In this document: piece by piece, positions 1 through 62,990 of the stretch
How the letters are laid out: the number at the start of each line of letters is the position of its first letter
How positions within the stretch are numbered: the first letter of the stretch is position 1
From: Alphaproteobacteria bacterium
GTDB taxonomy: Bacteria > Pseudomonadota > Alphaproteobacteria > Caulobacterales > Aquidulcibacteraceae
Reading direction: 5' to 3'
NCBI GenBank assembly: GCA_018971945.1
Contig: JAGWZH010000006.1
Coordinates: forward strand, 1-62,990
Length of the DNA: 62,990 nucleotides
The notes under the pieces: model-generated
Database searches by the model: none
The model's input: only the letters and a program-made list of their open reading frames with translations
Told to the model about the DNA's origin: nothing
Translations under genes and position numbers: made by a program

Positions 1-1
1 C

Positions 2-220
2 TTGGCTTTGGACTTCAAAAACCGGGGCGAGGCCACGCTGGCCTTGTTCGCTAGGCTGGACGCCATCGTGCTTGAGGCGGGCGGCCGGCTCTACCCAGCC
101 AAGGATGGACGCATCCCCGCCAAGGTTTTCCAGGCCATGTATCCGCGCTGGGAGGAGATAGAGCGGTTGCGGGACCCAGGGATCAGCAGCGATTTCTGGA
201 CGCGCGTGACCCAAGGATGA
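2..220 (+). CDS. FAD-binding oxidoreductase, DprE1-like (C-terminal end only)
   Basis: The 5' part lies outside the window, so only the last 72 or so residues are seen. The tail has the pattern found at the C terminus of FAD-linked sugar oxidases of the DprE1 type: a GGRLYPAKDGR block, then an AMYPRWEE block and a short end with SDFWTRV. DprE1 oxidises the 2'-hydroxyl of polyprenyl-phosphoryl ribose to a keto sugar, which DprE2 reduces to the arabinose epimer. The stop codon overlaps the start of the next gene by ATGA, and that gene is a DprE2-like reductase, which supports the pairing. The true substrate is unknown; related pairs exist outside actinobacteria. Confidence 0.7.
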   Translation: MALDFKNRGEATLALFARLDAIVLEAGGRLYPAKDGRIPAKVFQAMYPRWEEIERLRDPGISSDFWTRVTQG

Positions 221-960
221 GCGACCGTATCGTCATTTTGGGCGCTTTGTCAGCGATCGCGGAAGCCACGGCGCGGCGCTTTGCGGCGAGCGGGGCAGCG
301 CTCGTGCTCGTCGCGCGGGACGAGGCGCGGCTGAAGGAGCTCGCGGCTGACCTGATGGTCAGGGGAGCGACTTGTGCGCACATCGCCCTGTGCGATCTGG
401 CGGCAGAGCCCGATCCGGAAGGGCGCATGCGGACCTGGTCGGACCTGCTCGGGGGAGTGAGCGTGGCGCTCATCGCCTATGGGGTTTTGGGCGACCAGGC
501 GGCTTCGGAAAAGGATTTGGCCCTCACCCAGCAACAGATCGCCGTCAATTTCACGAGCGCTGCGCTTTGGGCGCAAGCGGCGGCGAACCTTCTCGAGCGG
601 CAGCGGGGCGGGACGCTGCTCGTCATCGGGTCGGTGGCGGGAGACCGAGGGCGAGCGTCGAACTATGTTTATGGCGCAGCGAAGGCAGGGCTTGCCACAT
701 TGACGCAAGGGATCGCGCACCGGCTCGCCAGATCTGGGGCCCGGGCGGTGACGATCAAGCCGGGCTTTGTGGACACGCCCATGACGGCGGGGCTCGCCAA
801 AGGCGGGCCTTTATGGGCGACCCCGGCACAAGTGGCCGATGTGATCGTCCGGGCCGCGGAGAAAGGCGGACCGGTCGCCTATGCGCCCTGGTTCTGGCGG
901 TATATCCTGCTGATCATCCGGGCCGTCCCGGCTTTTCTGTTCCACAAGACCAAGCTTTAG
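217..960 (+). CDS. SDR-family reductase, DprE2-like
   Basis: A 247-residue short-chain dehydrogenase. The N terminus has a Rossmann nucleotide-binding strand and glycine loop (ILGALSAIAEA, residues 7-17), and the catalytic set is S139, Y152 and K156 (YGAAK). A hydrophobic C-terminal segment (WRYILLIIRAVPAFLF) is typical of DprE2-like enzymes that act on membrane lipid-linked sugars. The start overlaps the stop of the DprE1-like gene (ATGA), indicating translational coupling. Inferred role: NAD(P)H-dependent reduction of the keto intermediate made by the upstream oxidase. A generic SDR of other specificity cannot be excluded. Confidence 0.75.
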   Translation: MSDRIVILGALSAIAEATARRFAASGAALVLVARDEARLKELAADLMVRGATCAHIALCDLAAEPDPEGRMRTWSDLLGGVSVALIAYGVLGDQAASEKDLALTQQQIAVNFTSAALWAQAAANLLERQRGGTLLVIGSVAGDRGRASNYVYGAAKAGLATLTQGIAHRLARSGARAVTIKPGFVDTPMTAGLAKGGPLWATPAQVADVIVRAAEKGGPVAYAPWFWRYILLIIRAVPAFLFHKTKL

Positions 961-1200
961 AGGCGCGGGCCGAGAAAACGGCTCCAGGGCGAAGAGGTCG
1001 CGCCGGCTTCTTAGCGCCGTCTCCAAAACCAGCATCCCTTTCTCGCCGTCTGACAGATCGCCAAACGAACAGTCTCCGCTAAAAGAGGGTCCTGGGGCGC
1101 ATTGCCTCATTCAAAATGCTACCGAAGATTGACCGCCGATCGGTGTGGCGGCGTCAGCAAATCGGATCGCTGGCGCCGATGGCGGACGGGATCGGCATGG

Positions 1201-1224
1201 GCGCGCGGGCCCGGGCCCGCGCGC
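1201..1224. repeat. 24-bp perfect GC palindrome downstream of metK
   Basis: Positions 1201-1224 read the same on both strands and consist only of G and C. The palindrome lies 11 bp beyond the metK stop, between convergent metK and the DprE2-like gene. The RNA could form a very stable hairpin from either strand, but no run of U follows on either side, so it is not a textbook intrinsic terminator. The rest of 961-1235 shows no gene. Confidence 0.8.
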
Positions 1225-1230
1225 CGCGCG

Positions 1231-1244
1231 CTCGTTTAAACGAG
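1231..1244. repeat. 14-bp perfect palindrome spanning the metK stop codon
   Basis: CTCGTTTAAACGAG at 1231-1244 is a perfect inverted repeat containing the metK stop codon TAA (1236-1238 on the minus strand). It directly adjoins the GC palindrome at 1201-1224, so the metK mRNA end carries two consecutive potential hairpins. Confidence 0.75.
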
Positions 1245-2411
1245 ACCGCGCAGCGACCCCACAAGATCGGTCTTCTCCCAGCTGAAGCCGCCGTCGTCTT
1301 CAGGCGTGCGGCCAAAGTGTCCATAAGCGGCCGTTCGCGCGTAGATCGGCCGATTGAGCCTCAGGTGCTCTCGGATGGCGCGCGGGGTGCAGCCTCCGAT
1401 GAGTTCGGGCAGCGCCTTCTCCAGTTTGGCGGGATCGATCTGAGCGTTGACCAGGCTGACATAAAAGCTGAGGGGCCTTGCGACGCCAATGGCGTAGCTG
1501 ATTTGGATCGTGCACTGGTCGGCCAAGCCTGCGGCGACGACGTTCTTGGCCAGATAGCGGCAGGCATAGGCCGCAGACCGGTCCACTTTGGTTGGATCCT
1601 TGCCTGAGAACGCGCCTCCGCCATGAGGGGCGGCGCCGCCATAGGTGTCGACAATGATCTTGCGTCCGGTCAGCCCGGTGTCGCCGTCGGGTCCGCCAAT
1701 GACGAATTTCCCGGTCGGATTGACGTGAAACACCGTCTTTTCATCGACAAGACCTTCAGGGAGAACGCGAAGAATATAAGGCTTCACGATCTCGGCGACG
1801 TCGGAAGGAGCCAAGCCCTCTTTGTGTTGGGTTGAGAGCACGATCTCGCGGGCATGAACAGGCTTGCCGTCCCGGTATTCCAGCGTGACTTGGCTCTTGG
1901 CGTCGGGCTCAAGACCGGTTTCTGCTCCGGAATGGCGAGCCTCGGCCAGGACTTTCAAAATATTGTGGCTGTACTGCAAGGTGGCCGGCATGAGCTCAGG
2001 CGTCTCATTGGTAGCGTAGCCGAACATAATGCCCTGGTCGCCAGCGCCTTCGTCCTTGCTCGCTGTCGCGTCAACGCCCATGGCGATATCGGCGGATTGG
2101 GCGTGGAGATGACACTCATAATGGGCGGTGGCCCAGTGGAAGCCCTGCTGATGGTAGCCAATGTCCTTCACCGCCGCGCGGACCTTGTCTTCCAGACCGT
2201 CGATGATCGCCTTGATCCGATCGTCGGTGGTGCGCACCTCGCCGGCCAGGATGATGCGTTGGGTGGTCACAAGGGTTTCGCAGGCGACGCGGGCGACGGG
2301 GTCTTGCTCCAGAAAGGCGTCCACGACCGTATCAGACAGGCGGTCGGCAACCTTGTCCGGATGACCTTCAGACACGCTTTCGCTGGTGAACACGTAATCC
2401 TGGCGGTGCAC
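1236..2411 (-). CDS. metK: S-adenosylmethionine synthetase
   Basis: Makes S-adenosylmethionine from methionine and ATP in the cytoplasm. The protein opens with [19 protein letters not shown], the MetK N-terminal signature, and contains the two classic motifs [12 protein letters not shown] and [17 protein letters not shown] place the start at GTG 2411 (391 residues, close to the family's 380-400) because a perfect AGGAGGG ribosome-binding site sits 8 bases upstream; the open frame runs on to 2753, but those residues do not resemble MetK. An ATG at 2462 in the same frame is the alternative. A SahR-like palindrome lies at 2481-2500. metK follows lnt on the same strand, though 316 bp away, and probably has its own promoter. 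Confidence 0.96.
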
Positions 2412-2480
2412 GGCTTTGACCCTCCTGGTGCGGACAGGGCGCGGCGACCATCGCGCCTTCATCGCCCGGGAGCGACCCTC

Positions 2481-2500
2481 ATATAAAGATATCTTTAAAT
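2481..2500 (-). promoter_or_regulatory. SahR-like operator palindrome upstream of metK
   Basis: A 20-bp AT-rich inverted repeat centred on GATATC (core TAAAGATATCTTTA at 2484-2497, one mismatched pair over 2481-2500). It stands 70-90 bp upstream of the proposed metK GTG start, in otherwise GC-rich DNA. As I recall, the ArsR-family regulator SahR of alphaproteobacteria binds such sites before metK and other methionine-cycle genes and responds to S-adenosylhomocysteine. The identity of the binding protein is inferred from memory of that motif. Confidence 0.65.
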
Positions 2501-2507
2501 GCGCAAC

Positions 2508-2546
2508 CCTCTGGGTCCGGCCTCTGGGTCCGGCCTCTGGGTCCGG
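2508..2546. repeat. Tandem array, 3 x 13 bp
   Basis: Three exact head-to-tail copies of CCTCTGGGTCCGG (2508-2520, 2521-2533, 2534-2546) followed by a decayed fourth (CTTGGGTCCCG). The array lies in the lnt-metK gap (2412-2727), just upstream of the SahR-like palindrome with respect to metK. Nothing else is evident in that gap. Confidence 0.9.
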
Positions 2547-2727
2547 CTTGGGTCCCGCCTGGGGAGGCGGTAGCTCGACCCGGCCGCGATCGCTGAAAAC
2601 GGCGCCCCAAAGCCGCCCCGCGACAGCTCGTTGGAGGCGGTTTGGAGGCGCGGTCGTCGCTCCCGCGCAGGCGGTCGCCAAGGGGGCCCGGCCATCGAAG
2701 CTGGCGTCGCCAGCGGCGTTCAGGCCC

Positions 2728-4410
2728 TCAGGGGCGGACGTCCCGCGGCGCAAAGCGCGGCGCGGCCAAGCGCATGGCGACCAGCCCGGCCAACAAACCG
2801 CCGATCATCCACCAGTCAAAACGGGCATAGAGGGTTTCGCTTAAGGTCGCGGGCAGCTGCGCTTCAGCATAGCCCAGGGCCGGGTCGGCGATGTCGACGG
2901 CGCGGCCATAGGCGTCAATGATCGCGGAGATCCCGCCCGAGGCGGCGCGCGCCAAGGGCAGCCCCTCCTCGATCGCGCGATAGCGCGCGATGGCGAAATG
3001 CTGGGCAGGCCCCACCCCTCCTCCGAACCAGGCGTCGTTGCTGATATTGACGATCCAACCAGGACGCGCATCGCCCCGAGGCGTAAAGCCCGGGAAGATC
3101 GACTCATAGCAGATGTGGATGACCAAGGGCTCAGCCGCGGCGTCCACAACAAGACGTTGCGGCGGCGGACCAGGGCTGAAGCCAGCGCCGATGCGCTGCA
3201 GGGGCGCTATGTTCAGGGTGCTGATCAAAGACCACATTGGGATGAATTCGCCGAAGGGCGTCAAGCGGTGCTTGTCGTACAAACCGGCAGGGCGCGGGGA
3301 GCCTGTCACGGCGTCGATGACCAAAGCGGAGTTGGCGAAGACAAGGCCCTCAAGTCCCCGCTCGCCGCGGAAATAAGCCCGACACGCTTCGTCGGGGGCG
3401 CAGCTCGTCGCCCCGGTGATCAGGACGCGGTCGCCCATCACCTCGGCGATGAACCCCGTACGAACGGGCTCGAGCACATAGGTCCGGCTGCCGGGTTCGA
3501 CGCGGTTGACAAGGGTGTAGGCGCTCGCGGGGATCGCACCCTCGGGCCATATCACGAAATCAGCGCTGCTCGTCTCTGAATCCCCTGACACGCCCAGATA
3601 GGCGAGGAGCACCTCGTCTGGGTCAGAAGCCCATTTCTCGCGTTGGCTCAAGCCTGGTTCAGCGACCCGCACGACAGGCGTCGCGCCGGGCACAGCGATG
3701 CTGGCGGAGGACAATCGCTGGAAACCAAAGCCCCAGAGCAAACCGAAGCCAAGGGCGCTGACCATGACAAAACCGAAACGGCGGACACCCCTGCCATGGT
3801 CGAAAATGGCCGCAGGGGACGCTGCGAGGAGCAGGGTGAGCACGGTCAAGCCATAGGCCCCGACAACGGAGGCGGTTTGAGAGACAGCCCCCCCCGGCGC
3901 CCAGACATAGGCGGATAAAAGCCAGGGGAAGCCGCCAAACAGGTGCCCCCGGAGCAGGTCAGCCAGGGTGTAGGCCAGGACAAAGACCGGGATGCGGCGA
4001 TAATCATCCGTCCAGAACGGCTTGGCGAGGGCCAGACAAACCGCAGGAAAAACAGCAAGACCGCAGCCCAAAGCAAGGGTCGCCAAGACGCCGAGAGCCA
4101 GATTGAAATCGGGGTTCACGGCGAAGGCCTGCGACACCCAATGCAGGCCGCTGACGAAGTGGCCGGCGGCGAACCACCACGCGCGGGCGAAGACGGCCTT
4201 TCGCCATGTCTTAAGCGGGGCTGAATCCATCAGCCAGACCAGAATGGTCATCGCCACAATCAGAGCGGGAACAACATGAAAAGGGGCGTGGGCCAGGGTG
4301 GCCATGGCCCCTGCCGCCAATGCCAAAGCATGGGCGCGCCAGCCGGTCAGCCGCGCGAGAAGCGGTCGGATCGGCAAGGCTTGGCTGGGGGACTGGGCGG
4401 CAGCGGTCAC
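2728..4410 (-). CDS. lnt: Apolipoprotein N-acyltransferase
   Basis: Inner-membrane enzyme that adds the third acyl chain to the N-terminal cysteine of lipoproteins. The 560-residue protein has the Lnt layout: several N-terminal transmembrane helices (about residues 25-230), a periplasmic nitrilase-like domain, and a final helix. The catalytic triad is visible as E290 (WPEG), K380 ([13 protein letters not shown]) and C434 (HICYES). The start is GTG at 4410 with GGAGAG six bases upstream. It follows corC by 80 bp in the miaB-phoH-ybeY-corC-lnt order usual in alphaproteobacteria. Many lipoproteins in this window would be its substrates. Confidence 0.95.
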
Positions 4411-4490
4411 TGGTGTCTCTCCGACGCAAGGTCCGCAGGGCGGCGACGCCCTGGAAACCTGCAGAAAGGGCGCTCGTCAAGCGCCGGCTT

Positions 4491-5435
4491 TCACTTTGCG
4501 GCGGCCAAGCCGTCGGGGGCGGCCAAGGGATTTGGGGCGGCCGCACGGTCCTGGGCGGGGCGCAAGCGCAGGCGCTTGACCCGCCGGGGATCAGCATCGA
4601 TCACTTCCAGGTCGAAGCCTGCAGGATGGTGGAGAATTTCTCCCCGCTGCGGCACCCGACCAGCGAGAGCCACGGCGAGACCGCCAACGGTGTCGAACTC
4701 GCCCTCGTGGTCGGGCAAGGCCAGATCGAGCTTTAAACGCGCGGCGAGTTTGGCGATGTCAGCGCGGCCATCCGCCTCATAAGCGCCTCCGGGGCGCTCC
4801 TGGATTAGGGGGCTGTCCACATCATGTTCGTCGTCGATTTCGCCCACGATCTGCTCAACGATGTCCTCCATCGAGACCAAGCCGTCCGTACCGCCGTACT
4901 CGTCCACCACCAACGCCAGATGGATCCTTGAGGACTGCATCTTCAAAAGAAGCGAAGACAGCTTCATCGATGGCGGCACATAGAGGATCTCGCGCTTCAC
5001 CCGCGACAGGATGCGGTCGCCCGGCTTGGCGCGGAGCTGGCCCTCCTCCCCAGGCGCCATCACCGCCATCACGTCTCGCACATGGACGAAGCCTTGGGGA
5101 TCGTCGAGATTCTCTCGATAGATCGGAAGCCTCGAATGTTGGCTTTCAGAGAACAGGCGGGCGGCCTCGGCCAAGGTTGCGGAGACGTCAAGGGCAACGA
5201 TGTCGGCCCGAGGACGCATGACGTCAAGGACGCGCAGCCTGTCGAAGCCGGCAGCCTTGAGGATCATGTCCTTGCGGGCGAAGTCGACCGACTCGTCTTC
5301 CGCGACGGTGTCGCGGATCGCCTCGGTCAGGGTATCTTCCGCGGTCGCCTTGCGACGCACCCAGCGCGTGATCTGCGCCATCCATAGTCCCGCGGGGCGC
5401 CTCTGGCCCTCGCCTCGATCGTCACTCTCGCTCAA
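4491..5435 (-). CDS. corC: CBS-domain protein, CorC/HlyC family
   Basis: Soluble CorC-type protein of 314 residues: an acidic N terminus, a tandem CBS pair (about residues 75-195, including the VDEYGGTDGLVSMEDIVEQIVGE block) and a C-terminal CorC/HlyC domain ending in VKRLRLR. The family has been linked to magnesium and cobalt export or to membrane-associated regulation; the exact function is unsettled. The first in-frame start with context is TTG at 5435 (GAGG four bases upstream); ATG at 5381 is an alternative that drops 18 residues. It lies 35 bp after ybeY and before lnt. Confidence 0.88.
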   Translation of the reverse strand: MSESDDRGEGQRRPAGLWMAQITRWVRRKATAEDTLTEAIRDTVAEDESVDFARKDMILKAAGFDRLRVLDVMRPRADIVALDVSATLAEAARLFSESQHSRLPIYRENLDDPQGFVHVRDVMAVMAPGEEGQLRAKPGDRILSRVKREILYVPPSMKLSSLLLKMQSSRIHLALVVDEYGGTDGLVSMEDIVEQIVGEIDDEHDVDSPLIQERPGGAYEADGRADIAKLAARLKLDLALPDHEGEFDTVGGLAVALAGRVPQRGEILHHPAGFDLEVIDADPRRVKRLRLRPAQDRAAAPNPLAAPDGLAAAK

Positions 5436-5470
5436 CGCATCCTCTATCGCCGACCATGCGGCGACGTCAC

Positions 5471-5935
5471 TCAGTATGGATCGGGATACCCCATTTCTGC
5501 AAGAAGCTTGGTTTCCAAGGTTTCCATGGCGGCGGCCTGAGCCTCGGTTTCATGGTCATACCCGAGTAGGTGCAGAAAACCATGAAGGACCAGATGGGCG
5601 AGGTGGGCGGAAGCTGGCTTGGCCCCGGCTTCCGCCTCACGAGCAAGGACGCCGGACGCCAAGGCGATATCGCCCCAAAAGACAGCGCCGGCCGCGCCGG
5701 CGCCAAGGTCTGGGCCGGGAAAAGAAAGAACATTGGTCGGCTTATCCTGACCGCGAAAACGAGCGTTCAAGCCTTGGACTGCTGCGTCATCGGCCAGAAG
5801 CACGGTCACGACGCCGCATACGGCCTCGGCCTCGGCGGCGTGGCTCAAAACCTGTGCGACAAGGCTTGCCGCATCGGATACGAGGGCGGTCCAGGCCTCA
5901 TCCTCGACCAGCACATCGATGGTCAGTTCAGACAT
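5471..5935 (-). CDS. ybeY: Endoribonuclease YbeY
   Basis: Metal-dependent single-strand RNase acting in 16S rRNA 3'-end maturation and ribosome quality control. The zinc-binding signature HGFLHLLGYDH (three histidines in HxxxHxxxxxH) is near the C terminus, and the central NVLSFP block is typical. I chose ATG 5935 (MSELTIDVL, 154 residues), which overlaps the phoH stop by 8 bp; the longer open frame to 6028 would lie inside phoH. The phoH-ybeY-corC order is the conserved bacterial arrangement. Confidence 0.95.
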   Translation of the reverse strand: MSELTIDVLVEDEAWTALVSDAASLVAQVLSHAAEAEAVCGVVTVLLADDAAVQGLNARFRGQDKPTNVLSFPGPDLGAGAAGAVFWGDIALASGVLAREAEAGAKPASAHLAHLVLHGFLHLLGYDHETEAQAAAMETLETKLLAEMGYPDPY

Positions 5936-6961
5936 CTTGCTGGTCTTCGACGCTCGCAGCGCGGGCGCGGGCCTCGTCGCGGTCATAGGCTTCGATGATC
6001 CGGGCGACAAGGCGATGGCGGACCACATCTTGGGCGGCGAAGCGGATCACCTCCACGCCGGTCACACCCTCGAGCAGGCGCAGGGCATGGGCCAAGCCTG
6101 AGGGCGTCGCGCGCGGCAGGTCGATCTGGCTGGGGTCGCCGGTGACGACCATGCGGCTACCCTCCCCCAGGCGCGTGAGGACCATTTTCATCTGAGGGAT
6201 GGTCGCGTTTTGGGCTTCGTCGACGATCACGAAAGCGTTGGCCAGGGTGCGGCCCCGCATAAAGGCCAACGGGGCGACCTCCACCTGGCGCCGATCACGA
6301 CGGTTTCTCAGGTCCACTTCCCCAAGCTGGCCGCGAAACGCATCCCAAATCGGCTGGAGATAGGGATCCACTTTCTCTTCCATCGCGCCCGGCAGAAAGC
6401 CGAGGCGCTCTCCAGCCTCCACGGCCGGACGGGTGACCACGATCCGCTCAAAACGCTCCGCTTTAAGGGCCTCCACGGCACAGGCGACGGCGAGGAACGT
6501 CTTGCCCGTGCCGGCGGGCCCGACGCCGAACACCAAATCGCAGGCCTCCTCCTGCATGGCTTCGACATAGTGCAGCTGGCGCGGGGTTCGGATCGTCAGG
6601 CCGCCGACCTGGGGAAGCGTCAGGGGGCCTGCAGCCCGATCCGGATCAAGACTGCAGAACGCCAGCGCGCTTTGCACGTCGCTCTCGCGGACCTTGCGCC
6701 GGTCCTTGGCATGGGCGGCGAGGCTTTCGAGCGCGCATAGGGCCCAGCGCAGTTCTTTTTCATGGCCAGGGCGGGCCTCCAGCTCGACCTGGTCACCCTT
6801 GAGTTCGAGCCGCACGGCGTAAGTCGGCTTGCCCCGAGGGCCGCCGCGGTCGCGGAAATTCTCTTCGATCAGCGCCAGATGCCTATTGAGCGGCCCGCAC
6901 ACGGCCTGCGCCACGGCCACATCAGGGAAAGCCACGGCGGCTGTGAGCGGCGGGGTTTTGG

Positions 6962-6965
<4 letters not shown>
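5928..6965 (-). CDS. ybeZ: PhoH-like P-loop ATPase (YbeZ)
   Basis: A 345-residue PhoH-family ATPase. Walker A is GPAGTGKT at residues 149-156 and Walker B is VIVDEAQN; the [10 protein letters not shown] block is characteristic of the family. The N-terminal third is a KH-like RNA-binding region. Its molecular role is not fully defined; genetic linkage with YbeY suggests RNA or ribosome metabolism. It overlaps miaB by ATGA at its start and ybeY at its stop, so these genes are translationally coupled. Confidence 0.95.
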
Positions 6966-8320
<1,355 letters not shown>

Positions 8321-8500
8321 GCGGGCGGGGTCCGGAGATTAGGGAAAACGTGGCGGGCTTTATGCCGCATGGGGAAGGACGGGGCAACAGCCGCCGCCCT
8401 TTTGTCCGCCGCGCCTTTGTCCGCTGGCTATTTGATCGCGGGCCTTCGCTTTTTTGGGGTCTTGCGGGCCTCCGCAATGGCTCCTTCGCCAAGCCCCAAA

Positions 8501-8575
8501 GCGCCAGTTCCCAAAGCGCCATTTTCTAGGGCGCCAGTTCCCAGGGCGCCAGTTCCCAGGGCGCTGCGTCCTACA
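8501..8575. repeat. Tandem array, 5 x 15 bp
   Basis: Five head-to-tail 15-bp units of the form GCGCCAGTTCCCAGG at 8501, 8516, 8531, 8546 and 8561. The units at 8531 and 8546 are identical, and the others have diverged. The array lies between miaB and the glycosyltransferase gene, its last unit touching the glycosyltransferase stop region at 8571. Otherwise 8321-8570 shows no gene. Confidence 0.9.
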
Positions 8576-9365
8576 GCGCCCCACCCGAGAGAGGCCTCTT
8601 GGCGGCCTGCAGCTCCAACGCCATCAAATGGCTCAGGACGGGATACAGCGCGGAGAAAACGCCAAGCGCCACGCCGTAAAAGCCCTCCTTGCGGCCCTGG
8701 CGCGAGACATAGCTTTTCCAAAAGCGGCTAAAGAAACGCCTTAGGGTCTTTGAGGGACGCGGGATCTTGCCTTCTTCCACCATGTCTTCGGCGGCAAGGC
8801 GCGCATATTTCAGGAGCCGCGCGTACATGTCGGGGAAGTCCCGATAGACATGGTGGATCATGCGGGCCTTGAGCGTTAGCACGATCTCGGCCTGTCTGAG
8901 GCTTGGGTGGAGGCGCTGGTCGCCCCAATGTTTGGTGCCCGCCGCGAAGAGACAGCGTTTGGCCGACACACCATTATAGGCGCCCCAGCCATGGGCGACG
9001 GGCACACCGCCGATGCGGTTGTCGAAGGGGATCAGGATCGCGCCCTTGGGGGCCTTTTCGATCGCTTCGCGGATTTCGGCGGCGAGTTCGGGCGGGACGC
9101 GCTCGTCGGCGTCCACCTCCAAAATCCAGTCGCCGGCGCTGGCGGCGAGGCCGGCGTTACGCCGAGGGCCTTCGATGGGCCAGGCGCCCTCTACGAGCCT
9201 GGCCCCTGCCCTTTCACACAAGGCCTTGGTGCCATCGGTGCAGCGGTCCAAGACCGCCACGATCTCATCGGCGAAGGCGACAGAGGCAAGGCACTCCGGC
9301 AGGAGCGCTTCGGCGTTGTGCAGGACGAGAAGGGCAGTCAGGCGGTTGGGCATCACAATCGCCAT
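8571..9365 (-). CDS. Family 2 glycosyltransferase
   Basis: A 264-residue GT-A enzyme resembling the KdtX/WaaE group of LPS-core glucosyl or heptosyl transferases. Visible features are the N-terminal LTALLVLHNAEALLPECLASV strand, the ADEIVAVLDRCTDGT nucleotide-binding region, the metal-binding EVDADERV block and the GP(R)RNAG loop. A C-terminal amphipathic or hydrophobic segment (GFYGVALGVFSALYPVL) suggests membrane association. The ATG at 9365 is used; an internal ATG at 9353 is possible. The acceptor sugar cannot be read from sequence; envelope polysaccharide or LPS is the likely pathway. Confidence 0.85.
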   Translation of the reverse strand: MAIVMPNRLTALLVLHNAEALLPECLASVAFADEIVAVLDRCTDGTKALCERAGARLVEGAWPIEGPRRNAGLAASAGDWILEVDADERVPPELAAEIREAIEKAPKGAILIPFDNRIGGVPVAHGWGAYNGVSAKRCLFAAGTKHWGDQRLHPSLRQAEIVLTLKARMIHHVYRDFPDMYARLLKYARLAAEDMVEEGKIPRPSKTLRRFFSRFWKSYVSRQGRKEGFYGVALGVFSALYPVLSHLMALELQAAKRPLSGGAL

Positions 9366-9467
9366 CGCCGCAAAGCAGCCAGGGCGTCAAGGGCGGCTTG
9401 AAGCGCCGGAAAAACCATGGTGGGCTCAAGGTGTTGGAAAGTTTGGGCTTGAGCGGGAAGGGCCAGC

Positions 9468-11135
9468 ATGAGCGTCGCTGAATCGTCGCCGTCGCCGGAG
9501 GGGGGCGTTTCGCCGCAAACGCTGCGGCAGGTGATCATCGCCTCGAGCGCGGGGACCGTGTTTGAGTGGTATGACTTTTTTATCTTCGCGATCCTGACCT
9601 CGATCATCTCGGCGCATTTCTACGCCAACCTACCGGACGCGCAGGCCTTCATCTTCACGCTGCTGACATTTGCGGTGGGCTTCATTGTGCGGCCGCTTGG
9701 GGCTTTGTTCTTTGGCCGGATGGGGGACCAGAAGGGCCGGAAGGGCGCGTTTCTGGTCACCATAATGCTTATGGGGGCCGCGACCTTTGCAATCGGGTGT
9801 CTGCCGGATTACGAGCAGGTCGGGGTGATGGCGCCGATCCTTCTGGTGCTGTGCCGGGTGCTGCAGGGTTTGGCGCTCGGGGGCGAATACGGGGGCGCTG
9901 CGATCTATGTGGCGGAACACGCCCCGCCGGGGCGGCGCGGGTTTGCGACCAGCTGGATTCAGACATCCGCCGCGTTGGGACTGTTTGCGGCTTTGGGGGT
10001 GACGCTCCTGACCCGCACGCTGATGGGGGAAGAGGCCTTCCGGGATTGGGGGTGGCGCGTGCCGTTCTGGCTGTCCCTTGGGCTTCTGATCATCTCGATC
10101 TGGATCCGGTCGAAACTTGGGGAGAGCCCCGCGTTTCAGAAGCTGAAGGAGGAAGGCCGCGCATCGAAAGCGCCGCTGGGGGATACGTTCGGGCGCTGGC
10201 CTGTGGTGCGGCTGATGCTGTTGTCGCTGTTTGGGCTTATGATGGCGCAGGGCGTGGTTTGGTACACGGGAAATTTCTATTCCCAGTTCTTCCTGGAACG
10301 GCTTTTAAAGGTACCGCCGGTGTCGGTGAACATCCTGATGATCGGGGTGACCATCGTGTCGGCGGCGCTCTATGTGTTTTTCGGCTGGCTTTCTGACAAG
10401 GTGGGTCGGAAGCCCGTGATGCTGTTCGGCATGGTGGTTATGCTGCTGGCCTATTTCCCTGGCTTTCAGCTTCTGACCCGGGCCGCGAACCCCGCGCTCG
10501 CGGCGGCGCAAGCGACCGCGCCCGTCACTGTGACGGCTGATCCCACAGACTGCACGTTCCAACTCGATCTGACCGGCGGGGCCCATCAGTTCGCGTCGTC
10601 CTGCGACATCGCCAAGGGCGTTTTGTCGTCGGCGGGGGTGTCCTACACGACGCTTGAGGGGCCTGCCGGCGCGCCCGCGGTGATCGCCATCGGGGATGCG
10701 CAACTCACTGCGCCATCTGCGGAGGGGCAAGCGATGGGCGCGGTGCGGGCGGTCCGGACCGGTTTTGCGGATGAGGTGCGGGCTGGGCTGACGGCGGCGG
10801 GCTATCCCGCGGCGGCGGATCCAGCGGCAATGAATTGGACGCTGATCTTTGCGGTGCTCGTCACGTTTATTGTGGCGGCGACGGCGCTTTATGGCCCGCT
10901 TGCGGCGTGTCTGGTGGAGTTGTTCCCCGCGCAGGTGCGCTACACCGCCCTCTCCTTCCCCTATCACGTCGGAACGGGGTGGTTCGGCGGCCTTCAGCCG
11001 GCAATCAGTTTCGCGATCGTGGCGGCGACGGGAGACATCTATGCGGGGCTCTGGTTCCCCTTGATCGTGACCGGAATTGCGTTGGTTTTGGCGGCGGTCG
11101 CGCTGCCGGAAACACGCGACCGCCCCATCCACTAG
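9468..11135 (+). CDS. MFS transporter, metabolite:H+ symporter (ProP/ShiA) type
   Basis: A 555-residue inner-membrane permease with about twelve helices. The MHS signature is clear: SSAGTVFEWYDFFIF at the start, GRMGDQKGRKG after TM2, LQGLALGGEYGGA in TM4 and LVELFPAQVRYTALSFPYH near the end. The family carries osmolytes, dicarboxylates or aromatic acids with protons. An extra segment of roughly 110 residues, containing two cysteines, interrupts the protein between the ninth and tenth helices; I believe it is shared by an alphaproteobacterial subgroup. The substrate is unknown. It is transcribed divergently from the glycosyltransferase. Confidence 0.85.
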   Translation: MSVAESSPSPEGGVSPQTLRQVIIASSAGTVFEWYDFFIFAILTSIISAHFYANLPDAQAFIFTLLTFAVGFIVRPLGALFFGRMGDQKGRKGAFLVTIMLMGAATFAIGCLPDYEQVGVMAPILLVLCRVLQGLALGGEYGGAAIYVAEHAPPGRRGFATSWIQTSAALGLFAALGVTLLTRTLMGEEAFRDWGWRVPFWLSLGLLIISIWIRSKLGESPAFQKLKEEGRASKAPLGDTFGRWPVVRLMLLSLFGLMMAQGVVWYTGNFYSQFFLERLLKVPPVSVNILMIGVTIVSAALYVFFGWLSDKVGRKPVMLFGMVVMLLAYFPGFQLLTRAANPALAAAQATAPVTVTADPTDCTFQLDLTGGAHQFASSCDIAKGVLSSAGVSYTTLEGPAGAPAVIAIGDAQLTAPSAEGQAMGAVRAVRTGFADEVRAGLTAAGYPAAADPAAMNWTLIFAVLVTFIVAATALYGPLAACLVELFPAQVRYTALSFPYHVGTGWFGGLQPAISFAIVAATGDIYAGLWFPLIVTGIALVLAAVALPETRDRPIH

Positions 11136-11139
11136 CTGC

Positions 11140-12225
11140 TCAGCTTATGGAGCCGCGGCGGTCGGCGCCTTGGCGATCGAGCATCCAACCGGGGTACTCC
11201 TCGGGGAGCTTGGAGACCTCATCCAGGGCTGAAAGCTCTTCCGCTGTGAGCGTCACTTCGGTCGCGGCGATGTTGTCGGCAAGCTGTTCGGGCGTCTTCG
11301 CGCCGATGATGACGCTTGTGACGTGAGGCTGATGCAGCAGCCACGCTAGCGCGATCCGCGCCGGAGAACCGCCGCGGGCTTCGGCCATCGGGCGCATGAC
11401 GTCGATAATGTCGAAGCCTTTGTCCTTGTTGACGGGCGGGAAGTCGAAAATCGCGCGGCGGGCGTCGTTCGGGCCGCCTCCTTCGCGCTGGAACTTGCCG
11501 GAAAGGAATCCGCCTGCCAGCGGGCTCCAGGGGAGGATGGCGAGGTTCTGGTCCTTCGCCATCGGAACAATCTCGCGCTCCAGATCGCGGCCTGCGATGG
11601 AGTAGTACATCTGGCAGGAAACGAATTTGTGCAGGCCTTTGCGTTCGGAGACGCCAAGCGCCTTCATGATGGTCCAGGCGGCCATGTTGCAGAGGCCGAT
11701 GTATCGGACGCGCCCCGACCGGACGATATCGTCGAGGGCTTCCAGGGTTTCTTCGAGCGGGGTCAGCGGGTCTGCGCCATGGACCTGATAGAGATCGATG
11801 TGATCAAGGCCCAAGCGCGCGAGGCTTGCGTCCACCGCATCGAACAGGTGCTTGCGGGATAGGCCTGAGATGTTTTTCACGCCCATGCGGCGCTCGAGCT
11901 CGGCCTTTTGCGCGCCGGTCGCATCGGGCCCGAGCTGCGGGGTCACGCGGCCATGGGCCTTGGTGGCGATCACGATCTCGTCGCGGGGCAGACCGAGCTG
12001 ATCGATGGCGACGCCCAGCATCTCTTCTGAGAGGCCGTTGGAGTAAATGTTCGCCGTATCGAAGAAGTTCACGCCGCTGTCGACGGCGGACTTCATCAAT
12101 TCATTGACCTGATCCTGCGGCTGGGCGCCGACGACGCGCCAAAAGCCGTCGCCGCCAAAGGTCATCGTGCCCAGGCAGATTTCCGAGACGACAAGGCCCG
12201 TGGGGCCAAGAGTTTTGTAGCGCAT
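11140..12225 (-). CDS. Aldo/keto reductase
   Basis: An NADPH-dependent TIM-barrel oxidoreductase of 361 residues. The N-terminal MRYKTLGPTGLVVSEICLGTMTFGG and the FFDTANIYSNGLSEEMLG block carry the catalytic Asp and Tyr; IDLYQVHGADP contains the active-site His, and the C terminus has the NADP-binding IIGAKTPEQLADN block. Start ATG 12225 has AAGGAG six bases upstream. It ends 4 bp from the convergent MFS gene. The substrate (aldehyde or ketone) is unknown. Confidence 0.9.
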   Translation of the reverse strand: MRYKTLGPTGLVVSEICLGTMTFGGDGFWRVVGAQPQDQVNELMKSAVDSGVNFFDTANIYSNGLSEEMLGVAIDQLGLPRDEIVIATKAHGRVTPQLGPDATGAQKAELERRMGVKNISGLSRKHLFDAVDASLARLGLDHIDLYQVHGADPLTPLEETLEALDDIVRSGRVRYIGLCNMAAWTIMKALGVSERKGLHKFVSCQMYYSIAGRDLEREIVPMAKDQNLAILPWSPLAGGFLSGKFQREGGGPNDARRAIFDFPPVNKDKGFDIIDVMRPMAEARGGSPARIALAWLLHQPHVTSVIIGAKTPEQLADNIAATEVTLTAEELSALDEVSKLPEEYPGWMLDRQGADRRGSIS

Positions 12226-12270
12226 GGGGGCTCCTTGTGCGGGGGGAGCCGGACCATACCCACGTGTCGA

Positions 12271-13092
12271 TCAGGGCGCCATGGGGGACGGGCCAGGGGG
12301 CGGCGGGAACGCGCGGCCATCGGCCCCTTCGACCGGGGTGTTGGCCGTTGCGGCCGCGTACAGCGCGTCGCCGACGGGCGAGAACGCCACTGCACGGGCC
12401 ACACCAAGCCAACCCACCAAGACAATCAGCGCAATCCACCACACGGCATGGACTCGGCCCTGCGCCCGCCAATCCCTGATCATGGCGGCAGCGAGGAAGA
12501 TCAGCCCGGCCACAGCCGAGACTTCAAAGGCGAAGGGCGTCATCAGCGGGGACGGCAGGAGACGACCGAAGCCCGGGCCCAAGAGCAGGAAGAACGCGGC
12601 GACTTGCAGACGCACATGCCATTCGGTGTTTCGACGCAAAGCGACAGCGGCCGCAAAGAGCCCGGCCCAAGCCAGCACGCCCATCGAATTGACGAGCAGG
12701 AAGTGCTGCGGCTGGAAGAAGAACGGCGCTCTGCCCGTCCGCACGCTCTCCAGGGTGACAAGGGGCCCCATCACCACAAGCGCGGCCGCCCAGACCATCG
12801 CGATGCGGCCCAAAAGGCGGTGCCGAGCGAAGGAGCCGGATCCCGCTAGCCAGGCCTGGGTAACGACAAGAGCTGCCCAACCCATGAAGACAACAGCATG
12901 AGCGTGCACCACCGCGGGCGCTGAAAAACTTGAGCGGCCGGCCGCCAACTGCACAACAAAGCCGCTGACAAGCACTATGGCCATCACCGTCAACAGGTTG
13001 CGGTAGAAGCGGACATCACCGGACCGGGCTTTGGCGTCCGGCGGCAGGACCGACGCGCGGGCGTCGCTTGCGAGGGCAGGGTTGATGGACAT
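12271..13092 (-). CDS. Integral membrane protein of unknown function
   Basis: A 273-residue protein with six or seven predicted helices. Histidines at helix ends (VVHAHAVVF, ARHRLLGR, QPQHFLLVN) recall small haem-binding or cytochrome-b561-like membrane proteins, but I cannot assign a family. The C terminus is a proline-rich tail. GGGAGGAG stands about ten bases before the ATG. The gene lies 45 bp upstream of the aldo/keto reductase on the same strand and could be cotranscribed. Confidence 0.75.
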   Translation of the reverse strand: MSINPALASDARASVLPPDAKARSGDVRFYRNLLTVMAIVLVSGFVVQLAAGRSSFSAPAVVHAHAVVFMGWAALVVTQAWLAGSGSFARHRLLGRIAMVWAAALVVMGPLVTLESVRTGRAPFFFQPQHFLLVNSMGVLAWAGLFAAAVALRRNTEWHVRLQVAAFFLLLGPGFGRLLPSPLMTPFAFEVSAVAGLIFLAAAMIRDWRAQGRVHAVWWIALIVLVGWLGVARAVAFSPVGDALYAAATANTPVEGADGRAFPPPPGPSPMAP

Positions 13093-13231
13093 GGTTCTCT
13101 CGCTCCTCCCGGCGGGCTCGCGACGCCGCCTCAGCGCTCTTTGGCGCTGTGCTTGTGCGTAATGACCACAAACTCGTAAAGGTTAACGCTTGTCAACCCG
13201 ATACCGAGGCCGAAACTGGGGCGCCTGGGGC

Positions 13232-14116
13232 CTATGCGACGCCGTGGGTTTCGAACCAGGCCAGCATGCGGCGCCAGCCGTCACGCGCGGCTTCGGCGTC
13301 GAAGCTCGCGCGGTAATCGGCGTGGAAGCCGTGCTGGGTGTCGGGATAGACCACGATTTCTGAGCCGCTCGGGTTGCCCGAGAGCGCCAGCGATGAGCGC
13401 ATCACATCAACGCTTTCGAGCGGGATGCCGCCGTCGTTCTGGGCGTAAAGGCCCAAGACCGGCGCCTGGAGCTGCGGCGCCACGTCGATGGGGCCAAGGC
13501 TGGGGCCGGCATAGCCAAAGTCCCCTTCCCTTCTCGCGGTGAGGCGGCCGTACCAGGCGACGCCAGCGCGGATGCCGGGGATTTGCGCAGCGGCGAGCCA
13601 TACGATGGAGCCACCCCAGCAAAAGCCGGTCATCCCCAAGCGCTGACGAAACACATCGCGGCGACCGCGGAGAAACTGCACCGCGCCTTCGGTGTCGCCG
13701 ATGACTTGGGACTGCGGGGTCGCGCCGACGAGGGGGAGGATGTCTTGAATGGAAGCGAGGCTTGCGGGGTCGCCGGCGCGGTCGAAATAGTCGGGCGCGA
13801 CGGCGAAATAGCCCGCGTGCGCGAGGCGGCGGCAGACGTCTTTGATGTAGGCGTGGACGCCAAAGACCTCATTGACCACGATGACCGCCGGGAACGGTCC
13901 GGGCCCTTCGGGGCGCGCGGCGTAGAAGGGCAGCTCATAGTCGTCATGGCCGAAGAAGGTCGCCTCCTCGATCTCTAGGCCGCGGGCGTCGGTTTCGATG
14001 GCCTGAGCCTGGGCCTGGCCCGCGGCCAGGGCGTAGCCCGCGAAGAACATCCCCGCGCCCAAGGCTGCGCGGCGTGACGGGGGCTTCAGAACGTTCGGGC
14101 CTTCGAGGGTGGACAT
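13232..14116 (-). CDS. Dienelactone hydrolase family protein, Tat-exported
   Basis: An alpha/beta hydrolase of 294 residues. The Cys-Asp-His triad of the family is visible as C166 (GFCWGGS), D228 (QNDGGIP) and H262 (TQHGFH). The N terminus is a twin-arginine signal (PPSRRAALG followed by a hydrophobic stretch and AQAQA), so the product should be periplasmic. ATG 14116 was chosen because AAGGAG precedes it by seven bases and it directly starts the signal peptide; the open frame continues to 14194. The substrate is unknown; many relatives are general esterases. Confidence 0.88.
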   Translation of the reverse strand: MSTLEGPNVLKPPSRRAALGAGMFFAGYALAAGQAQAQAIETDARGLEIEEATFFGHDDYELPFYAARPEGPGPFPAVIVVNEVFGVHAYIKDVCRRLAHAGYFAVAPDYFDRAGDPASLASIQDILPLVGATPQSQVIGDTEGAVQFLRGRRDVFRQRLGMTGFCWGGSIVWLAAAQIPGIRAGVAWYGRLTARREGDFGYAGPSLGPIDVAPQLQAPVLGLYAQNDGGIPLESVDVMRSSLALSGNPSGSEIVVYPDTQHGFHADYRASFDAEAARDGWRRMLAWFETHGVA

Positions 14117-14199
14117 GGAGCGCTCCTTCGGGACGGCTTTTGAGCTACGCTTTGGGGGGCGGGTTGACCAGGGGCGCGGAGAGAGAAACAACACTGCTT

Positions 14200-14760
14200 A
14201 TGTCATCTCCGACCCGCGACCGCCTTCTCGGCCTGATCCGCACCCGTTCGTTCGCGACGGGAGATTTCACCCTCGCTTCGGGCAAAAAGAGCAGCCTCTA
14301 TTTCAATCTTAAGCCGACCATGATGCATCCGGACGGGGCTCATCTGTTAGGCCACGCTCTGCTCGACGCCATCGAGGGCGAGCCTGCGGCCTATATCGGC
14401 GGACTTGAGCTTGGGGCGGTGCCGCTTGTCACCACTATGGCGGCGGCGAGCGCACAGCGGGGCGTCCCCCTGCCCGGCTTTTTTGTGCGCAAGAAAGCAA
14501 AAGAGTACGGCGCGAAGCAGCTGATCGAGGGGCTCGGACCCGGCGAAAGCCTAGAGGGCAAGCGCGTGATCGCTGTGGAAGACACCTCCACCACGGGTGG
14601 ATCTTTGTTGCAGGCGATCGCCGCCGTGCGCGAAGCGGGCGGGATTGTCGAGGCTGCGGTCACCGTCATCGACCGGCAAGAAGGCGCGATGGAAGCCCTC
14701 GCCGCAGAGGACGTGCGGCTGCTTTCTGTGTTCACGGCCAAAGACGTCGCCAGCGGTTGA
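14200..14760 (+). CDS. pyrE: Orotate phosphoribosyltransferase
   Basis: Forms orotidine 5'-monophosphate from orotate and PRPP in de novo pyrimidine synthesis. The protein has the FTLASGKKSSLYFNLKP substrate region, the flexible-loop KKAKEYG block and the PRPP-binding VIAVEDTSTTGGS motif. ATG 14200 (186 residues) fits the family length; the open frame extends upstream to 14074 but those residues are unrelated. The gene is divergent from the dienelactone hydrolase, with 83 bp between starts. Confidence 0.95.
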   Translation: MSSPTRDRLLGLIRTRSFATGDFTLASGKKSSLYFNLKPTMMHPDGAHLLGHALLDAIEGEPAAYIGGLELGAVPLVTTMAAASAQRGVPLPGFFVRKKAKEYGAKQLIEGLGPGESLEGKRVIAVEDTSTTGGSLLQAIAAVREAGGIVEAAVTVIDRQEGAMEALAAEDVRLLSVFTAKDVASG

Positions 14761-14820
14761 CGGTCCAGCTTCCCTGAGGCCATTATCGAGAAACGATATT
14801 GGCTGCGGGGAGGCTCGGCC

Positions 14821-16059
14821 ATGATTCCGGAACAAGCGACACAGGCCTGGATCGCCACCATGGGGCCGGAGGCGATCGCGCGCTCAAACAGCTATTTCGA
14901 GGGCGGGTATTTTCTGATGCTGGCAGGATGGGCCGTGACGGTCGTGTCCTGCATCCTCTTGATCTGGCTGAAGCTTTTGCCGCGGGTGCGGGACGGGATC
15001 GAGGGGCGGATCAAAAACGGCTTCGTGCAGGGGGCGATCCTCGTCATTGTTGCGACGATCGCCCTGTCAATCCTCTCCTTTCCGCTCGATCTCTATGCGG
15101 GCTTTTACCGGGAGCACCAGTTCGGCCTGGCCACCCAAACCCTGCCCGCCTGGCTCTCTGAATTCGCCATCGGGTTCGGGATCAATCTGATCATCAGCGC
15201 GCTGTTTATTTCGGGCCTCTATCAGATCGTGAAGCGGGCGCCGAACACATGGTGGATCTGGGGCGCCGGCGTCACGGGCGCCTTCATGGCCTTAATGATC
15301 GCCATCGCGCCGGTGTTCATCGCGCCCTTGTTCAACACTTACACGCCGATGGAGCCCGGTCCGCTGCGGGACGATATCATCGCCATGGCTCAGGCCAACG
15401 GCGTGCCCGCGAACGATGTCTACGTGTTTGACGAGAGCCGGCAATCGAACCGGGTGACGGCAAACGTGTCCGGCCTGTTCGGAACGACACGGATCGCCCT
15501 CGCGGACAATCTTCTGGAGCGGGTGTCGCCGGAGGGCGTGCGCATGGTGATGGCGCACGAGATCGGCCACTATGTCTTGCGGCACGTGGTGTCGATCCTG
15601 GTTTTCACGCTCTTTGTGGTCGCCATCGTCTTCGCGCTCCTGGGGACGGCGATGACACGGCTGATCGGCGATGGGCGATGGGGCATCCGCTCCGTCGGCG
15701 ATCCGGCGGGCCTACCCCTGGTGATCGCAGTCGCCGCCACCCTTTTCACCCTGGCGACGCCGCTGTTCAACAACATCACCCGTTTCCACGAGCACCAGGC
15801 GGACATTTTCGGAATCAACGCCAGCAGGGAGCCGGCGGGGTTTGCGGAAACGGCGCTGCTCCTTTCAGAATACCGCAAAATGCAGCCAGGACCGCTCGAG
15901 AAGTGGCTGTTTTACACCCATCCGTCGGGCTATGACCGAATCCACATGGCGATGACATGGCAGGCCCACGAGATGGAAGCCGGCCGCTATCCGCAGGGGC
16001 CGCTCGGCCCGCCGGAGGGGTACCGGCCCGATTTCGTCGTGGTTGATGGCGGGGAATGA
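14821..16059 (+). CDS. M48 family integral-membrane metalloprotease (Ste24/CAAX protease type)
   Basis: A 412-residue protein with the Ste24 layout: N-terminal helices (about residues 30-50, 70-90, 115-135, 150-170), zinc site H246-E247-x-x-H250 (HEIGHYVLRH), two further helices, and the third ligand E324 in FHEHQADIFG. The C-terminal HPSGYDRIHMAM block matches the family. Bacterial relatives are thought to degrade misfolded membrane proteins; a prenyl substrate is not implied. GGGGAGG precedes the ATG by seven bases. It is coupled to the next gene by ATGA. Confidence 0.92.
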   Translation: MIPEQATQAWIATMGPEAIARSNSYFEGGYFLMLAGWAVTVVSCILLIWLKLLPRVRDGIEGRIKNGFVQGAILVIVATIALSILSFPLDLYAGFYREHQFGLATQTLPAWLSEFAIGFGINLIISALFISGLYQIVKRAPNTWWIWGAGVTGAFMALMIAIAPVFIAPLFNTYTPMEPGPLRDDIIAMAQANGVPANDVYVFDESRQSNRVTANVSGLFGTTRIALADNLLERVSPEGVRMVMAHEIGHYVLRHVVSILVFTLFVVAIVFALLGTAMTRLIGDGRWGIRSVGDPAGLPLVIAVAATLFTLATPLFNNITRFHEHQADIFGINASREPAGFAETALLLSEYRKMQPGPLEKWLFYTHPSGYDRIHMAMTWQAHEMEAGRYPQGPLGPPEGYRPDFVVVDGGE

Positions 16060-16544
16060 CAAAAGCGTCTTTTCCAGCTTCTGTTCTTGCGGTCGCCCTT
16101 GCGCTCACCGCGTGTGTGAGCATCAACGCCTCCGTCATTGAACGACCCGCCGTCGACGGGGTCGTGCTGCTCAATGAAGCGAACCCCGCCTTGGCCGCCC
16201 TGCCCCGGATCGAGGCGACGGCGACGGTGCACGGGCAGACGCATGTGTTCAATGGACCCGCCCTGATCGATGTGGCCGCCCTGGCGGCCAATATTCAGCA
16301 GCCGGTTCGGGGCTCTGATCTTGGCATTGTGGTCGTTGTGATCGCTCGGGACGGCTACGTGGCGGCCTTCGGGGTGGGGGAGCTTGACGCCGCCACCAGC
16401 GGCCGCACGATCCTTCTTGCGGACCAGGTGGACGGCAGGCCCCTGCCAGACTCGGACGGGCCTTGGCGGGTCGTCGTCGCCGGCGATACGCGGGGCGCGC
16501 GGATGGTACGGATGGTGGAGCGGATCGAGGTGATCCAGCCTTAG
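16056..16544 (+). CDS. Small lipoprotein with a molybdopterin-oxidoreductase-like fold fragment
   Basis: A 162-residue protein with a lipoprotein signal ending LALTAC at Cys20. The second half (DGYVAAFGVGELDA, ILLADQVDGRPL, GPWRVVVAGDTRGARMVRMVERIEV) resembles the end of the sulfite-oxidase-type Mo-cofactor domain. The only cysteine is the lipid-attachment residue, so the molybdenum-ligating cysteine is absent. Translation is coupled by ATGA to the Ste24-like protease. Function unknown; a binding rather than redox role is likely. Confidence 0.7.
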   Translation: MTKASFPASVLAVALALTACVSINASVIERPAVDGVVLLNEANPALAALPRIEATATVHGQTHVFNGPALIDVAALAANIQQPVRGSDLGIVVVVIARDGYVAAFGVGELDAATSGRTILLADQVDGRPLPDSDGPWRVVVAGDTRGARMVRMVERIEVIQP

Positions 16545-17161
16545 GGCTCGGTCACCCGACGCAAGGTCAGATTAATGCGGCCGCCTTGGGGGATCAGGCT
16601 TGAGGTGCCGTTCAAGATGCGGTCGACGCCGTGAAAGGCGCGACGCGAGGGGCCGGCGAGGATGCACACGTCGCCGGAGGATAGTCGCACCGACCGCGTG
16701 GGATCAGAGCGCAGTACGCCGCCGATGCGGAAGAGCGCGGTGTCGCCGAGGCTGATGGACAGGACGGGCGCGTCCCAGGCCTCTTCGTCGCTGTCGACGT
16801 GGAGCCCCATTTTGGCGTCGCCCTGGTAGAGATTGACGAGGCAGGCTTCAGGCTCTGCGTCGTAGTCGCAGACCTCCTGCCAGATTTCGAGAAGGCGGTC
16901 TGGGATGTCCGGCCAGGGCCGGCCGGTAAAGGGGTGGAACACCTCGTAGCGGTAGCCCTGCTCCTTGTCCGTCACCCAGCCGAAGGCGCCGAAATTGGTC
17001 ATGCGCACGCTCATGGGCGCGCCGGTTCTGGGCATGGTGGGCGTGTAGAAAGGGGCCTGCTTGGCTCGGGCGAAGACGTCGGACAAAAGATCCTGCTGCT
17101 CGCCCCGCGAAAGGAAGCCGGGGAGCACGCGGAAGCCGTCAAGAGCGGTCAGCGTCGCCAT
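16541..17161 (-). CDS. alkB: DNA/RNA demethylase AlkB (2-oxoglutarate/Fe(II) dioxygenase)
   Basis: Removes 1-methyladenine and 3-methylcytosine lesions by oxidative demethylation. The 206-residue protein has the iron triad H121-x-D123 (HVDSDE) and H177 (AFHGVDR) and the 2-oxoglutarate-binding arginines R195 and R201 (GGRINLTLRR). The NLYQGDAKMGLHVD block is diagnostic of bacterial AlkB. It overlaps the end of the preceding plus-strand lipoprotein by 4 bp in convergent orientation. Confidence 0.95.
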   Translation of the reverse strand: MATLTALDGFRVLPGFLSRGEQQDLLSDVFARAKQAPFYTPTMPRTGAPMSVRMTNFGAFGWVTDKEQGYRYEVFHPFTGRPWPDIPDRLLEIWQEVCDYDAEPEACLVNLYQGDAKMGLHVDSDEEAWDAPVLSISLGDTALFRIGGVLRSDPTRSVRLSSGDVCILAGPSRRAFHGVDRILNGTSSLIPQGGRINLTLRRVTEP

Positions 17162-17626
17162 CCTGCCGACCGTGGGGGCGAATCACAGAGGATGGCAAGG
17201 GGTGTCAAGGGGGTCGGTCGTCATCGATGGCGACACCTATCGGCCCATGACGGCGAGGCGAGGCTCCGCCCCGCCACGCGTCGCCTGTCTCTGTCTGGAG
17301 GGCTTTCATCGTCAAGGCCGCTCTCCGCGCCGAGGATCAGATTTTCGCCAAGGCTCAGAATCGCGCCTTTTTCATCGGGCCTATTTCATGGCGCCCGTTT
17401 CATGGGAGCCCGTTTCATGGGAGCCCGTTTCATGGGGGCCCGTTTCATGGGGGCCTGTTTTTGGGAGAGGCGTCCGCCGGCTCATCCTCGCTCGGGCTTT
17501 CCCGCCGACGCTTCAAGCCGTCTCACGCCGTTTGCGTTTGGCCAGGGCGCGGCGTTTTGACCCTGCGGGAAGGCGTTTTGTCGACCGCTCTCAGGTCCGT
17601 CGGCCACAGAACCGCGCGCCTCCCGC
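17162..17626. other. Intergenic region between alkB and the PII-like gene
   Basis: About 465 bp without a credible gene. The main structure is the 14/15-bp tandem array at 17373-17460. Both flanking genes are on the minus strand: sbtB-like ends here and alkB begins here, so promoters for alkB are expected near 17162-17250, but none could be defined confidently. Confidence 0.6.
17373..17460. repeat. Tandem array, about 6 x 14/15 bp
   Basis: Head-to-tail units of the form CATGGGAGCCCGTTT. Clear 15-bp copies start at 17401, 17416, 17431 and 17446; a 14-bp copy starts at 17387 and a more decayed one at 17373. Neighbouring copies share the same variant (two with GGGAGCCC, then two with GGGGGCC), as expected from stepwise duplication. 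Confidence 0.9.
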
Positions 17627-17935
17627 TCAAAACCGCTCCGGCCTGATCACTTGCACCTCAGACAGCACAATCACGCCGGGGTAACGTTTGAAAAGATCGG
17701 TGAAGGCGCGGCAGAGGCCGTCCACCTTGTCCGGCGGTGCAATGGCGACGACGAGGCGCATGTCGTGGACGTCCTTAAGCCCCGCATCGCTCCAGGCGCC
17801 GGAAAGGCCCTTGCCCTCGCGCCCGTCAAAGACCGCGTAGACTGAGACCGAGGCCTTATCGAGGAGCTCTTCCGCGCGCTTCAAAAGCGGGGCTTCGAGC
17901 CAGATCTCCATGCGGGTGCGGGGATGGGTCTGCAT
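17627..17935 (-). CDS. SbtB-like PII-family protein
   Basis: A 102-residue protein directly after the SbtA-like transporter. The sequence (EAPLLKRAEELLDKASVSVYAVFDGREGKG, then MRLVVAIAPPDKVDGLCRAFTDLF and a PGVIVLSEVQVIRPERF end) fits the ferredoxin-like fold of SbtB/PII-like proteins, which trimerise and gate bicarbonate uptake through adenine-nucleotide binding. ATG 17935 begins 5 bp after the sbtA stop; an internal ATG at 17911 is possible. Assignment rests on both the fold pattern and the gene order. Confidence 0.75.
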   Translation of the reverse strand: MQTHPRTRMEIWLEAPLLKRAEELLDKASVSVYAVFDGREGKGLSGAWSDAGLKDVHDMRLVVAIAPPDKVDGLCRAFTDLFKRYPGVIVLSEVQVIRPERF

Positions 17936-17939
17936 GGGG

Positions 17940-18917
17940 CTATAACACCATTTGCGCGAGCGCGGCGTAGGCGGGAATGCCGACAACGATATTGAACGGG
18001 AAACTGACGCCGATGGCCAGCGGCAGATAAACGCCCGCGTCGGCCTCGGGGAGCGCGATGCGCATGGCGGCGGGGGCGGCGATGTAGGAAGCGCTGGCGG
18101 CCAAAGTCATCAGGATCGCCGCATCATCGGCGGAGACGCCCAAGGCTAGGCTGCCGAGCAAGCCCAGCCCCGCCCCAATGGCCGGGATCATGAGCCCGCA
18201 GCAGACCAGATACGGGGTGAGGCGGTTCTTGCCCATGAGACGGCGGGAGGCGACGAGGCCCATCTCCAACAGAAACAAGCACAAGGCGCCAGCGAAGAGA
18301 CCATTCATGAAAATGTCGAGGCGCGCCATATGGCGTTCGCCCGTCAACAAGCCGATAAGGAAAGCGCCGACAAGAACCACGACGGAGCCGTTGAGCAAGA
18401 CCTCGCGGAGCAATTCGCCGCGGCGGCTTTCGCCCTGGGCTTCCCCCCTCTGGCCTCCGGCCAGCAGCAGGGCGACGATGATGCCGGGGGTCTCCATGAT
18501 GGCGGCGACGGCGGACAGATACCGACCGGGGTTGAGCCCCGCGCTTTCGGCGAAACTCATGGCGGCGACGAAGGTGACGATGGAGATGGAGCCGTAATGG
18601 GCGGCCGTGGCGGCTTTGGTGGCCCGGTCGACGCCTTTGGCGCCATTGAGCAGGGCGAAGGCGAGGACCGGCATGGCCAAAGACAAAGCGAGGCCAATGG
18701 CTATGGCGGAAAGAAACGCCTGGTCCAGGCCATTGGCGGCGGCGGCAGCGCCGCCTTTGTAGCCGATCGCCAAAAGCAGATAAATGGAAAGGCCTTTGGC
18801 GACCTGCTCGGGAATGGACAAGTCCGACCGAACAAAGCCGCCCGCCAGCCCCAGAGCGAAGAAAAGCACGGGGGGAGACAGAAGATTGGCGCCCGCCAAG
18901 GACAATAAATCGGTCAT
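17940..18917 (-). CDS. SbtA-like sodium-dependent bicarbonate transporter
   Basis: A 325-residue inner-membrane protein with about ten helices. It has the SbtA-family pattern: LLSPPVLFFALGLAGG at the start, GLSIYLLLAIGYKGG in the second helix, AAHYGSISIVTFVAA in the middle of each half and ASASYIAAPAAMR near the end. SbtA takes up bicarbonate with sodium. ATG 18917 (MTDLLSLAG) fits the family; the frame extends upstream without homology. It is followed 5 bp later by a PII-like partner, as in cyanobacterial sbtAB. In a heterotroph it may supply bicarbonate to carboxylases. Confidence 0.88.
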   Translation of the reverse strand: MTDLLSLAGANLLSPPVLFFALGLAGGFVRSDLSIPEQVAKGLSIYLLLAIGYKGGAAAAANGLDQAFLSAIAIGLALSLAMPVLAFALLNGAKGVDRATKAATAAHYGSISIVTFVAAMSFAESAGLNPGRYLSAVAAIMETPGIIVALLLAGGQRGEAQGESRRGELLREVLLNGSVVVLVGAFLIGLLTGERHMARLDIFMNGLFAGALCLFLLEMGLVASRRLMGKNRLTPYLVCCGLMIPAIGAGLGLLGSLALGVSADDAAILMTLAASASYIAAPAAMRIALPEADAGVYLPLAIGVSFPFNIVVGIPAYAALAQMVL

Positions 18918-19028
18918 GACGCCGCCCGTTACAGAGTTTTGGAGACTTTGCCCAGACCGGGGCGCACGCAAAGGGGCCCAATCGACCGCGCCGCGCGGGA
19001 TCGGGACGAGGCCGGGTTGGAGCGACGA

Positions 19029-19070
19029 GGATTCAGCGGCGGGGATTCAGCGGCGGGGATTCAGCGGCGG
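19029..19070. repeat. Tandem array, 3 x 14 bp
   Basis: Three exact head-to-tail copies of GGATTCAGCGGCGG at 19029, 19043 and 19057, followed by a loosely related GC-rich stretch. The array lies in the 386-bp gap (18918-19303) between sbtA and dnaK, about 17 bp upstream of the proposed heat-shock promoter. No gene is seen in this gap. Confidence 0.92.
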
Positions 19071-19086
19071 CTTGTGCGGCGGGCGG

Positions 19087-19114
19087 CTTGTGAGGAAGAT
19101 TGGGCTTCCCATAT
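19087..19114 (+). promoter_or_regulatory. Putative RpoH (sigma-32) promoter of dnaK-dnaJ
   Basis: CTTGTG at 19087-19092 and CCCATAT at 19108-19114 are separated by 15 bp, close to the heat-shock sigma consensus (CTTGAA, 13-16 bp, CCCCATNT). It is 190 bp upstream of the dnaK start on the same strand. No CIRCE element is seen. The match is by eye, so moderate confidence. Confidence 0.5.
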
Positions 19115-19303
19115 CAGCGCTGAGGTCGTTTGGCTGGGGCACCAGCTGGACGCTATTGGCAGGCTTGGACCGCCAAGCGCTTTCAGCGCGAGGCCACAGC
19201 CGTTCGGATGAGGGGCGATCCCGCCTTTCCCCAGTCGCCGGTTCTCCGGGCCCGGGGGTCAAGGGTAGGCTCCGCCGCCGCAGAGTGAGGACAAGGACGC
19301 GAC

Positions 19304-21229
19304 ATGAGCAGGGTTATCGGCATCGATCTCGGGACCACGAATTCCTGCGTGGCGATTATGGAAAACGGCCAGCCGAAAGTGCTGGAGAACGCCGAAGGGG
19401 CGCGAACGACGCCGTCGGTGGTCGCCTTCACAGAAGGCGCGGAGCGCCTGATCGGGGTTCAGGCCGTGCGCCAGGCCATGACCAATCCGGAGCATACCTA
19501 TTACGCCGTGAAGAGGCTGATCGGGCGGACTTTCGAAGACCCGATCGTGAAAAAAGATGCGGCCCTGGTGCCCTATCGAATCGTCAAAGGCCCTTCGGGC
19601 GACGCCTGGGTGCAAGGCCGTGATAAGGCGTTCGCGCCCTCGGAAGTCAGCGCCTTCGTGCTGCAGAAGATGAAAGAAACTGCCGAAGCCTATCTCGGAG
19701 AGCCGGTGACCAAAGCCGTCATCACCGTGCCCGCCTATTTCAACGACGCCCAGCGTCAGGCCACCAAGGATGCAGGCCGGATCGCGGGTCTCGAGGTTCT
19801 GCGGATCATCAATGAGCCGACCGCGGCCGCGCTCGCCTACGGCCTCGATAAGACAGGCAGCGGGAACAAAACGATCGCCGTTTATGATCTGGGCGGGGGC
19901 ACGTTCGACATCTCGATCCTCGAGATCGGGGACGGCGTGTTCGAGGTCCGCTCCACCAATGGGGACACTTTTCTTGGCGGGGAAGACTTCGACGGTCGGA
20001 TCCTGAACTATCTCGCAGACGAATTCAAAAAGCAGACCGGGGTCGATCTGCGCGGGGATAAAATGGCCCTGCAAAGGCTTAAGGACGTCTCTGAACAGGC
20101 CAAGAAAGAATTGTCCTCGCGGGCCGATTTCGACGTGAACGTGCCGTTCATTTCGATGGATCCGAACACCAGGAGCCCTTTGCACCTCAATATGAAGATC
20201 ACGCGGGCGAAATATGAGGCGCTTGTGGAGGATCTGGTGCAGCGGACGCTGGAGCCCTGCAAACAGGCGCTGAAGGACGCGGGCCTCTCGGCAGCGCAGA
20301 TTCAAGAAGTCGTGCTTGTGGGCGGCATGACGCGCATGCCGAAAATCCAGCAGGTGGTTAAGGAGTTCTTTGGCCGCGAGCCGCACAAAGGCGTCAACCC
20401 TGACGAGGTGGTGGCTGTGGGCGCCGCGATCCAGGCAGGCGTGCTGCAAGGCGACGTGAAGAACGTGGTTCTGCTCGACGTCACGCCGCTGTCTTTGGGC
20501 ATTGAGACGCTTGGCGGGGTTTTCACCAGGCTCATCGACCGAAACACCACCATCCCGACCAAGCGAAGCCAGGTGTTTTCGACCGCGGAGGACAACCAGC
20601 AGGCCGTGACCATCCGGGTGTTCCAGGGCGAGCGGGAAATGGCGGCGGATAATCGTCCGCTGGGCCAGTTCGACCTGATCGGCATTCCCCCCGCCCCGCG
20701 CGGCATGCCGCAGGTCGAGGTGACTTTCGACATCGACGCCAACGGCATTGTCAGCGTCTCGGCGAAAGATAAGGCCACGAACAAAGAACAGTCCATGCGG
20801 ATCCAACCTTCGGGCGGGCTGTCGGAAGACGACATCAAGCGTATGGTCAAGGAGGCCGAAGAGCACGCCAGCGAAGACAGGGCGCGCCGGGAGCTTGCAG
20901 AGGCGAAGAACCAGGGCGAGGCGATCGCCAATACGACAGAGAAGCAGCTCGCGGAACATGGCGGCAAAATCAGCCCAGCCGACAAGCAGGCGATCGAGTC
21001 CGCCATCGCCGATCTGAGGGGCGTTTTGTCATCTGACAACGCCGCCGACATTCAAGCCAAGACACAGGCCCTCATTCAGGCGTCGATGAAGATCGGCGAG
21101 GCGATGTATGGCGGTCAAGCCGGCGGCGGCGCAGCGCCCGGCGAAGGCGGTTCGACGGGCGGCCAAGACGAAGGCGTCGTGGACGCAGAGTTTGAAGAAG
21201 TCGACGGCCAGAACAAGCGCAGCGCGTAA
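19304..21229 (+). CDS. dnaK: Chaperone protein DnaK
   Basis: Hsp70 ATPase of 641 residues. The ATPase domain starts [12 protein letters not shown] and includes [39 protein letters not shown] and [11 protein letters not shown]; the linker is followed by [13 protein letters not shown] of the substrate-binding domain, and the glycine-rich acidic tail ends in [10 protein letters not shown]. Works with DnaJ and GrpE in protein folding and heat-shock control. It is 69 bp upstream of dnaJ, with a strong hairpin between them. Confidence 0.99.
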
Positions 21230-21244
21230 TCAGGCGCAGGGGTC

Positions 21245-21284
21245 GGCGGGGATGCGCCAAGGCGCCGTCCCCGCCGCCCTTTCT
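21245..21284 (+). terminator. Strong hairpin between dnaK and dnaJ (attenuator-like)
   Basis: Arms GGCGGGGA (21245-21252) and TCCCCGCC (21268-21275) enclose a second inverted repeat GCGCC-AA-GGCGC, giving a very stable stem-loop. It is followed by GCCCTTTCT, a weak T-rich stretch. Partial termination or RNA processing here would lower dnaJ relative to dnaK. Full termination is unlikely unless dnaJ has its own promoter. Confidence 0.55.
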
Positions 21285-21298
21285 GGCAGGGTATTCCG

Positions 21299-22447
21299 AT
21301 GAGCGACCGGGATTATTACGACATTCTGGGCGTGCCGCGCAGCGCGGATGCGGAGGCTTTGAAGAGCGCCTACCGTAAACTGGCGATGAAATATCACCCT
21401 GACCAGAACCAGGGCGACAAGTCGGCGGAAGACACGTTCAAGCAAATCAACGAGGCTTACGCGGTCTTGTCGGACCCGCAGAAGCGCGCAGCCTATGATC
21501 GGTTCGGCAAAGCGGCGTTCTCCGGGGGAGGCCCCGGGGCGGGAGGATCTGCAGGCTTTCAGGATTTCTCCGATATCTTCAACGAGGTGTTCGGCGACGC
21601 TTTCGGCGATCTATTCGGCGCCCGGGGCGCACGCCGGGCCGGCGGGGCCGAGCGCGGCGCCGATCTGCGCTACGATATCGAAATCACGCTGGAACAAGCG
21701 CTGCGCGGCCTGGAACGCGAGATCACCGCGCCCCGGGCGATGCGCTGCGATCCCTGCGCGGGCAGCGGGGCTCAGCCCGGCACCCAGCCCGAACCATGCC
21801 GCACCTGCCAGGGCTCCGGGCAAGTGCGGGCAGCGCAAGGCATGTTCCGGGTCGTGCGGACATGCCCAATGTGCGCCGGACGCGGACAAACGATCCCTCA
21901 TCCCTGCCTGTCCTGCAATGGTCAGGGCCAAGTCACAAGGGACAGGACGCTCTCTGTCAAAATCCCTGCCGGGGTAGAGGACGGCACGCGGATCCGTCTC
22001 TCTGGCGAGGGCGACACCGGGGCGCGCGGCGGACCGCCAGGAGACCTCTATCTCTTCTTGTCGGTGAAACCGCACCCCCTGTTTGAACGGGACGGGCCAG
22101 ACCTCTACTGCCGGGCGACGGTGCCGATGACCACAGCAGCCCTTGGGGGCGAGGTGGACATTCCCACAATCGACGGGGCGCGGTCCAAAGTCTCTATCCC
22201 TGCGGGCACGCAAACAGGGCGGAGGCTGCGGCTCAAGGACAAGGGCATGACCTCGCTCAGAGCCCGGAACCGGGGGGACCTGCACGTGGAAATCGTTGTG
22301 GAGACCCCGGTGAACCTCACTGCCAAGCAGCGCAAGCTTTTGGAAGAATTCGCTCAAAGTTGCGGAGAAGACAGCCATCCGCAAAGCCGCGGCTTTTTTG
22401 AGAGCGTGAAGCGCTTTTTCGATGGGGCGGAAGGCCCTCAGCGTTGA
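21299..22447 (+). CDS. dnaJ: Chaperone protein DnaJ
   Basis: Hsp40 cochaperone of 382 residues that stimulates DnaK. The J domain carries the HPD motif ([11 protein letters not shown], about residue 33), followed by a Gly/Phe-rich region (residues 75-110), four CxxCxGxG zinc motifs ([32 protein letters not shown]) and the C-terminal substrate-binding domains. The context is the usual dnaKJ operon. Confidence 0.98.
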
Positions 22448-22532
22448 CGCGGCACGATGCGTGAATAACCCTGCGTCCACGCTCCGCCTCTGACGGGGAA
22501 CGGGCGTCACTCCACGCAGGCGGGGCTTCATC

Positions 22533-25292
22533 GTGCCGGAACTCATCATCGCGGCCCTCCTCATCGGCGTGTTTTTGCTGTTTTCGTGCATTTTCCTTCT
22601 CTGCTATGCCTTGTTCCAGGTGTCGAAAATGCACAGCGCCCTGGCGGAGGCGGGGCAACGCATTCAGAGGCTGGAGAGCGCGGTCGCGACGATCTCCTCA
22701 GAAGAGACCCTTGCAGGGCGGCTCGCCGCACCAGAGGCGCCCGCTTTGGCGGAGCCCTCCGCGTCGGTATTTGGAGCGGCGCGAGAAGAGAGACCCGCGC
22801 CCCCGGATGCAGCCGCCTCTCCTGCCCCCTCCCCTGCCTCTTCGCCCTCTTTTGGCCCCTCCATGGGCGCAGACCCCCCTCGGCCGCCGCCCCGGTCCAA
22901 ACCGGTCAAGGCGACAGAAGAGGGCCCCGACGCCGAGAGCCTCGAGGAGTGGCCTTGGGGCGCAATCGCGGCGGCGGGCGCGGCGCTTTTTGTCCTTCTC
23001 CTCGGGGCCAATCAGGTGATCAATGCGGCGGCGACGGCGACCGTCAGCTTCGGCGCCGGCGCGGCGCTGATGGCGGCAGGCTTCTTCGGCTATGCCGGGG
23101 GCCGCCGCCTTGCGCCGCCAATCGGCGCCTTGGTCATGGCCGCAGCCATCGCCTTGGCAGCGGGTCCTTTGGACCTTATGGACGCTGGATCAGGGTTTTT
23201 GGCCTTGTCGGCGACCTGTCTCACCGCCGCCGCTTTGTCGGTCTGGAGCGGACGGGCTTTGGCCGGGGTCGCGGCGGTTCTCGGGATGGCGACGCCGCTT
23301 TTGATCCAAGTCGGGGCAGCGATCGGATCCTCGTCGCCAGCGTCTTTCAGCGGAGCGGCCGAGGCTCTGGTGCGCTACGGACATTTGGTGGCGACGACGG
23401 CGACGCTGCTTTTGGCGGCTGGCTTCCGGCCAGGCTTGAATGGTTGGGCGTTCGCGTCTGTCGGGGCAGCGTTGATCTGGGGCGTGGCGGAGGCGATCCA
23501 GGACGCCCCGATGGCCAGTGTTTATCTTACGGCGCTTGGGGTTTTGGGTCTGTGCCTGTTGTGGGACGACAGCAGCGCGCCAGGGCCGTTGACCGCCCTG
23601 TGGGTACGGCTGCAGGCTTCCAAGGAAGCCACCAAGGTCGGGGCCGCGCTGACCCTCGCTTCGGGGTTGTTGCTGGCCTTGACGGTGTGGAGGGCGGCGC
23701 CGGAGACCGGGACACAGGCGGCGGCTGGGCTCCTGACCCTGACCGCTCTGGCGCATGCTGTCAGCGCCGTTCGCCCTGGCATGAGCGGCTACGCCCTCAT
23801 CCTGACCGGCGTTTCAGCGCTCGCGGTTCTAGTCTGGCCACAAGGGATAGGCTTTGCTCAGGCGGGGCTGAGCGACCATCAGACCGTGCTGGCGGCGGCG
23901 GGAGCCTTGGCGCTGCTGGGCGTCGTCTCGGGTTGGCGGGAGGCGCAGGGCCTCGGCCGAGAAGGCAACGCGATCGCCTTCGGATCGCTGGCGCCGCTTC
24001 TGGCGATTGGGGCCGGAGCGCTGCGGCTGGAAGGGGCGGAAGCGCCCTGGCTGGCCGGAGGCGCGCTCGCGGCGGCAGCCTCCAGCGCGGCGATGGCGCA
24101 AGGGTTCGGCGGCAAAGTCGAGAACAGCCAGGGGGCGGCGGCGGCGCGCACCACCGCGATGGCGATCGCTGGGGCCGCGACGGCGCTGGCGGTTGCGGCG
24201 GCGGCGCCTGCGGAGTGGCTGACCGTGGCGCTGGCGGCCCTCACGCCAGCGCTTGTCTGGATCGACAAGCAGCGGGGCGGCGCGGCCTTGACCGGAACGG
24301 CGGTGCTGGTCGCGGCGGCGGCGCTTTTGCGTCTTTTGTCGCCGTGGGCGGCGGCGGCGGGGCCCCTAGGCGATACGCCTTTGTTCAACATGCTCCTGCC
24401 GATCTACGGAGCCTCGGCGATGTTTCTTTATCTTGGCGCGCGGCTGCTGGATGACGCCGGTTGGCGAAGCGCGCCCCTGGCGCGGCAGTGTCTGCTCGCA
24501 GGGACCTGGGCGACAGGAGCCGCGTTCTTGTCGATGCAGGTGCGGCATGCGTTCTCTGGGGCGGCCATGATCGCGCCGCCAACGAGCCTGGCCGAGCTTG
24601 GGCTGCACGCCACGATCTGGATCGGGCTTGCGCTGGCGCTTCGGGTCAGCGACCAGACCAAGCCCGCGCAGCCTTTCCAGCTCGCGGAGGGCTTGGCGCT
24701 GGCGGCGGGGATCGGGTTCTCGCTGGTGGGGGCAGGCTTTATTTTGAACCCTTGGTGGGGCTCTGCGCCAGCCCCAGCGCCGACGGTCCCCGTGTTCAAC
24801 GACCTCATGGCGGGGTTCGGATTGCCGGGCGCGGCGCTCGCGCTCTACGCCTTCGCTTGCGCCAGCGAAAATAAGACAAACCGCGCGCGTTGGATGGGAG
24901 GCCTTGCAGGGCTCTTGGCGTTCATCCAGATCATCCTGGAGCTGCGGCGTGGGTTCGCCGGGGCGGCGATGCACTCTGCAGCGCAGGGAGAGGTTGAGCG
25001 CTGGATCTATACCGGCGCGACGATGGCGGGGGCTGCAGCCTTGTTGATCTTGGGAATGGAGCGGAAAAGCACGCTTCTGCGGGCGGGGTCTTTGGCGCTT
25101 GTGCTGGCGGCTTTGGCCAAAGCCTTGCTGTTTGACCTCGCGGGCGTTGAAGGCGGCCTGCGGGCGCTGGCGGCGCTGGCCATCCTCGCCGCAGGGGCGA
25201 TCGTTTGGCGTTTCTACCAGACGAAAGTGTTTGTCCCTCCGCCAGTGGATCGCGGAACGGGGCCCGACGCCAAAGCGGCGCCGCGACCATGA
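22533..25292 (+). CDS. Large DUF2339-type membrane protein
   Basis: A 919-residue protein that begins with one hydrophobic segment, continues with a coiled, proline-rich cytoplasmic or periplasmic stretch (about residues 30-140), and then has some twenty or more hydrophobic helices to the end. This layout matches the DUF2339 predicted membrane proteins; no biochemical role is known. The start is GTG 22533. The stop overlaps the dapB start (ATGA). The alanine content is very high, and the unrelated long open frames over the gene are shadows. Confidence 0.8.
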   Translation: MPELIIAALLIGVFLLFSCIFLLCYALFQVSKMHSALAEAGQRIQRLESAVATISSEETLAGRLAAPEAPALAEPSASVFGAAREERPAPPDAAASPAPSPASSPSFGPSMGADPPRPPPRSKPVKATEEGPDAESLEEWPWGAIAAAGAALFVLLLGANQVINAAATATVSFGAGAALMAAGFFGYAGGRRLAPPIGALVMAAAIALAAGPLDLMDAGSGFLALSATCLTAAALSVWSGRALAGVAAVLGMATPLLIQVGAAIGSSSPASFSGAAEALVRYGHLVATTATLLLAAGFRPGLNGWAFASVGAALIWGVAEAIQDAPMASVYLTALGVLGLCLLWDDSSAPGPLTALWVRLQASKEATKVGAALTLASGLLLALTVWRAAPETGTQAAAGLLTLTALAHAVSAVRPGMSGYALILTGVSALAVLVWPQGIGFAQAGLSDHQTVLAAAGALALLGVVSGWREAQGLGREGNAIAFGSLAPLLAIGAGALRLEGAEAPWLAGGALAAAASSAAMAQGFGGKVENSQGAAAARTTAMAIAGAATALAVAAAAPAEWLTVALAALTPALVWIDKQRGGAALTGTAVLVAAAALLRLLSPWAAAAGPLGDTPLFNMLLPIYGASAMFLYLGARLLDDAGWRSAPLARQCLLAGTWATGAAFLSMQVRHAFSGAAMIAPPTSLAELGLHATIWIGLALALRVSDQTKPAQPFQLAEGLALAAGIGFSLVGAGFILNPWWGSAPAPAPTVPVFNDLMAGFGLPGAALALYAFACASENKTNRARWMGGLAGLLAFIQIILELRRGFAGAAMHSAAQGEVERWIYTGATMAGAAALLILGMERKSTLLRAGSLALVLAALAKALLFDLAGVEGGLRALAALAILAAGAIVWRFYQTKVFVPPPVDRGTGPDAKAAPRP

Positions 25293-26080
25293 GCGCGATC
25301 CGGTTGGCGATCGCCGGCGCTGCCGGTCGGATGGGACAAGCGCTCTTCGCCGCAGCGGAGGGCCAGCCTGACTTGACCATCGTTGCGGGTACAGAACGCG
25401 ACACTGGGCTTCAGGCGGCCCTGCCCTTTCCGCTGTTCGCTGCGCCCGCGGACGCCATGGCAGGGGCGGACGTGTGGATCGATTTCACAACGCCTTCGGC
25501 AAGCGTGGCGGCCGCGGCGGCGTTGGCGGATTCAGGGGTCAAAGCCGCGATCATCGGCACCACCGGCTTGTCGGAAGCCGAGGAAGCGAAGATCGCCCTG
25601 GCGGCGCAGCGTCTGCCGATCGTGAAAGCGGGGAACTTCAGCCTCGGCGTCGCGGTCTTGAGCGCGCTTGTGCGGCAGGCGGCGCGGGCGCTGGGCGCGG
25701 GCTATGATATCGAGATTGAAGAAGCGCATCACAGAAACAAGGTCGATGCGCCTTCGGGAACGGCGCTGATGTTGGGCGACGCGGCGGCGGCGGGGCGCGG
25801 GGCGAGCTTGGCGAGCCTGAGGCTGCCGCCGCGGGACGGCGTCACCGGGCCGCGACCGCAAGGCGGAATCGGTTTTTCGGCGACGCGTGGGGGCGGGATT
25901 GTGGGTCGGCACAGCGTGCTCTTCGCCGGACAACGCGAGATTGTGACCCTGCGGCATGAGGCCTTGGATCGGGGCGTTTTCGCCGATGGGGCGCTCGCGG
26001 CTGCGCGATGGGCGCTGACGCGGTCGCCGGGGCTTTACGCGATCACTGACGTGGTTGGCCTTCAAGCCTGCGGCGATTAA
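25289..26080 (+). CDS. dapB: 4-hydroxy-tetrahydrodipicolinate reductase
   Basis: NAD(P)H-dependent step of the diaminopimelate/lysine pathway. The protein (263 residues) shows the nucleotide-binding IAGAAGRMGQAL, the GTTGLSEAE block, and the catalytic EEAHHRNKVDAPSGTAL motif. ATG 25289 overlaps the DUF2339 gene stop by ATGA and replaces a longer unsupported frame. The family is usually 265-275 residues, so this is at the short end but complete. Confidence 0.95.
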   Translation: MSAIRLAIAGAAGRMGQALFAAAEGQPDLTIVAGTERDTGLQAALPFPLFAAPADAMAGADVWIDFTTPSASVAAAAALADSGVKAAIIGTTGLSEAEEAKIALAAQRLPIVKAGNFSLGVAVLSALVRQAARALGAGYDIEIEEAHHRNKVDAPSGTALMLGDAAAAGRGASLASLRLPPRDGVTGPRPQGGIGFSATRGGGIVGRHSVLFAGQREIVTLRHEALDRGVFADGALAAARWALTRSPGLYAITDVVGLQACGD

Positions 26081-26123
26081 GATGTCCACTGCCCCAAGGC
26101 GCGCGCAAACGCCCGTCGCCGCC

Positions 26124-26140
26124 CCTTCAATCGCGACTTC
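26124..26140. repeat. 17-bp dispersed element, copy 1
   Basis: CCTTCAATCGCGACTTC, found again exactly at 61866-61882 in the same orientation, both times in intergenic DNA. The 20 or so bases on the left (CGCCCG, then a C-rich run) are also similar in both copies. Confidence 0.7.
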
Positions 26141-26424
26141 CCGGCCTCTGGTCCGCCTTGCCGATTGAACCAAAACGTCGTTTCAGCCGGCCCTTGTCTG
26201 CTCAAAACACCCGCTCCGCGTTCGCGTCAGCACTCCCACACTCGACTGGCTTGTCAAGCAAAGGCGGCGCGCACTGCTCGCTCAGCCCGCACCAGAAGGG
26301 CGGCGATATGCGGTTCGCGCATTCGCGCGCGTCTTTGTACAAGCCGGGCGCTGACCCCCTTGGATCGCTCGCAGCAGGTTTTCTGGCGGACGGCGAAGAA
26401 CGCCTGCGCGCCTGAGGCTCTTGG

Positions 26425-26456
26425 CAAACTTTCGATTGGCCAAACTTTCGATTGGC
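26425..26456. repeat. Tandem repeat, 2 x 16 bp
   Basis: Two exact copies of CAAACTTTCGATTGGC (26425-26440 and 26441-26456). The sequence is AT-richer than its surroundings and begins an unusual T-rich stretch. Confidence 0.85.
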
Positions 26457-26463
26457 CAATGGT

Positions 26464-26697
26464 TTAGTTTGCTTTTTTTTCGGGCTTTTGTTCGTTTGGA
26501 CTTCTGTTTTCTCGGGCTTTTTTCTGAGCCGCCCGGTTTGCTTGGCGCGGCGACGCGGGCGTTCGTCTTGACCTTCCCCTGCTCAAGCAACGCAGCTCAG
26601 TTGCTGCGCCAAAGGCGGGCTCGCGTTCTTCCCTCGCCAGACGGGCCCGGAGCAGAATTTCACCGAGCGCCACAGAGGCGATGGGATCGGCTGTCAT
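26464..26697 (-). CDS. Possible small basic protein coupled to the DUF2244 gene
   Basis: A 77-residue frame whose ATG (26697) overlaps the DUF2244 stop (26694) as ATGA. The first 30 residues (MTADPIASVALGEILLRARL) look protein-like; the rest is rich in Arg, Lys, Gln and Pro (RRTPASPRQANRAAQKKARE) and resembles either a disordered basic tail or noncoding sequence. No family recognised. Supported only by the overlap. Confidence 0.35.
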   Translation of the reverse strand: MTADPIASVALGEILLRARLAREEREPAFGAATELRCLSRGRSRRTPASPRQANRAAQKKARENRSPNEQKPEKKAN

Positions 26698-27194
26698 CGC
26701 ACTTGCTGCTTGGCGGTCGACAAAGCCACCGTGAGCGCGCGTGAGAAATCCTCCCGTTCTTCGGGGGACAAGAATCCGCCAATCAAGACCGTCTTGCCCG
26801 CCGAGGAAATTCTGACGCTGGTTTCATCCGTGCTGACGCTCGCCCAAAAGGGGCTCACCACCCAATGGGCGGCGCGGCCTTTGGGGTCGCGGCGGGCGAC
26901 ATAGAGATAAGACCGCGCAACCTGGACGCGCTCTTCCTCAAGGCCTGCCTTGTAGTTTATGCGAAACGCCATCCACAAAAGGGCGACGTCCAAAACCATG
27001 AAGACCACGACCGGATAGGCGCCGCTAAGAGCGAAGCCTATGGACACAGCCATGTTCAAAAGGGCGAAGCCGCCCAATAGCCGTGCGAAACCGCGCCGGC
27101 TCAAGGACCGATGCGGGGTGAGGACGGCGTCCATCACAAGGCCCTCAGAGGCGGCGGGGGGCGCGTGGGGCCAGCTTTCCCAGTTCGGCGTCAT
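26694..27194 (-). CDS. DUF2244 family membrane protein
   Basis: A 166-residue protein with two adjacent hydrophobic helices (FARLLGGFALLNMAVSIGFA and VVVFMVLDVALLWMAF) and a C-terminal soluble part (AHWVVSPFWASVST, SAGKTVLIGGFLSPEER), the layout of DUF2244. Function unknown. ATG 27194 is preferred over the longer frame to 27347, which would run into nth. It is divergent from nth, a pairing often seen in alphaproteobacteria. Confidence 0.82.
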   Translation of the reverse strand: MTPNWESWPHAPPAASEGLVMDAVLTPHRSLSRRGFARLLGGFALLNMAVSIGFALSGAYPVVVFMVLDVALLWMAFRINYKAGLEEERVQVARSYLYVARRDPKGRAAHWVVSPFWASVSTDETSVRISSAGKTVLIGGFLSPEEREDFSRALTVALSTAKQQVR

Positions 27195-27274
27195 GTTGGC
27201 CGATCCTGGAGCAGAGACGCTCAGAAGGAAAGCCGCTGTTGTTTCAAGAAACCCTTTGCTGCGAGACTGAACCC

Positions 27275-27979
27275 ATGAGTCGTTCGATGTCGCGCGCAGT
27301 CGCTGCGCAAATCTATGACCGCCTGGCCGCGGCCAATCCTGAGCCACGGACAGAACTCCACTATCTCAATCCGTTCACGCTTGTCGTGGCGGTGGCGCTC
27401 TCGGCGCAGGCGACCGACAAAAGCGTCAACAAGGCCACCAAAGGACTTTTCGCCGCAGCAAGTACGCCAGAGGCGATGTTGGCTTTGGGCGAAGACGGCG
27501 TGGCCGCCCATATCAAGACCATCGGGCTGTGGCGCAATAAAGCAAAGAACATCATCGCCCTGTCCTCGATCATCGTCGACAAGCATGGCGGCCAGACGCC
27601 TCAGGACCGGGCGGCGCTGGAGGCGCTGCCTGGGGTTGGACGGAAGACCGCGAACGTGGTGCTGGCTGAGGCGTTTGGGGCGGAGACCATCGCGGTGGAC
27701 ACCCATGTGTTCCGGGTGGCGAACCGCACCGGCCTCGCCAAAGGCAAGACGCCGGAGCAAGTGGAGGCGGGATTGATGAAGGCGACGCCGGGGCCGCGGC
27801 TGCGCCAGGCGCATCATTGGCTGATCCTGCATGGCCGCTATACCTGCCTGGCGCGAAAGCCGCGCTGCCCGGCCTGCGTCATCGCCGCACTCTGCCGTTA
27901 CAAGGACAAGACCCCGGCTCAGGCCGCCAAACCAGCCCCGAAAGCGCTAACGAAAAGGGCGGCGGCGGAGGGCGCATAG
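27275..27979 (+). CDS. nth: Endonuclease III
   Basis: Bifunctional DNA glycosylase/AP lyase for oxidised pyrimidines. The 234-residue protein has the helix-hairpin-helix LPGVGRKTANVVL with the catalytic Lys, the catalytic Asp in VDTHVFR, and the iron-sulfur motif C-x6-C-x2-C-x5-C (CLARKPRCPACVIAALC). ATG 27275 fits the family. The C-terminal tail is Ala/Lys-rich, and its last 61 bp overlap the convergent ATP-grasp gene. Confidence 0.97.
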   Translation: MSRSMSRAVAAQIYDRLAAANPEPRTELHYLNPFTLVVAVALSAQATDKSVNKATKGLFAAASTPEAMLALGEDGVAAHIKTIGLWRNKAKNIIALSSIIVDKHGGQTPQDRAALEALPGVGRKTANVVLAEAFGAETIAVDTHVFRVANRTGLAKGKTPEQVEAGLMKATPGPRLRQAHHWLILHGRYTCLARKPRCPACVIAALCRYKDKTPAQAAKPAPKALTKRAAAEGA

Positions 27980-28803
27980 GCGAAATAAAGGCGCGGTTCG
28001 ATCAGCTCAAGCTCGATAACCCGCCAGGCGCCGCCCGCAAGGACAAGATCCACCCGCGCATAGGCAAGGCCGCTCGGCGCGGCCGCGAGGGCGGCGGAAG
28101 CGGTGTCTTTTTGCGCCGTCGTCGGGTCATGGGGGGTGATCACGGCATCCATGAGATTGGCGCGCCATTCGCCGGGCGCCGGACGCTTCCGGATGGCGTG
28201 GGTACAGTGTCCGAAGCAGAAAAACAAAGAGATTTCGCCTTCGGTTTCAAGGCTTGCAAGAAATGGCTGGAGCATCGCTTCGGAGCGGGGCCCCGCGATC
28301 AGATCGCCCTCGCTCCAGGCGTTGCGCTTCAGTCTTATCGTGTCGCGGCTGCCAGAGCCGATTTGGGGTTTGAGAACGATTTCGGCGGCGTCAAACGTCT
28401 CAAACCCCCGGGCGACGGCGTGCGGGTCAAGCCTGTCGAGCCATAGCGTGTCGATGCACGGGACCCCCGCCGCGGCCAGATCACGGAGATAGGTTTTGTG
28501 CGCATTCCAGCGCAAGACCGAAGGCGGGTTGACAACCTTGCAGCCTCGGGCGGCGAGGCTTTCCATGGTCTTCAGGAACGCCTCAAGCCGATCGACATAG
28601 TCCCAGCAGGACCGGATCAGAAGCGCATCATAGCCCCGGTCAGCCAGCGTGGGGTCGTCCCAATAGGCGTGTTCGAAGCAAAGACCCGCCGCTTGGCCCG
28701 CTGCGGCCACAAGGGCGAAATCCTCAGCCTCGGGCGCCGGCAGCTCGCCGGGTGGGAGCGGCTCTTTCCGCCAGGAGCGGCCGTTCAGATAGGCGATGCG
28801 CAT
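27919..28803 (-). CDS. ATP-grasp domain protein
   Basis: A 294-residue protein of the RimK/glutathione-synthetase-like ATP-grasp superfamily as used in small uncharacterised ligases: an N-terminal domain with YDALLIRSCWDYVDR, a central lysine-bearing strand (EIVLKPQIGSGS), and metal-binding acids near the end (YARVDLVLAGGAWRVIELELIEPRLYF). Substrates are unknown. ATG 28803 was chosen; four bases separate it from the upstream lipoprotein gene. Its 3' end overlaps nth by 61 bp. Confidence 0.8.
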   Translation of the reverse strand: MRIAYLNGRSWRKEPLPPGELPAPEAEDFALVAAAGQAAGLCFEHAYWDDPTLADRGYDALLIRSCWDYVDRLEAFLKTMESLAARGCKVVNPPSVLRWNAHKTYLRDLAAAGVPCIDTLWLDRLDPHAVARGFETFDAAEIVLKPQIGSGSRDTIRLKRNAWSEGDLIAGPRSEAMLQPFLASLETEGEISLFFCFGHCTHAIRKRPAPGEWRANLMDAVITPHDPTTAQKDTASAALAAAPSGLAYARVDLVLAGGAWRVIELELIEPRLYFAYAPSAAALFVSAFGAGLAA

Positions 28804-28807
28804 GTCC

Positions 28808-29227
28808 CTAGCCTGGGGAGGACGCGCGGCGCGCTTCGAGGGCGGCGGCGCATTGGTCAAGGCCCGGGGCCGGATCGCCGAAGCGGACCGCGCCGGGCGC
28901 CACTTCGATCAGACGCAGACGATTAAGATTATCCATGGCGAAGGCTAAAACCAGGGCGCACCCATCGAGTCGATAGGTCAAAAGGGCGCCAGCGGTTTCG
29001 CGGCGGGCGACGTCGGCGGGGCCGAGAAGGCGCTGCACATCCTCATAGAAAGGAGCGTCCTCACGGCCGGCGCGGCGCAGCAGGGTCGCGACTTCAGGCG
29101 ACGGCGGCAAAGGTGCGACGACGCTGCGAGGACGCTGCACGGCGCCCTGCGGAACCGGGGCCGGAGGGGTCGTGGCGCAAGCGGCGAGCGCCAGAACGGC
29201 GCCGGCGGACAGGGCGATGGTCTTCAT
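28808..29227 (-). CDS. Small lipoprotein of unknown function
   Basis: A 139-residue protein with a clear lipoprotein signal (MKTIALSAGAVLALAAC). The mature part has a proline-rich linker and a compact domain with two cysteines (LDGCALVLAF and LDQCAAALEA). No family recognised. The open frame extends to 29443, but ATG 29227 starts the signal peptide. Probably in one operon with the ATP-grasp gene, 4 bp downstream. Confidence 0.7.
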   Translation of the reverse strand: MKTIALSAGAVLALAACATTPPAPVPQGAVQRPRSVVAPLPPSPEVATLLRRAGREDAPFYEDVQRLLGPADVARRETAGALLTYRLDGCALVLAFAMDNLNRLRLIEVAPGAVRFGDPAPGLDQCAAALEARRASSPG

Positions 29228-29353
29228 GGCTGACGCTGCTAACAGGCGCCGCGGACCGCGCGCAATGGCTGACTGAAGCTTGAGCCAGGACTTGCAGGGG
29301 CGTCGGGGACAGGCCAAACACCCCTCTGGCCAAATCCGCTGCCGGAGATTTGC

Positions 29354-30349
29354 ATGTCCGCCGCTCTTTATGACGTCGTCGCCGTGGGCAACGCGATCGT
29401 TGATATACAGCAACGCACACCGGAAGACTTCCTCGGCTCGCACGGGATCGCCAAGGGTGCGATGACGCTGATCGAAGAGGATCGCGCGCTCTATCTGACA
29501 GGCGTGTTCGCCGAGGCGACGCTTGCGGCGGGAGGATCGGCGGCGAATACGGTCACAGGGGTCGCAAGCTTCGGGGGAAAAGCCGCATATATCGGCAAGG
29601 TCGCCGATGACGCGCTCGGGGAGCGGTTCACGCGAGAGTTCCGGGCCGCCGGCGTGGCTTTTGACACCCCGCCGCGCCCAGGACCGCCGGGAACAGCGCG
29701 GTGCGTGATCGCCATAACGCCGGACGGCCAGCGCAGCATGAGCACCTATCTCGGGTGCTCGACGCTTCTCACCGAATCCGATCTGGACGCTGCTCTGATC
29801 CGGTCCGGGCGATTGACGTTTCTTGAGGGCTATCTCTTCGACCGGGAAGACGCCAAGCGCGCCTTTGTGAAGGCGGCTGAGATCGCCAAAGGGGCTGGTC
29901 GGCAGGTGGCGCTGACGCTCTCAGACGTCTTCTGCGTGGAACGCCACCGGGAGAGCTTCCAGCATCTCGTGCGCGGGCATATCGACGTGCTTTTCGCCAA
30001 TGAAGCGGAGCTTTTAGCGCTTTATCAGACCGGGGATCTTGATCAAGCGCTCGCGACGGCGCGGCGGCATTGCCCGATCGTGGCGGTGACGCGGTCGGAA
30101 AAGGGTTCGCTGGTCGCAGGGCCGGAAGGCGACATGGTCGTGGTGACCGCGGCGTCGACGCCAGCGGTGATCGATACGACTGGCGCTGGGGATCTTTACG
30201 CGGCAGGCTTCTTGTTCGGCCTCGCCCGGGGAAAGACCCTGGGCGATTGTGGGCGGCTCGGGTCGATCGCCGCGGCGGAAGTGATCTCGCACATGGGCCC
30301 GCGGCCTGAGGTCCCGCTAAAGGACCTGGCCGCGGCCGCCGGGCTCTAG
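29354..30349 (+). CDS. PfkB-family kinase, adenosine-kinase-like
   Basis: A 331-residue ribokinase-fold sugar or nucleoside kinase. The first PfkB signature region (AAGGSAANTVTGVASFGGKAAYIG) and the second (VIDTTGAGDLYAAGF), with catalytic Asp in the DTTGAGD motif, are clear. The N-terminal VGNAIVDI and overall length match the alphaproteobacterial adenosine-kinase-like group. It likely phosphorylates adenosine or another nucleoside; the substrate is an inference. Confidence 0.88.
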   Translation: MSAALYDVVAVGNAIVDIQQRTPEDFLGSHGIAKGAMTLIEEDRALYLTGVFAEATLAAGGSAANTVTGVASFGGKAAYIGKVADDALGERFTREFRAAGVAFDTPPRPGPPGTARCVIAITPDGQRSMSTYLGCSTLLTESDLDAALIRSGRLTFLEGYLFDREDAKRAFVKAAEIAKGAGRQVALTLSDVFCVERHRESFQHLVRGHIDVLFANEAELLALYQTGDLDQALATARRHCPIVAVTRSEKGSLVAGPEGDMVVVTAASTPAVIDTTGAGDLYAAGFLFGLARGKTLGDCGRLGSIAAAEVISHMGPRPEVPLKDLAAAAGL

Positions 30350-30704
30350 GACGCGGCGCGCTTGGGCTTGGTCGCTCGTCGCTCTCTTGGGGCTTGCGGT
30401 TCTGCCGGCGCTGATTGGGGGCGCGGTTTGAGGGGTACAGGGGGCGCGGTTTTGAAGCGCGCGATTTTGAGGGGCGCGATGTCATGGCGGCCAGAAACCC
30501 CATCCAGACCCGAGGGTGGCAGGCTCATCGCTGCAACGCGTGCGTGGAGGGCTGCGCTCTTGAAAGGCGGCTGTGAAACCGCCCCTTGAGCCCTGCCCCG
30601 CACGCGGCCAAAGGTCGACCATCTGAAGGAACATCGCGCCTTTTTGGCGCAGAGGGGTGACATTTCGGCGTGCGTGCTATGTTGCGTCGCGAAAGGATCG
30701 TCCC
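30350..30704. other. 355-bp region between the kinase gene and mcd
   Basis: No credible gene. It holds a diverged 15-bp tandem array (30419-30485). The remaining sequence before mcd shows only the ribosome-binding AAAGGA at 30691-30696. Confidence 0.55.
30419..30485. repeat. Diverged tandem array, about 4 x 15-17 bp
   Basis: Imperfect head-to-tail copies of GCGCGGTTTTGAGGGG: around 30421, 30444, 30459 and 30474. The copies differ in spacing and by a few bases, so this looks like an older array than the others. Confidence 0.65.
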
Positions 30705-32348
30705 ATGAGCCTGCACTCCGTCCCAAGCTCGCCCGCCGAACTGATCGACCTCCTGGCCGCGACGGCGGAAGACGCCGGCGGCTATGAGCGCGCGGTGCGG
30801 GGCGTCACCCGCGCCTTGGCTGCGCCGGGCGGCAAGATCGACCGAAAGGCGATCGACGCGCAACAGCACCTAGCGCATGGGCTCGCTTGGGTGGCGACCT
30901 ATGCAGAAACGCTCCGCCAGGTGCATGCCTGGACGACACGGCTGTCGGCGGACGGCACGTTTGGCGAGATTGAACAGCTGCTTGCGAAGATTGTCGCTTC
31001 GGAGTACGCCGCCCAGCTCGCTGGCGGGCTGCCGATGACCCAAGTGGAGATGATCCGCCCCTCGGACTATGATCTCCCCGCTCCGCCGGTGCGCTTGAAG
31101 GCTTCCGCTCAGGACCGCGCGCGGCTGGCGGCGCTCCTGAAAGAGTCCCGGGGCAGAGCCACGGTGGAGGCCACCGGGCTGGAGGCGGACTACGAGATTG
31201 TCCGCGACCAGTTCCGCAGATACGCCGATGCGAAAGTCGCGCCCTTTGCTCATGCCTGGCACCTGAAGGACGAGCTGATCCCATTGTCGGTCATCGAGGA
31301 ACTGGGCGCGATGGGCGTGTTTGGCCTGACGCTGCCGGAAGAGTATGGCGGCGCGGGCATGGGCAAGATCGCCATGTGCGTGGTTTCGGAGGAGTTGTCG
31401 CGGGGCTATATCGGGGTTGGGTCCTTGGGGACGCGATCGGAGATCGCTGCGGAGCTCATCCTGGCAGGCGGGACGGACGCCCAGAAGGACTATTGGCTGC
31501 CGCGGATCGCTTCGGCAGAGATCCTGCCCACGGCGGTGTTCACAGAGCCGAATACTGGATCGGACCTCGGGTCGCTGCGCACCCGCGGGGTGAAGACCGG
31601 AGATCACTATATGGTCACCGGCGCCAAGACCTGGATCACCCACGCGGCGCGCGCGGACCTGATGACGCTTCTGGTGCGGACGGATCCGAACACCACAGAC
31701 TTCCGAGGTCTTTCAATGCTCCTGGCGGAAAAGCCGCGCGGCACGGACGAGAACCCCTTCCCCGCCACAGGCATGACGGGCGGCGAGATCGAGGTGCTGG
31801 GCTATCGGGGGATGAAAGAATACGAGATCGGTTTCGACGGCTTTACCGCGCCTGTGGCCAATCTTCTCGGCGGAGAGGAAGGACAGGGCTTCAAGCAATT
31901 GATGGCCACGTTTGAGAGCGCGCGGATCCAGACCGCAGCGCGGGCCGTGGGAGTGGCGCAATGCGCGCTTGAACTTGGTCTTGGCTATGCGCTCGACCGG
32001 CACCAGTTCGGAACCGCAATCTTCGCTTTCCCGCGGGTGGCGGACAAGCTCGTCATGATGGCGGCTGAAATCATGGCGGCGCGGCAAATCACCTATTTCG
32101 CCGCGCGGCAGAAAGACAGCGGCAAACGCTGCGACCTCGAGGCCGGGATGGCGAAGCTGTTGGCCGCCCGCGTGGCGTGGGCGGCTGCTGACAACGCCTT
32201 GCAGATCCACGGCGGGAACGGGTTTGCGCTAGAGTATCCGATCTCAAGGGTGCTCCAAGACGCAAGGATCCTGAATATTTTCGAAGGCGCTGGCGAAATC
32301 CAGGCGCAGGTCATCGCGCGCCGCATTCTGGAAGACGGGCCGGGCTGA
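30705..32348 (+). CDS. mcd: (2S)-methylsuccinyl-CoA dehydrogenase
   Basis: FAD-dependent acyl-CoA dehydrogenase acting in the ethylmalonyl-CoA pathway of acetyl-CoA assimilation, where it oxidises methylsuccinyl-CoA to mesaconyl-CoA. The 547-residue protein has an N-terminal extension of about 150 residues, including MTQVEMIRPSDYDLPAP, ahead of the standard acyl-CoA dehydrogenase domains; this extension and length are typical of Mcd. The catalytic Glu is in NIFEGAGEIQ, and the FTEPNTGSDLGSLRT flavin motif is present. ATG 30705 is preceded by AAAGGA at nine bases. Other pathway genes are not in the window. Confidence 0.85.
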   Translation: MSLHSVPSSPAELIDLLAATAEDAGGYERAVRGVTRALAAPGGKIDRKAIDAQQHLAHGLAWVATYAETLRQVHAWTTRLSADGTFGEIEQLLAKIVASEYAAQLAGGLPMTQVEMIRPSDYDLPAPPVRLKASAQDRARLAALLKESRGRATVEATGLEADYEIVRDQFRRYADAKVAPFAHAWHLKDELIPLSVIEELGAMGVFGLTLPEEYGGAGMGKIAMCVVSEELSRGYIGVGSLGTRSEIAAELILAGGTDAQKDYWLPRIASAEILPTAVFTEPNTGSDLGSLRTRGVKTGDHYMVTGAKTWITHAARADLMTLLVRTDPNTTDFRGLSMLLAEKPRGTDENPFPATGMTGGEIEVLGYRGMKEYEIGFDGFTAPVANLLGGEEGQGFKQLMATFESARIQTAARAVGVAQCALELGLGYALDRHQFGTAIFAFPRVADKLVMMAAEIMAARQITYFAARQKDSGKRCDLEAGMAKLLAARVAWAAADNALQIHGGNGFALEYPISRVLQDARILNIFEGAGEIQAQVIARRILEDGPG

Positions 32349-32389
32349 GCGTCGGTCCTCAGGATGGACAAAGACCTTCGGGGGTCGCC

Positions 32390-32863
32390 GTGCGCCGTTT
32401 GTTGAAGCTCTTGCACACCACCGCCACCGCGGGGATTATGGGCGGCGGCGCAGCTCTCGCAGCGCTTGCGCTGCTCGCGCCTCAAGCGATGGCCACGGGT
32501 GGCTATGCCGCCCTCGCCGTCGGCATGGCCAAGATTGCGGCATGGGTGATCGCGCCTTCGATGCTTCTTGTCATTGTGACAGGTCTTTTGGCGATGGTTG
32601 TGACGCCTGCTTTCCAGAACGCGGGTTGGGTTTGGGCCAAGGCTGCGACCGGGATCCTGGTGTTTCAGGCCGGGGTGCATGTGCTGGGGCCGCTGCAGGG
32701 GGAAGCGGAGCGGAGCGCTTTGGGTCTTGACGGAGCGGGAGCTGCAGCCTCGCGCGCACTGCTTAGCGCGACGGTGAATACGCTGTGGGTGCTGTTGGCG
32801 GTCGCCGTCGCCAATATCGGCCTCGCGATCTGGCGACCGCGATTCTTCAAACCGCCTGCCTGA
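32390..32863 (+). CDS. Small integral membrane protein
   Basis: A 157-residue protein with four hydrophobic helices (about residues 10-30, 38-65, 80-100 and 125-145). It resembles DUF2269-type predicted membrane proteins in layout and in the LKLLHTTATAGIMGG start, but the match is loose. GTG 32390 is used, with GGGGG upstream. It lies 41 bp after mcd; no functional link is evident. Confidence 0.7.
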   Translation: MRRLLKLLHTTATAGIMGGGAALAALALLAPQAMATGGYAALAVGMAKIAAWVIAPSMLLVIVTGLLAMVVTPAFQNAGWVWAKAATGILVFQAGVHVLGPLQGEAERSALGLDGAGAAASRALLSATVNTLWVLLAVAVANIGLAIWRPRFFKPPA

Positions 32864-32929
32864 GCCGTTTCCAGAAGCCGTTTCCAGCAGCGCTTGCGCG
32901 GCCGCGTGGACACAGCCACATTCTCTCCC

Positions 32930-33739
32930 ATGGGAAATCGTCGACAGCGCTCCGCTTCCGGCCGCGGCCAAGACGCACTCGAGGACGTGGCCGACATCGT
33001 CTCGGCGGCGGCGAACGCGATGCGGTCTGGCGACGATCTGGGCGCGTCGACGCAGCGGCGGTTGGAAAAAGAGGAGAAACGGCGGCGATCAGAGTTGCGG
33101 CAGCGGCGCGATCTGCTGGGCGTCGGGGCGGGTCTGTTGGCCGGCGGGCTTGCAGCCTCGGCGGGTTTGGTCACGCCGGCGGCTGTCGGCGTCGGGCTGT
33201 TGACGGGCGGCGGGCTGGCCTACGCCCTTAAGGCCTGGGACGAGCGGATCGTCCGGCCGCCCAGGGCGCAGCGGCGGGAGGCGCCGCGTCTCATCGACCC
33301 GAGCGTGGCCGGCGACGATCCGCGGTCGGCCCTCATCCGCAGTGTGATCACCCAGGCCATGGGGCATCTGCGAACCGTCGACACGGCGGCGGGCACGGTC
33401 CTTGATCTGGAAACCGCCGCGGTGCTGACCCGGATTGCGGCGATCGGCGGGCGGATCTGCCAGGCTGTCGCGGACCAGCCGTCAGGCTTTGACGCCGCGC
33501 AGCGGGCTTTGACCTATCACGCGGAAAAGGCCGCGCAGCTGTCGGAGATGGCCGCATCGCCCATGCTCGGCGCCGATGGGACGCGGCTGGCCAATGTGCG
33601 GCGCGTGTTGTCTCGGATGGAGCGGCTTTTCCAGGAGACCGAGGCTGCGCTGAAAGCTGAAGATCGGCGCGATATGGATCTGGACTTGAAGCTTATCGAT
33701 CAGGCTTTGGACGAGGATTTACGTGAGCCCCGGCGTTAA
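32930..33739 (+). CDS. XpaC-like (5-bromo-4-chloroindolyl phosphate hydrolysis family) protein
   Basis: A 269-residue protein with a charged N terminus, a glycine/alanine-rich hydrophobic hairpin (LLGVGAGLLAGGLAASAGL and AVGVGLLTGGGLAYAL) and a long helical C-terminal half. The C-terminal block (LTYHAEKAAQLSEM, RRVLSRMERLFQETEAAL) recalls XpaC-family proteins, usually found beside TelA; no telA is seen here. The function is unclear. ATG 32930 is used, 66 bp after the previous gene. Confidence 0.55.
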   Translation: MGNRRQRSASGRGQDALEDVADIVSAAANAMRSGDDLGASTQRRLEKEEKRRRSELRQRRDLLGVGAGLLAGGLAASAGLVTPAAVGVGLLTGGGLAYALKAWDERIVRPPRAQRREAPRLIDPSVAGDDPRSALIRSVITQAMGHLRTVDTAAGTVLDLETAAVLTRIAAIGGRICQAVADQPSGFDAAQRALTYHAEKAAQLSEMAASPMLGADGTRLANVRRVLSRMERLFQETEAALKAEDRRDMDLDLKLIDQALDEDLREPRR

Positions 33740-33791
33740 ACGGGATCTTCACTATTCTTTCTTTATCATTGCTGCCAAAGGGAGGCCAGCC

Positions 33792-34061
33792 ATGCGGCAG
33801 CTTGCTTTGGCGATTGGGCTTTTGTGGTCAGTGGCGTGCAGCAGCGCGCCCCCGCCCAATCCGTTCCCGCCGGAGGCGCAAACGGCGTTTATCGCCGCGT
33901 GCCGCGGAGGCGAGGCTTTCTGCGCTTGCTCCTGGGACAAGATCACTAGGCGTTTTACGGCGGAGGAGTGGACCGAGGCTTTGGCGCATCTGGAGGCGAT
34001 GGGCGCCCCTGACCCGCGGATCGTGACCATTTCCCACACATGCCGGGAAGAAACGCTTTAG
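33792..34061 (+). CDS. Small cysteine-containing lipoprotein
   Basis: An 89-residue protein with a short lipoprotein signal (MRQLALAIGLLWSVAC). The mature part has four further cysteines, three in ACRGGEAFCACSWDKI and one near the end (SHTCREET). GGGAGG stands seven bases before ATG 33792, which decides this start over the frame opening at 33723. No function known; the same CxCxWDKI pattern occurs in other small alphaproteobacterial proteins I have seen. Confidence 0.75.
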   Translation: MRQLALAIGLLWSVACSSAPPPNPFPPEAQTAFIAACRGGEAFCACSWDKITRRFTAEEWTEALAHLEAMGAPDPRIVTISHTCREETL

Positions 34062-34088
34062 CGCCTGGGCGCGCAGTCCCCTCGCTTT

Positions 34089-34700
34089 TCACAACGGCCG
34101 ACGGCTTTGCAGGGCGGCGAACAATGTGCCGTCGTCGAGCAATTCAAGCTCCCCCCCGATCGGAACGCCATGGGCCAGCCGGGTGACAGGAACGCCGAGG
34201 GGCGCCAAACGCTCGGTGACCACGTGGGCGGTGGTCTGGCCGTCCACTGTGGCCGACAAGGCGAGGATCACCTCCCGGACGCCGTCCTGGCTTGCGCGGG
34301 CGACCAGTCCTGCAATGAGAAGATCATCCGGACCAACGCCATCCAAGGCCGAAAGTAGGCCCCCCAGAACATGATAGCGGCCGCGGAAAACCCCCGCCCT
34401 CTCCAGCGCCCACAGGTCCTGAATATCGGCGACCACGCAAATCAGCCCATCGTCGCGGCCCGGGGCGGTGCAGAGGCCGCAAGGGTCTCGGGTGTCGAGA
34501 GCGCCGCAGGCGCTGCAGGTTTTGACAGAGGCGGCGGCGACAGCCATGGCGTCGGCCAGAGGCTTCATAAGCGTTTCGCGCTTTTTCAAAAGCTGAAGAG
34601 CCGCGCGGCGGGCCGAGCGCGGCCCCAGACCCGGCACCTTGGCGAGCAACCCGATCAGGGTCTCGATTTCGGGACTGGCGACTGTGGTCTTGGAACGCAT
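34089..34700 (-). CDS. recR: Recombination mediator RecR
   Basis: Zinc-binding protein of the RecFOR pathway that helps load RecA at gapped DNA. The 203-residue protein has the helix-hairpin-helix region ([20 protein letters not shown]), the zinc finger [16 protein letters not shown], and a Toprim domain ([14 protein letters not shown]). Order dnaX-ybaB-recR is conserved in bacteria. A gap of 216 bp separates it from ybaB. Confidence 0.97.
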
Positions 34701-34916
34701 GGGTCGATCACCGTGCCGTCGGCTTTAGGCGGGTTCGGCCGGGCCGCCAAGAGGCGCGGCGCCTTGGGGACAGCTTAAGGGCGCCGCCGGCGCGCGGGGC
34801 TCCTCCTCGCCCAAAGACCGAGAGCGGAGCGCACGCTTTATCGAAGCCTTTCGGATTTGGCCGGCGCTTCTGGATCGCAGGCCAAACCCATGCGCGCCAC
34901 GAGGGGGCCTTGAAGC

Positions 34917-35240
34917 CTAAAATGGCAGTTTGAAGCCGGGGAGCATCCCCCCCATGCCGCCAGAGAGCTTTTTATACTCTTCGTTCTGGGCGTCTTCCAA
35001 TTTACGGCGGGCGTCGTCGTGAGCGGCCTTGATCAGGTCTTCCAAGATCTCGGCCTCGTCGCCCATCATGGACGGGGCGATCGCGACGCTGAGGAGTTCG
35101 GTCTTGCCTGAGAGTTTGACCGTGACAAGGCCTCCCCCGGCCGTCCCCTCGACCTCCATGGCCTCAAGGCGTTTGCGGGTTTCCTCCATCTTGGCCTGCA
35201 TCTGCTGGGCCTGACGCATGATCTGAGAGATGTCTTTCAT
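34917..35240 (-). CDS. ybaB: YbaB/EbfC nucleoid-associated protein
   Basis: A 107-residue dimeric DNA-binding protein. The MRQAQQMQAKMEETRKRLEAMEVEGTAGGGLVTV block is the family signature, and the C-terminal MGGMLPGFKLPF tail is typical. It binds DNA broadly and may affect gene expression. It starts 12 bp after the dnaX stop, consistent with one dnaX-ybaB transcript. Confidence 0.95.
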   Translation of the reverse strand: MKDISQIMRQAQQMQAKMEETRKRLEAMEVEGTAGGGLVTVKLSGKTELLSVAIAPSMMGDEAEILEDLIKAAHDDARRKLEDAQNEEYKKLSGGMGGMLPGFKLPF

Positions 35241-35252
35241 GGAAGGCGGTCC

Positions 35253-36953
35253 TTATTCGTCTTCATCCTGCAAAAGGTCCGGCGCGGCGTGGCGCAAGGG
35301 CACGATCTTGGCCGTTTCGCCGACGGGCGGCGGCCGGCGCACCGCGGTGATGCGGGCGTCGGGAAAGGCGGCAAGGGCCTCGGCGACAAAAGGATGGGCC
35401 GCAATTTCGGCTTTTTGCCGCGCAAGGTCGGCTTTCCTGCGCTCCGCGAGGCTTTGTTCGCCGATCGCCGCCTCGGCGCTGATGCGCCAGGTCTCCCCGG
35501 TGGCGGCTTTCAGGAAGCGGCCGAGGCGCAGGGGAAGGTCCTCCGGCATGCCGGGGGCGGGAGCGAAGACAATCTCTCCGCTCGCAAAGCGAGAAACGCG
35601 CACATACCGCTCCAGGTCAATTTGAAGATTGACCTGACGTTCCTCCGCGGCCAAAGCCACCACATCTTGAAAAGCAGAAAGCCGGGGGCCGCCTCCCATC
35701 GCACCAGCGTCTGGGCCGGCGGCGGCGCTTGCGCCGGCGGCTTCGCGCAAGAGCCGGGCCGCCTCCTCAGGAGGCGGCAGGCCTGCCGCGGCGGCGATGC
35801 GGATCAAAGCCATTTCCAAAGCCGCGAGCGCGTCAGGGGCGCGGCCAACTTCGTCAAGGGCCTTCAAACCCATCTGCCACAGACGCGAAAGCTGCGCGGG
35901 CGTAAGGCGGGCGGCCAGAGCCTTGATCCCTGCGACCCAGTCCGCGCCGCCAATGATTTTCGCAGCGCCGCCCAAGGCCTGAGCCCTCGCAGCCTCATGA
36001 AGAATGTCGAGGATGTCGCGAAGCACCAGGGAGGGGTCGGCGCCGGCGTCATATTGCGCGCGAAGCTCGCCCAAGGCTGCAGCGGCGTCGCCGTTCGCCA
36101 GCGCCTCGAGCAGCGCCAAGGTTCGCCCGCGATCGGCCAAGCCCAGCATATCTCGAATTTGGGCCGCGCCTACGGCGCCGCCGCCAGTCGGTTTTTGCAC
36201 CATCGCCTGGTCGAGAAGAGACAAGGCGTCTCGGACGGAGCCTTCAGCGGCGCGCGCGATAAGGGCCAGGCCGTCATCATCGACTGGCACGGTTTCCTTG
36301 GCGCAGATCGCTTTGAGATGAGCCGCCAAAACCCCGGGATCGATGCGCTTGAGATCGAAGCGCTGGCATCGGGAGAGCACCGTCACGGGCACTTTGCGAA
36401 TCTCTGTGGTGGCGAAAATAAAAACGACATGGGGGGGCGGCTCTTCCAGCGTCTTTAGCAGGCCGTTGAAGGCGGCGGTGGAGAGCATGTGCACTTCGTC
36501 AATAATATAGACCTTTTTTCGGGCCATCACTGGCGCGTAGCGCACCGCATCCAAGATCTCGCGGACGTCGTTGATGCCGGTCCGAGAGGCGGCGTCCATC
36601 TCAAAAACGTCGGGGTGGCTGGAGGCCATGATGGCGTTGCAGTGTCGGCCAGGAGGATCAAGCCTTATCGAGGGCCCGCGAACCGTCTCGCTTTCGTAGT
36701 TCAGGGCCCGGGCGATCAGGCGGGCGGTCGTGGTTTTGCCTACTCCGCGCACGCCAGTGAGCATGTAGGCCTGAGGAATTCGGCCCAGGGCGAAGGAATT
36801 GGCGATCGTACGCACCATCGCGTCCTGGCCGATCAGGTCTTCAAACCGACTGGGACGGTATTTTCTGGCGAGAACCAAATAGGCCTCGCGAGGCTTGGGA
36901 GCCTCGCCAAACAGGCTGGGGTCCAAAAGGGCGGGAACGTCGTCTTCGCTCAT
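35253..36953 (-). CDS. dnaX: DNA polymerase III subunit gamma/tau
   Basis: Clamp-loader ATPase of 566 residues. Walker A is TGVRGVGKTTTAR and Walker B is VYIIDEVHMLS; sensor regions FIFATTEIRKVPVTVLSRCQRFD follow. The region that normally holds four zinc-binding cysteines reads NYESETVRGPSIRLDPPGRHCNAI and has only one. The C-terminal tau-like part (after about residue 370) is shorter and Ala-rich. ATG 36953 (MSEDDVPALL) is preferred to an in-frame TTG at 36971. It precedes ybaB and recR, and the SRP RNA gene is upstream on the same strand. Confidence 0.96.
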   Translation of the reverse strand: MSEDDVPALLDPSLFGEAPKPREAYLVLARKYRPSRFEDLIGQDAMVRTIANSFALGRIPQAYMLTGVRGVGKTTTARLIARALNYESETVRGPSIRLDPPGRHCNAIMASSHPDVFEMDAASRTGINDVREILDAVRYAPVMARKKVYIIDEVHMLSTAAFNGLLKTLEEPPPHVVFIFATTEIRKVPVTVLSRCQRFDLKRIDPGVLAAHLKAICAKETVPVDDDGLALIARAAEGSVRDALSLLDQAMVQKPTGGGAVGAAQIRDMLGLADRGRTLALLEALANGDAAAALGELRAQYDAGADPSLVLRDILDILHEAARAQALGGAAKIIGGADWVAGIKALAARLTPAQLSRLWQMGLKALDEVGRAPDALAALEMALIRIAAAAGLPPPEEAARLLREAAGASAAAGPDAGAMGGGPRLSAFQDVVALAAEERQVNLQIDLERYVRVSRFASGEIVFAPAPGMPEDLPLRLGRFLKAATGETWRISAEAAIGEQSLAERRKADLARQKAEIAAHPFVAEALAAFPDARITAVRRPPPVGETAKIVPLRHAAPDLLQDEDE

Positions 36954-37149
36954 GTTTAAGGGGTATAGCAAGCGCGAAAGCCGCTTGCGAGCGGTGAGGA
37001 GGCCGCGGCGCTCACGGCGCAGCAGGCGGAGACGTCACGGGGTCGTTGTCTCATCCCTCCCCGTCCTGACAGATCAAGACAAGACCCGCCGCCCCGGGCG
37101 ATCAGCCCAGAACACAATCTTGGATAAGGCGGAAGGGCCACACAGTGTA

Positions 37150-37240
37150 CAGACAGGACGGCGACCCGAGCGGAACCCGTTGCGGCTGCTTCCTTCCGGA
37201 CCTGACCGGGTTGGCGGGACGACCGTCCACCGCCTGTCTG
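37150..37240 (-). ncRNA. ffs: Signal recognition particle RNA (4.5S)
   Basis: The minus strand contains the near-invariant SRP core GTCAGGTCCGGAAGGAAGCAGC (within 37190-37211). Flanking arms CAGACAG (5' end near 37240) and CTGTCTG (3' end near 37150), with GGACGG/CCGTCC inside, give the long hairpin expected, about 91-100 nt. Exact ends are uncertain by several bases. Location next to dnaX is common in alphaproteobacteria. It binds Ffh to target proteins to the membrane. Confidence 0.93.
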
Positions 37241-37334
37241 CCCCTTCGATATCGCCCGGGGAGCGCCCTTCCGCAAGGGGCTCTTGCGCGGAAGGCCTTT
37301 CCGCCGGGAACCGGGATGCTTACAAGGCTTGGCC

Positions 37335-38138
37335 ATGCGCCCTTTGATCGTGATCCCAGCCCGGTACGGCTCGACCAGGTTTCCCGCCAAGCCGCTGCAT
37401 TTGATCGCCGGCATGACGCTCTTGGCGCGCGTGGCGCAAGTCGCGCGGGCCGCCGCCGCGCAGACAGGGGCGCAATTTGTGGTGGCGACCGACGACGATC
37501 GGATCGCTGCGCATGCGTCCGAACTTGGCGTCGCTTCGGTGATGACCGACCCCGCCCTGCCCTCCGGCACAGACCGCGCGTTCGCAGCTTCCCAGGGCTT
37601 TGATGTTGATTTCGTCGTCAATCTCCAGGGAGATGCGCCGTTTACACCGCCGGCGATGATCGCGACGCTGATCGAAGCGGCGCGGCGGGACGCTGTGAGC
37701 GCCGACGTCTACACACCCGTCAGCGCCATGAGCTGGACGGCGCTCGACGCCTTGCGGGAACACAAGAAGACTTCGCCGTTTTCAGGCACGACCTGCATCG
37801 CTGATGCACACGGGCGGGCTTTGTGGTTCTCTAAACAGATCATCCCGGCGATCCGGACTGAGGCCAAGTTGCGCGCGGCCGGAGAGCCCTGCCCCGTCCT
37901 TCGGCACGTGGGGCTTTACGCCTACAGGCTCGCGGCGCTCGGGCGGTATGTCATGCTTCCGATGGGTCGGTATGAGGCGCTGGAGGGCCTGGAGCAGCTC
38001 CGCTTTTTGGAGAACGGGATGACCGTGCGGGCGGTCTTGAGCGAGGGCTCGCCGTTTGATCTCGGCGGCATCGATACACCAGAGGATGCGGCGGAGGCGG
38101 AGCGGCTGATCGCGGAGCGGGGGGAGCCGGGGTGGTGA
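37335..38138 (+). CDS. kdsB: 3-deoxy-manno-octulosonate cytidylyltransferase
   Basis: Activates Kdo to CMP-Kdo for lipopolysaccharide. The 267-residue protein has the signature IPARYGSTRFPAKPL at its start, the DDDRIAAHA and NLQGDAPF sugar-nucleotide motifs, and the C-terminal GSPFDLGGIDTPEDA block. ATG 37335 fits the family; the frame to 37284 is longer without similarity. Implies the cell makes Kdo-containing LPS. Confidence 0.96.
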   Translation: MRPLIVIPARYGSTRFPAKPLHLIAGMTLLARVAQVARAAAAQTGAQFVVATDDDRIAAHASELGVASVMTDPALPSGTDRAFAASQGFDVDFVVNLQGDAPFTPPAMIATLIEAARRDAVSADVYTPVSAMSWTALDALREHKKTSPFSGTTCIADAHGRALWFSKQIIPAIRTEAKLRAAGEPCPVLRHVGLYAYRLAALGRYVMLPMGRYEALEGLEQLRFLENGMTVRAVLSEGSPFDLGGIDTPEDAAEAERLIAERGEPGW

Positions 38139-38160
38139 GGGGCTCGGGTGCGTTTCGCTA

Positions 38161-38532
38161 TTGACCCCTTTGCAAAGCTGCGCGCTCCTCGCCGACGCTC
38201 TGGAAGCGGCTCGGGCGAGCGGAATCAGCACCCGCAGCGCCGAGGACATCATGATTGCGGCCAAGGACAGAGCGGCTCTGCCGGCCGAGCTTGACCTATT
38301 GGCTCTTAAGGGCGCTGCGGCGGCGGACCTTGAAGACATCATCGCCTTTGGCATTGCCCTGTTCGGCGAGAAACAGGCTCTTTGCTCGGTGGCCTCTTTG
38401 CGCAGGGTATTTGAGCTGCTGGACGCGTTTCCAGCTTTGGGGAGGGCCAGCAGTATGTTGGGAGCCAAAGGTCGCGGCTTCGTCCATGGACAGCATGTCG
38501 TCTCTATCGCGCCACCGATCAGGGCGTCTTGA
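38161..38532 (+). CDS. Hypothetical protein
   Basis: A 123-residue frame with a TTG start, 22 bp after kdsB. Helical, leucine- and alanine-rich segments (AADLEDIIAFGIALFG, ASLRRVFELLDAFPALG) and G/C preference at third codon positions look protein-like, but I recognise no family and no strong ribosome-binding site. It could be a real small gene or a chance frame between kdsB and the tRNA. Confidence 0.4.
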   Translation: MTPLQSCALLADALEAARASGISTRSAEDIMIAAKDRAALPAELDLLALKGAAAADLEDIIAFGIALFGEKQALCSVASLRRVFELLDAFPALGRASSMLGAKGRGFVHGQHVVSIAPPIRAS

Positions 38533-38651
38533 TCGACAGGATCCTTGGCGCGCGCCCGTTGGCGGCTGGATGGTGAAAGGCAGCAGGTTCGGCGAAAATT
38601 TGAAATCGGGCGGCCAAACTCGGAGACGAACCGTTTTCACTGCGAGGGGAC

Positions 38652-38738
38652 TGGTGGCCAATCTCGGAGTCGAACCGAGACGCCCTTGCGAGCGGCAGAT
38701 TTTGAGTCTGCTGCGTCTACCAATTCCGCCAATTGGCC
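38652..38738 (-). tRNA. tRNA-Leu (anticodon CAA)
   Basis: On the minus strand an 87-nt cloverleaf: acceptor GGCCAAT/ATTGGCC, D-arm region with GGCGGAATTGGTAGACGC, anticodon stem GCAGA/TCTGC with loop CTCAAAA (anticodon CAA), long variable arm CGCTCGCAAGGGCGT typical of leucine tRNA, T-arm CTCGGTTCGACTCCGAG and an encoded CCA end. Reads UUG. Confidence 0.96.
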
Positions 38739-38822
38739 AACCAGGACGGGGTTGATGCCGCGGGCGAGAGCGCCCGTCAAGGAGGATGCGGCGCCCCCTC
38801 GCCTTTCGGGCGGAGGCGGGCT

Positions 38823-39509
38823 ATGGCCGCCGCCATGACCCAACGCCCCTTCGACAATCCCGAACCCACCGACGATCCCGCGCGCGGCTTCATCGCTACC
38901 ACGCGCGTTCTGGCTGACGCTGCCGGACAAGACGGTCTCACGATCGGAGAGATTGTCGATCAACTCGATGAACGGGCTTTTGGTCTTTTGATCCTATTGT
39001 TCGCCTTGCCATGCCTGGTTCCCGGATTGCCGGGCGCGCAGATCATCGCCATCCCGATTTTTTTGTTGGGACTGCAGCTCTTGATCGGACGCACAGAGCC
39101 ATGGCTTCCGGGCTGGTTTCTGCGGATGCGCGTGAAAAAGGCCTGGCTTGAGGGGGTCGCGGGATTCTGCGACAAACGGTTGCATTGGACCGAGCGCGTC
39201 GCCCGACCGCGGCTGCGCCTGCTGGCCGCTGGGCCGGCGGAGCGCGTCTTGGGTCTTGTCGTCGCGCTGGCGGCGATGACCATCATGCTGCCGATCACCA
39301 ACACAATTCCCTCAGCGGCGATCACAGCGATCGCTTTGGGTTTGATTCAGCGCGACGGGCTGTTCACGGGGGTGGGCGGAGGGCTCGCCATGGCCTGGAT
39401 TATGGCGCTCGTGGCGCTCGTGGCGGCGCTGGCTCACGGCGCGAATTTTGCGACCGACGCGCTTCAACAGCACGCCCCAGCCGTGCGTGATTGGTTAAGC
39501 CGCCCCTGA
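38823..39509 (+). CDS. ExoD-family membrane protein
   Basis: A 228-residue inner-membrane protein matching ExoD (exopolysaccharide synthesis regulator in rhizobia): the ERAFGLLILLFALPCLVPGLPG motif, a central WLPGWFLRMRV stretch, then LPITNTIPSAAITAIALGLIQRDG. Four to five helices. GGAGG stands six bases before ATG 38823. Its role beyond Rhizobium is unclear, so no gene symbol. Confidence 0.8.
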   Translation: MAAAMTQRPFDNPEPTDDPARGFIATTRVLADAAGQDGLTIGEIVDQLDERAFGLLILLFALPCLVPGLPGAQIIAIPIFLLGLQLLIGRTEPWLPGWFLRMRVKKAWLEGVAGFCDKRLHWTERVARPRLRLLAAGPAERVLGLVVALAAMTIMLPITNTIPSAAITAIALGLIQRDGLFTGVGGGLAMAWIMALVALVAALAHGANFATDALQQHAPAVRDWLSRP

Positions 39510-39631
39510 AATCGCTGGTTTCCGAAAGAACTTTCCCGGACGCCTCACACCGAGGAAAAGCCTTGAGCGTCAAAAGCCTGCGGCCCCGCGCCGCACGAGA
39601 CTTCGTGGCGATCCGACTACATTCATAGGCC

Positions 39632-40159
39632 ATGCGTGTTGATCTCTCCTCCGCCCTCAGAGGCATCGCCCCACGCTGGCCTTGGATCGCTCTTGGCGCG
39701 TCTTTGGCCATCTTGGCGGGCGCGCACGGCTTGGAGCGTTTCGGCGGCCTCTATCCTTGTCCGCTTTGCTTGCGGCAGAGAGAGATCTATTGGGGCGCCA
39801 TCGCGCTGTCGGTCGTTGGGCTCTTCGCCTTGCGCTTTGCGTCCCGGCCGCAGCTATTAAAGACCCTCAATGTCTTTTTAGGACTAGTGTTTTTAACCGG
39901 GGGCCTGATCGCCTTCTATCATGTGGCGGTGGAGCAGGGCTGGCTCTTGGCGCAGTGCGAAGCCTATGGCGTCTCTGGCGATCTTATGCTCGGCGTCGAT
40001 TCCTCGCCCATCGCTGCGCCGCGATGCGATGCGCCCAGCTGGCGGCTGTTCGGGATCAGCATGGCGGGCTATAACGCGCTTGCGTCGCTCGTCCTGGCTG
40101 GGCTCAGTTTTTCCTTCGCCCTGGCTAGGCCTGCGAGAATGGAGCTGACCCTTGGCTGA
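39632..40159 (+). CDS. DsbB-like disulfide bond formation protein
   Basis: A 175-residue membrane protein with four helices. The redox pairs of DsbB are present: C43/C46 (YPCPLCLRQR) in the first periplasmic loop, and C109 and C132 (AQCEAY, APRCDAP) in the second. It would reoxidise DsbA with quinone as acceptor. Its stop overlaps the TTG start of coq7, an ubiquinone-biosynthesis gene. Confidence 0.9.
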   Translation: MRVDLSSALRGIAPRWPWIALGASLAILAGAHGLERFGGLYPCPLCLRQREIYWGAIALSVVGLFALRFASRPQLLKTLNVFLGLVFLTGGLIAFYHVAVEQGWLLAQCEAYGVSGDLMLGVDSSPIAAPRCDAPSWRLFGISMAGYNALASLVLAGLSFSFALARPARMELTLG

Positions 40160-40745
40160 CGCCGCCCCTGACTTGAACCAAGGCCGCTTGAGCGAAGGCC
40201 CTCCCTTGCCCGGCGACGGGGGCATGCGACGCCTGATCGAGCGAACCCTGCGGGTAGACCATGCCGGGGAGTTCGGCGCGGTGCAGATCTATCGAGGGCA
40301 ACGGGCCGTCTTCTCCTCTGCGCGGGGCAAAGAGCGGATCAGCGCGCTTTTGGAAGAGATGGAAGCGGGCGAACAACATCATCTTGACACGTTCGACCGT
40401 CTCTTGGCCGAACGCGGGGTGCGGCCGACAGCGCTGTCGCCGTTGTGGCGGGCGGCCGGATACGCCCTTGGCGCAGGGACCGCGCTCTTGGGAGAAAAGG
40501 CCGCCTATGCATGCACGGCAGCCGTGGAAGACGTGATCGAAGAGCACTATGCGGCCCAAGCTGCGCGCCTGAGGGGCCGGGACCCGGCGCTCGCTGCGCT
40601 TGTTGAAGAGTTCGGAAAGGACGAGACGGCGCACAAGGACACCGCCCTGTCCGAAGGCGCGAGGGAGATGTTGGGCTATGGCCTCTTCGCCGCCGTAATC
40701 AAAGCAGGGTGCCGGGCAGCGATCCGGATTTCGGAAAAAATCTGA
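40152..40745 (+). CDS. coq7: Demethoxyubiquinone hydroxylase (Coq7)
   Basis: Di-iron monooxygenase catalysing the last hydroxylation of ubiquinone synthesis. The ferritin-like carboxylate motifs are present: LRVDHAGEFGAVQIY (E40), EEMEAGEQHHLDTF, EEHYAAQ and FGKDETAHKD. I favour the TTG start at 40152 (197 residues) because GGAG lies seven bases upstream and it overlaps dsbB; ATG 40224 is the alternative and would begin at MRRLIERTLRVDH. Convergent with argE, 4 bp apart. Confidence 0.92.
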   Translation: MADAAPDLNQGRLSEGPPLPGDGGMRRLIERTLRVDHAGEFGAVQIYRGQRAVFSSARGKERISALLEEMEAGEQHHLDTFDRLLAERGVRPTALSPLWRAAGYALGAGTALLGEKAAYACTAAVEDVIEEHYAAQAARLRGRDPALAALVEEFGKDETAHKDTALSEGAREMLGYGLFAAVIKAGCRAAIRISEKI

Positions 40746-40749
40746 ACGG

Positions 40750-41892
40750 TCAGGCAGCGAGGCGCGCGATCAGCTTTTGGAAAAAGGCCTCGCCGCGGCG
40801 CAGCTGATCAAGAGCGATCCATTCATCGGGCTGGTGGGCCTGGGCGATGGAGCCCGGCCCGCAGACGGCCGCGGGGAAGCCGGCGTTCTGGAAAATACCG
40901 GCTTCGGTCGCGAAGGCGACGGTGCGCGTTGCGTTGTCGCCAGTGAGAGCGCGCAGAAGACGCTCGGCTGGGCTGCCAAGATCAACCCTGAGCCCCTTGG
41001 TGTCGGAGCGGCGAGTGATCTCGATCCGAGCCTCCGGCGCCACCGCCTGCATGGCGCGTTCAATCTCGGCGGCCTTGGCGCGAAAGCGAGCCTCGTAGAC
41101 GCCCGGGTCCTCGTCAGGCGGGCAGCGCAGGTCCCAGACAAAACGACATTGGCGAGCCAGGATGTTCACAGCGGAACCGCCTTCCACCGTGCCTATGGTC
41201 ATGGTCGCGCCAGGGGGGTCAAAGGGGCTCGAAGGATCGGCCGCCGCCTGCGCCTCGGCGCCCATTTCAGCGATGAGGGTCATCAGCGGCAGGGCCGCCA
41301 TGATGGCGGACACGCCTTGCCTTATCTGGCTTGAGTGGGCTTCCCGGCCAATCATATCCACAATGAAGGTGCTGATGCTCTTGTGCCCCGAGACCACCTG
41401 CATTTCGGTGGGTTCGCCGATGATGACGGCCTCGGGCTTCGGGGCGATGCCGCCGAGCTTTTCAACCAAGCGCGGGGCGCCAAGGCAGCCGATCTCTTCA
41501 TCGTAGGAGAAGGCCAAGATCAATGGCCGCTTGATCGAGGCGGCCAAGGCCGCGTCTATATGAGCCAGGGCCAGAGCCAGAAAGCTCTTCATGTCGGAGA
41601 CGCCGCGGCCATAAAGGCGCTCATCCTTGCGGGTCAAGACAAAGGGGTCGGTCGTCCAGGGTTGGCCGTCGACCGGAACCACATCGGTGTGGCCGGACAG
41701 GACGACGCCCCCCTCCACCGCCGGGCCGACAATGGCGACCAAATTGGCTTTGTCTCCGTCGTCATTCTCCACACGACGGCTTGCGACACCGCGCGCGGCC
41801 AGGAAAGCCTCCACCCAGGCGATCAATTCAAGATTAGAGTTTCGAGAAGTGGTGTCGAAAGCGATCAAGCGTTCGAGAATGTCTTCGGTCAT
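40750..41892 (-). CDS. argE: Acetylornithine deacetylase
   Basis: M20-family zinc hydrolase in arginine biosynthesis that converts N-acetylornithine to ornithine. Metal and catalytic residues lie in LSGHTDVVPVDGQPW, GRGVSDMKSF and SYDEEIGCLGAPRL, with the GEPTEMQVVSGHKS and late CGPGSIAQAHQPDE blocks typical of ArgE. The 380-residue length fits. A succinyl-diaminopimelate desuccinylase is the usual confusion, but the motifs favour ArgE. Confidence 0.92.
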   Translation of the reverse strand: MTEDILERLIAFDTTSRNSNLELIAWVEAFLAARGVASRRVENDDGDKANLVAIVGPAVEGGVVLSGHTDVVPVDGQPWTTDPFVLTRKDERLYGRGVSDMKSFLALALAHIDAALAASIKRPLILAFSYDEEIGCLGAPRLVEKLGGIAPKPEAVIIGEPTEMQVVSGHKSISTFIVDMIGREAHSSQIRQGVSAIMAALPLMTLIAEMGAEAQAAADPSSPFDPPGATMTIGTVEGGSAVNILARQCRFVWDLRCPPDEDPGVYEARFRAKAAEIERAMQAVAPEARIEITRRSDTKGLRVDLGSPAERLLRALTGDNATRTVAFATEAGIFQNAGFPAAVCGPGSIAQAHQPDEWIALDQLRRGEAFFQKLIARLAA

Positions 41893-41950
41893 GACCTATC
41901 CATGGCAGAGGAGCGGCAGGAAGTCACCCGCTCCCCTGACGCGGCCACCT

Positions 41951-42529
41951 CTAGGGCGGGCTGACCACAGCGCCGTCCGGGCGTTGGAACGCCAAGAGCT
42001 CGACCCGAAAGATCAAGGCGGAGAAAGGCGGGATCTCCCCATTGCCCGAGCCGCGCGCGCCATAAGCGAGCTCGGCCGGGGCCCAGATGGTCACGACTTC
42101 GCCGGGCTTGACATATTGCAGGCCTTCGCGCCAGGCGCCGATCACGCCCGAGAGGGGAAACTCTACGGGCTCGCCGCGCTCAAAGGAACTGTCAAAGACC
42201 TGGCCATCCAAAAGCCGGCCTTCATAATGCACGCGAACCCTGTCGGAGGCGCTGGGCCGGGGAATGTCGGCGGCCACAGGGCGCTCGATCCGATATTGCA
42301 GACCCGACGGCGAAGACACGACGCCTGGCCGGCTGGCGTTGGCCGCCATGAACGCTGCGGAACGAGCCCGATTTTGCTCCGCGGTCAAAGCGCGGATCGG
42401 AGCGCGGTCCACAAGACCTGTGGACGCGCCCATGGGCTCGGCCGCTGAGCGGCGGACAGGTCCGTCGTCGCCGCCGGAGGCGCACCCCGCCATCATCGCC
42501 GTCATCGCCGCCGCCAATAAAGCGCGCAT
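41951..42529 (-). CDS. FKBP-type peptidyl-prolyl isomerase lipoprotein (1)
   Basis: A 192-residue protein with a lipoprotein signal (AMTAMMAGC), a long N-terminal helical linker and a C-terminal FKBP domain (VRVHYEGRLLDGQVFDSSFERGEP, GVIGAWREGLQYVKPGE, LAYGARGSGNGEIPPFSALIFRVELL). Expected on the periplasmic face, assisting folding. Its ATG overlaps the stop of the second FKBP gene as TAATG. Confidence 0.88.
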   Translation of the reverse strand: MRALLAAAMTAMMAGCASGGDDGPVRRSAAEPMGASTGLVDRAPIRALTAEQNRARSAAFMAANASRPGVVSSPSGLQYRIERPVAADIPRPSASDRVRVHYEGRLLDGQVFDSSFERGEPVEFPLSGVIGAWREGLQYVKPGEVVTIWAPAELAYGARGSGNGEIPPFSALIFRVELLAFQRPDGAVVSPP

Positions 42530-43101
42530 TATTCGCCCTCCTGCAGGTTGAAGCCCGGCGCATAATAGGCTTCTGTCGGCGGGTTGGCGAAGGCCAAAAG
42601 CTCAACCTTGAAGCGCAGGTCCGCGTTGGGGGGGATGTCTGGAGGGGCGCCTTGCGCGCCATATCCAAGGGCTGCGGGAATCTGGAGAGAGGCTTCGTCG
42701 CCCGGCTTCAATAATTGCAGACCCTCCTGCCAACCAGGAACCACGGCGGCAAGCGGAAACTCCGCTGGCTGGCCGCGGGCATAGGAGCTGTCAAAGACAG
42801 CTCCGTTGGCGACGAGCGCCCCTTCGTAATGCACGAGGACAAAACTCTCCGCGCCCGGCTGCGGCAAGCAAGGATCGGCGGTGCGGCGGGTGAGCGTCAC
42901 CTGCACGCCGCCTTGGGTCGTGGCGGTCTCGGGACGGGAGTCTTCCTGGTCGCAGGCCGCGCGGGCGTCCGCCAAGGCCTCTTCGCGTTCTTGTTGTTCG
43001 GCGCGCATGGCGTTTTCCACGCCGCTGCGCTCGCCGCAGGCCGCCAGCGTCAAAGCCAGCGCCGTACTCAAGACGGCCAAGGCCAAAGGGGGTTTCGGCA
43101 A
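42529..43101 (-). CDS. FKBP-type peptidyl-prolyl isomerase lipoprotein (2)
   Basis: A second, diverged FKBP lipoprotein directly upstream of the first. Signal ends TLAAC, followed by a cysteine-containing linker and the FKBP core (LVHYEGALVANGAVFDSSYARGQP, AVVPGWQEGLQLLKPGDE, LGYGAQGAPPDIPPNADLRFKVELL). I favour TTG 43101 (190 residues) because GAGGAG is eight bases upstream; GTG 43110 would sit right on that site. The two genes are an apparent tandem duplication. Confidence 0.85.
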   Translation of the reverse strand: MPKPPLALAVLSTALALTLAACGERSGVENAMRAEQQEREEALADARAACDQEDSRPETATTQGGVQVTLTRRTADPCLPQPGAESFVLVHYEGALVANGAVFDSSYARGQPAEFPLAAVVPGWQEGLQLLKPGDEASLQIPAALGYGAQGAPPDIPPNADLRFKVELLAFANPPTEAYYAPGFNLQEGE

Positions 43102-43135
43102 TGAAAGCACTCCTCGTGAAACGCCGTCTCAAGAA

Positions 43136-43804
43136 TCAAAGGGAATCGACAGCGGGCATAAACCAAGGCTCCTGCTGCGCAGCAGCGTCCCAGTCCTGAA
43201 AATCTGGATCGGCAAGCAGGGCGTCGGCATAAGCCTGCGCCGGGGCGGAAAGCGCAACCCCATAGCTGCGAAAGCGCGTGGCGACCGGCGTGAACATCGC
43301 GTCGGCGATCGAGCGCTGACCAAAGAGGCACGCCCCTGCCCCCCCGAACCGTCCGCGAAGTTCGCTCCAGAGCGCGTCAATGCGGGCGATGTCGGCGAGG
43401 ACATTCTCCCCCGCGGGCTGTTTGGCGGGCTCCGCCTTGCGCCGCAGGTTCATCGAGTAATGGCCGCGAAGAGCGGCAAAGCCCGCATGCATCTCAGCCG
43501 CGGCGCTGCGCGCGACAGCGCGGGCGGCGGGTTCTTGGGGCCAAAGGGTGGGGTTTTGCTCGGCGGCCCACTCGCAGATCGCGAGACTGTCCCAAATGAT
43601 CATATCATCGACATGCAAGACGGGGACGCGGCCGGACGGGCTGACAGCGAGAACATCCGGGATCTTGCTCCTGCCATAACCCGGGCCCCCCAAAGGGATC
43701 TGGCGCTCTTCAAAAGCGATCGCGCCCCATTTGAGCGCCAGCCAGGGACGCATGGACCAAGAGGAATAAGTCTTGTTGCCGATATAGAGGATGGGGATCG
43801 TCAT
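43136..43804 (-). CDS. Glutathione S-transferase family protein
   Basis: A 222-residue cytosolic GST. The thioredoxin-like domain begins YIGNKTYSSWSMRPW with a likely catalytic Ser or Tyr and continues to PSGRVPVLHVDDMIIWDSLAICEW (cis-Pro and glutathione-binding Asp-Ser); the helical C-terminal domain carries the FGQRSIADAMFTPV block. The substrate is unknown. Confidence 0.9.
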   Translation of the reverse strand: MTIPILYIGNKTYSSWSMRPWLALKWGAIAFEERQIPLGGPGYGRSKIPDVLAVSPSGRVPVLHVDDMIIWDSLAICEWAAEQNPTLWPQEPAARAVARSAAAEMHAGFAALRGHYSMNLRRKAEPAKQPAGENVLADIARIDALWSELRGRFGGAGACLFGQRSIADAMFTPVATRFRSYGVALSAPAQAYADALLADPDFQDWDAAAQQEPWFMPAVDSL

Positions 43805-43933
43805 GGGTGTGGGGTTTGGGGGTGGTTTGCGGCGCGGTCAAGGCGGGATATGGGGCCAGGACGCAGCCGGTTTGGCTTCAGCGCAGAGGGCCGCCTGGGC
43901 GGATGCGCTTTGGCGGCCCAGCAAACATTCTTG

Positions 43934-45166
43934 CTAGAGCCGCCTCGGCGGGTAGCCGGCCGCACCAAGAGCGTCGACGATTTCCTGGGTGTGCTGCGCG
44001 TCGCGGGTTTCGATCAGGATGTCGAACTCCGCGCCTTTGGCGGGCACGTCCAAGGCCAAGCGATTATGAGCCACCTCGATGATGTTGGCGCCAAGATCGC
44101 CGATCACCTTGGAGACGCGGGCGAGCAAACCCGGGCGATCGTCGCCGATCAGGCGCAAGGAGGATATCCGGCCTTCCCGCACAAGACCCCGGGTCAGGAC
44201 GCTCGCCAAAAGGCGGGCGTCGATATTGCCGCCGCAGAGGATCAGGCCGACGCTGCGGCCGGCGAACTTGGCAGGGTGGGCCAAGAGGGCGGCAAGGCCA
44301 GCGGCCCCCGCCCCCTCGGCGACGGTTTTCTCCACATTGGCGTAAAGAGCAATCGCCTGCTCGAGATGAGGTTCGTCCACCAGCACCACCTCATCGACCA
44401 GCGCCCTGGCGATCTGGATCGGCAAGCGGCCAACCTGCTTCACCGCAATGCCCTCCGCGATGGTCTGGCCGCCGCACTGGGGCTCCTCGCCCCGGAGTTC
44501 GGCGTGGAGAGAAGGATACATCCGGGCTTCGACGCCGACGATGCGGATGTCCGGCTTGATCGCCTTGGCGGCGATGGAGACCCCGGCAATCAGGCCGCCG
44601 CCGCCCACGGGGACGACCAAGGTGTCAAGGTCAGGGGCGTCCGCCAGCATCTCTGCGGCGACGGTTCCTTGGCCTGCGATGATGGCTGGGTCGTCGTAAG
44701 GATGGACGAACGTCAGACCCTCACGCTCCTTGACCTGGTAGGCGTAGGTTGTGGCTTCGGCGAAAGTCTCTCCATGGAGCAAGACGCGCGCGCCATGCCG
44801 GCGGGTATGCTCCACCTTGGTGAAGGGGGTCCCGAGCGGCATCACGATGGTGGCGGGCACGCCGAGCTTGGCGGCGTTATAGGCGACGCCTTGAGCGTGG
44901 TTGCCGGCGCTGACGGCGATGACGCCGACGCGCCGTTCCGCCTCGGTCAGCTGGGCGAGTTTGTTGAATGCGCCCCGCTCCTTGAAGGACGCCGTGAACT
45001 GGAGATTCTCGAACTTCACCCAAATCTTCGCGCCGGTGATCTCGGAGAGCGTGCGCGCGGAGCGCATCGGGGTGCGCTCGATCTGGCCGCTCAGCCGGAC
45101 GGCGGCGGCCTCGATATCGGCGACAGTGACGGGTAAGGCGGCGTGGGAGGACAAATCATCAGCCAT
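43934..45166 (-). CDS. ilvA: Threonine ammonia-lyase (catabolic type with ACT domain)
   Basis: PLP enzyme that deaminates threonine to 2-oxobutyrate, feeding isoleucine synthesis or catabolism. The PLP lysine is in FTASFKERGAFNKL, followed by the SAGNHAQG and VPVGGGGLIAGV motifs; residues from about 330 on form an ACT-like domain (RLIGDDRPGLLARVSKVIGDLGANIIEV). The 410-residue architecture matches the shorter IlvA/TdcB-like group with one ACT domain. Confidence 0.92.
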   Translation of the reverse strand: MADDLSSHAALPVTVADIEAAAVRLSGQIERTPMRSARTLSEITGAKIWVKFENLQFTASFKERGAFNKLAQLTEAERRVGVIAVSAGNHAQGVAYNAAKLGVPATIVMPLGTPFTKVEHTRRHGARVLLHGETFAEATTYAYQVKEREGLTFVHPYDDPAIIAGQGTVAAEMLADAPDLDTLVVPVGGGGLIAGVSIAAKAIKPDIRIVGVEARMYPSLHAELRGEEPQCGGQTIAEGIAVKQVGRLPIQIARALVDEVVLVDEPHLEQAIALYANVEKTVAEGAGAAGLAALLAHPAKFAGRSVGLILCGGNIDARLLASVLTRGLVREGRISSLRLIGDDRPGLLARVSKVIGDLGANIIEVAHNRLALDVPAKGAEFDILIETRDAQHTQEIVDALGAAGYPPRRL

Positions 45167-45315
45167 GGCGCGCGGACCCTAGCCGCCCTGCAACCCACCC
45201 GACAAGCTCGGCGGCGGAAAACGCGCAGGAGCCGCGAATGCTCTCGTCGTCCCACCCCCTCGCTCACAGAGCGGAAGAAACGCCACGCCCGCAGGACCGC
45301 GCGCGCGCCGGCCGA

Positions 45316-47289
45316 TCAGGGCGCCGCTGCAACCCCTAAAACCCTTTGGAAAAACAGTGTCTCGGCCTCGCGTTGGGCCTCCTGGTTCACCCGGCGGCGG
45401 AAACCATGGCCCTCATCGGAGGCGATCATCGACCAGACCTCGCCGTTATTGGCGCGAATGGCGGCGACGACTTGTTCGGCTTCGGAAACCGGCACGCGCG
45501 GATCATTGGCCCCATGGATGACGAACATCGGGCGAGACACGCGGTGGATATTCGTCAGGGGCGATATCCGCTCCAAGATATCGCGCATCGCGGGGTTGCT
45601 CTCGTCGCCATACTCCACCCGACGCAGCGCGCGGCGATAGCCGGAGGTGTTTTCCAGGAACGTCACGAAGTTCGAGATGCCGACAATGTTCACGGCCCCC
45701 GAGAGCCGGTCGTTGTAATGAACCATGGAGGCAAGAACCATGTAACCGCCATACGAGCCGCCATAGACAAGCACGCGGCTCGGATCGAGATCCGGTTGGG
45801 TCTCGATCCAGTCCAAAAGCGCGCCGATGTCGCGCACAGCGTCTTCGCGTCGCTCGGCGTTGTCGAGGGACAGGAACGTGCGGCCAAAGCCAGAGGAGCC
45901 GCGGACATTGGGGGTGATGACGGCGACCCCCAGTTCATTGACCCAGTATTGGCGGGTGGAAGAAAACACAGGCCGGCTCTGCGCCTCCGGTCCACCATGG
46001 ATGTCGATGATCACAGGGAGACGGGCGGCGGCTCGCGCGGGCCGATAATAGAAACCGGTGATGGCGCGGCCGTCAAAGCTTGTCCATTCGATAAGGGAGG
46101 GAGCGACGAAAGTCTCAGGGTTTAGGCCGCCGACTTCGCTTTGGGTCCATCGCGTCAAGCGGGCCCCGCGGCGCTCGTAGACATAAGCTTCGGCCGGCGC
46201 GGCGGCGGCGGCCAGCGTGAAGCCAATGCGCTCGCCCGCGTCGTCCCACGCGACGCCCCCGACCACGCCTGGCGGCAGCGACAGGCTGCGCTCGACGCGG
46301 CCGGACCGCACGCTCAGGAGGCGCACGCGGGATTGGCCGGCCTCGTTGACAGCGTAGGCGATGGTGCGGCCGTCGGGAGAGAGGTCGAAGTTCTCCACGT
46401 CCCAAGTCGTTTCAGGCGAAAGCCTCAGACGCTCGCCCGTCTCGAGGTCGATCTGGACAAGATGGAGAAACTCCCCGCCCGCATCCGTCGCCAGGATGAC
46501 CGCGCGGCCGTCGGGGGTGAACTCGCCGCCGTCAAAGGCGGCGTCCAAATCGGGCGCCAATTCGGTCATGACGCCGGAGGCGATATCAAGGACAAACCGG
46601 CGGCTCTTCGCGACTGAGATGGACTGGCCGATCAAAAGGGAGCGACCATCCGGCGACCAGTCCAAAACGGACACAGCTCCCTCGCCATCCAAGACTTTAC
46701 GACGGCCCTCCGGATCTGAAGGGTCTGCAATCATGATGTCGTAGTTGGGGTCGTTCTGGGGGGTAAAGGCCCAGGCGATAAAGCGGCCGTCGCGGCTCCA
46801 CACAAAACCCTGATTGCGCGAGCCCGGGGACGTCAAAGCGGTGACCCGGCCGGAGCCCAAGTCTTGCACATAGCCGCCGAAATTCTCGTTCCCGCCGACG
46901 TCGCGCGTCATTAAGAAGGCGCCGCCTCCCGGCCGCACATCGCCGCCGCCTACGGCTTCATCATAAAATGTCAGCTGGAAACGCTGGCCCATCGGCGCGC
47001 TCACCCGGTGAATTTGGGCGGTGTCGCCGAACCGGGTGGAGATCAGAATGCCGCCGTCGGGCAGGAAGTCCAAAAACGCCGCGGAGCGGGTGTTTACATA
47101 TTGACGGAGGCGCTCACCCACTTCCACGGGCGTCTCGGGGACGTTTTCAAGGGTCAGGGTCCCGCGCTCGCGGACCTCCACGGGGGCTGTCGTCTGGATA
47201 TGGGAGGTCTGGGTATGGGTCGTTTGGGCCTGCGCCGTGGAGACGGCGCAAAGCGCGACAACGGCTAAGGCTAAGGCTATTTTGTTCAT
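45316..47289 (-). CDS. S9 family serine peptidase, exported
   Basis: A prolyl-oligopeptidase-family enzyme (acylaminoacyl-peptidase-like) of 657 residues. A signal peptide (MNKIALALAVVALCAVSTAQA) is followed by a beta-propeller and the alpha/beta hydrolase domain with the Ser motif YGGSYGGY, Asp in GANDPRVP and His in DEGHGF. ATG 47289 is chosen: it begins the signal, and GGGGAGGGG precedes it. Expected periplasmic; it lies 29 bp downstream of the ABC double-ATPase gene on the same strand. Confidence 0.9.
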   Translation of the reverse strand: MNKIALALAVVALCAVSTAQAQTTHTQTSHIQTTAPVEVRERGTLTLENVPETPVEVGERLRQYVNTRSAAFLDFLPDGGILISTRFGDTAQIHRVSAPMGQRFQLTFYDEAVGGGDVRPGGGAFLMTRDVGGNENFGGYVQDLGSGRVTALTSPGSRNQGFVWSRDGRFIAWAFTPQNDPNYDIMIADPSDPEGRRKVLDGEGAVSVLDWSPDGRSLLIGQSISVAKSRRFVLDIASGVMTELAPDLDAAFDGGEFTPDGRAVILATDAGGEFLHLVQIDLETGERLRLSPETTWDVENFDLSPDGRTIAYAVNEAGQSRVRLLSVRSGRVERSLSLPPGVVGGVAWDDAGERIGFTLAAAAAPAEAYVYERRGARLTRWTQSEVGGLNPETFVAPSLIEWTSFDGRAITGFYYRPARAAARLPVIIDIHGGPEAQSRPVFSSTRQYWVNELGVAVITPNVRGSSGFGRTFLSLDNAERREDAVRDIGALLDWIETQPDLDPSRVLVYGGSYGGYMVLASMVHYNDRLSGAVNIVGISNFVTFLENTSGYRRALRRVEYGDESNPAMRDILERISPLTNIHRVSRPMFVIHGANDPRVPVSEAEQVVAAIRANNGEVWSMIASDEGHGFRRRVNQEAQREAETLFFQRVLGVAAAP

Positions 47290-47318
47290 GGGCCCCTCCC
47301 CTCTTTCAGCTCGCTTCC

Positions 47319-49133
47319 TCAAGCCGCTTCATGGATCGCCTCTTGAGGGTCGAACTCAGCCACCCAATGGCCGGGCGCCACTTCGAGAAGTTGCGGTCGA
47401 TATTGCTCGATCTCGGGATCGTCAACGAGCTTGGACTTCAAGAATCGCAAGGCGGCGCGCCGATCCAGCGGGCTAGGCAAATCGCCTTCGAGACGGACTC
47501 GAGGACGGTTGCGGGCGGCCTCTGGGTCCGGCTCCGGCGCTGCGGCCAGGAGCGCCTTGGTATAGGGATGGCGAGGATCGGCGAGGATGACCTCCGAGGC
47601 GCCGCACTCCACAACCCGGCCCAAATAAAGCACCATCACACGGTGGCTGATCTCCTTCACGACCGCCAAATCGTGACTGATGAAGAGCATGGAAAGCCCA
47701 AACTCTTTTTGGAGGTTCATCAACAAGCGTACAATTTGGGCCTGGATGGACACATCGAGAGCGCTGACCGCCTCGTCGCACACGACGAGCTTGGGGCGCA
47801 TGATCATGGCGCGGGCGATGCCGACGCGCTGGTTCTGGCCGCCGGACAGCTCGTGGGGGTAGCGGTTGATGAGCGCGGGATCGAGGCCAACCTTGACAAG
47901 CATTTCCCGGACCAGGTCCTCGCGCTGCAGACGGTTCAGCTCGGGCCGGAAACTGCGCAAGGGCTCAGCCACGGAAGCGCCTACGGTCTGTCTTGGATCA
48001 AGGCTCGCCAAAGGATCCTGGAAGACGATCTGCAGGTCCTTGCGGGTATTGCGGATTTCTTTCTGGTTCAGGCCCAGGCCCAGAAAACTGACCCCGCCAG
48101 CGCTCGCGGGGAGAAGCTGGAGAACGGCCCGGGCCAAAGTGGATTTGCCGCAGCCGCTTTCGCCGACGACGCCGAGGGTTTCCCCCGGCTGCAGGGTGAA
48201 GCCCACGCCGTCGACAGCGCGGAGTTGCTTGATTTTGGGGATCAGACCGTCGCCGACAACGACCGGGAACTGCACCTTAAGATCTTTGACGCTGAGCAGG
48301 GGCGGCCCGTCCTGAGGCGGCGCGCGCTCAGCGCCCAAGCGCGACGACGAGATGCGGGGCACAGACTCCAGAAGCATGCGGGTATAGTCATGCTTGGGCT
48401 CGTGAAAGAGCGCGCCGACGGGGCCCTGCTCGACAATTTCCCCCCGACGCATCACCACCACGCGCTGGGCCATGCGGGCGATCACGCCCATGTCATGGGT
48501 GATCAAAGCCACAGCGGTGTTGGTGTCGCGGCGGAGATCCTCCATCAGGTCAAGGACCTGGGCCTGAACCGTGGCGTCCAAAGCGGTGGTCGGCTCGTCT
48601 GCGATCAGAAGCGAGGGATCCGTCATCATCGCCATGGCGATCATCACCCGCTGGCGCATGCCGCCGGAAAGCTCATGGGGATATTGCCGCAGGCGGCGGG
48701 CCGCCTCTGGGATACGGACGCGCTCCAGCCATTCGACGCACCGGGCGCGGGCGGCCGGTTTGTCCATCTTCAGATGTTGGATCAAGGTCTCCATCATCTG
48801 GGTTTCAATGCGCAGGTGGGGGGTCAAGGCGGTCAGGGGGTCCTGAAACACGAAAGAGACTTTGTGGCCGCGAAGGCTGTTCAAAATCCTTGGGGAGGCG
48901 CCCAGAATATCCTGACCAAGGAAGCGAACCGCGCCCGCGGCGCGGCCATTGTGGGGAAGCAAACCCAAGGCGGCGAGAAAGGTTTGGCTCTTGCCGGATC
49001 CGCTTTCGCCGACCACGCCGAGACACTCGCCTGGGGCGATGCTGAAAGACACGCCCTTGACCGCCTCGACAACGCCGTCGGGGGTGTCAAAGGAGACCTT
49101 AAGGTCGGTGATATCAAGAACAGAGGCGCTCAT
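47319..49133 (-). CDS. ABC transporter double ATP-binding protein (peptide/microcin C type)
   Basis: A 604-residue protein with two fused nucleotide-binding domains as in YejF or GsiA. Walker A motifs GESGSGKS and GESGCGKS, signatures LSGGMRQR and LSGGQNQR, and oligopeptide-transporter C-terminal cysteine-free extensions are visible. It would energise import of oligopeptides or similar; no permease or binding-protein gene is nearby, but an S9 peptidase gene follows on the same strand. Confidence 0.9.
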   Translation of the reverse strand: MSASVLDITDLKVSFDTPDGVVEAVKGVSFSIAPGECLGVVGESGSGKSQTFLAALGLLPHNGRAAGAVRFLGQDILGASPRILNSLRGHKVSFVFQDPLTALTPHLRIETQMMETLIQHLKMDKPAARARCVEWLERVRIPEAARRLRQYPHELSGGMRQRVMIAMAMMTDPSLLIADEPTTALDATVQAQVLDLMEDLRRDTNTAVALITHDMGVIARMAQRVVVMRRGEIVEQGPVGALFHEPKHDYTRMLLESVPRISSSRLGAERAPPQDGPPLLSVKDLKVQFPVVVGDGLIPKIKQLRAVDGVGFTLQPGETLGVVGESGCGKSTLARAVLQLLPASAGGVSFLGLGLNQKEIRNTRKDLQIVFQDPLASLDPRQTVGASVAEPLRSFRPELNRLQREDLVREMLVKVGLDPALINRYPHELSGGQNQRVGIARAMIMRPKLVVCDEAVSALDVSIQAQIVRLLMNLQKEFGLSMLFISHDLAVVKEISHRVMVLYLGRVVECGASEVILADPRHPYTKALLAAAPEPDPEAARNRPRVRLEGDLPSPLDRRAALRFLKSKLVDDPEIEQYRPQLLEVAPGHWVAEFDPQEAIHEAA

Positions 49134-49461
49134 GATCGAAACACTAGTGTGCCGCGACTTCGCCGCAAGGGTCTAGCCCAGCAGCGATCCGCCGACGCCC
49201 AAGAGGGCGGCATCGTCGGCCACAGGAGACGAGGCCGCAGAACGGACGTTCGGGGGGCATTCAAGGCGTCGCCGTCTTTCGGACCAAGGCCGGGCGCGTG
49301 GCGCAGAAAAACGCCCGCTTCTGAGCAAAACGAACCACTTGGCGCGCTTTAGCGTTTTGACTTGTCAAGCATGTTTGACTTTCAGGCCTTGGCGCGGCGC
49401 GGGCTTGATGGATTTTTTAGGGCGCACCGCGGGCTTGTTGAGCATGGGCCTGGCTGCAGGG
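49134..49461. other. Intergenic region, no gene seen
   Basis: About 328 bp between the ABC gene and a small membrane protein gene, both on the minus strand. One short inverted repeat, TTGAC/GTCAA with a 2-bp spacer, occurs at 49357-49368. Nothing else could be recognised. Confidence 0.5.
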
Positions 49462-49956
49462 TCAGATCGTCTCGCCTTCATAAGCCGCCCAATGGCGGGC
49501 GTCGGCGCCGTCGACAAACAGGATCGCGACGCCGATCAAAAGATTGAAAGCCAATACGCCTGCGTTGAAATAGAGGAAATCCGGGGCGATCAAATTGGCC
49601 AAAGCGCGATCGGCCAAATCTGGTAGAGACGCGCCCTGCATGTCGGCGGCGATGCCCTGCAAAGAGCGCAGCGCGAGAAGGCATAAAAAGCCCAAAAACC
49701 AGACCGCAAAGGCTTTCGTGCGGCGGATCAGGCGAACCAGGGCAAGAACGAAGAAGAACAAGACCGCGAGAGACAGACCGATCTCCCACGCCGTGGTGGC
49801 GACGACGATGCCTGTGGCGGACTTGGAAAGAGCGTCCATCGCCGGTCGGATCGCGTCTGCGTCCAGCAAAAACGCCATCGGCAGACCAGCGGCCGTCACC
49901 ATCCAGAGGCACTGGACGAACACGATCACAATCACCAGGGCCCGAAGAAGCCACAT
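49462..49956 (-). CDS. Small four-helix membrane protein
   Basis: A 164-residue protein with four hydrophobic helices (LVIVIVFVQCLWMVTAAG, TAWEIGLSLAVLFFFVLALV, FAVWFLGFLCLLAL and FNLLIGVAILFVDG). The last stretch ends ADARHWAAYEGETI. It resembles DUF2165-type small membrane proteins in layout, but the match is only by eye. Function unknown. Confidence 0.65.
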   Translation of the reverse strand: MWLLRALVIVIVFVQCLWMVTAAGLPMAFLLDADAIRPAMDALSKSATGIVVATTAWEIGLSLAVLFFFVLALVRLIRRTKAFAVWFLGFLCLLALRSLQGIAADMQGASLPDLADRALANLIAPDFLYFNAGVLAFNLLIGVAILFVDGADARHWAAYEGETI

Positions 49957-50012
49957 GACCGGTTCCTCTGCGGCCTAAGCCGAAAAAATCCTACACCGGC
50001 CTTTCGCCGGCG

Positions 50013-50429
50013 TCACGCCAGAGCCCCCGAAAAACGCAGATAAACGGTGAGAGCGAGCGCGATAGTGAGGGCGGCGACGCCGCCCGCATCGCCCATTCTC
50101 TCTTGGGGCGAAAGGGCTGCGAGGAAAGCGCGCCTTTGGGGCCATAGAAAAAAGATCGCGCAATCAATCGTGATGGCGGCGGCCAGCCAGTAGACCGCTG
50201 CGGCGTCACGGGTGAAAAGCGCCGCGGCGGCGGCAGCGTAACCAGCCATGGCGGCGGCGAGGCCGTAAACGCGCCATCCGCCCATATAGTCCTTGATCAT
50301 GGCGTGGTAGCGACGCACGGCCTCGTCTCGGGCGATGTCGGAGGAGAGCTCCGCCTTGGCGAACAGGATCGCGAGAGTCCCCGAGGCGACATAAAGACAC
50401 AAACCGGTGGCCACGATGGACGCTAGCAC
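50013..50429 (-). CDS. Small membrane protein of unknown function
   Basis: A 138-residue protein with about four hydrophobic helices and a GTG start at 50429 near GGGAGGGGAGG. A helix-linker block (DEAVRRYHAMIKDYMGGWRVYGLAA) lies between the first two helices. No family recognised. It ends a run of minus-strand genes after sucB, which starts upstream at 51637 and stops at 50453. Confidence 0.6.
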   Translation of the reverse strand: MLASIVATGLCLYVASGTLAILFAKAELSSDIARDEAVRRYHAMIKDYMGGWRVYGLAAAMAGYAAAAAALFTRDAAAVYWLAAAITIDCAIFFLWPQRRAFLAALSPQERMGDAGGVAALTIALALTVYLRFSGALA

Positions 50430-50452
50430 CCTCCCCTCCCGTGACGCTCCGC

Positions 50453-51637
50453 CTAAAGATCCAGCAGCATCCGCTCGGGATCTTCAAGGCCCTCTTTCAC
50501 ACGGACGAGAAACGTCACCGCCTCTTTGCCGTCGACGAGGCGATGGTCATAACTCAGGGCCAGGTACATCATCGGACGCACCACGATCTGGCCGCCAAGC
50601 GCCACAGGGCGGTCCTGAATCTTGTGCATGCCCAAAATGCCCGACTGCGGCGGGTTGAGGATAGGCGTGGACATCAAGGAGCCATAGATGCCGCCATTGG
50701 TGATCGTGAAGGTGGCGCCTTGGAGGTCCTCCATCTTGAGGACCCCGTCGCGGGCCTTGGCGCCCATCTCGCCGATCTCCTTTTCGATCTCGGCCATGGA
50801 TTTGCGGTCCGCCTCGCGAACCACAGGCACGACGAGGCCACGGTCGGTGCCAACAGCGATGCCGATATCGTAGAAGTTCTTATAGATGATGTCGTCGCCG
50901 TCGATCTCGGCATTGACGGAGGGGATTTCCTTTAAGGCGCTGACGCAGGCCTTCACGAAAAAGCTCATGAAGCCGAGCTTCACGCCGTGTTTTTTCTCAA
51001 AGCTGTCTTTGTATTTGTTGCGCGCCGCCATCACCTGGGTCATGTCCGCCTCATTGAAGGTGGTGAGCATGGCGGCCGTGTTTTGCGCTTCTTTCAAACG
51101 CCTGGCGATGGTGGATCGCAGGCGGGTCATCTTCACGCGTTCCTCACGGGGATCCAGCGCGCGAGGCGGCGCGGCAGCCCGGGCGGCGACGGGGGCGAGC
51201 TGGCGAGACTCCAGAGCGGCCAGCGCATCAGCCTTGGTCAGGCGGCCGTCTTTGCCGGAACCCTGCAGACCATTGAGGTTCAATCCGTTTTCAGCAGCGA
51301 TCCGCTGAACGGACGGCGGCGCGACCGGAGGGGCTTGCGGGGACGTCTTGGGCGGGGAGGCTGCGGCGGAGGCCGGTTTCGCGGCCCCCTTGCCCGCCGC
51401 GGCTCCGGCTTCGAGACGCCCCAGCAGCGCGCCGATGCCGACAGAGGCGCCTTCTGAAGCGACAATGTCGGTCAGGACGCCGCTTGCTGTCGCAGACACC
51501 TCCACGGAAACCTTGTCTGTCTCCAGCTCCACCAAGACTTCGTCTTTCGCCACAGCTTCGCCGGGCTGCTTCAACCACTTGGCGACAGTCGCTTCGGTTA
51601 CGGACTCGCCCAAGGTGGGCACAACGATATCAACCAT
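50453..51637 (-). CDS. sucB: Dihydrolipoyllysine succinyltransferase (E2 of 2-oxoglutarate dehydrogenase)
   Basis: E2 core of the 2-oxoglutarate dehydrogenase complex. The single lipoyl domain carries the lipoylated lysine in [11 protein letters not shown] (about residue 43), a proline/alanine linker follows, then the E1/E3-binding domain ([24 protein letters not shown]) and the catalytic domain ending in [13 protein letters not shown] (His and Asp of the active site). The 394-residue length fits. Located 87 bp after sucA. Confidence 0.97.
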
Positions 51638-51724
51638 CAGTTCGGCTCCTGCAGCGGCGGGAGGGCGGTCTGTCCCCTTCCTCCGCGGTTCCCATCTTTT
51701 CTGCTGCTCTGGTCGGCTGCCAGC

Positions 51725-54697
51725 TCAGGCGAAGGCCTCGCTCAGAATTTCCTCGAGTTCTTTTGTGTGTTTGCTCATCAGCCCGGCGGCGGTGGAGGCG
51801 CTGGCGGACCGGCCGACATAGCGGGCGCGCTTGGCTCTGGTCTCCACCTTCTCCAGGGTCAGCTCAATCCAGGGGTCGACAAAAGTCCATCCGCCCATGT
51901 TCTTGGGCTCTTCCTGGCACCACACGAGTTCAGCGTTGGGGAAGCGCTTTAACTCCCCAGACACCGACCTCATGGGCCAGGGATAAAACTGCTCCAGGCG
52001 CAGAAGATAGACATCGTCTACCCCGCGTCTTTCGCGCTCGTCGAGAAGGTCGAAATAGACTTTGCCCGAGCACAGAATGACCCGGCGGATCTTGTCATCT
52101 GGCTTCAAGGCGACGCTGGTGAGGCCCGCATTGAGTTGGGCGTCATCCCACAGAACGCGATGGAAAGACGAGCCCTCGGCCATTTCGCCCAGTGTGGACA
52201 CGCATTTTTTGTGACGCAGCAGAGATTTCGGCGTCATGATCACCAAAGGCTTGCGGAAGCTGCGGTGAAGCTGGCGGCGCAGGATGTGGAAATAATTCGC
52301 CGGCGTGGTGCAATTGGCGACCTGGATATTGTCCTCCGCGCACTGCTGCAGGAACCGCTCCAGCCGCGCAGACGAATGCTCCGGACCCTGGCCTTCATAG
52401 CCATGGGGCAAAAGCATCACGAGGCCTGACATGCGCAGCCATTTGCGTTCGCCGGAGGAGATGAACTGGTCAATGACCACCTGGGCCCCGTTTACGAAAT
52501 CCCCGAACTGGGCCTCCCACAGGGTCAAGGTCTTCGGCGCAGCCAAGGAATAGCCATACTCGAAACCAAGGACCGCCTCTTCGGAAAGAAGCGAATCGAT
52601 GACTTCGTAGTGCGCTTGGCCATGCCAAAGATTGTTCAAGGGAGTGTAGCGCTTCTCATTGGACTGATCGACGAAATGAGAGTGCCGTTGGCTAAAGGTG
52701 CCGCGACAGCTGTCTTGGCCCGACAGGCGGACCGGATAGCCCTCGTCCAGGAGGGAAGCGAACGCGAGATGCTCGGCGAGGGCCCAGTCGATCCCTGAGC
52801 CTGTGTCGATGGCCTTGGCGCGGCCTTCGACGACGCGGCGCAAGGTGCGGTGCATATCGACGCCTGCCGGGGCCTGGGTGATGGCGGCTCCTAGACGCTT
52901 GAGCTTCTCCAAAGGAACGCCCGTGTCGCCGCGGCGTTCCTCGCCGTCAGGGGCGGTGGAGAGGCCCGTCCAGACGCCGTCAAGCCAGTCGGCCCGGTTG
53001 GCCTTGTAGTTCTTGCCCTGGTCGAACTCGAGATCGAGAAAGGCCTCGAATTCTTTGATCCAGCCCTGCAGGTCGCTTTCAGAGATGACGCCCTCAGCGA
53101 CGAGGCGCCGAGCATAGATCTCGCGGGTGGAGGGTTGACCGCTGATTATTTTGTACATCAGCGGCTGGGTGAAACTCGGATCGTCGCCCTCATTATGGCC
53201 GAAGCGGCGGTAACAGAACATGTCGATGACGACGTCTTTGCCGAACTTCTGGCGGTATTCGGTCGCAACCTTGGCTGCGAAAACCACGGCCTCGGGATCG
53301 TCGCCATTGACGTGGAAGATCGGCGCCTGAACCATCAGGGCGACGTCAGAGGGATAGGGCGAGGACCGCGAATAATGCGGGCTCGTGGTGAAGCCGATCT
53401 GATTATTGACGATAAAGTGAATGGTGCCGCCGGTGCGGTAGCCCTTGAGACCCGAGAGCGCGAAGCACTCGGCCACAACGCCTTGGCCAGCGAAGGCAGC
53501 GTCGCCATGGATTAGAAGCGGCATCACGCGCGAGCGCAGCTCTTTGACATCCTCGTCGGCGGAGAATGTCTGCAAGGCCGTCTGTTTGGCGCGGACGCGA
53601 CCCAAAACGACCGGATTGACGATCTCAAGGTGGGAGGGATTGGCGGTCAAGGTGAGATGGACCTTGTTGCCGTCGAACTCCCGGTCGGAGGACGCGCCAA
53701 GGTGATATTTGACGTCGCCGGAGCCCATCACGTCGTCGGGGGTGGCCGAGCCCCCCTGGAATTCGTGGAAAATGACCCGATAGGGCTTGCCCATCACCGC
53801 CGCGAGAACATTGAGGCGGCCACGATGGGCCATGCCGAACACGATTTCCTCAACGCCGAGGGCGCCTCCGCGCTTGATGACCTGCTCAAGAGCCGGAAGC
53901 ATGGCCTCGCCGCCGTCCAGGCCGAAACGCTTGGTGCCAGGATAGCGCTTGTGCAAGAAGCGCTCAAACGTCTCGCCTTCGATGAGCTTGCGGGCAATCG
54001 CCCTTTTTCCGTCCACCGTAAAGGCGATTTCCTTGTCAGGTCCCTCGATGCGCTCCTGCAGCCAGGCTTTCTCGGCCTGGTCGGTAATGTGCATGAACTC
54101 CACGCCCACCGTGGAGCAATAGGTGCGCTTCAGAATGTCGAGCATCTGGCGCACGGTGGCGTTTTCCAGCCCGAGGACCTTGTCGATAAAGATCGGGCGG
54201 TCCCAGTCCTGCGGGGTGAAACCATAGGAGGCAGGATCGAGTTCTGGATGGGCGTCGGTCTCGCGCAAGCCCAAAGGATCGAGATTGGCGGCCAGATGCC
54301 CGCGCGTCCGGTATGCGCGGATCATCATCAGGGCGCGCACGCTGTCGCGGGCGGCGGCCTGAACGTCCTTGACGCTGGCTTTGGGCAGACGGGCCTGAAG
54401 CTTGCGTTCGAAAGTATCGGTCAGGGCCGCCCAATTGCCGTCCAGGAGAGCGGTGGCCTCGGTGGCGCGAGGCAAAGCGAGGTCGGGGCGATACCAGCTT
54501 GGACCATCGATCTTGGCCCGCACCAGGTCCGGACTGTCGCGGAGATCTTCGAAAAAGGCGCGCCAAGCCGGGTCGACGCTCATCGGGTCGTCCACATAGC
54601 GGGCGTGCATCTCTTCGACGAACAAAGCGTTGGCGCCAGAGAGAAAGCTGGTTTCCAGAAGAGCAGCGTTGGGAAGGCTTCGGCCGTCGTCCGCCAT
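51725..54697 (-). CDS. sucA: 2-oxoglutarate dehydrogenase E1 component
   Basis: Thiamine-diphosphate enzyme of the TCA cycle that decarboxylates 2-oxoglutarate. The 990-residue protein has the FLSGANALFVEEMHARYVDDP start, the GMAHRGRLNVL ThDP region, GDAAFAGQG and FGHNEGDDPSFTQP (metal-binding) motifs, and the C-terminal CQEEPKNMGGW block. The ATG at 54697 lacks a strong ribosome-binding site. It is followed by sucB; sucD lies 323 bp upstream. Confidence 0.98.
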   Translation of the reverse strand: MADDGRSLPNAALLETSFLSGANALFVEEMHARYVDDPMSVDPAWRAFFEDLRDSPDLVRAKIDGPSWYRPDLALPRATEATALLDGNWAALTDTFERKLQARLPKASVKDVQAAARDSVRALMMIRAYRTRGHLAANLDPLGLRETDAHPELDPASYGFTPQDWDRPIFIDKVLGLENATVRQMLDILKRTYCSTVGVEFMHITDQAEKAWLQERIEGPDKEIAFTVDGKRAIARKLIEGETFERFLHKRYPGTKRFGLDGGEAMLPALEQVIKRGGALGVEEIVFGMAHRGRLNVLAAVMGKPYRVIFHEFQGGSATPDDVMGSGDVKYHLGASSDREFDGNKVHLTLTANPSHLEIVNPVVLGRVRAKQTALQTFSADEDVKELRSRVMPLLIHGDAAFAGQGVVAECFALSGLKGYRTGGTIHFIVNNQIGFTTSPHYSRSSPYPSDVALMVQAPIFHVNGDDPEAVVFAAKVATEYRQKFGKDVVIDMFCYRRFGHNEGDDPSFTQPLMYKIISGQPSTREIYARRLVAEGVISESDLQGWIKEFEAFLDLEFDQGKNYKANRADWLDGVWTGLSTAPDGEERRGDTGVPLEKLKRLGAAITQAPAGVDMHRTLRRVVEGRAKAIDTGSGIDWALAEHLAFASLLDEGYPVRLSGQDSCRGTFSQRHSHFVDQSNEKRYTPLNNLWHGQAHYEVIDSLLSEEAVLGFEYGYSLAAPKTLTLWEAQFGDFVNGAQVVIDQFISSGERKWLRMSGLVMLLPHGYEGQGPEHSSARLERFLQQCAEDNIQVANCTTPANYFHILRRQLHRSFRKPLVIMTPKSLLRHKKCVSTLGEMAEGSSFHRVLWDDAQLNAGLTSVALKPDDKIRRVILCSGKVYFDLLDERERRGVDDVYLLRLEQFYPWPMRSVSGELKRFPNAELVWCQEEPKNMGGWTFVDPWIELTLEKVETRAKRARYVGRSASASTAAGLMSKHTKELEEILSEAFA

Positions 54698-55020
54698 GGC
54701 GATTATGGTCCTGATGGGATCGAAAAAAGAGGTCGCCCCGATATAGGGCCTCAGCGTTAATCCCGCATCTCATAACGAGGTGCGCGGGCGGGGTGAACCC
54801 CCGAAAGCGCAGAGAAGGCGTCCGTCGCCGCGCTGTGCTTGGCGCCCGTTGGCGCCCCGGGTCGCCGCCGGGCGCGGGCCTCAGCCTAGCGGGCGCTTAG
54901 GCCCAATCGTCTCACCCGGCCCTGAGGACGCCGCGCGCTTTAGCGCAGCGCCTGATCATGATCGACGCCGCCACGGCTGGATCCCGCTGGGCTCCCATCG
55001 CGCCTGCGCTTTCCCCCAGC
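54698..55020. other. Intergenic region between sucD and sucA
   Basis: About 323 bp on the minus-strand path from sucD to sucA, with no gene. It is GC-rich with several short C/G runs; no promoter or terminator could be assigned with confidence, though the distance suggests that sucA has its own promoter. Confidence 0.5.
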
Positions 55021-55905
55021 TTAGGCTTTCAGGAGCTCCGCCATAGTCTTGCCAAGGGCGGCTGGGTGAGGCGCGACTTTGACGCCGGCGGCTTCCATGG
55101 CCGCAATCTTACTCTCCGCGTCGCCCTTTCCCCCCGAAATGATGGCTCCGGCGTGGCCCATGCGGCGGCCCGGGGGGGCGGTGCGGCCTGCGATGAAGCC
55201 GACCATCGGCTTTTTGCGGCCCTTCCTCGCCTCATCGGCAAGGAATTGTGCGGCGTCTTCTTCCGCCGAACCGCCGATTTCGCCGATCATAATGATCGCG
55301 TGGGTTTCAGGGTCGGCCAAAAACATGTCCAGGACATCGATGAACTCGGTGCCTTTGACCGGATCGCCGCCAATCCCTACGGCGGTGGACTGGCCAAGGC
55401 CCTCAGTGGTGGTTTGGAACACTGCCTCATAGGTGAGTGTGCCCGACCGGGAGACAATCCCGACATGGCCCTTCTGGAAGATCGAGCCAGGCATGATGCC
55501 GATCTTGCACTCGTTAGGCGTCAGAACGCCCGGGCAATTGGGTCCGATCAGGCGGGACTTGGACCTCGCCAGCCTGGCTTTGACCCGGACCATGTCCATG
55601 ACCGGGATGCCCTCGGTGATGCAGATGATGAGCGGGATCTCAGCGTCGATGGCCTCCTCAATCGCGGCGGCCGCCCCTGGCGGGGGCACATAGATCGCTG
55701 TGGCGTCCGCGCCCACAGCGGCCTTGGCTTCGGCGACGCTGTTGAAGACAGGCAGACCAAGATGGGAGGAGCCGCCTTTTCCCGGGGACACGCCGCCGGT
55801 CATAAGCGTGCCATAGGCGATGGCCTGCTCGGAATGAAACGTGCCGTTCTTGCCCGTAAAGCCCTGGCAAATGACGCGGGTGTCTTTGTTCACCAAAATC
55901 GACAT
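55021..55905 (-). CDS. sucD: Succinate-CoA ligase, alpha subunit
   Basis: Alpha subunit (294 residues) of succinyl-CoA synthetase. CoA-binding Rossmann part [19 protein letters not shown], the ligand block [23 protein letters not shown], and the phosphohistidine site [17 protein letters not shown] are all present. The beta-subunit gene sucC, normally immediately upstream, is not here: the next upstream gene is a divergent glycosyltransferase. Confidence 0.97.
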
Positions 55906-56111
55906 CGGGCCCCTCGGTTTTTCCGTTCACGCACGGATCAGCGGTCTCGGGCTGCTCTTAGAGCGGCTTGTGCGCGGATGCAAATCCCCCCACGGGCGCT
56001 CGCTTGCTCATAACCCCCTCCTTACCGCGAAGGGGCTGGACACTCCTGGCGCGGGGCGCCACTGAAAGGATATCGGAGACCCGATAAGACCAGGACAAGG
56101 CGCACCCTCCT

Positions 56112-57086
56112 ATGGCGGAGCCCGGCCAACGCGTTGCGATCGTTTTCAGTTGCGACCTTGGGTATCTGTTCCCCTCTCTCGTCGTGGGAAAACAGGCGGT
56201 CGACAACGCCCCGCTGGGCGTTGATGTGCGGCTGATCCTGGACGCGGACTCCCTTCCCGACAGCACAGTGGAACGGATATTTCAGGAGACCGGGGTGCGC
56301 GTCAGTTTGGCCGGCCCCGCCGTGCGCGCGCAGATCGCTTCGGTGCGGCCGCATGACTCGGTCGTCACCGGGAGCTATCTCAGCCGAAGCGCGCTTTTGC
56401 GTCTGTTCTTGCCGGAATTTTTGGGCGACGCCTATGATCGGATCCTCTATCTGGACGGGGACATGCAGGTCCTCAAGCCGCTCGCGCCCTTGTTCGCGAT
56501 CCCTGCGCCCGCAGGGCATTTCTTGGTGGTGAAGGACTGGGTGGCGCTGCACGCGTCGCCGGACATGCCCGGCCATGAGCGGGAACGGGCCCACCTGACT
56601 TCCTTGGGACTGCCGGAAAAACATTGGGGCGGTTATTTCAATTCCGGCATGATGCTCGGCGACCTCGCGGCCTGGCGGTCGGTCGCTGCGCCAGCGCTCG
56701 CCTTCTACCAGCGCTACCCGGAGCGTTGCCTCTATTTCGATCAGTGCGCCTTAAACGCGGTGGCTTACGATCGGATCAAGCACGTGTCGGCACGATGGAA
56801 CTTCTTGCGCTCGCATATGACGCTCCCCGACTATCGCGCCCTCGACCCTGCGATCATCCATTTCGCCTCGCGGCCCAAACCATGGGACGGCGGGATCGCG
56901 CCCTGGGGACCCGCGATGTTTCAGCCTTATGCGGCGATGGCGAAGCGGCTGGAGGGACTCGGTCTGCCTTGGCGACGCCAGCCCTGGTACAGGATGATCG
57001 GCTATGATCTGCGGCAGCGGCTCAGCGCGCTGACCGCGGATCGAGACTACCAGCGGCGTCTTGGCGCGCTACTGGCGGCCGATTAA
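56112..57086 (+). CDS. Family 8 glycosyltransferase
   Basis: A 324-residue GT-A enzyme of the LgtC/RfaI type. The donor-binding DRILYLDGDMQVLKPL block holds the metal-binding DxD, preceded by SRSALLRLFLPE; the later GGYFNSGMMLGDL and FDQCALNAVAYDRI blocks and IIHFASRPKPW are also characteristic of GT8. Likely uses UDP-galactose or UDP-glucose in LPS or polysaccharide synthesis; acceptor unknown. It is divergent from sucD. Confidence 0.9.
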   Translation: MAEPGQRVAIVFSCDLGYLFPSLVVGKQAVDNAPLGVDVRLILDADSLPDSTVERIFQETGVRVSLAGPAVRAQIASVRPHDSVVTGSYLSRSALLRLFLPEFLGDAYDRILYLDGDMQVLKPLAPLFAIPAPAGHFLVVKDWVALHASPDMPGHERERAHLTSLGLPEKHWGGYFNSGMMLGDLAAWRSVAAPALAFYQRYPERCLYFDQCALNAVAYDRIKHVSARWNFLRSHMTLPDYRALDPAIIHFASRPKPWDGGIAPWGPAMFQPYAAMAKRLEGLGLPWRRQPWYRMIGYDLRQRLSALTADRDYQRRLGALLAAD

Positions 57087-57157
57087 ACTCCGACCGGCGT
57101 CTTGCATCCTCGCAAGGCCCGTGGGACCCTCCCCAAAGTCCCGCTGAAAGAGCGACG

Positions 57158-57862
57158 ATGAACCTCAAGAAGGCTTTGATCATTCTGGGCGCGCTGGCGC
57201 TGTCGTCCTGCGGGACAACCAGCCACGTCGAGTCCTTGCGGGGGGGACCGCCGCCGCCAGCGAACGCCACGATCATCGTGGCGGCGCCGGACATCCAGCT
57301 TTCGATCCTGACAGCGGCCGGCACGCTGCAGCCCCGGTCTGACTGGACCCAGCAGGCGAGCGCGCATGTGGCCGCGAGCATCGCGGAGCGTCTCCAACAA
57401 GAAGGCCATAGAGCGGTGGCGTTTGAGCCTGACGACGCCATGCAGGGCCGTTCAGGACAAGTGCTGCGGCTCCACGAGGCCGTGGCGCAGAGTATTCTTC
57501 TGGTTCACTATACGCCTTTCATGCCGCTGCCCACCAAACGCGATGATTTCGCGTGGTCTTTGGGAGAAGGCGCCCAGGAGATCGCGGCGAACTCCGACGC
57601 GCCCGACGCGCGTTACGCTCTTTTCCTTTATGCGCGCGGCTCCTACGCCAGCGGCGGGCGGATTGCGGCCGTGGCGGTCGGCGCCGCGCTGGGCGTGGGG
57701 GTGACGATGGGCGGGCAGGACCTTTTCGCGTCGCTCGTCGATCTTTCGAGCGGCGACATTGTTTGGTTCAATGTGGCCCGTGCGGGCGTCAACGCGGATA
57801 TGCGGGAACCGGGGGGCGCGGCTGCATTGGTGGAGAGCCTTTTGCAGAGCGCGCCGCTTTGA
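57158..57862 (+). CDS. Lipoprotein of unknown function
   Basis: A 234-residue protein with a lipoprotein signal ending LALSSC (Cys18). The mature domain has alternating strands and helices (ANATIIVAAPDIQLSIL, ARYALFLYARGSYAS, DLFASLVDLSSGDIVWFNVARAG), with a small hydrophobic GGRIAAVAVGAALGVGV stretch. No family named with confidence. Its stop overlaps the start of the M48 protease gene. Confidence 0.7.
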   Translation: MNLKKALIILGALALSSCGTTSHVESLRGGPPPPANATIIVAAPDIQLSILTAAGTLQPRSDWTQQASAHVAASIAERLQQEGHRAVAFEPDDAMQGRSGQVLRLHEAVAQSILLVHYTPFMPLPTKRDDFAWSLGEGAQEIAANSDAPDARYALFLYARGSYASGGRIAAVAVGAALGVGVTMGGQDLFASLVDLSSGDIVWFNVARAGVNADMREPGGAAALVESLLQSAPL

Positions 57863-59127
57863 CTGCACGGCTTCTCGCCGTCGCGCTGGCGGTCATGCTG
57901 GCTTCAGGCGAGGTCGCCCTTGCGCAGACGCCAATAGCGGGGCCGACCCCGGGCGCAAGCGGCCCCTCCCCTCCTCCCGTGGTCTCGGCCCGGCCAACAG
58001 CGCCGGAGGAAGCCGGTCTTTGGGATCTCGCCGACGAGAGCGAGAGAGACGCCCGCAACGCCGCAGAGCTCAATACCGACCCGGCGCTCAACGCCTATCT
58101 GCGCGACCTGGCGTGTCGGGTGGCGGCAGGGCGTTGCGCGGAAATCCGGCTTTACGTCATGAATCGTCCGTTCTTCAACGCGATGATGGCGCCGAACGGC
58201 TACACAGAAATCTGGTCCGGCCTCTTGTTACGGGCGGACAACGAGGCGGAGGCCGCCTTCGTCATCGGACACGAGATCGGCCACTTCACCGAACAGCACT
58301 CGATCGTGATGCAGGACGTGATCCAAGATCGGATGACCGCGGCGATGGTGGCTGGGATGGTGCTGGGAGCGGCGGCAGCTGGCGCTGCGGTCAATTCGCC
58401 CAATTCCGTCGGCGCCATCTCAGACGCCGCCAGCACTTTGTCGAATATCGTCTATCTGGGGACGATCGCCTCAGTGTTCGGGTTCTCAAGGGACATGGAG
58501 GATGACGCTGATCGGCTTGGGTTCGAAAGAGCCATCGAGGCAGGCTATGATCCCAGGGCGGGCGCGGATTTGTGGCGGTCGCTGGTGGAGGAGACGCAGG
58601 CCTCGGACAATCCGCGGACGCGGCGCAGCATCACCCGGGGGTCGATTTTCTCCACCCACCCGGTCACAGGGGACCGGATTGCGCGGCTAGACCAGATGGC
58701 GGCGGAGCGCGGGGCTTCCGGCGCGCTTCATCAGGAGCGGTATCGCGCGGCGATCCGGCCGTTCCTCGGACGGTGGCTCAGGGATGACCTGCGGCGGCGA
58801 GATTATGGACAGAGCCTGTTTTTGATCGCCCGGCTCGGTCGGCGCGGAGAAGATCTGGGCGTTCTGCGCTATTATGAGGGCGAGGCCTATCGGCTGCGGC
58901 GAGGGGAAGGCGATCTGGCCAGGGCGCAGGAGGCTTACGCTGCTGCCCTCTTCCATCCGGACGCGCCCGCCGAAGCGCATCGCGAACACGGCACGGCGCT
59001 TCTGCGCACAGGCGATCGGGCTGGCGCGGTGGCCGCTTATGAGACTTATCTGGCCCTTGCGCCCGGGGCGCTCGATCGGGCCCTGGTTGAACAGGACATC
59101 GCCGCGTTGCGGGCGGCGCAGCCTTAA
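57859..59127 (+). CDS. Periplasmic M48 metalloprotease with TPR tail (BepA-like)
   Basis: A 422-residue exported zinc protease. The signal peptide ARLLAVALAVMLASGEVALA is followed by the zinc site H138-E139-x-x-H142 (GHEIGHFTEQHS), a hydrophobic Ala-rich loop and the third-ligand EDDADRLGFE block; the C-terminal part has TPR-like helices (LARAQEAYAAALFHPDAPAEAHREHGTALL). TTG 57859 overlaps the upstream stop (TTGA); ATG 57895 is possible but would cut the signal. Such proteases control outer-membrane protein quality. Confidence 0.85.
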   Translation: MTARLLAVALAVMLASGEVALAQTPIAGPTPGASGPSPPPVVSARPTAPEEAGLWDLADESERDARNAAELNTDPALNAYLRDLACRVAAGRCAEIRLYVMNRPFFNAMMAPNGYTEIWSGLLLRADNEAEAAFVIGHEIGHFTEQHSIVMQDVIQDRMTAAMVAGMVLGAAAAGAAVNSPNSVGAISDAASTLSNIVYLGTIASVFGFSRDMEDDADRLGFERAIEAGYDPRAGADLWRSLVEETQASDNPRTRRSITRGSIFSTHPVTGDRIARLDQMAAERGASGALHQERYRAAIRPFLGRWLRDDLRRRDYGQSLFLIARLGRRGEDLGVLRYYEGEAYRLRRGEGDLARAQEAYAAALFHPDAPAEAHREHGTALLRTGDRAGAVAAYETYLALAPGALDRALVEQDIAALRAAQP

Positions 59128-59137
59128 GAGGGAGAGG

Positions 59138-59827
59138 ATGAGCCTATTCCAACCCGTTCGGGCGGCCGCCCTGGTCTTCGCTTTTCTCGGCCTCTCATTC
59201 CTCGGGGGATGCGCTGGAGGGGTGACCGCAGCGGGACCCGGAGCCTATGAGGCAGGAGAAGCCTATCAAGTCAATTTGGGGCGGCGCTGGAGCGATATCA
59301 GCGGAGTCACGCCGGGACGGCCTTCCAATGTGCGGCTTCTCACCATCGACGGGCCGCTCTTGAACCGGCTCTATCTGGCGCACGACATCAAACCCAAAGC
59401 GGGACTGATCCGGCCGTCCACACGCGATGAAACAGCGCCCGTTTACCGGGCGGACATGACCGGCCGTGAGCTGGTGGAGTTCGTGGCCCAGTCGGTCGAG
59501 GCGTGGGGATATCTCAATGTGGAGACCGAGGCCCTCTTGCCGGCCCTCTTCGCAGGTCGGCCCGGGGTGGCGTTCGCCTTCGCGGCGCAGACCGAGGAAG
59601 GCCTTGACATCAGGGGCCGCGCCGCCGCGGCGGCGCAGGACGAACGGTTGCAGGCGATCATTTATCTGGCGCCTCGGGAGCACTATTACGCTCTTCATCA
59701 AGCAGAAGTCGACGCGATCTTCGCCTCCGTCCTCGGGGCGCCGAACGCTGCGCCAGCGGCGGCGGCGTCCGCCGCTGCGAAGCAAACGGCCCTGGCCCGT
59801 CAAAGCGAGGCCGCTCCGGTCAGCTGA
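59138..59827 (+). CDS. Lipoprotein of unknown function, coupled to the M48 protease
   Basis: A 229-residue protein with lipobox LSFLGGC and a strong GAGGGAGAGG just before ATG 59138, ten bases after the protease stop. The mature part (NLGRRWSDISGVTPGRPSNVRLLTIDGPLLNRLYL, then ELVEFVAQSVEAWGYLNVETEAL and a C-terminal Ala-rich tail) does not match a family that I know. Gene order suggests it works with the protease. Confidence 0.7.
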   Translation: MSLFQPVRAAALVFAFLGLSFLGGCAGGVTAAGPGAYEAGEAYQVNLGRRWSDISGVTPGRPSNVRLLTIDGPLLNRLYLAHDIKPKAGLIRPSTRDETAPVYRADMTGRELVEFVAQSVEAWGYLNVETEALLPALFAGRPGVAFAFAAQTEEGLDIRGRAAAAAQDERLQAIIYLAPREHYYALHQAEVDAIFASVLGAPNAAPAAAASAAAKQTALARQSEAAPVS

Positions 59828-60268
59828 TCACCACGCGCCGACATTGGGCATAGAAGCCCAGGGCTCTGCGGGGGCCTTGGGCCCGCCTTTCTGCAGGAGC
59901 TCGATCGAGACGCCATCGGGGCTGCGGACGAAGGCCATGCGGCCGTCGCGCGGGGGACGATTGATGGTCACCCCGCCTTGCAAAAGGCGTTCGCAGGCGG
60001 CGTAGATGTCCTCGACCTCATAAGCCAAATGGCCAAAATTGCGCCCGCCGCCGTAGTCTTCCCGATCCCAATTATAGGTCAGCTCCACCTCCGGCGCCCT
60101 GGCGGCGTCGCTGGCCGCCCGGTCGCCTGCGGCGCGCAGAAAAACCAGGGTGAAACGGCCAGCCTCATTGTCGTAGCGACGGACCTCCTCAAGCCCGAGC
60201 TTGTCGCAGTAGAACTCAAGAGCGGCGGTGAGGTCCTTCACACGGACCATGGCATGGAGAAAACGCAT
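59828..60268 (-). CDS. gloA: Glyoxalase I-like (VOC) protein
   Basis: A 146-residue vicinal-oxygen-chelate protein matching lactoylglutathione lyase. The likely nickel or zinc ligands are H5 (RFLHAMVRV), Glu in EVELTYNW, His in GHLAYEV and Glu in [32 protein letters not shown] is the standard core. It converts the hemithioacetal of methylglyoxal and glutathione to lactoylglutathione. Confidence 0.9.
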
Positions 60269-60340
60269 GGGGCGGACCCTCTGTTAAGACGCGAACGCGG
60301 CGACTTCCGACTGTCGAAGGTCCTGGGGCGCGCGGCAAGA

Positions 60341-60374
60341 GGGTTTGGCGCGCATAGGGGTTTGGCGCGCATGG
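60341..60374. repeat. Tandem repeat, 2 x 17 bp
   Basis: Two near-identical 17-bp units, GGGTTTGGCGCGCATAG (60341-60357) and the same with GG at its end (60358-60374), next to further GCGCG runs. It lies in the 205-bp gap between gloA and the smr-like gene. Confidence 0.75.
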
Positions 60375-60473
60375 GGCGCGCAGCGCCGAACAGAGGGCGA
60401 GGCTCGACAAGGGCTCTGTGGGACAAGAACCTGGCGGACGCTCGCTAACCCGCCCCCATCGCTCATCATGGGC

Positions 60474-61187
60474 TCAGTCGGTCCGCCTTTTAAGGAACAC
60501 ATAGAAAGCCCCTCCCCCGCCATGACGGGCATGGGCCGTGGCGTAGCCACCGACAAGGGCGCGGATCTCTGGATGCTGCAGCCATTCCGGAAAACGCTGA
60601 CGCAATACGCCCGAAGCGGTTTCGCCGGCGACACGCCGTCCCCCTTTGCCCGTCACCACCAGCACCACACAGGCTTGCGCCCGTTGCTCGGCTCTGAGGA
60701 AGGCGTGCAGGGTGCGCCAGGCTTGGTCTTGGGTGCAGCCATGCAGATCCAAGGAGGCTGCGACCTCCACCTTGCCGCGGCGAACCCGCTTTTCCGGGCC
60801 GCGGTCAGCGACAGAGGCCGGCTCAGGCCGCGCCTTGTGCGATATGGCCGCGCGGTTGGGCTTTGAAGAGAAAGCGTGGGAGGAATGCAGGTTCGGGCCA
60901 TGGATATGGGGGTTGGGGGCTGGCGTGCTGGGGGAATGGGCGCGGGGCCGCGGCGTGCGCTTTAGCGGCTTGGGACCTGTCAGGGCCTCCCCTGTCGGAC
61001 AAGGCTCTCCGCGCTCGAGTTCCGGAGGCTTTTCAAGCTCGCGCTGTTTTTCTGGCCCGGAGCGGTTTTCTGGCCCGGAGCGTTTTTCCGGCCCAACGCG
61101 GTTCTTGGGGCCAAGGGGGGAGACGCTCGCCTTTACCCTGCGCCAAAGCGCGGCCTCCTCCGCGGTAAGACCCCGAAGCTGGCGCAT
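60474..61187 (-). CDS. Smr-domain protein
   Basis: A 237-residue protein. The C-terminal Smr domain (about residues 145-235) shows LDLHGCTQDQAW, VLVVTGKGGR and HGGGGAFYVFLKR, the motifs of small MutS-related nucleases. Residues 26-49 are four consecutive six-residue repeats (GPKNRV, GPEKRS, GPENRS, GPEKQR) within a Pro/Lys-rich disordered linker that extends to about residue 140. The Tim44-like gene lies 18 bp upstream, so both are likely in one transcript. Confidence 0.9.
   Translation of the reverse strand: MRQLRGLTAEEAALWRRVKASVSPLGPKNRVGPEKRSGPENRSGPEKQRELEKPPELERGEPCPTGEALTGPKPLKRTPRPRAHSPSTPAPNPHIHGPNLHSSHAFSSKPNRAAISHKARPEPASVADRGPEKRVRRGKVEVAASLDLHGCTQDQAWRTLHAFLRAEQRAQACVVLVVTGKGGRRVAGETASGVLRQRFPEWLQHPEIRALVGGYATAHARHGGGGAFYVFLKRRTD
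61041..61112 (-). repeat. In-frame 4 x 18 bp repeat within the smr gene
   Basis: Four head-to-tail 18-bp units encode GPKNRV, GPEKRS, GPENRS and GPEKQR. The two central units are nearly identical at the DNA level, while the outer two have diverged. The unit is a multiple of three, so changes in copy number would keep the frame. Confidence 0.85.
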
Positions 61188-61205
61188 GCCTATCCCCGAT
61201 CGCGC

Positions 61206-61814
61206 CTAAGCCGCTCCGACTTTGGCCAGCTGCCAGGTGGGATCGCGAGAGCGGAGGTCGCGCTCGAACGTCCATTTCTCAAGAGTGTCGCGCAAGCCAT
61301 GAAGACCGTGGGCAAGCTCGGCTTCGAACTTCACCGCGATCCGGGCGATGGTGTCTGACAGAGACGCCTCGGCGATCTCTGCGGACTTCAAGCGCACGAG
61401 TTCAGGGCCTTTTTCGCCAGCGGCTTCGCGGTCGGCAATGGCCTTGTCGTAAACACCATAGACGCGCGGGGTCAGAAGCGGCTGCAGAGCGTCGCGGTCG
61501 CCGACGGCGTAGGCGTGCACAATCATCTCATAGGCCGTGCGGGCGCCGGTGATAAAATAGGCGGCGTCGAAATTCGGATCAGCTTTCTGAATGGCCGCCA
61601 GACCGGCCCCAGCCGGACCCATCGCCTCCACCGGCGCGGACGCCGCGGGAGCAGGCGTGGGCTCGCGATATTCGGCGGGGGTCGGCGCGGAACGGGCGGG
61701 CGGCGGAGCAGGCCGTTCGGCCCCCGTTCGGCGACCCAGCACCGCGTAAAGCCTCGCCAGGACGAGGCCCGCGACGGCTGCAAGCACCAGGATTTCAATC
61801 AACTGACCGTTCAC
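61206..61814 (-). CDS. Tim44-like membrane protein
   Basis: A 202-residue protein with an N-terminal helix (LIEILVLAAVAGLVLARLYAVLG), a proline-rich linker and a C-terminal Tim44-like domain (FITGARTAYEMIVHAYAVGDRDALQPLLTPRVYGVY, then ATFIARIAVKFEAELAHGL-like strands and a WTFERDLRSRDPTWQL end). Bacterial relatives are inner-membrane anchored. The start is GTG 61814, with GGAG nine bases upstream. It is divergent from secB, with 209 bp between starts. Confidence 0.85.
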   Translation of the reverse strand: MNGQLIEILVLAAVAGLVLARLYAVLGRRTGAERPAPPPARSAPTPAEYREPTPAPAASAPVEAMGPAGAGLAAIQKADPNFDAAYFITGARTAYEMIVHAYAVGDRDALQPLLTPRVYGVYDKAIADREAAGEKGPELVRLKSAEIAEASLSDTIARIAVKFEAELAHGLHGLRDTLEKWTFERDLRSRDPTWQLAKVGAA

Positions 61815-61865
61815 CGCACCGCACTCCGTTTGCGATAAGCTGCGGTTCGCGCCCGCAGCCCCCCA

Positions 61866-61882
61866 CCTTCAATCGCGACTTC
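61866..61882. repeat. 17-bp dispersed element, copy 2
   Basis: Exact second copy of CCTTCAATCGCGACTTC (first at 26124-26140), within the Tim44-like/secB divergent intergenic region. The preceding C-rich bases also resemble those of copy 1. Confidence 0.7.
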
Positions 61883-62023
61883 TCTAGCGACTCCATCTTT
61901 GCACATAGTGCGCCAAGCCATGCGGCGCCAGTGCCGCCGCTTTCCCTCCGGCCCGTTGCGGGCGCAGCAAACCCGTGATAGCCCGCCTAGGCTCCATCGC
62001 TCAATGACACAGCGGACGCAACG

Positions 62024-62530
62024 ATGACCACGGCTTTCGCCCCAGAAGGGGCTCAACCTACGGACGCGCCGCAACTTCGCGTCTTAGCGCAGTATGTTAA
62101 AGACCTGTCGTTTGAGAACCCTCTGGCGGCGGCGGCGGCGCGATCGGCGGACAATCAGCCCGTCATCGATATGGGCGTAGAGGTGAAGTCCAGGCCCGTC
62201 GGCAGCGACGGCAATGTTTATGAAGTCGACCTGCGCATTCACGTCACGGCCAAACGGGGCGCGGAAACCCTTTTCTTGGCGGACCTGGTTTATGCGGGGC
62301 TGTTTCAATTTGTGAATGTTCGCGCCGATGATGTGGAGCTTTTATTGTGGGTGGAATGTCCTCGGCTTTTGTTCCCCTTCAGCCGGCAGCTGCTGGCTGA
62401 GATCACCCGAGAGGGCGGGTACCCGCCTCTTTTGATCAATCCGATCGATTTCAGCCCGCTCTATCAAGCGGAAGTGATGAGCCGGGCGAAGGCGGCGGAA
62501 GCGGCGTCAGAAGAAAACCCAGCGGCCTGA
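62024..62530 (+). CDS. secB: Protein-export chaperone SecB
   Basis: Tetrameric chaperone (168 residues) that keeps preproteins unfolded and hands them to SecA. The LRVLAQYVKDLSFENPLA start, DLVYAGLFQFVNV and the LLFPFSRQLLAEITREGGYPPLLINPIDF block are typical SecB. It is followed by a hairpin terminator. In alphaproteobacteria the Tim44-like/secB/dnaQ neighbourhood is common. Confidence 0.96.
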   Translation: MTTAFAPEGAQPTDAPQLRVLAQYVKDLSFENPLAAAAARSADNQPVIDMGVEVKSRPVGSDGNVYEVDLRIHVTAKRGAETLFLADLVYAGLFQFVNVRADDVELLLWVECPRLLFPFSRQLLAEITREGGYPPLLINPIDFSPLYQAEVMSRAKAAEAASEENPAA

Positions 62531-62554
62531 GGCAGGCCCTGTCCAACCCCTCTG

Positions 62555-62580
62555 GAGAGGCTTTCGCAGCCTCTCTTTGT
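62555..62580 (+). terminator. Intrinsic terminator after secB
   Basis: Stem GAGAGGCT (62555-62562) and AGCCTCTC (62568-62575) with a five-base loop TTCGC, followed by TTTGT. It lies 24 bp after the secB stop. A second short inverted repeat (GGCCTG/CAGGCC, 62524-62538) spans the secB stop. Confidence 0.7.
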
Positions 62581-62624
62581 CCTTGGCCGCCTTTGCTCTT
62601 GCGCCTGACAAAAAGCGCGCCCGT

Positions 62625-62990
62625 TCACGGGCTCCATTTATTCCACAGCGCGTCCTCTCCCAGACCGCTGACCAGGACGGCGTGGGCCTCGATCTCCTGA
62701 CGGTTGAGAAGCGAGGGAAGCGGACGGGGCCGGCGCTCGCGTCGGACAATGGCTTCAAAGCGGACGCCTGCGGCTTCCTCCAGAGCTTCTTCGGCGACGG
62801 CTTCGAGGGCTAATTTCTGCTCCCGGCCGCCGCGCAGCTCCAAATAGACCTCCGCCAGCATACGGGCGTCTTTCAGAGCGCCATGGCCTCCCGGGCCCTT
62901 GCGGTCAGAAAGATCAAAACCCGCCTTGTCGAGGCTGAAGCGACGAGACAAGGCGTCAAGGGAGTTCGAGGCGCCGGGAAATTTTTTCCT
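62625..62990 (-). CDS. dnaQ: DNA polymerase III subunit epsilon (3' part; 5' end beyond window)
   Basis: The window holds about the last 121 codons of the proofreading 3'-5' exonuclease. The end of the exonuclease domain is visible: [15 protein letters not shown], then [23 protein letters not shown] with the catalytic His and Asp of the Exo III motif. The tail (after residue 60 of this fragment) should bind the polymerase alpha subunit. Its upstream part continues past 62990. It is convergent with secB. Confidence 0.92.

Follow-up and report, generated by a model that had tools for sequence, protein, structure and literature searches.

An SbtA-like transporter and a CPII-like protein form a putative inorganic-carbon module in an alphaproteobacterium

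The window, a stretch of 62,990 nucleotides from an alphaproteobacterium of the Aquidulcibacteraceae (contig JAGWZH010000006.1), carries a gene for an SbtA-like transporter followed directly by a gene for a PII-like protein. The two probably encode a PII-gated Na+/bicarbonate symporter that supplies housekeeping carboxylases in a heterotroph, an interpretation in which we have moderate confidence. The analysis showed that the transporter has the SbtA fold, that the small protein has a PII fold nearest to that of CPII, that such genes are frequently paired in Alphaproteobacteria, and that relatives of them are recurrently linked to beta-carbonic anhydrase genes, mostly in genomes with no RuBisCO match. 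A wider generalization can be offered only tentatively: the pair may exemplify a widespread alphaproteobacterial inorganic-carbon module apart from carbon fixation, in which an SbtA-like clade with a remodelled pocket is combined with a CPII-like bicarbonate/adenylate gate, often in an operon with a beta-carbonic anhydrase, and in which a divergently transcribed LysR regulator has taken over from the PII gate in some lineages. In the available portion of a review, the inorganic-carbon gene set is described as widespread in heterotrophs and most abundant in autotrophs (PMC10880623).

The gene pair and its conservation

The pair at 17627-18917 (Table 1) is real, with both genes on the minus strand. 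Homologous pairs in the same order are present in 18 of 61 genomes, including that of the window, and in 70 of the 80 nearest loci from named genomes (the best 80 of at least 583), so neither ORF is due to chance. The initial annotation had the PII-like gene starting 5 bp after the SbtA-like gene; the adjacency and order were correct, but the gap is 4 bases.

Table 1. Features of the transporter/PII-like gene pair in the window
Feature	Coordinates	Strand	Details
Sbt_1-family (SbtA-like) transporter gene	17940..18917	-	325 aa, ATG start; coding 18917 to 17943, stop 17942-17940
Intergenic gap	17936..17939	-	4 nt, read from sequence
PII-like (CPII/SbtB-like) gene	17627..17935	-	102 aa, ATG start; coding 17935 to 17630, stop 17629-17627

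The genome to which the window belongs comprises 3.41 Mb in 233 contigs and is 99% complete. No promoter was found in a scan of positions 17300-19400; the same region contains 7 terminator-like matches, 6 of them within the transporter gene. Two tandem arrays flank the pair, one of about 5 copies of a 15-bp unit at 17370-17467 and the other of 3.6 copies of a 14-bp unit at 19021-19070, between the pair and a divergent dnaK gene. An NCBIfam search returned no meaningful family for either protein.

Among the 61 genomes, 28 (that of the window included) encode the transporter, and in 18 of these the PII-like gene is adjacent. The remaining 10, eight of which belong to genus g6 (the others are G003 and G006), have no PII-like gene in the flanks available. 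The scan of named genomes yielded at least 583 transporter relatives, the best 80 of which were analysed; since these 80 loci are the nearest, the fractions given for them describe near relatives only. The PII-like gene lies directly downstream of the transporter gene in the 70 paired loci, with a gap of -4 to 27 nt (median 4; best 80 of at least 583). Roseibium, Thalassospira, Erythrobacter, Jannaschia, Hoeflea and Rhodobacter are among the genera that bear the pair. Of 120 Pseudomonadota genomes sampled, 10 had an Sbt_1 match, 9 of them over the cut-off. Five of these 9 loci (window included) have a PII-like gene downstream, the canonical SbtA locus L139 has a convergent one, and three have a LysR gene instead. 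An sbtA-like gene was also seen in Candidatus Bandiella numerosa of the Midichloriaceae (L094:2604-3587), where the surrounding stretch contains no PII, LysR or beta-carbonic anhydrase gene.

The transporter

The predicted transporter matches the Pfam family Sbt_1 (PF05982) at 338 bits (cut-off 27; E 6.3e-101), and a profile built from 19 of its relatives retrieved Synechocystis SbtA, Slr1512, at 2.7e-37. Its AlphaFold model (pLDDT 93.2) superimposes on SbtA (8zor_A) with a VIA Z of 36.5 and 3.0 A over 318 residues, the next fold families reaching Z 21.9. The model has broken helices at 108-112 and 275-279, which correspond in the alignment to the crossover of TM4 and TM9 in SbtA. Over 313 aligned positions, 24% of the residues are identical to those of Slr1512.

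A tree of 120 rows was made by a quick method, with long branches flagged and with Slr1512 as the only cyanobacterial row. In it, Slr1512 and two alphaproteobacterial sequences, L139 (64%) and L145 (60%), form a clade of their own with support of 100, and the window transporter falls apart from this clade along with 116 other rows. The residues predicted to line the pocket differ as well. In the Slr1512 model, bicarbonate is contacted by S114, Y140, S324 and S327, and replacement of any one of these four by Ala reduces transport to about 10-40% (PMC8352866). At these positions the window protein has S, A, S and A in the alignment, so that two of the four (S114 and S324) are kept, and A138 and A280 of the window protein occupy the places of Y140 and S327. 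The tree alignment has S114, S322 and S324 conserved in all 117 non-canonical rows, the window included; Y140 and S327 are absent from every one of them, and position 325 is Tyr in all 117 versus Asp in the three canonical rows. The separate clade and the changed pocket residues assign the window transporter, as judged from sequence, to an SbtA-like sister clade and not to canonical SbtA. The initial annotation had named a phylogenetic position outside SbtA as the finding that would count against its proposal, and the tree does place the protein outside the canonical clade. According to the part of one report that was available, a cyanobacterial SbtA-like protein with 24% identity to SbtA is thought unable to compensate for missing SbtA (PMC11890772).

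Several related genes were seen in the course of this comparison. A second Sbt_1 transporter in the genome of the window (L002, G000:C169:10755-11672) has no PII-like neighbour, is 37% identical to the first, has Asp at the position of Slr1512 S327, and is placed beside L032 of G003 on a long branch. The alphaproteobacterium G055 holds both types: a window-type pair (L146) and a canonical SbtA gene (L145:1675-2721; product 60% to Slr1512, with an unaltered pocket) that is accompanied by a separate PII-like gene at 2734-3048. In G010, from the family of the window, the transporter shows no difference from L065, from a MAG labelled Hyphomonadaceae, in the columns that were compared, so the window probably comes from an alphaproteobacterium of Hyphomonadaceae type.

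The PII-like protein

The predicted small protein matches the Pfam family P-II (PF00543) at 30.6 bits (cut-off 25; E 4.6e-07). In a phmmer search the top match was CPII of Thiomonas intermedia (5d4n; 1.3e-9), and a profile of 70 PII-like homologues again ranked CPII first (1.2e-17), with TTHA0516 and SbtB after it. The structural model (pLDDT 89.6) gave the same order: CPII was first in Foldseek (5d4o; 4.6e-9), and VIA Z was 15.8 for CPII (5d4p), 14.4 for TTHA0516, 13.0 for SbtB and 11.8 for GlnK2. By sequence and predicted fold, CPII thus appears to be the closest PII subgroup among solved structures. The titles of the CPII structures list bound ADP, AMP and bicarbonate. Across the alignment of these 70 homologues, G41, G43 and R98 never vary, W48 is found in 68, and the putative T-loop motif GxGxxGxW is nearly invariant. 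The CGPxGC redox loop found in some SbtB homologues is absent from the window protein, which ends in VIRPERF and has C75 as its sole cysteine. That the small protein has the PII fold, on which the initial annotation had staked its proposal, is borne out by the PF00543 match and by the resemblance of the model to CPII, SbtB and GlnK; the description of the partner as SbtB-like is less apt, with CPII being nearer and the C-terminal cysteine loop of SbtB missing. The likeness to an sbtAB module is accordingly partial: an SbtA-family transporter with a PII-fold partner, the sbtAB-like arrangement and the absence of a RuBisCO match were upheld, but the canonical SbtA clade does not include the transporter, and CPII is a closer match to the small protein than SbtB is.

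Canonical PII (GlnB/GlnK) was considered as the identity of the small protein and ruled out: its nearest relative is CPII, and a whole-genome P-II search found two canonical PII genes elsewhere in the same genome (118 and 103 bits). The loose first look of that search passed over the window gene itself. A search of the genome contigs with the PII-like protein alone as query gave no match.

Linkage to carbonic anhydrase genes

Of the 80 named loci (best 80 of at least 583), 28 have a beta-carbonic anhydrase gene no more than 600 bp away, and all 28 have the PII-like gene. The carbonic anhydrase gene is upstream on the same strand in 13, downstream on the same strand in 14 and upstream on the opposite strand in 1, and PF00484 was confirmed for all 10 of the neighbours tested. 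About 0.06 such neighbours would be expected by chance; this figure assumes some 1.3 beta-carbonic anhydrase genes per 3.3 Mb genome, from 77 genes in 61 genomes (79 match pieces, which makes no change). On the best tree, there are at least 16 changes in whether a locus has a carbonic anhydrase gene, and the linkage is therefore not one inherited accident. The gene order among relatives is likewise varied, for example carbonic anhydrase-sbtA-PII in G043, sbtA-PII with a convergent carbonic anhydrase gene in G052, and sbtA-PII-carbonic anhydrase in G195. In all eight genomes of genus g6, a PII-less cousin of the transporter gene faces a carbonic anhydrase gene.

The other 52 of the 80 loci (best of at least 583) have no beta-carbonic anhydrase gene within 600 bp, nor is there one at the window locus; the one beta-carbonic anhydrase match of that genome is on another contig. 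The neighbours found in relatives support a role in inorganic-carbon metabolism. A look for carbonic anhydrases elsewhere had been suggested in the initial annotation, and the repeated linkage in relatives fits bicarbonate as the substrate.

Loci without a PII-like gene and other neighbours

A divergent LysR gene accompanies 8 of the 10 PII-less loci versus 2 of the 70 loci with PII (best 80 of at least 583; Fisher p 7e-8, kinship ignored). The PII-less count includes L122, whose contig ends just after sbtA, and the divergent count leaves out L112, which does have a LysR ORF. An independent-pairs test of PII against LysR was not significant (6 pairs, 0.0 in the same direction and 2.8 in the opposite one, with a median p of 0.25). 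LysR as an alternative mode of control in PII-less loci is only a lead, and any exclusion between PII and LysR is not strict, because G010 has a LysR gene beside a PII-bearing pair.

Forty flanking ORFs were scanned for other partners, comprising 37 of the 57 candidates from PII loci without carbonic anhydrase and 3 others, two of these in the carbonic anhydrase-bearing loci L064 and L092. No Pfam family was present in more than 2 of the 40; some recurrent partner may have escaped notice, since a number of these ORFs are perhaps not genuine genes.

PII-less sbtA-like genes at L087:1508-2569 and on plasmid pSA4125 (L142:3015-4960) are situated near genes of the TerC/Alx family and of the LysR type, the LysR-type regulator of pSA4125 being annotated as a hydrogen peroxide-inducible genes activator. 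Such genes possibly have a different function, in metal, alkaline or oxidative stress. Plasmid-borne sbtA-like genes were also noted in Cereibacter, Tritonibacter, Maritalea, Aureimonas and Azospirillum (H1-H10). In Maritalea and Aureimonas the plasmid regions have no PII-like gene in the gene table, which is incomplete, and that of Maritalea has a divergent LysR gene.

Candidate carboxylases

No RuBisCO_large match was found in the 99% complete genome of the window or in any of the 28 sbtA-bearing genomes among the 61, in agreement with the original proposal that the module serves something other than CO2 fixation. The sole match over the cut-off among the 61, a strong one (G018:C4:186792-187685), is in a genome without sbtA, and a weak match in G048 is below the cut-off. 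RuBisCO was accordingly rejected as a correlate of the module in this set. Among the 70 PII-bearing named genomes, 50 were examined, and 12 of these had a RuBisCO-family match over the cut-off, so some bearers of the pair may be autotrophs. Five of the matches exceed 280 bits (G065, G069, G071, G099 and G107); the others, of 63-237 bits, are perhaps RuBisCO-like proteins.

The initial annotation had suggested that bicarbonate may feed carboxylases such as crotonyl-CoA carboxylase/reductase, in keeping with an mcd gene at 30.7 kb. Over the cut-off, ccr was found in 39 of the 61 genomes: 20 of the 28 with sbtA, 13 of the 18 with the pair, and 19 of the 33 without sbtA. Four pair-bearers (G043, G052, G055 and G059) have none. 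In the genome of the window, a fragment on contig C106 reaches 169.8 bits, below the cut-off, and covers only profile positions 292-397. Since ccr does not track sbtA, this suggestion was not sustained. The gene at 30.7 kb encodes a long homologue of acyl-CoA dehydrogenases. Its score falls short of the cut-off for each of the 19 NCBIfam models listed, and it lies about 12 kb from the pair, with nothing to suggest that the two are connected.

PEP carboxylase has no match in the genome of the window. It is over the cut-off in 38 of the 61 genomes; 16 of these matches are strong (unbroken and above 600 bits), and the other 22 are weak and cover only part of the length (30-68 bits). Strong matches occur in 2 of the 18 pair-bearers, 4 of the 33 genomes without sbtA, and all 10 of those with PII-less sbtA, a contrast that amounts to about two events because the 10 consist of eight genomes of one genus and two tree neighbours. 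In Methylobrevis albus a PEP carboxylase gene (L107:5492-8233) lies 173 bp downstream of the sbtA-PII pair, the only such adjacency in the 80 named loci (best of at least 583). Two biotin carboxylases are encoded in the genome of the window. With the distributions of RuBisCO, ccr and PEP carboxylase, this makes general biotin-dependent carboxylation the likeliest use of the bicarbonate that the module would supply.

Proposed function and alternatives

In the scheme that we propose, the transporter would import HCO3- together with Na+ through an elevator-type movement, and the PII-like protein, presumably a trimer, would read adenylates and perhaps bicarbonate. When uptake is unneeded, the GxGxxGxW T-loop would plug the transporter, as in SbtB-SbtA and GlnK-AmtB, with the block set by some adenylate/bicarbonate state. 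The imported bicarbonate would feed biotin-dependent carboxylases and other housekeeping carboxylations and not a CO2-concentrating mechanism. Several observations count against this scheme: two of the four bicarbonate contacts are lost, the cyanobacterial SbtA-like protein of similar identity is thought unable to stand in for SbtA, the window locus and 52 of the 80 named loci (best of at least 583) have no neighbouring beta-carbonic anhydrase gene, SO_3758 with its SASYI motif is tied to formate tolerance, 12 of the 50 named bearers examined have RuBisCO-family matches, and the inorganic-carbon gene set is commonest in autotrophs. In the available part of one study, co-expression of SbtB abolished uptake in 4 of 5 SbtA-SbtB pairs (PMC4275256), and the T-loop of SbtB enters a cleft of SbtA (PMC8352866); by analogy, the PII-like protein should sit on and block its transporter.

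Transport of a different small anion, for example formate or some short monocarboxylate, with the PII-like protein gating that anion and the carbonic anhydrase linkage reflecting general C1/pH physiology, seems unlikely. The pocket gives this idea some substance, for all 117 non-canonical rows have Tyr for Asp 325 and lack Y140 and S327. The SASYI motif is, moreover, that of Shewanella SO_3758, for which the available text reports that formate tolerance rises with a point mutation and with expression in Zymomonas (PMC12093963). It is opposed by the repetition of the carbonic anhydrase linkage (28 of 80 loci, the best of at least 583, and 8 of 8 g6 genomes) and by the lack of a formate gene among 25 of the 34 Pfam families listed for the 40 flanking ORFs. 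We regard as quite unlikely a bicarbonate exporter or pH/CO2 homeostasis valve, in which carbonic anhydrase would hydrate respiratory CO2 and the transporter would move bicarbonate out or in so as to keep the internal pH steady. Import is what Na+ symport normally drives and the fold is that of the importer SbtA, although carbonic anhydrase linkage with no recurrent carboxylase partner would suit such a valve. So would the PII-less cousins beside TerC/Alx and the Na+/H+ antiporter families that adjoin the pair in isolated cases (MNHE in L043, Na_H_Exchanger in another locus), and the modelling by the Shewanella authors, in the portion of their paper at hand, was more consistent with efflux (PMC12093963).

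A canonical sbtAB that supplies either ccr/mcd of the ethylmalonyl-CoA pathway or some hidden route of CO2 fixation is very improbable. The ccr fragment on C106 speaks for it, and mcd is a loose fit for the acyl-CoA dehydrogenase gene in the window. Against it are the similar frequencies of ccr with and without sbtA, the four pair-bearers that lack ccr, and the absence of RuBisCO from the 28 sbtA-bearers. In addition, the substrate of Ccr is CO2, not bicarbonate. Gated bicarbonate uptake for housekeeping carboxylation is thus the reading that we retain.

Comparison with known systems

PII-gated bicarbonate transporters have so far been studied mainly within CO2-concentrating mechanisms. Homologues of the window transporter are named 'sodium-dependent bicarbonate transport family permease' by NCBI, and an SBT permease is noted in heterotrophic SAR11 in the available part of one report (PMC10030771). 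Should this clade prove to transport bicarbonate, many heterotrophs would be handling their inorganic carbon actively by means of a gate of this type, and the permease annotation would hold despite a pocket unlike that of solved SbtA; if it does not, the annotation is wrong for hundreds of genomes, given at least 583 relatives. No description of an SbtA-like/CPII-like/carbonic anhydrase module of heterotrophs, or of the altered pocket, was found in the open-licence literature, which is no proof of novelty.

The window pair resembles Slr1512/SbtB (slr1513) of Synechocystis in Pfam family, in the SbtA fold with its broken crossover helices, in S114, S322 and S324, and in having the PII-like gene directly downstream. 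It differs in that the transporter is only 24% identical and belongs to a separate clade with Tyr at D325 and no Y140 or S327, that the PII partner has no CGPxGC loop, and that the genome has no RuBisCO match. CPII of Thiomonas intermedia K12 (5d4l, 5d4n-p, 5drk and 5ds7) is the best match to the PII-like protein in sequence and predicted fold, but the two are only about 28-30% identical. CPII is said, in the title of Wheatley's 2016 paper, to be carboxysome-associated, whereas the window's genome has no RuBisCO_large match.

The MpsAB proteins belong to a family that is not known to be related to the Sbt_1 transporter. In Staphylococcus aureus, a non-autotroph, MpsAB is a proposed inorganic-carbon transporter for anaplerosis, so that a bicarbonate system in a heterotroph has a precedent, as far as the available part of that study goes (PMC6689103). 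The putative bicarbonate transporter SO_3758 of Shewanella shares the SASYI motif, by which alone the two were compared; unlike the window protein, it was studied, in the text available, for formate tolerance (PMC12093963). In GlnK-AmtB a PII protein also plugs a membrane transporter (PMC8352866; available part of PMC4275256). That pair differs from the window pair in that GlnK is a canonical PII and AmtB an ammonium channel.
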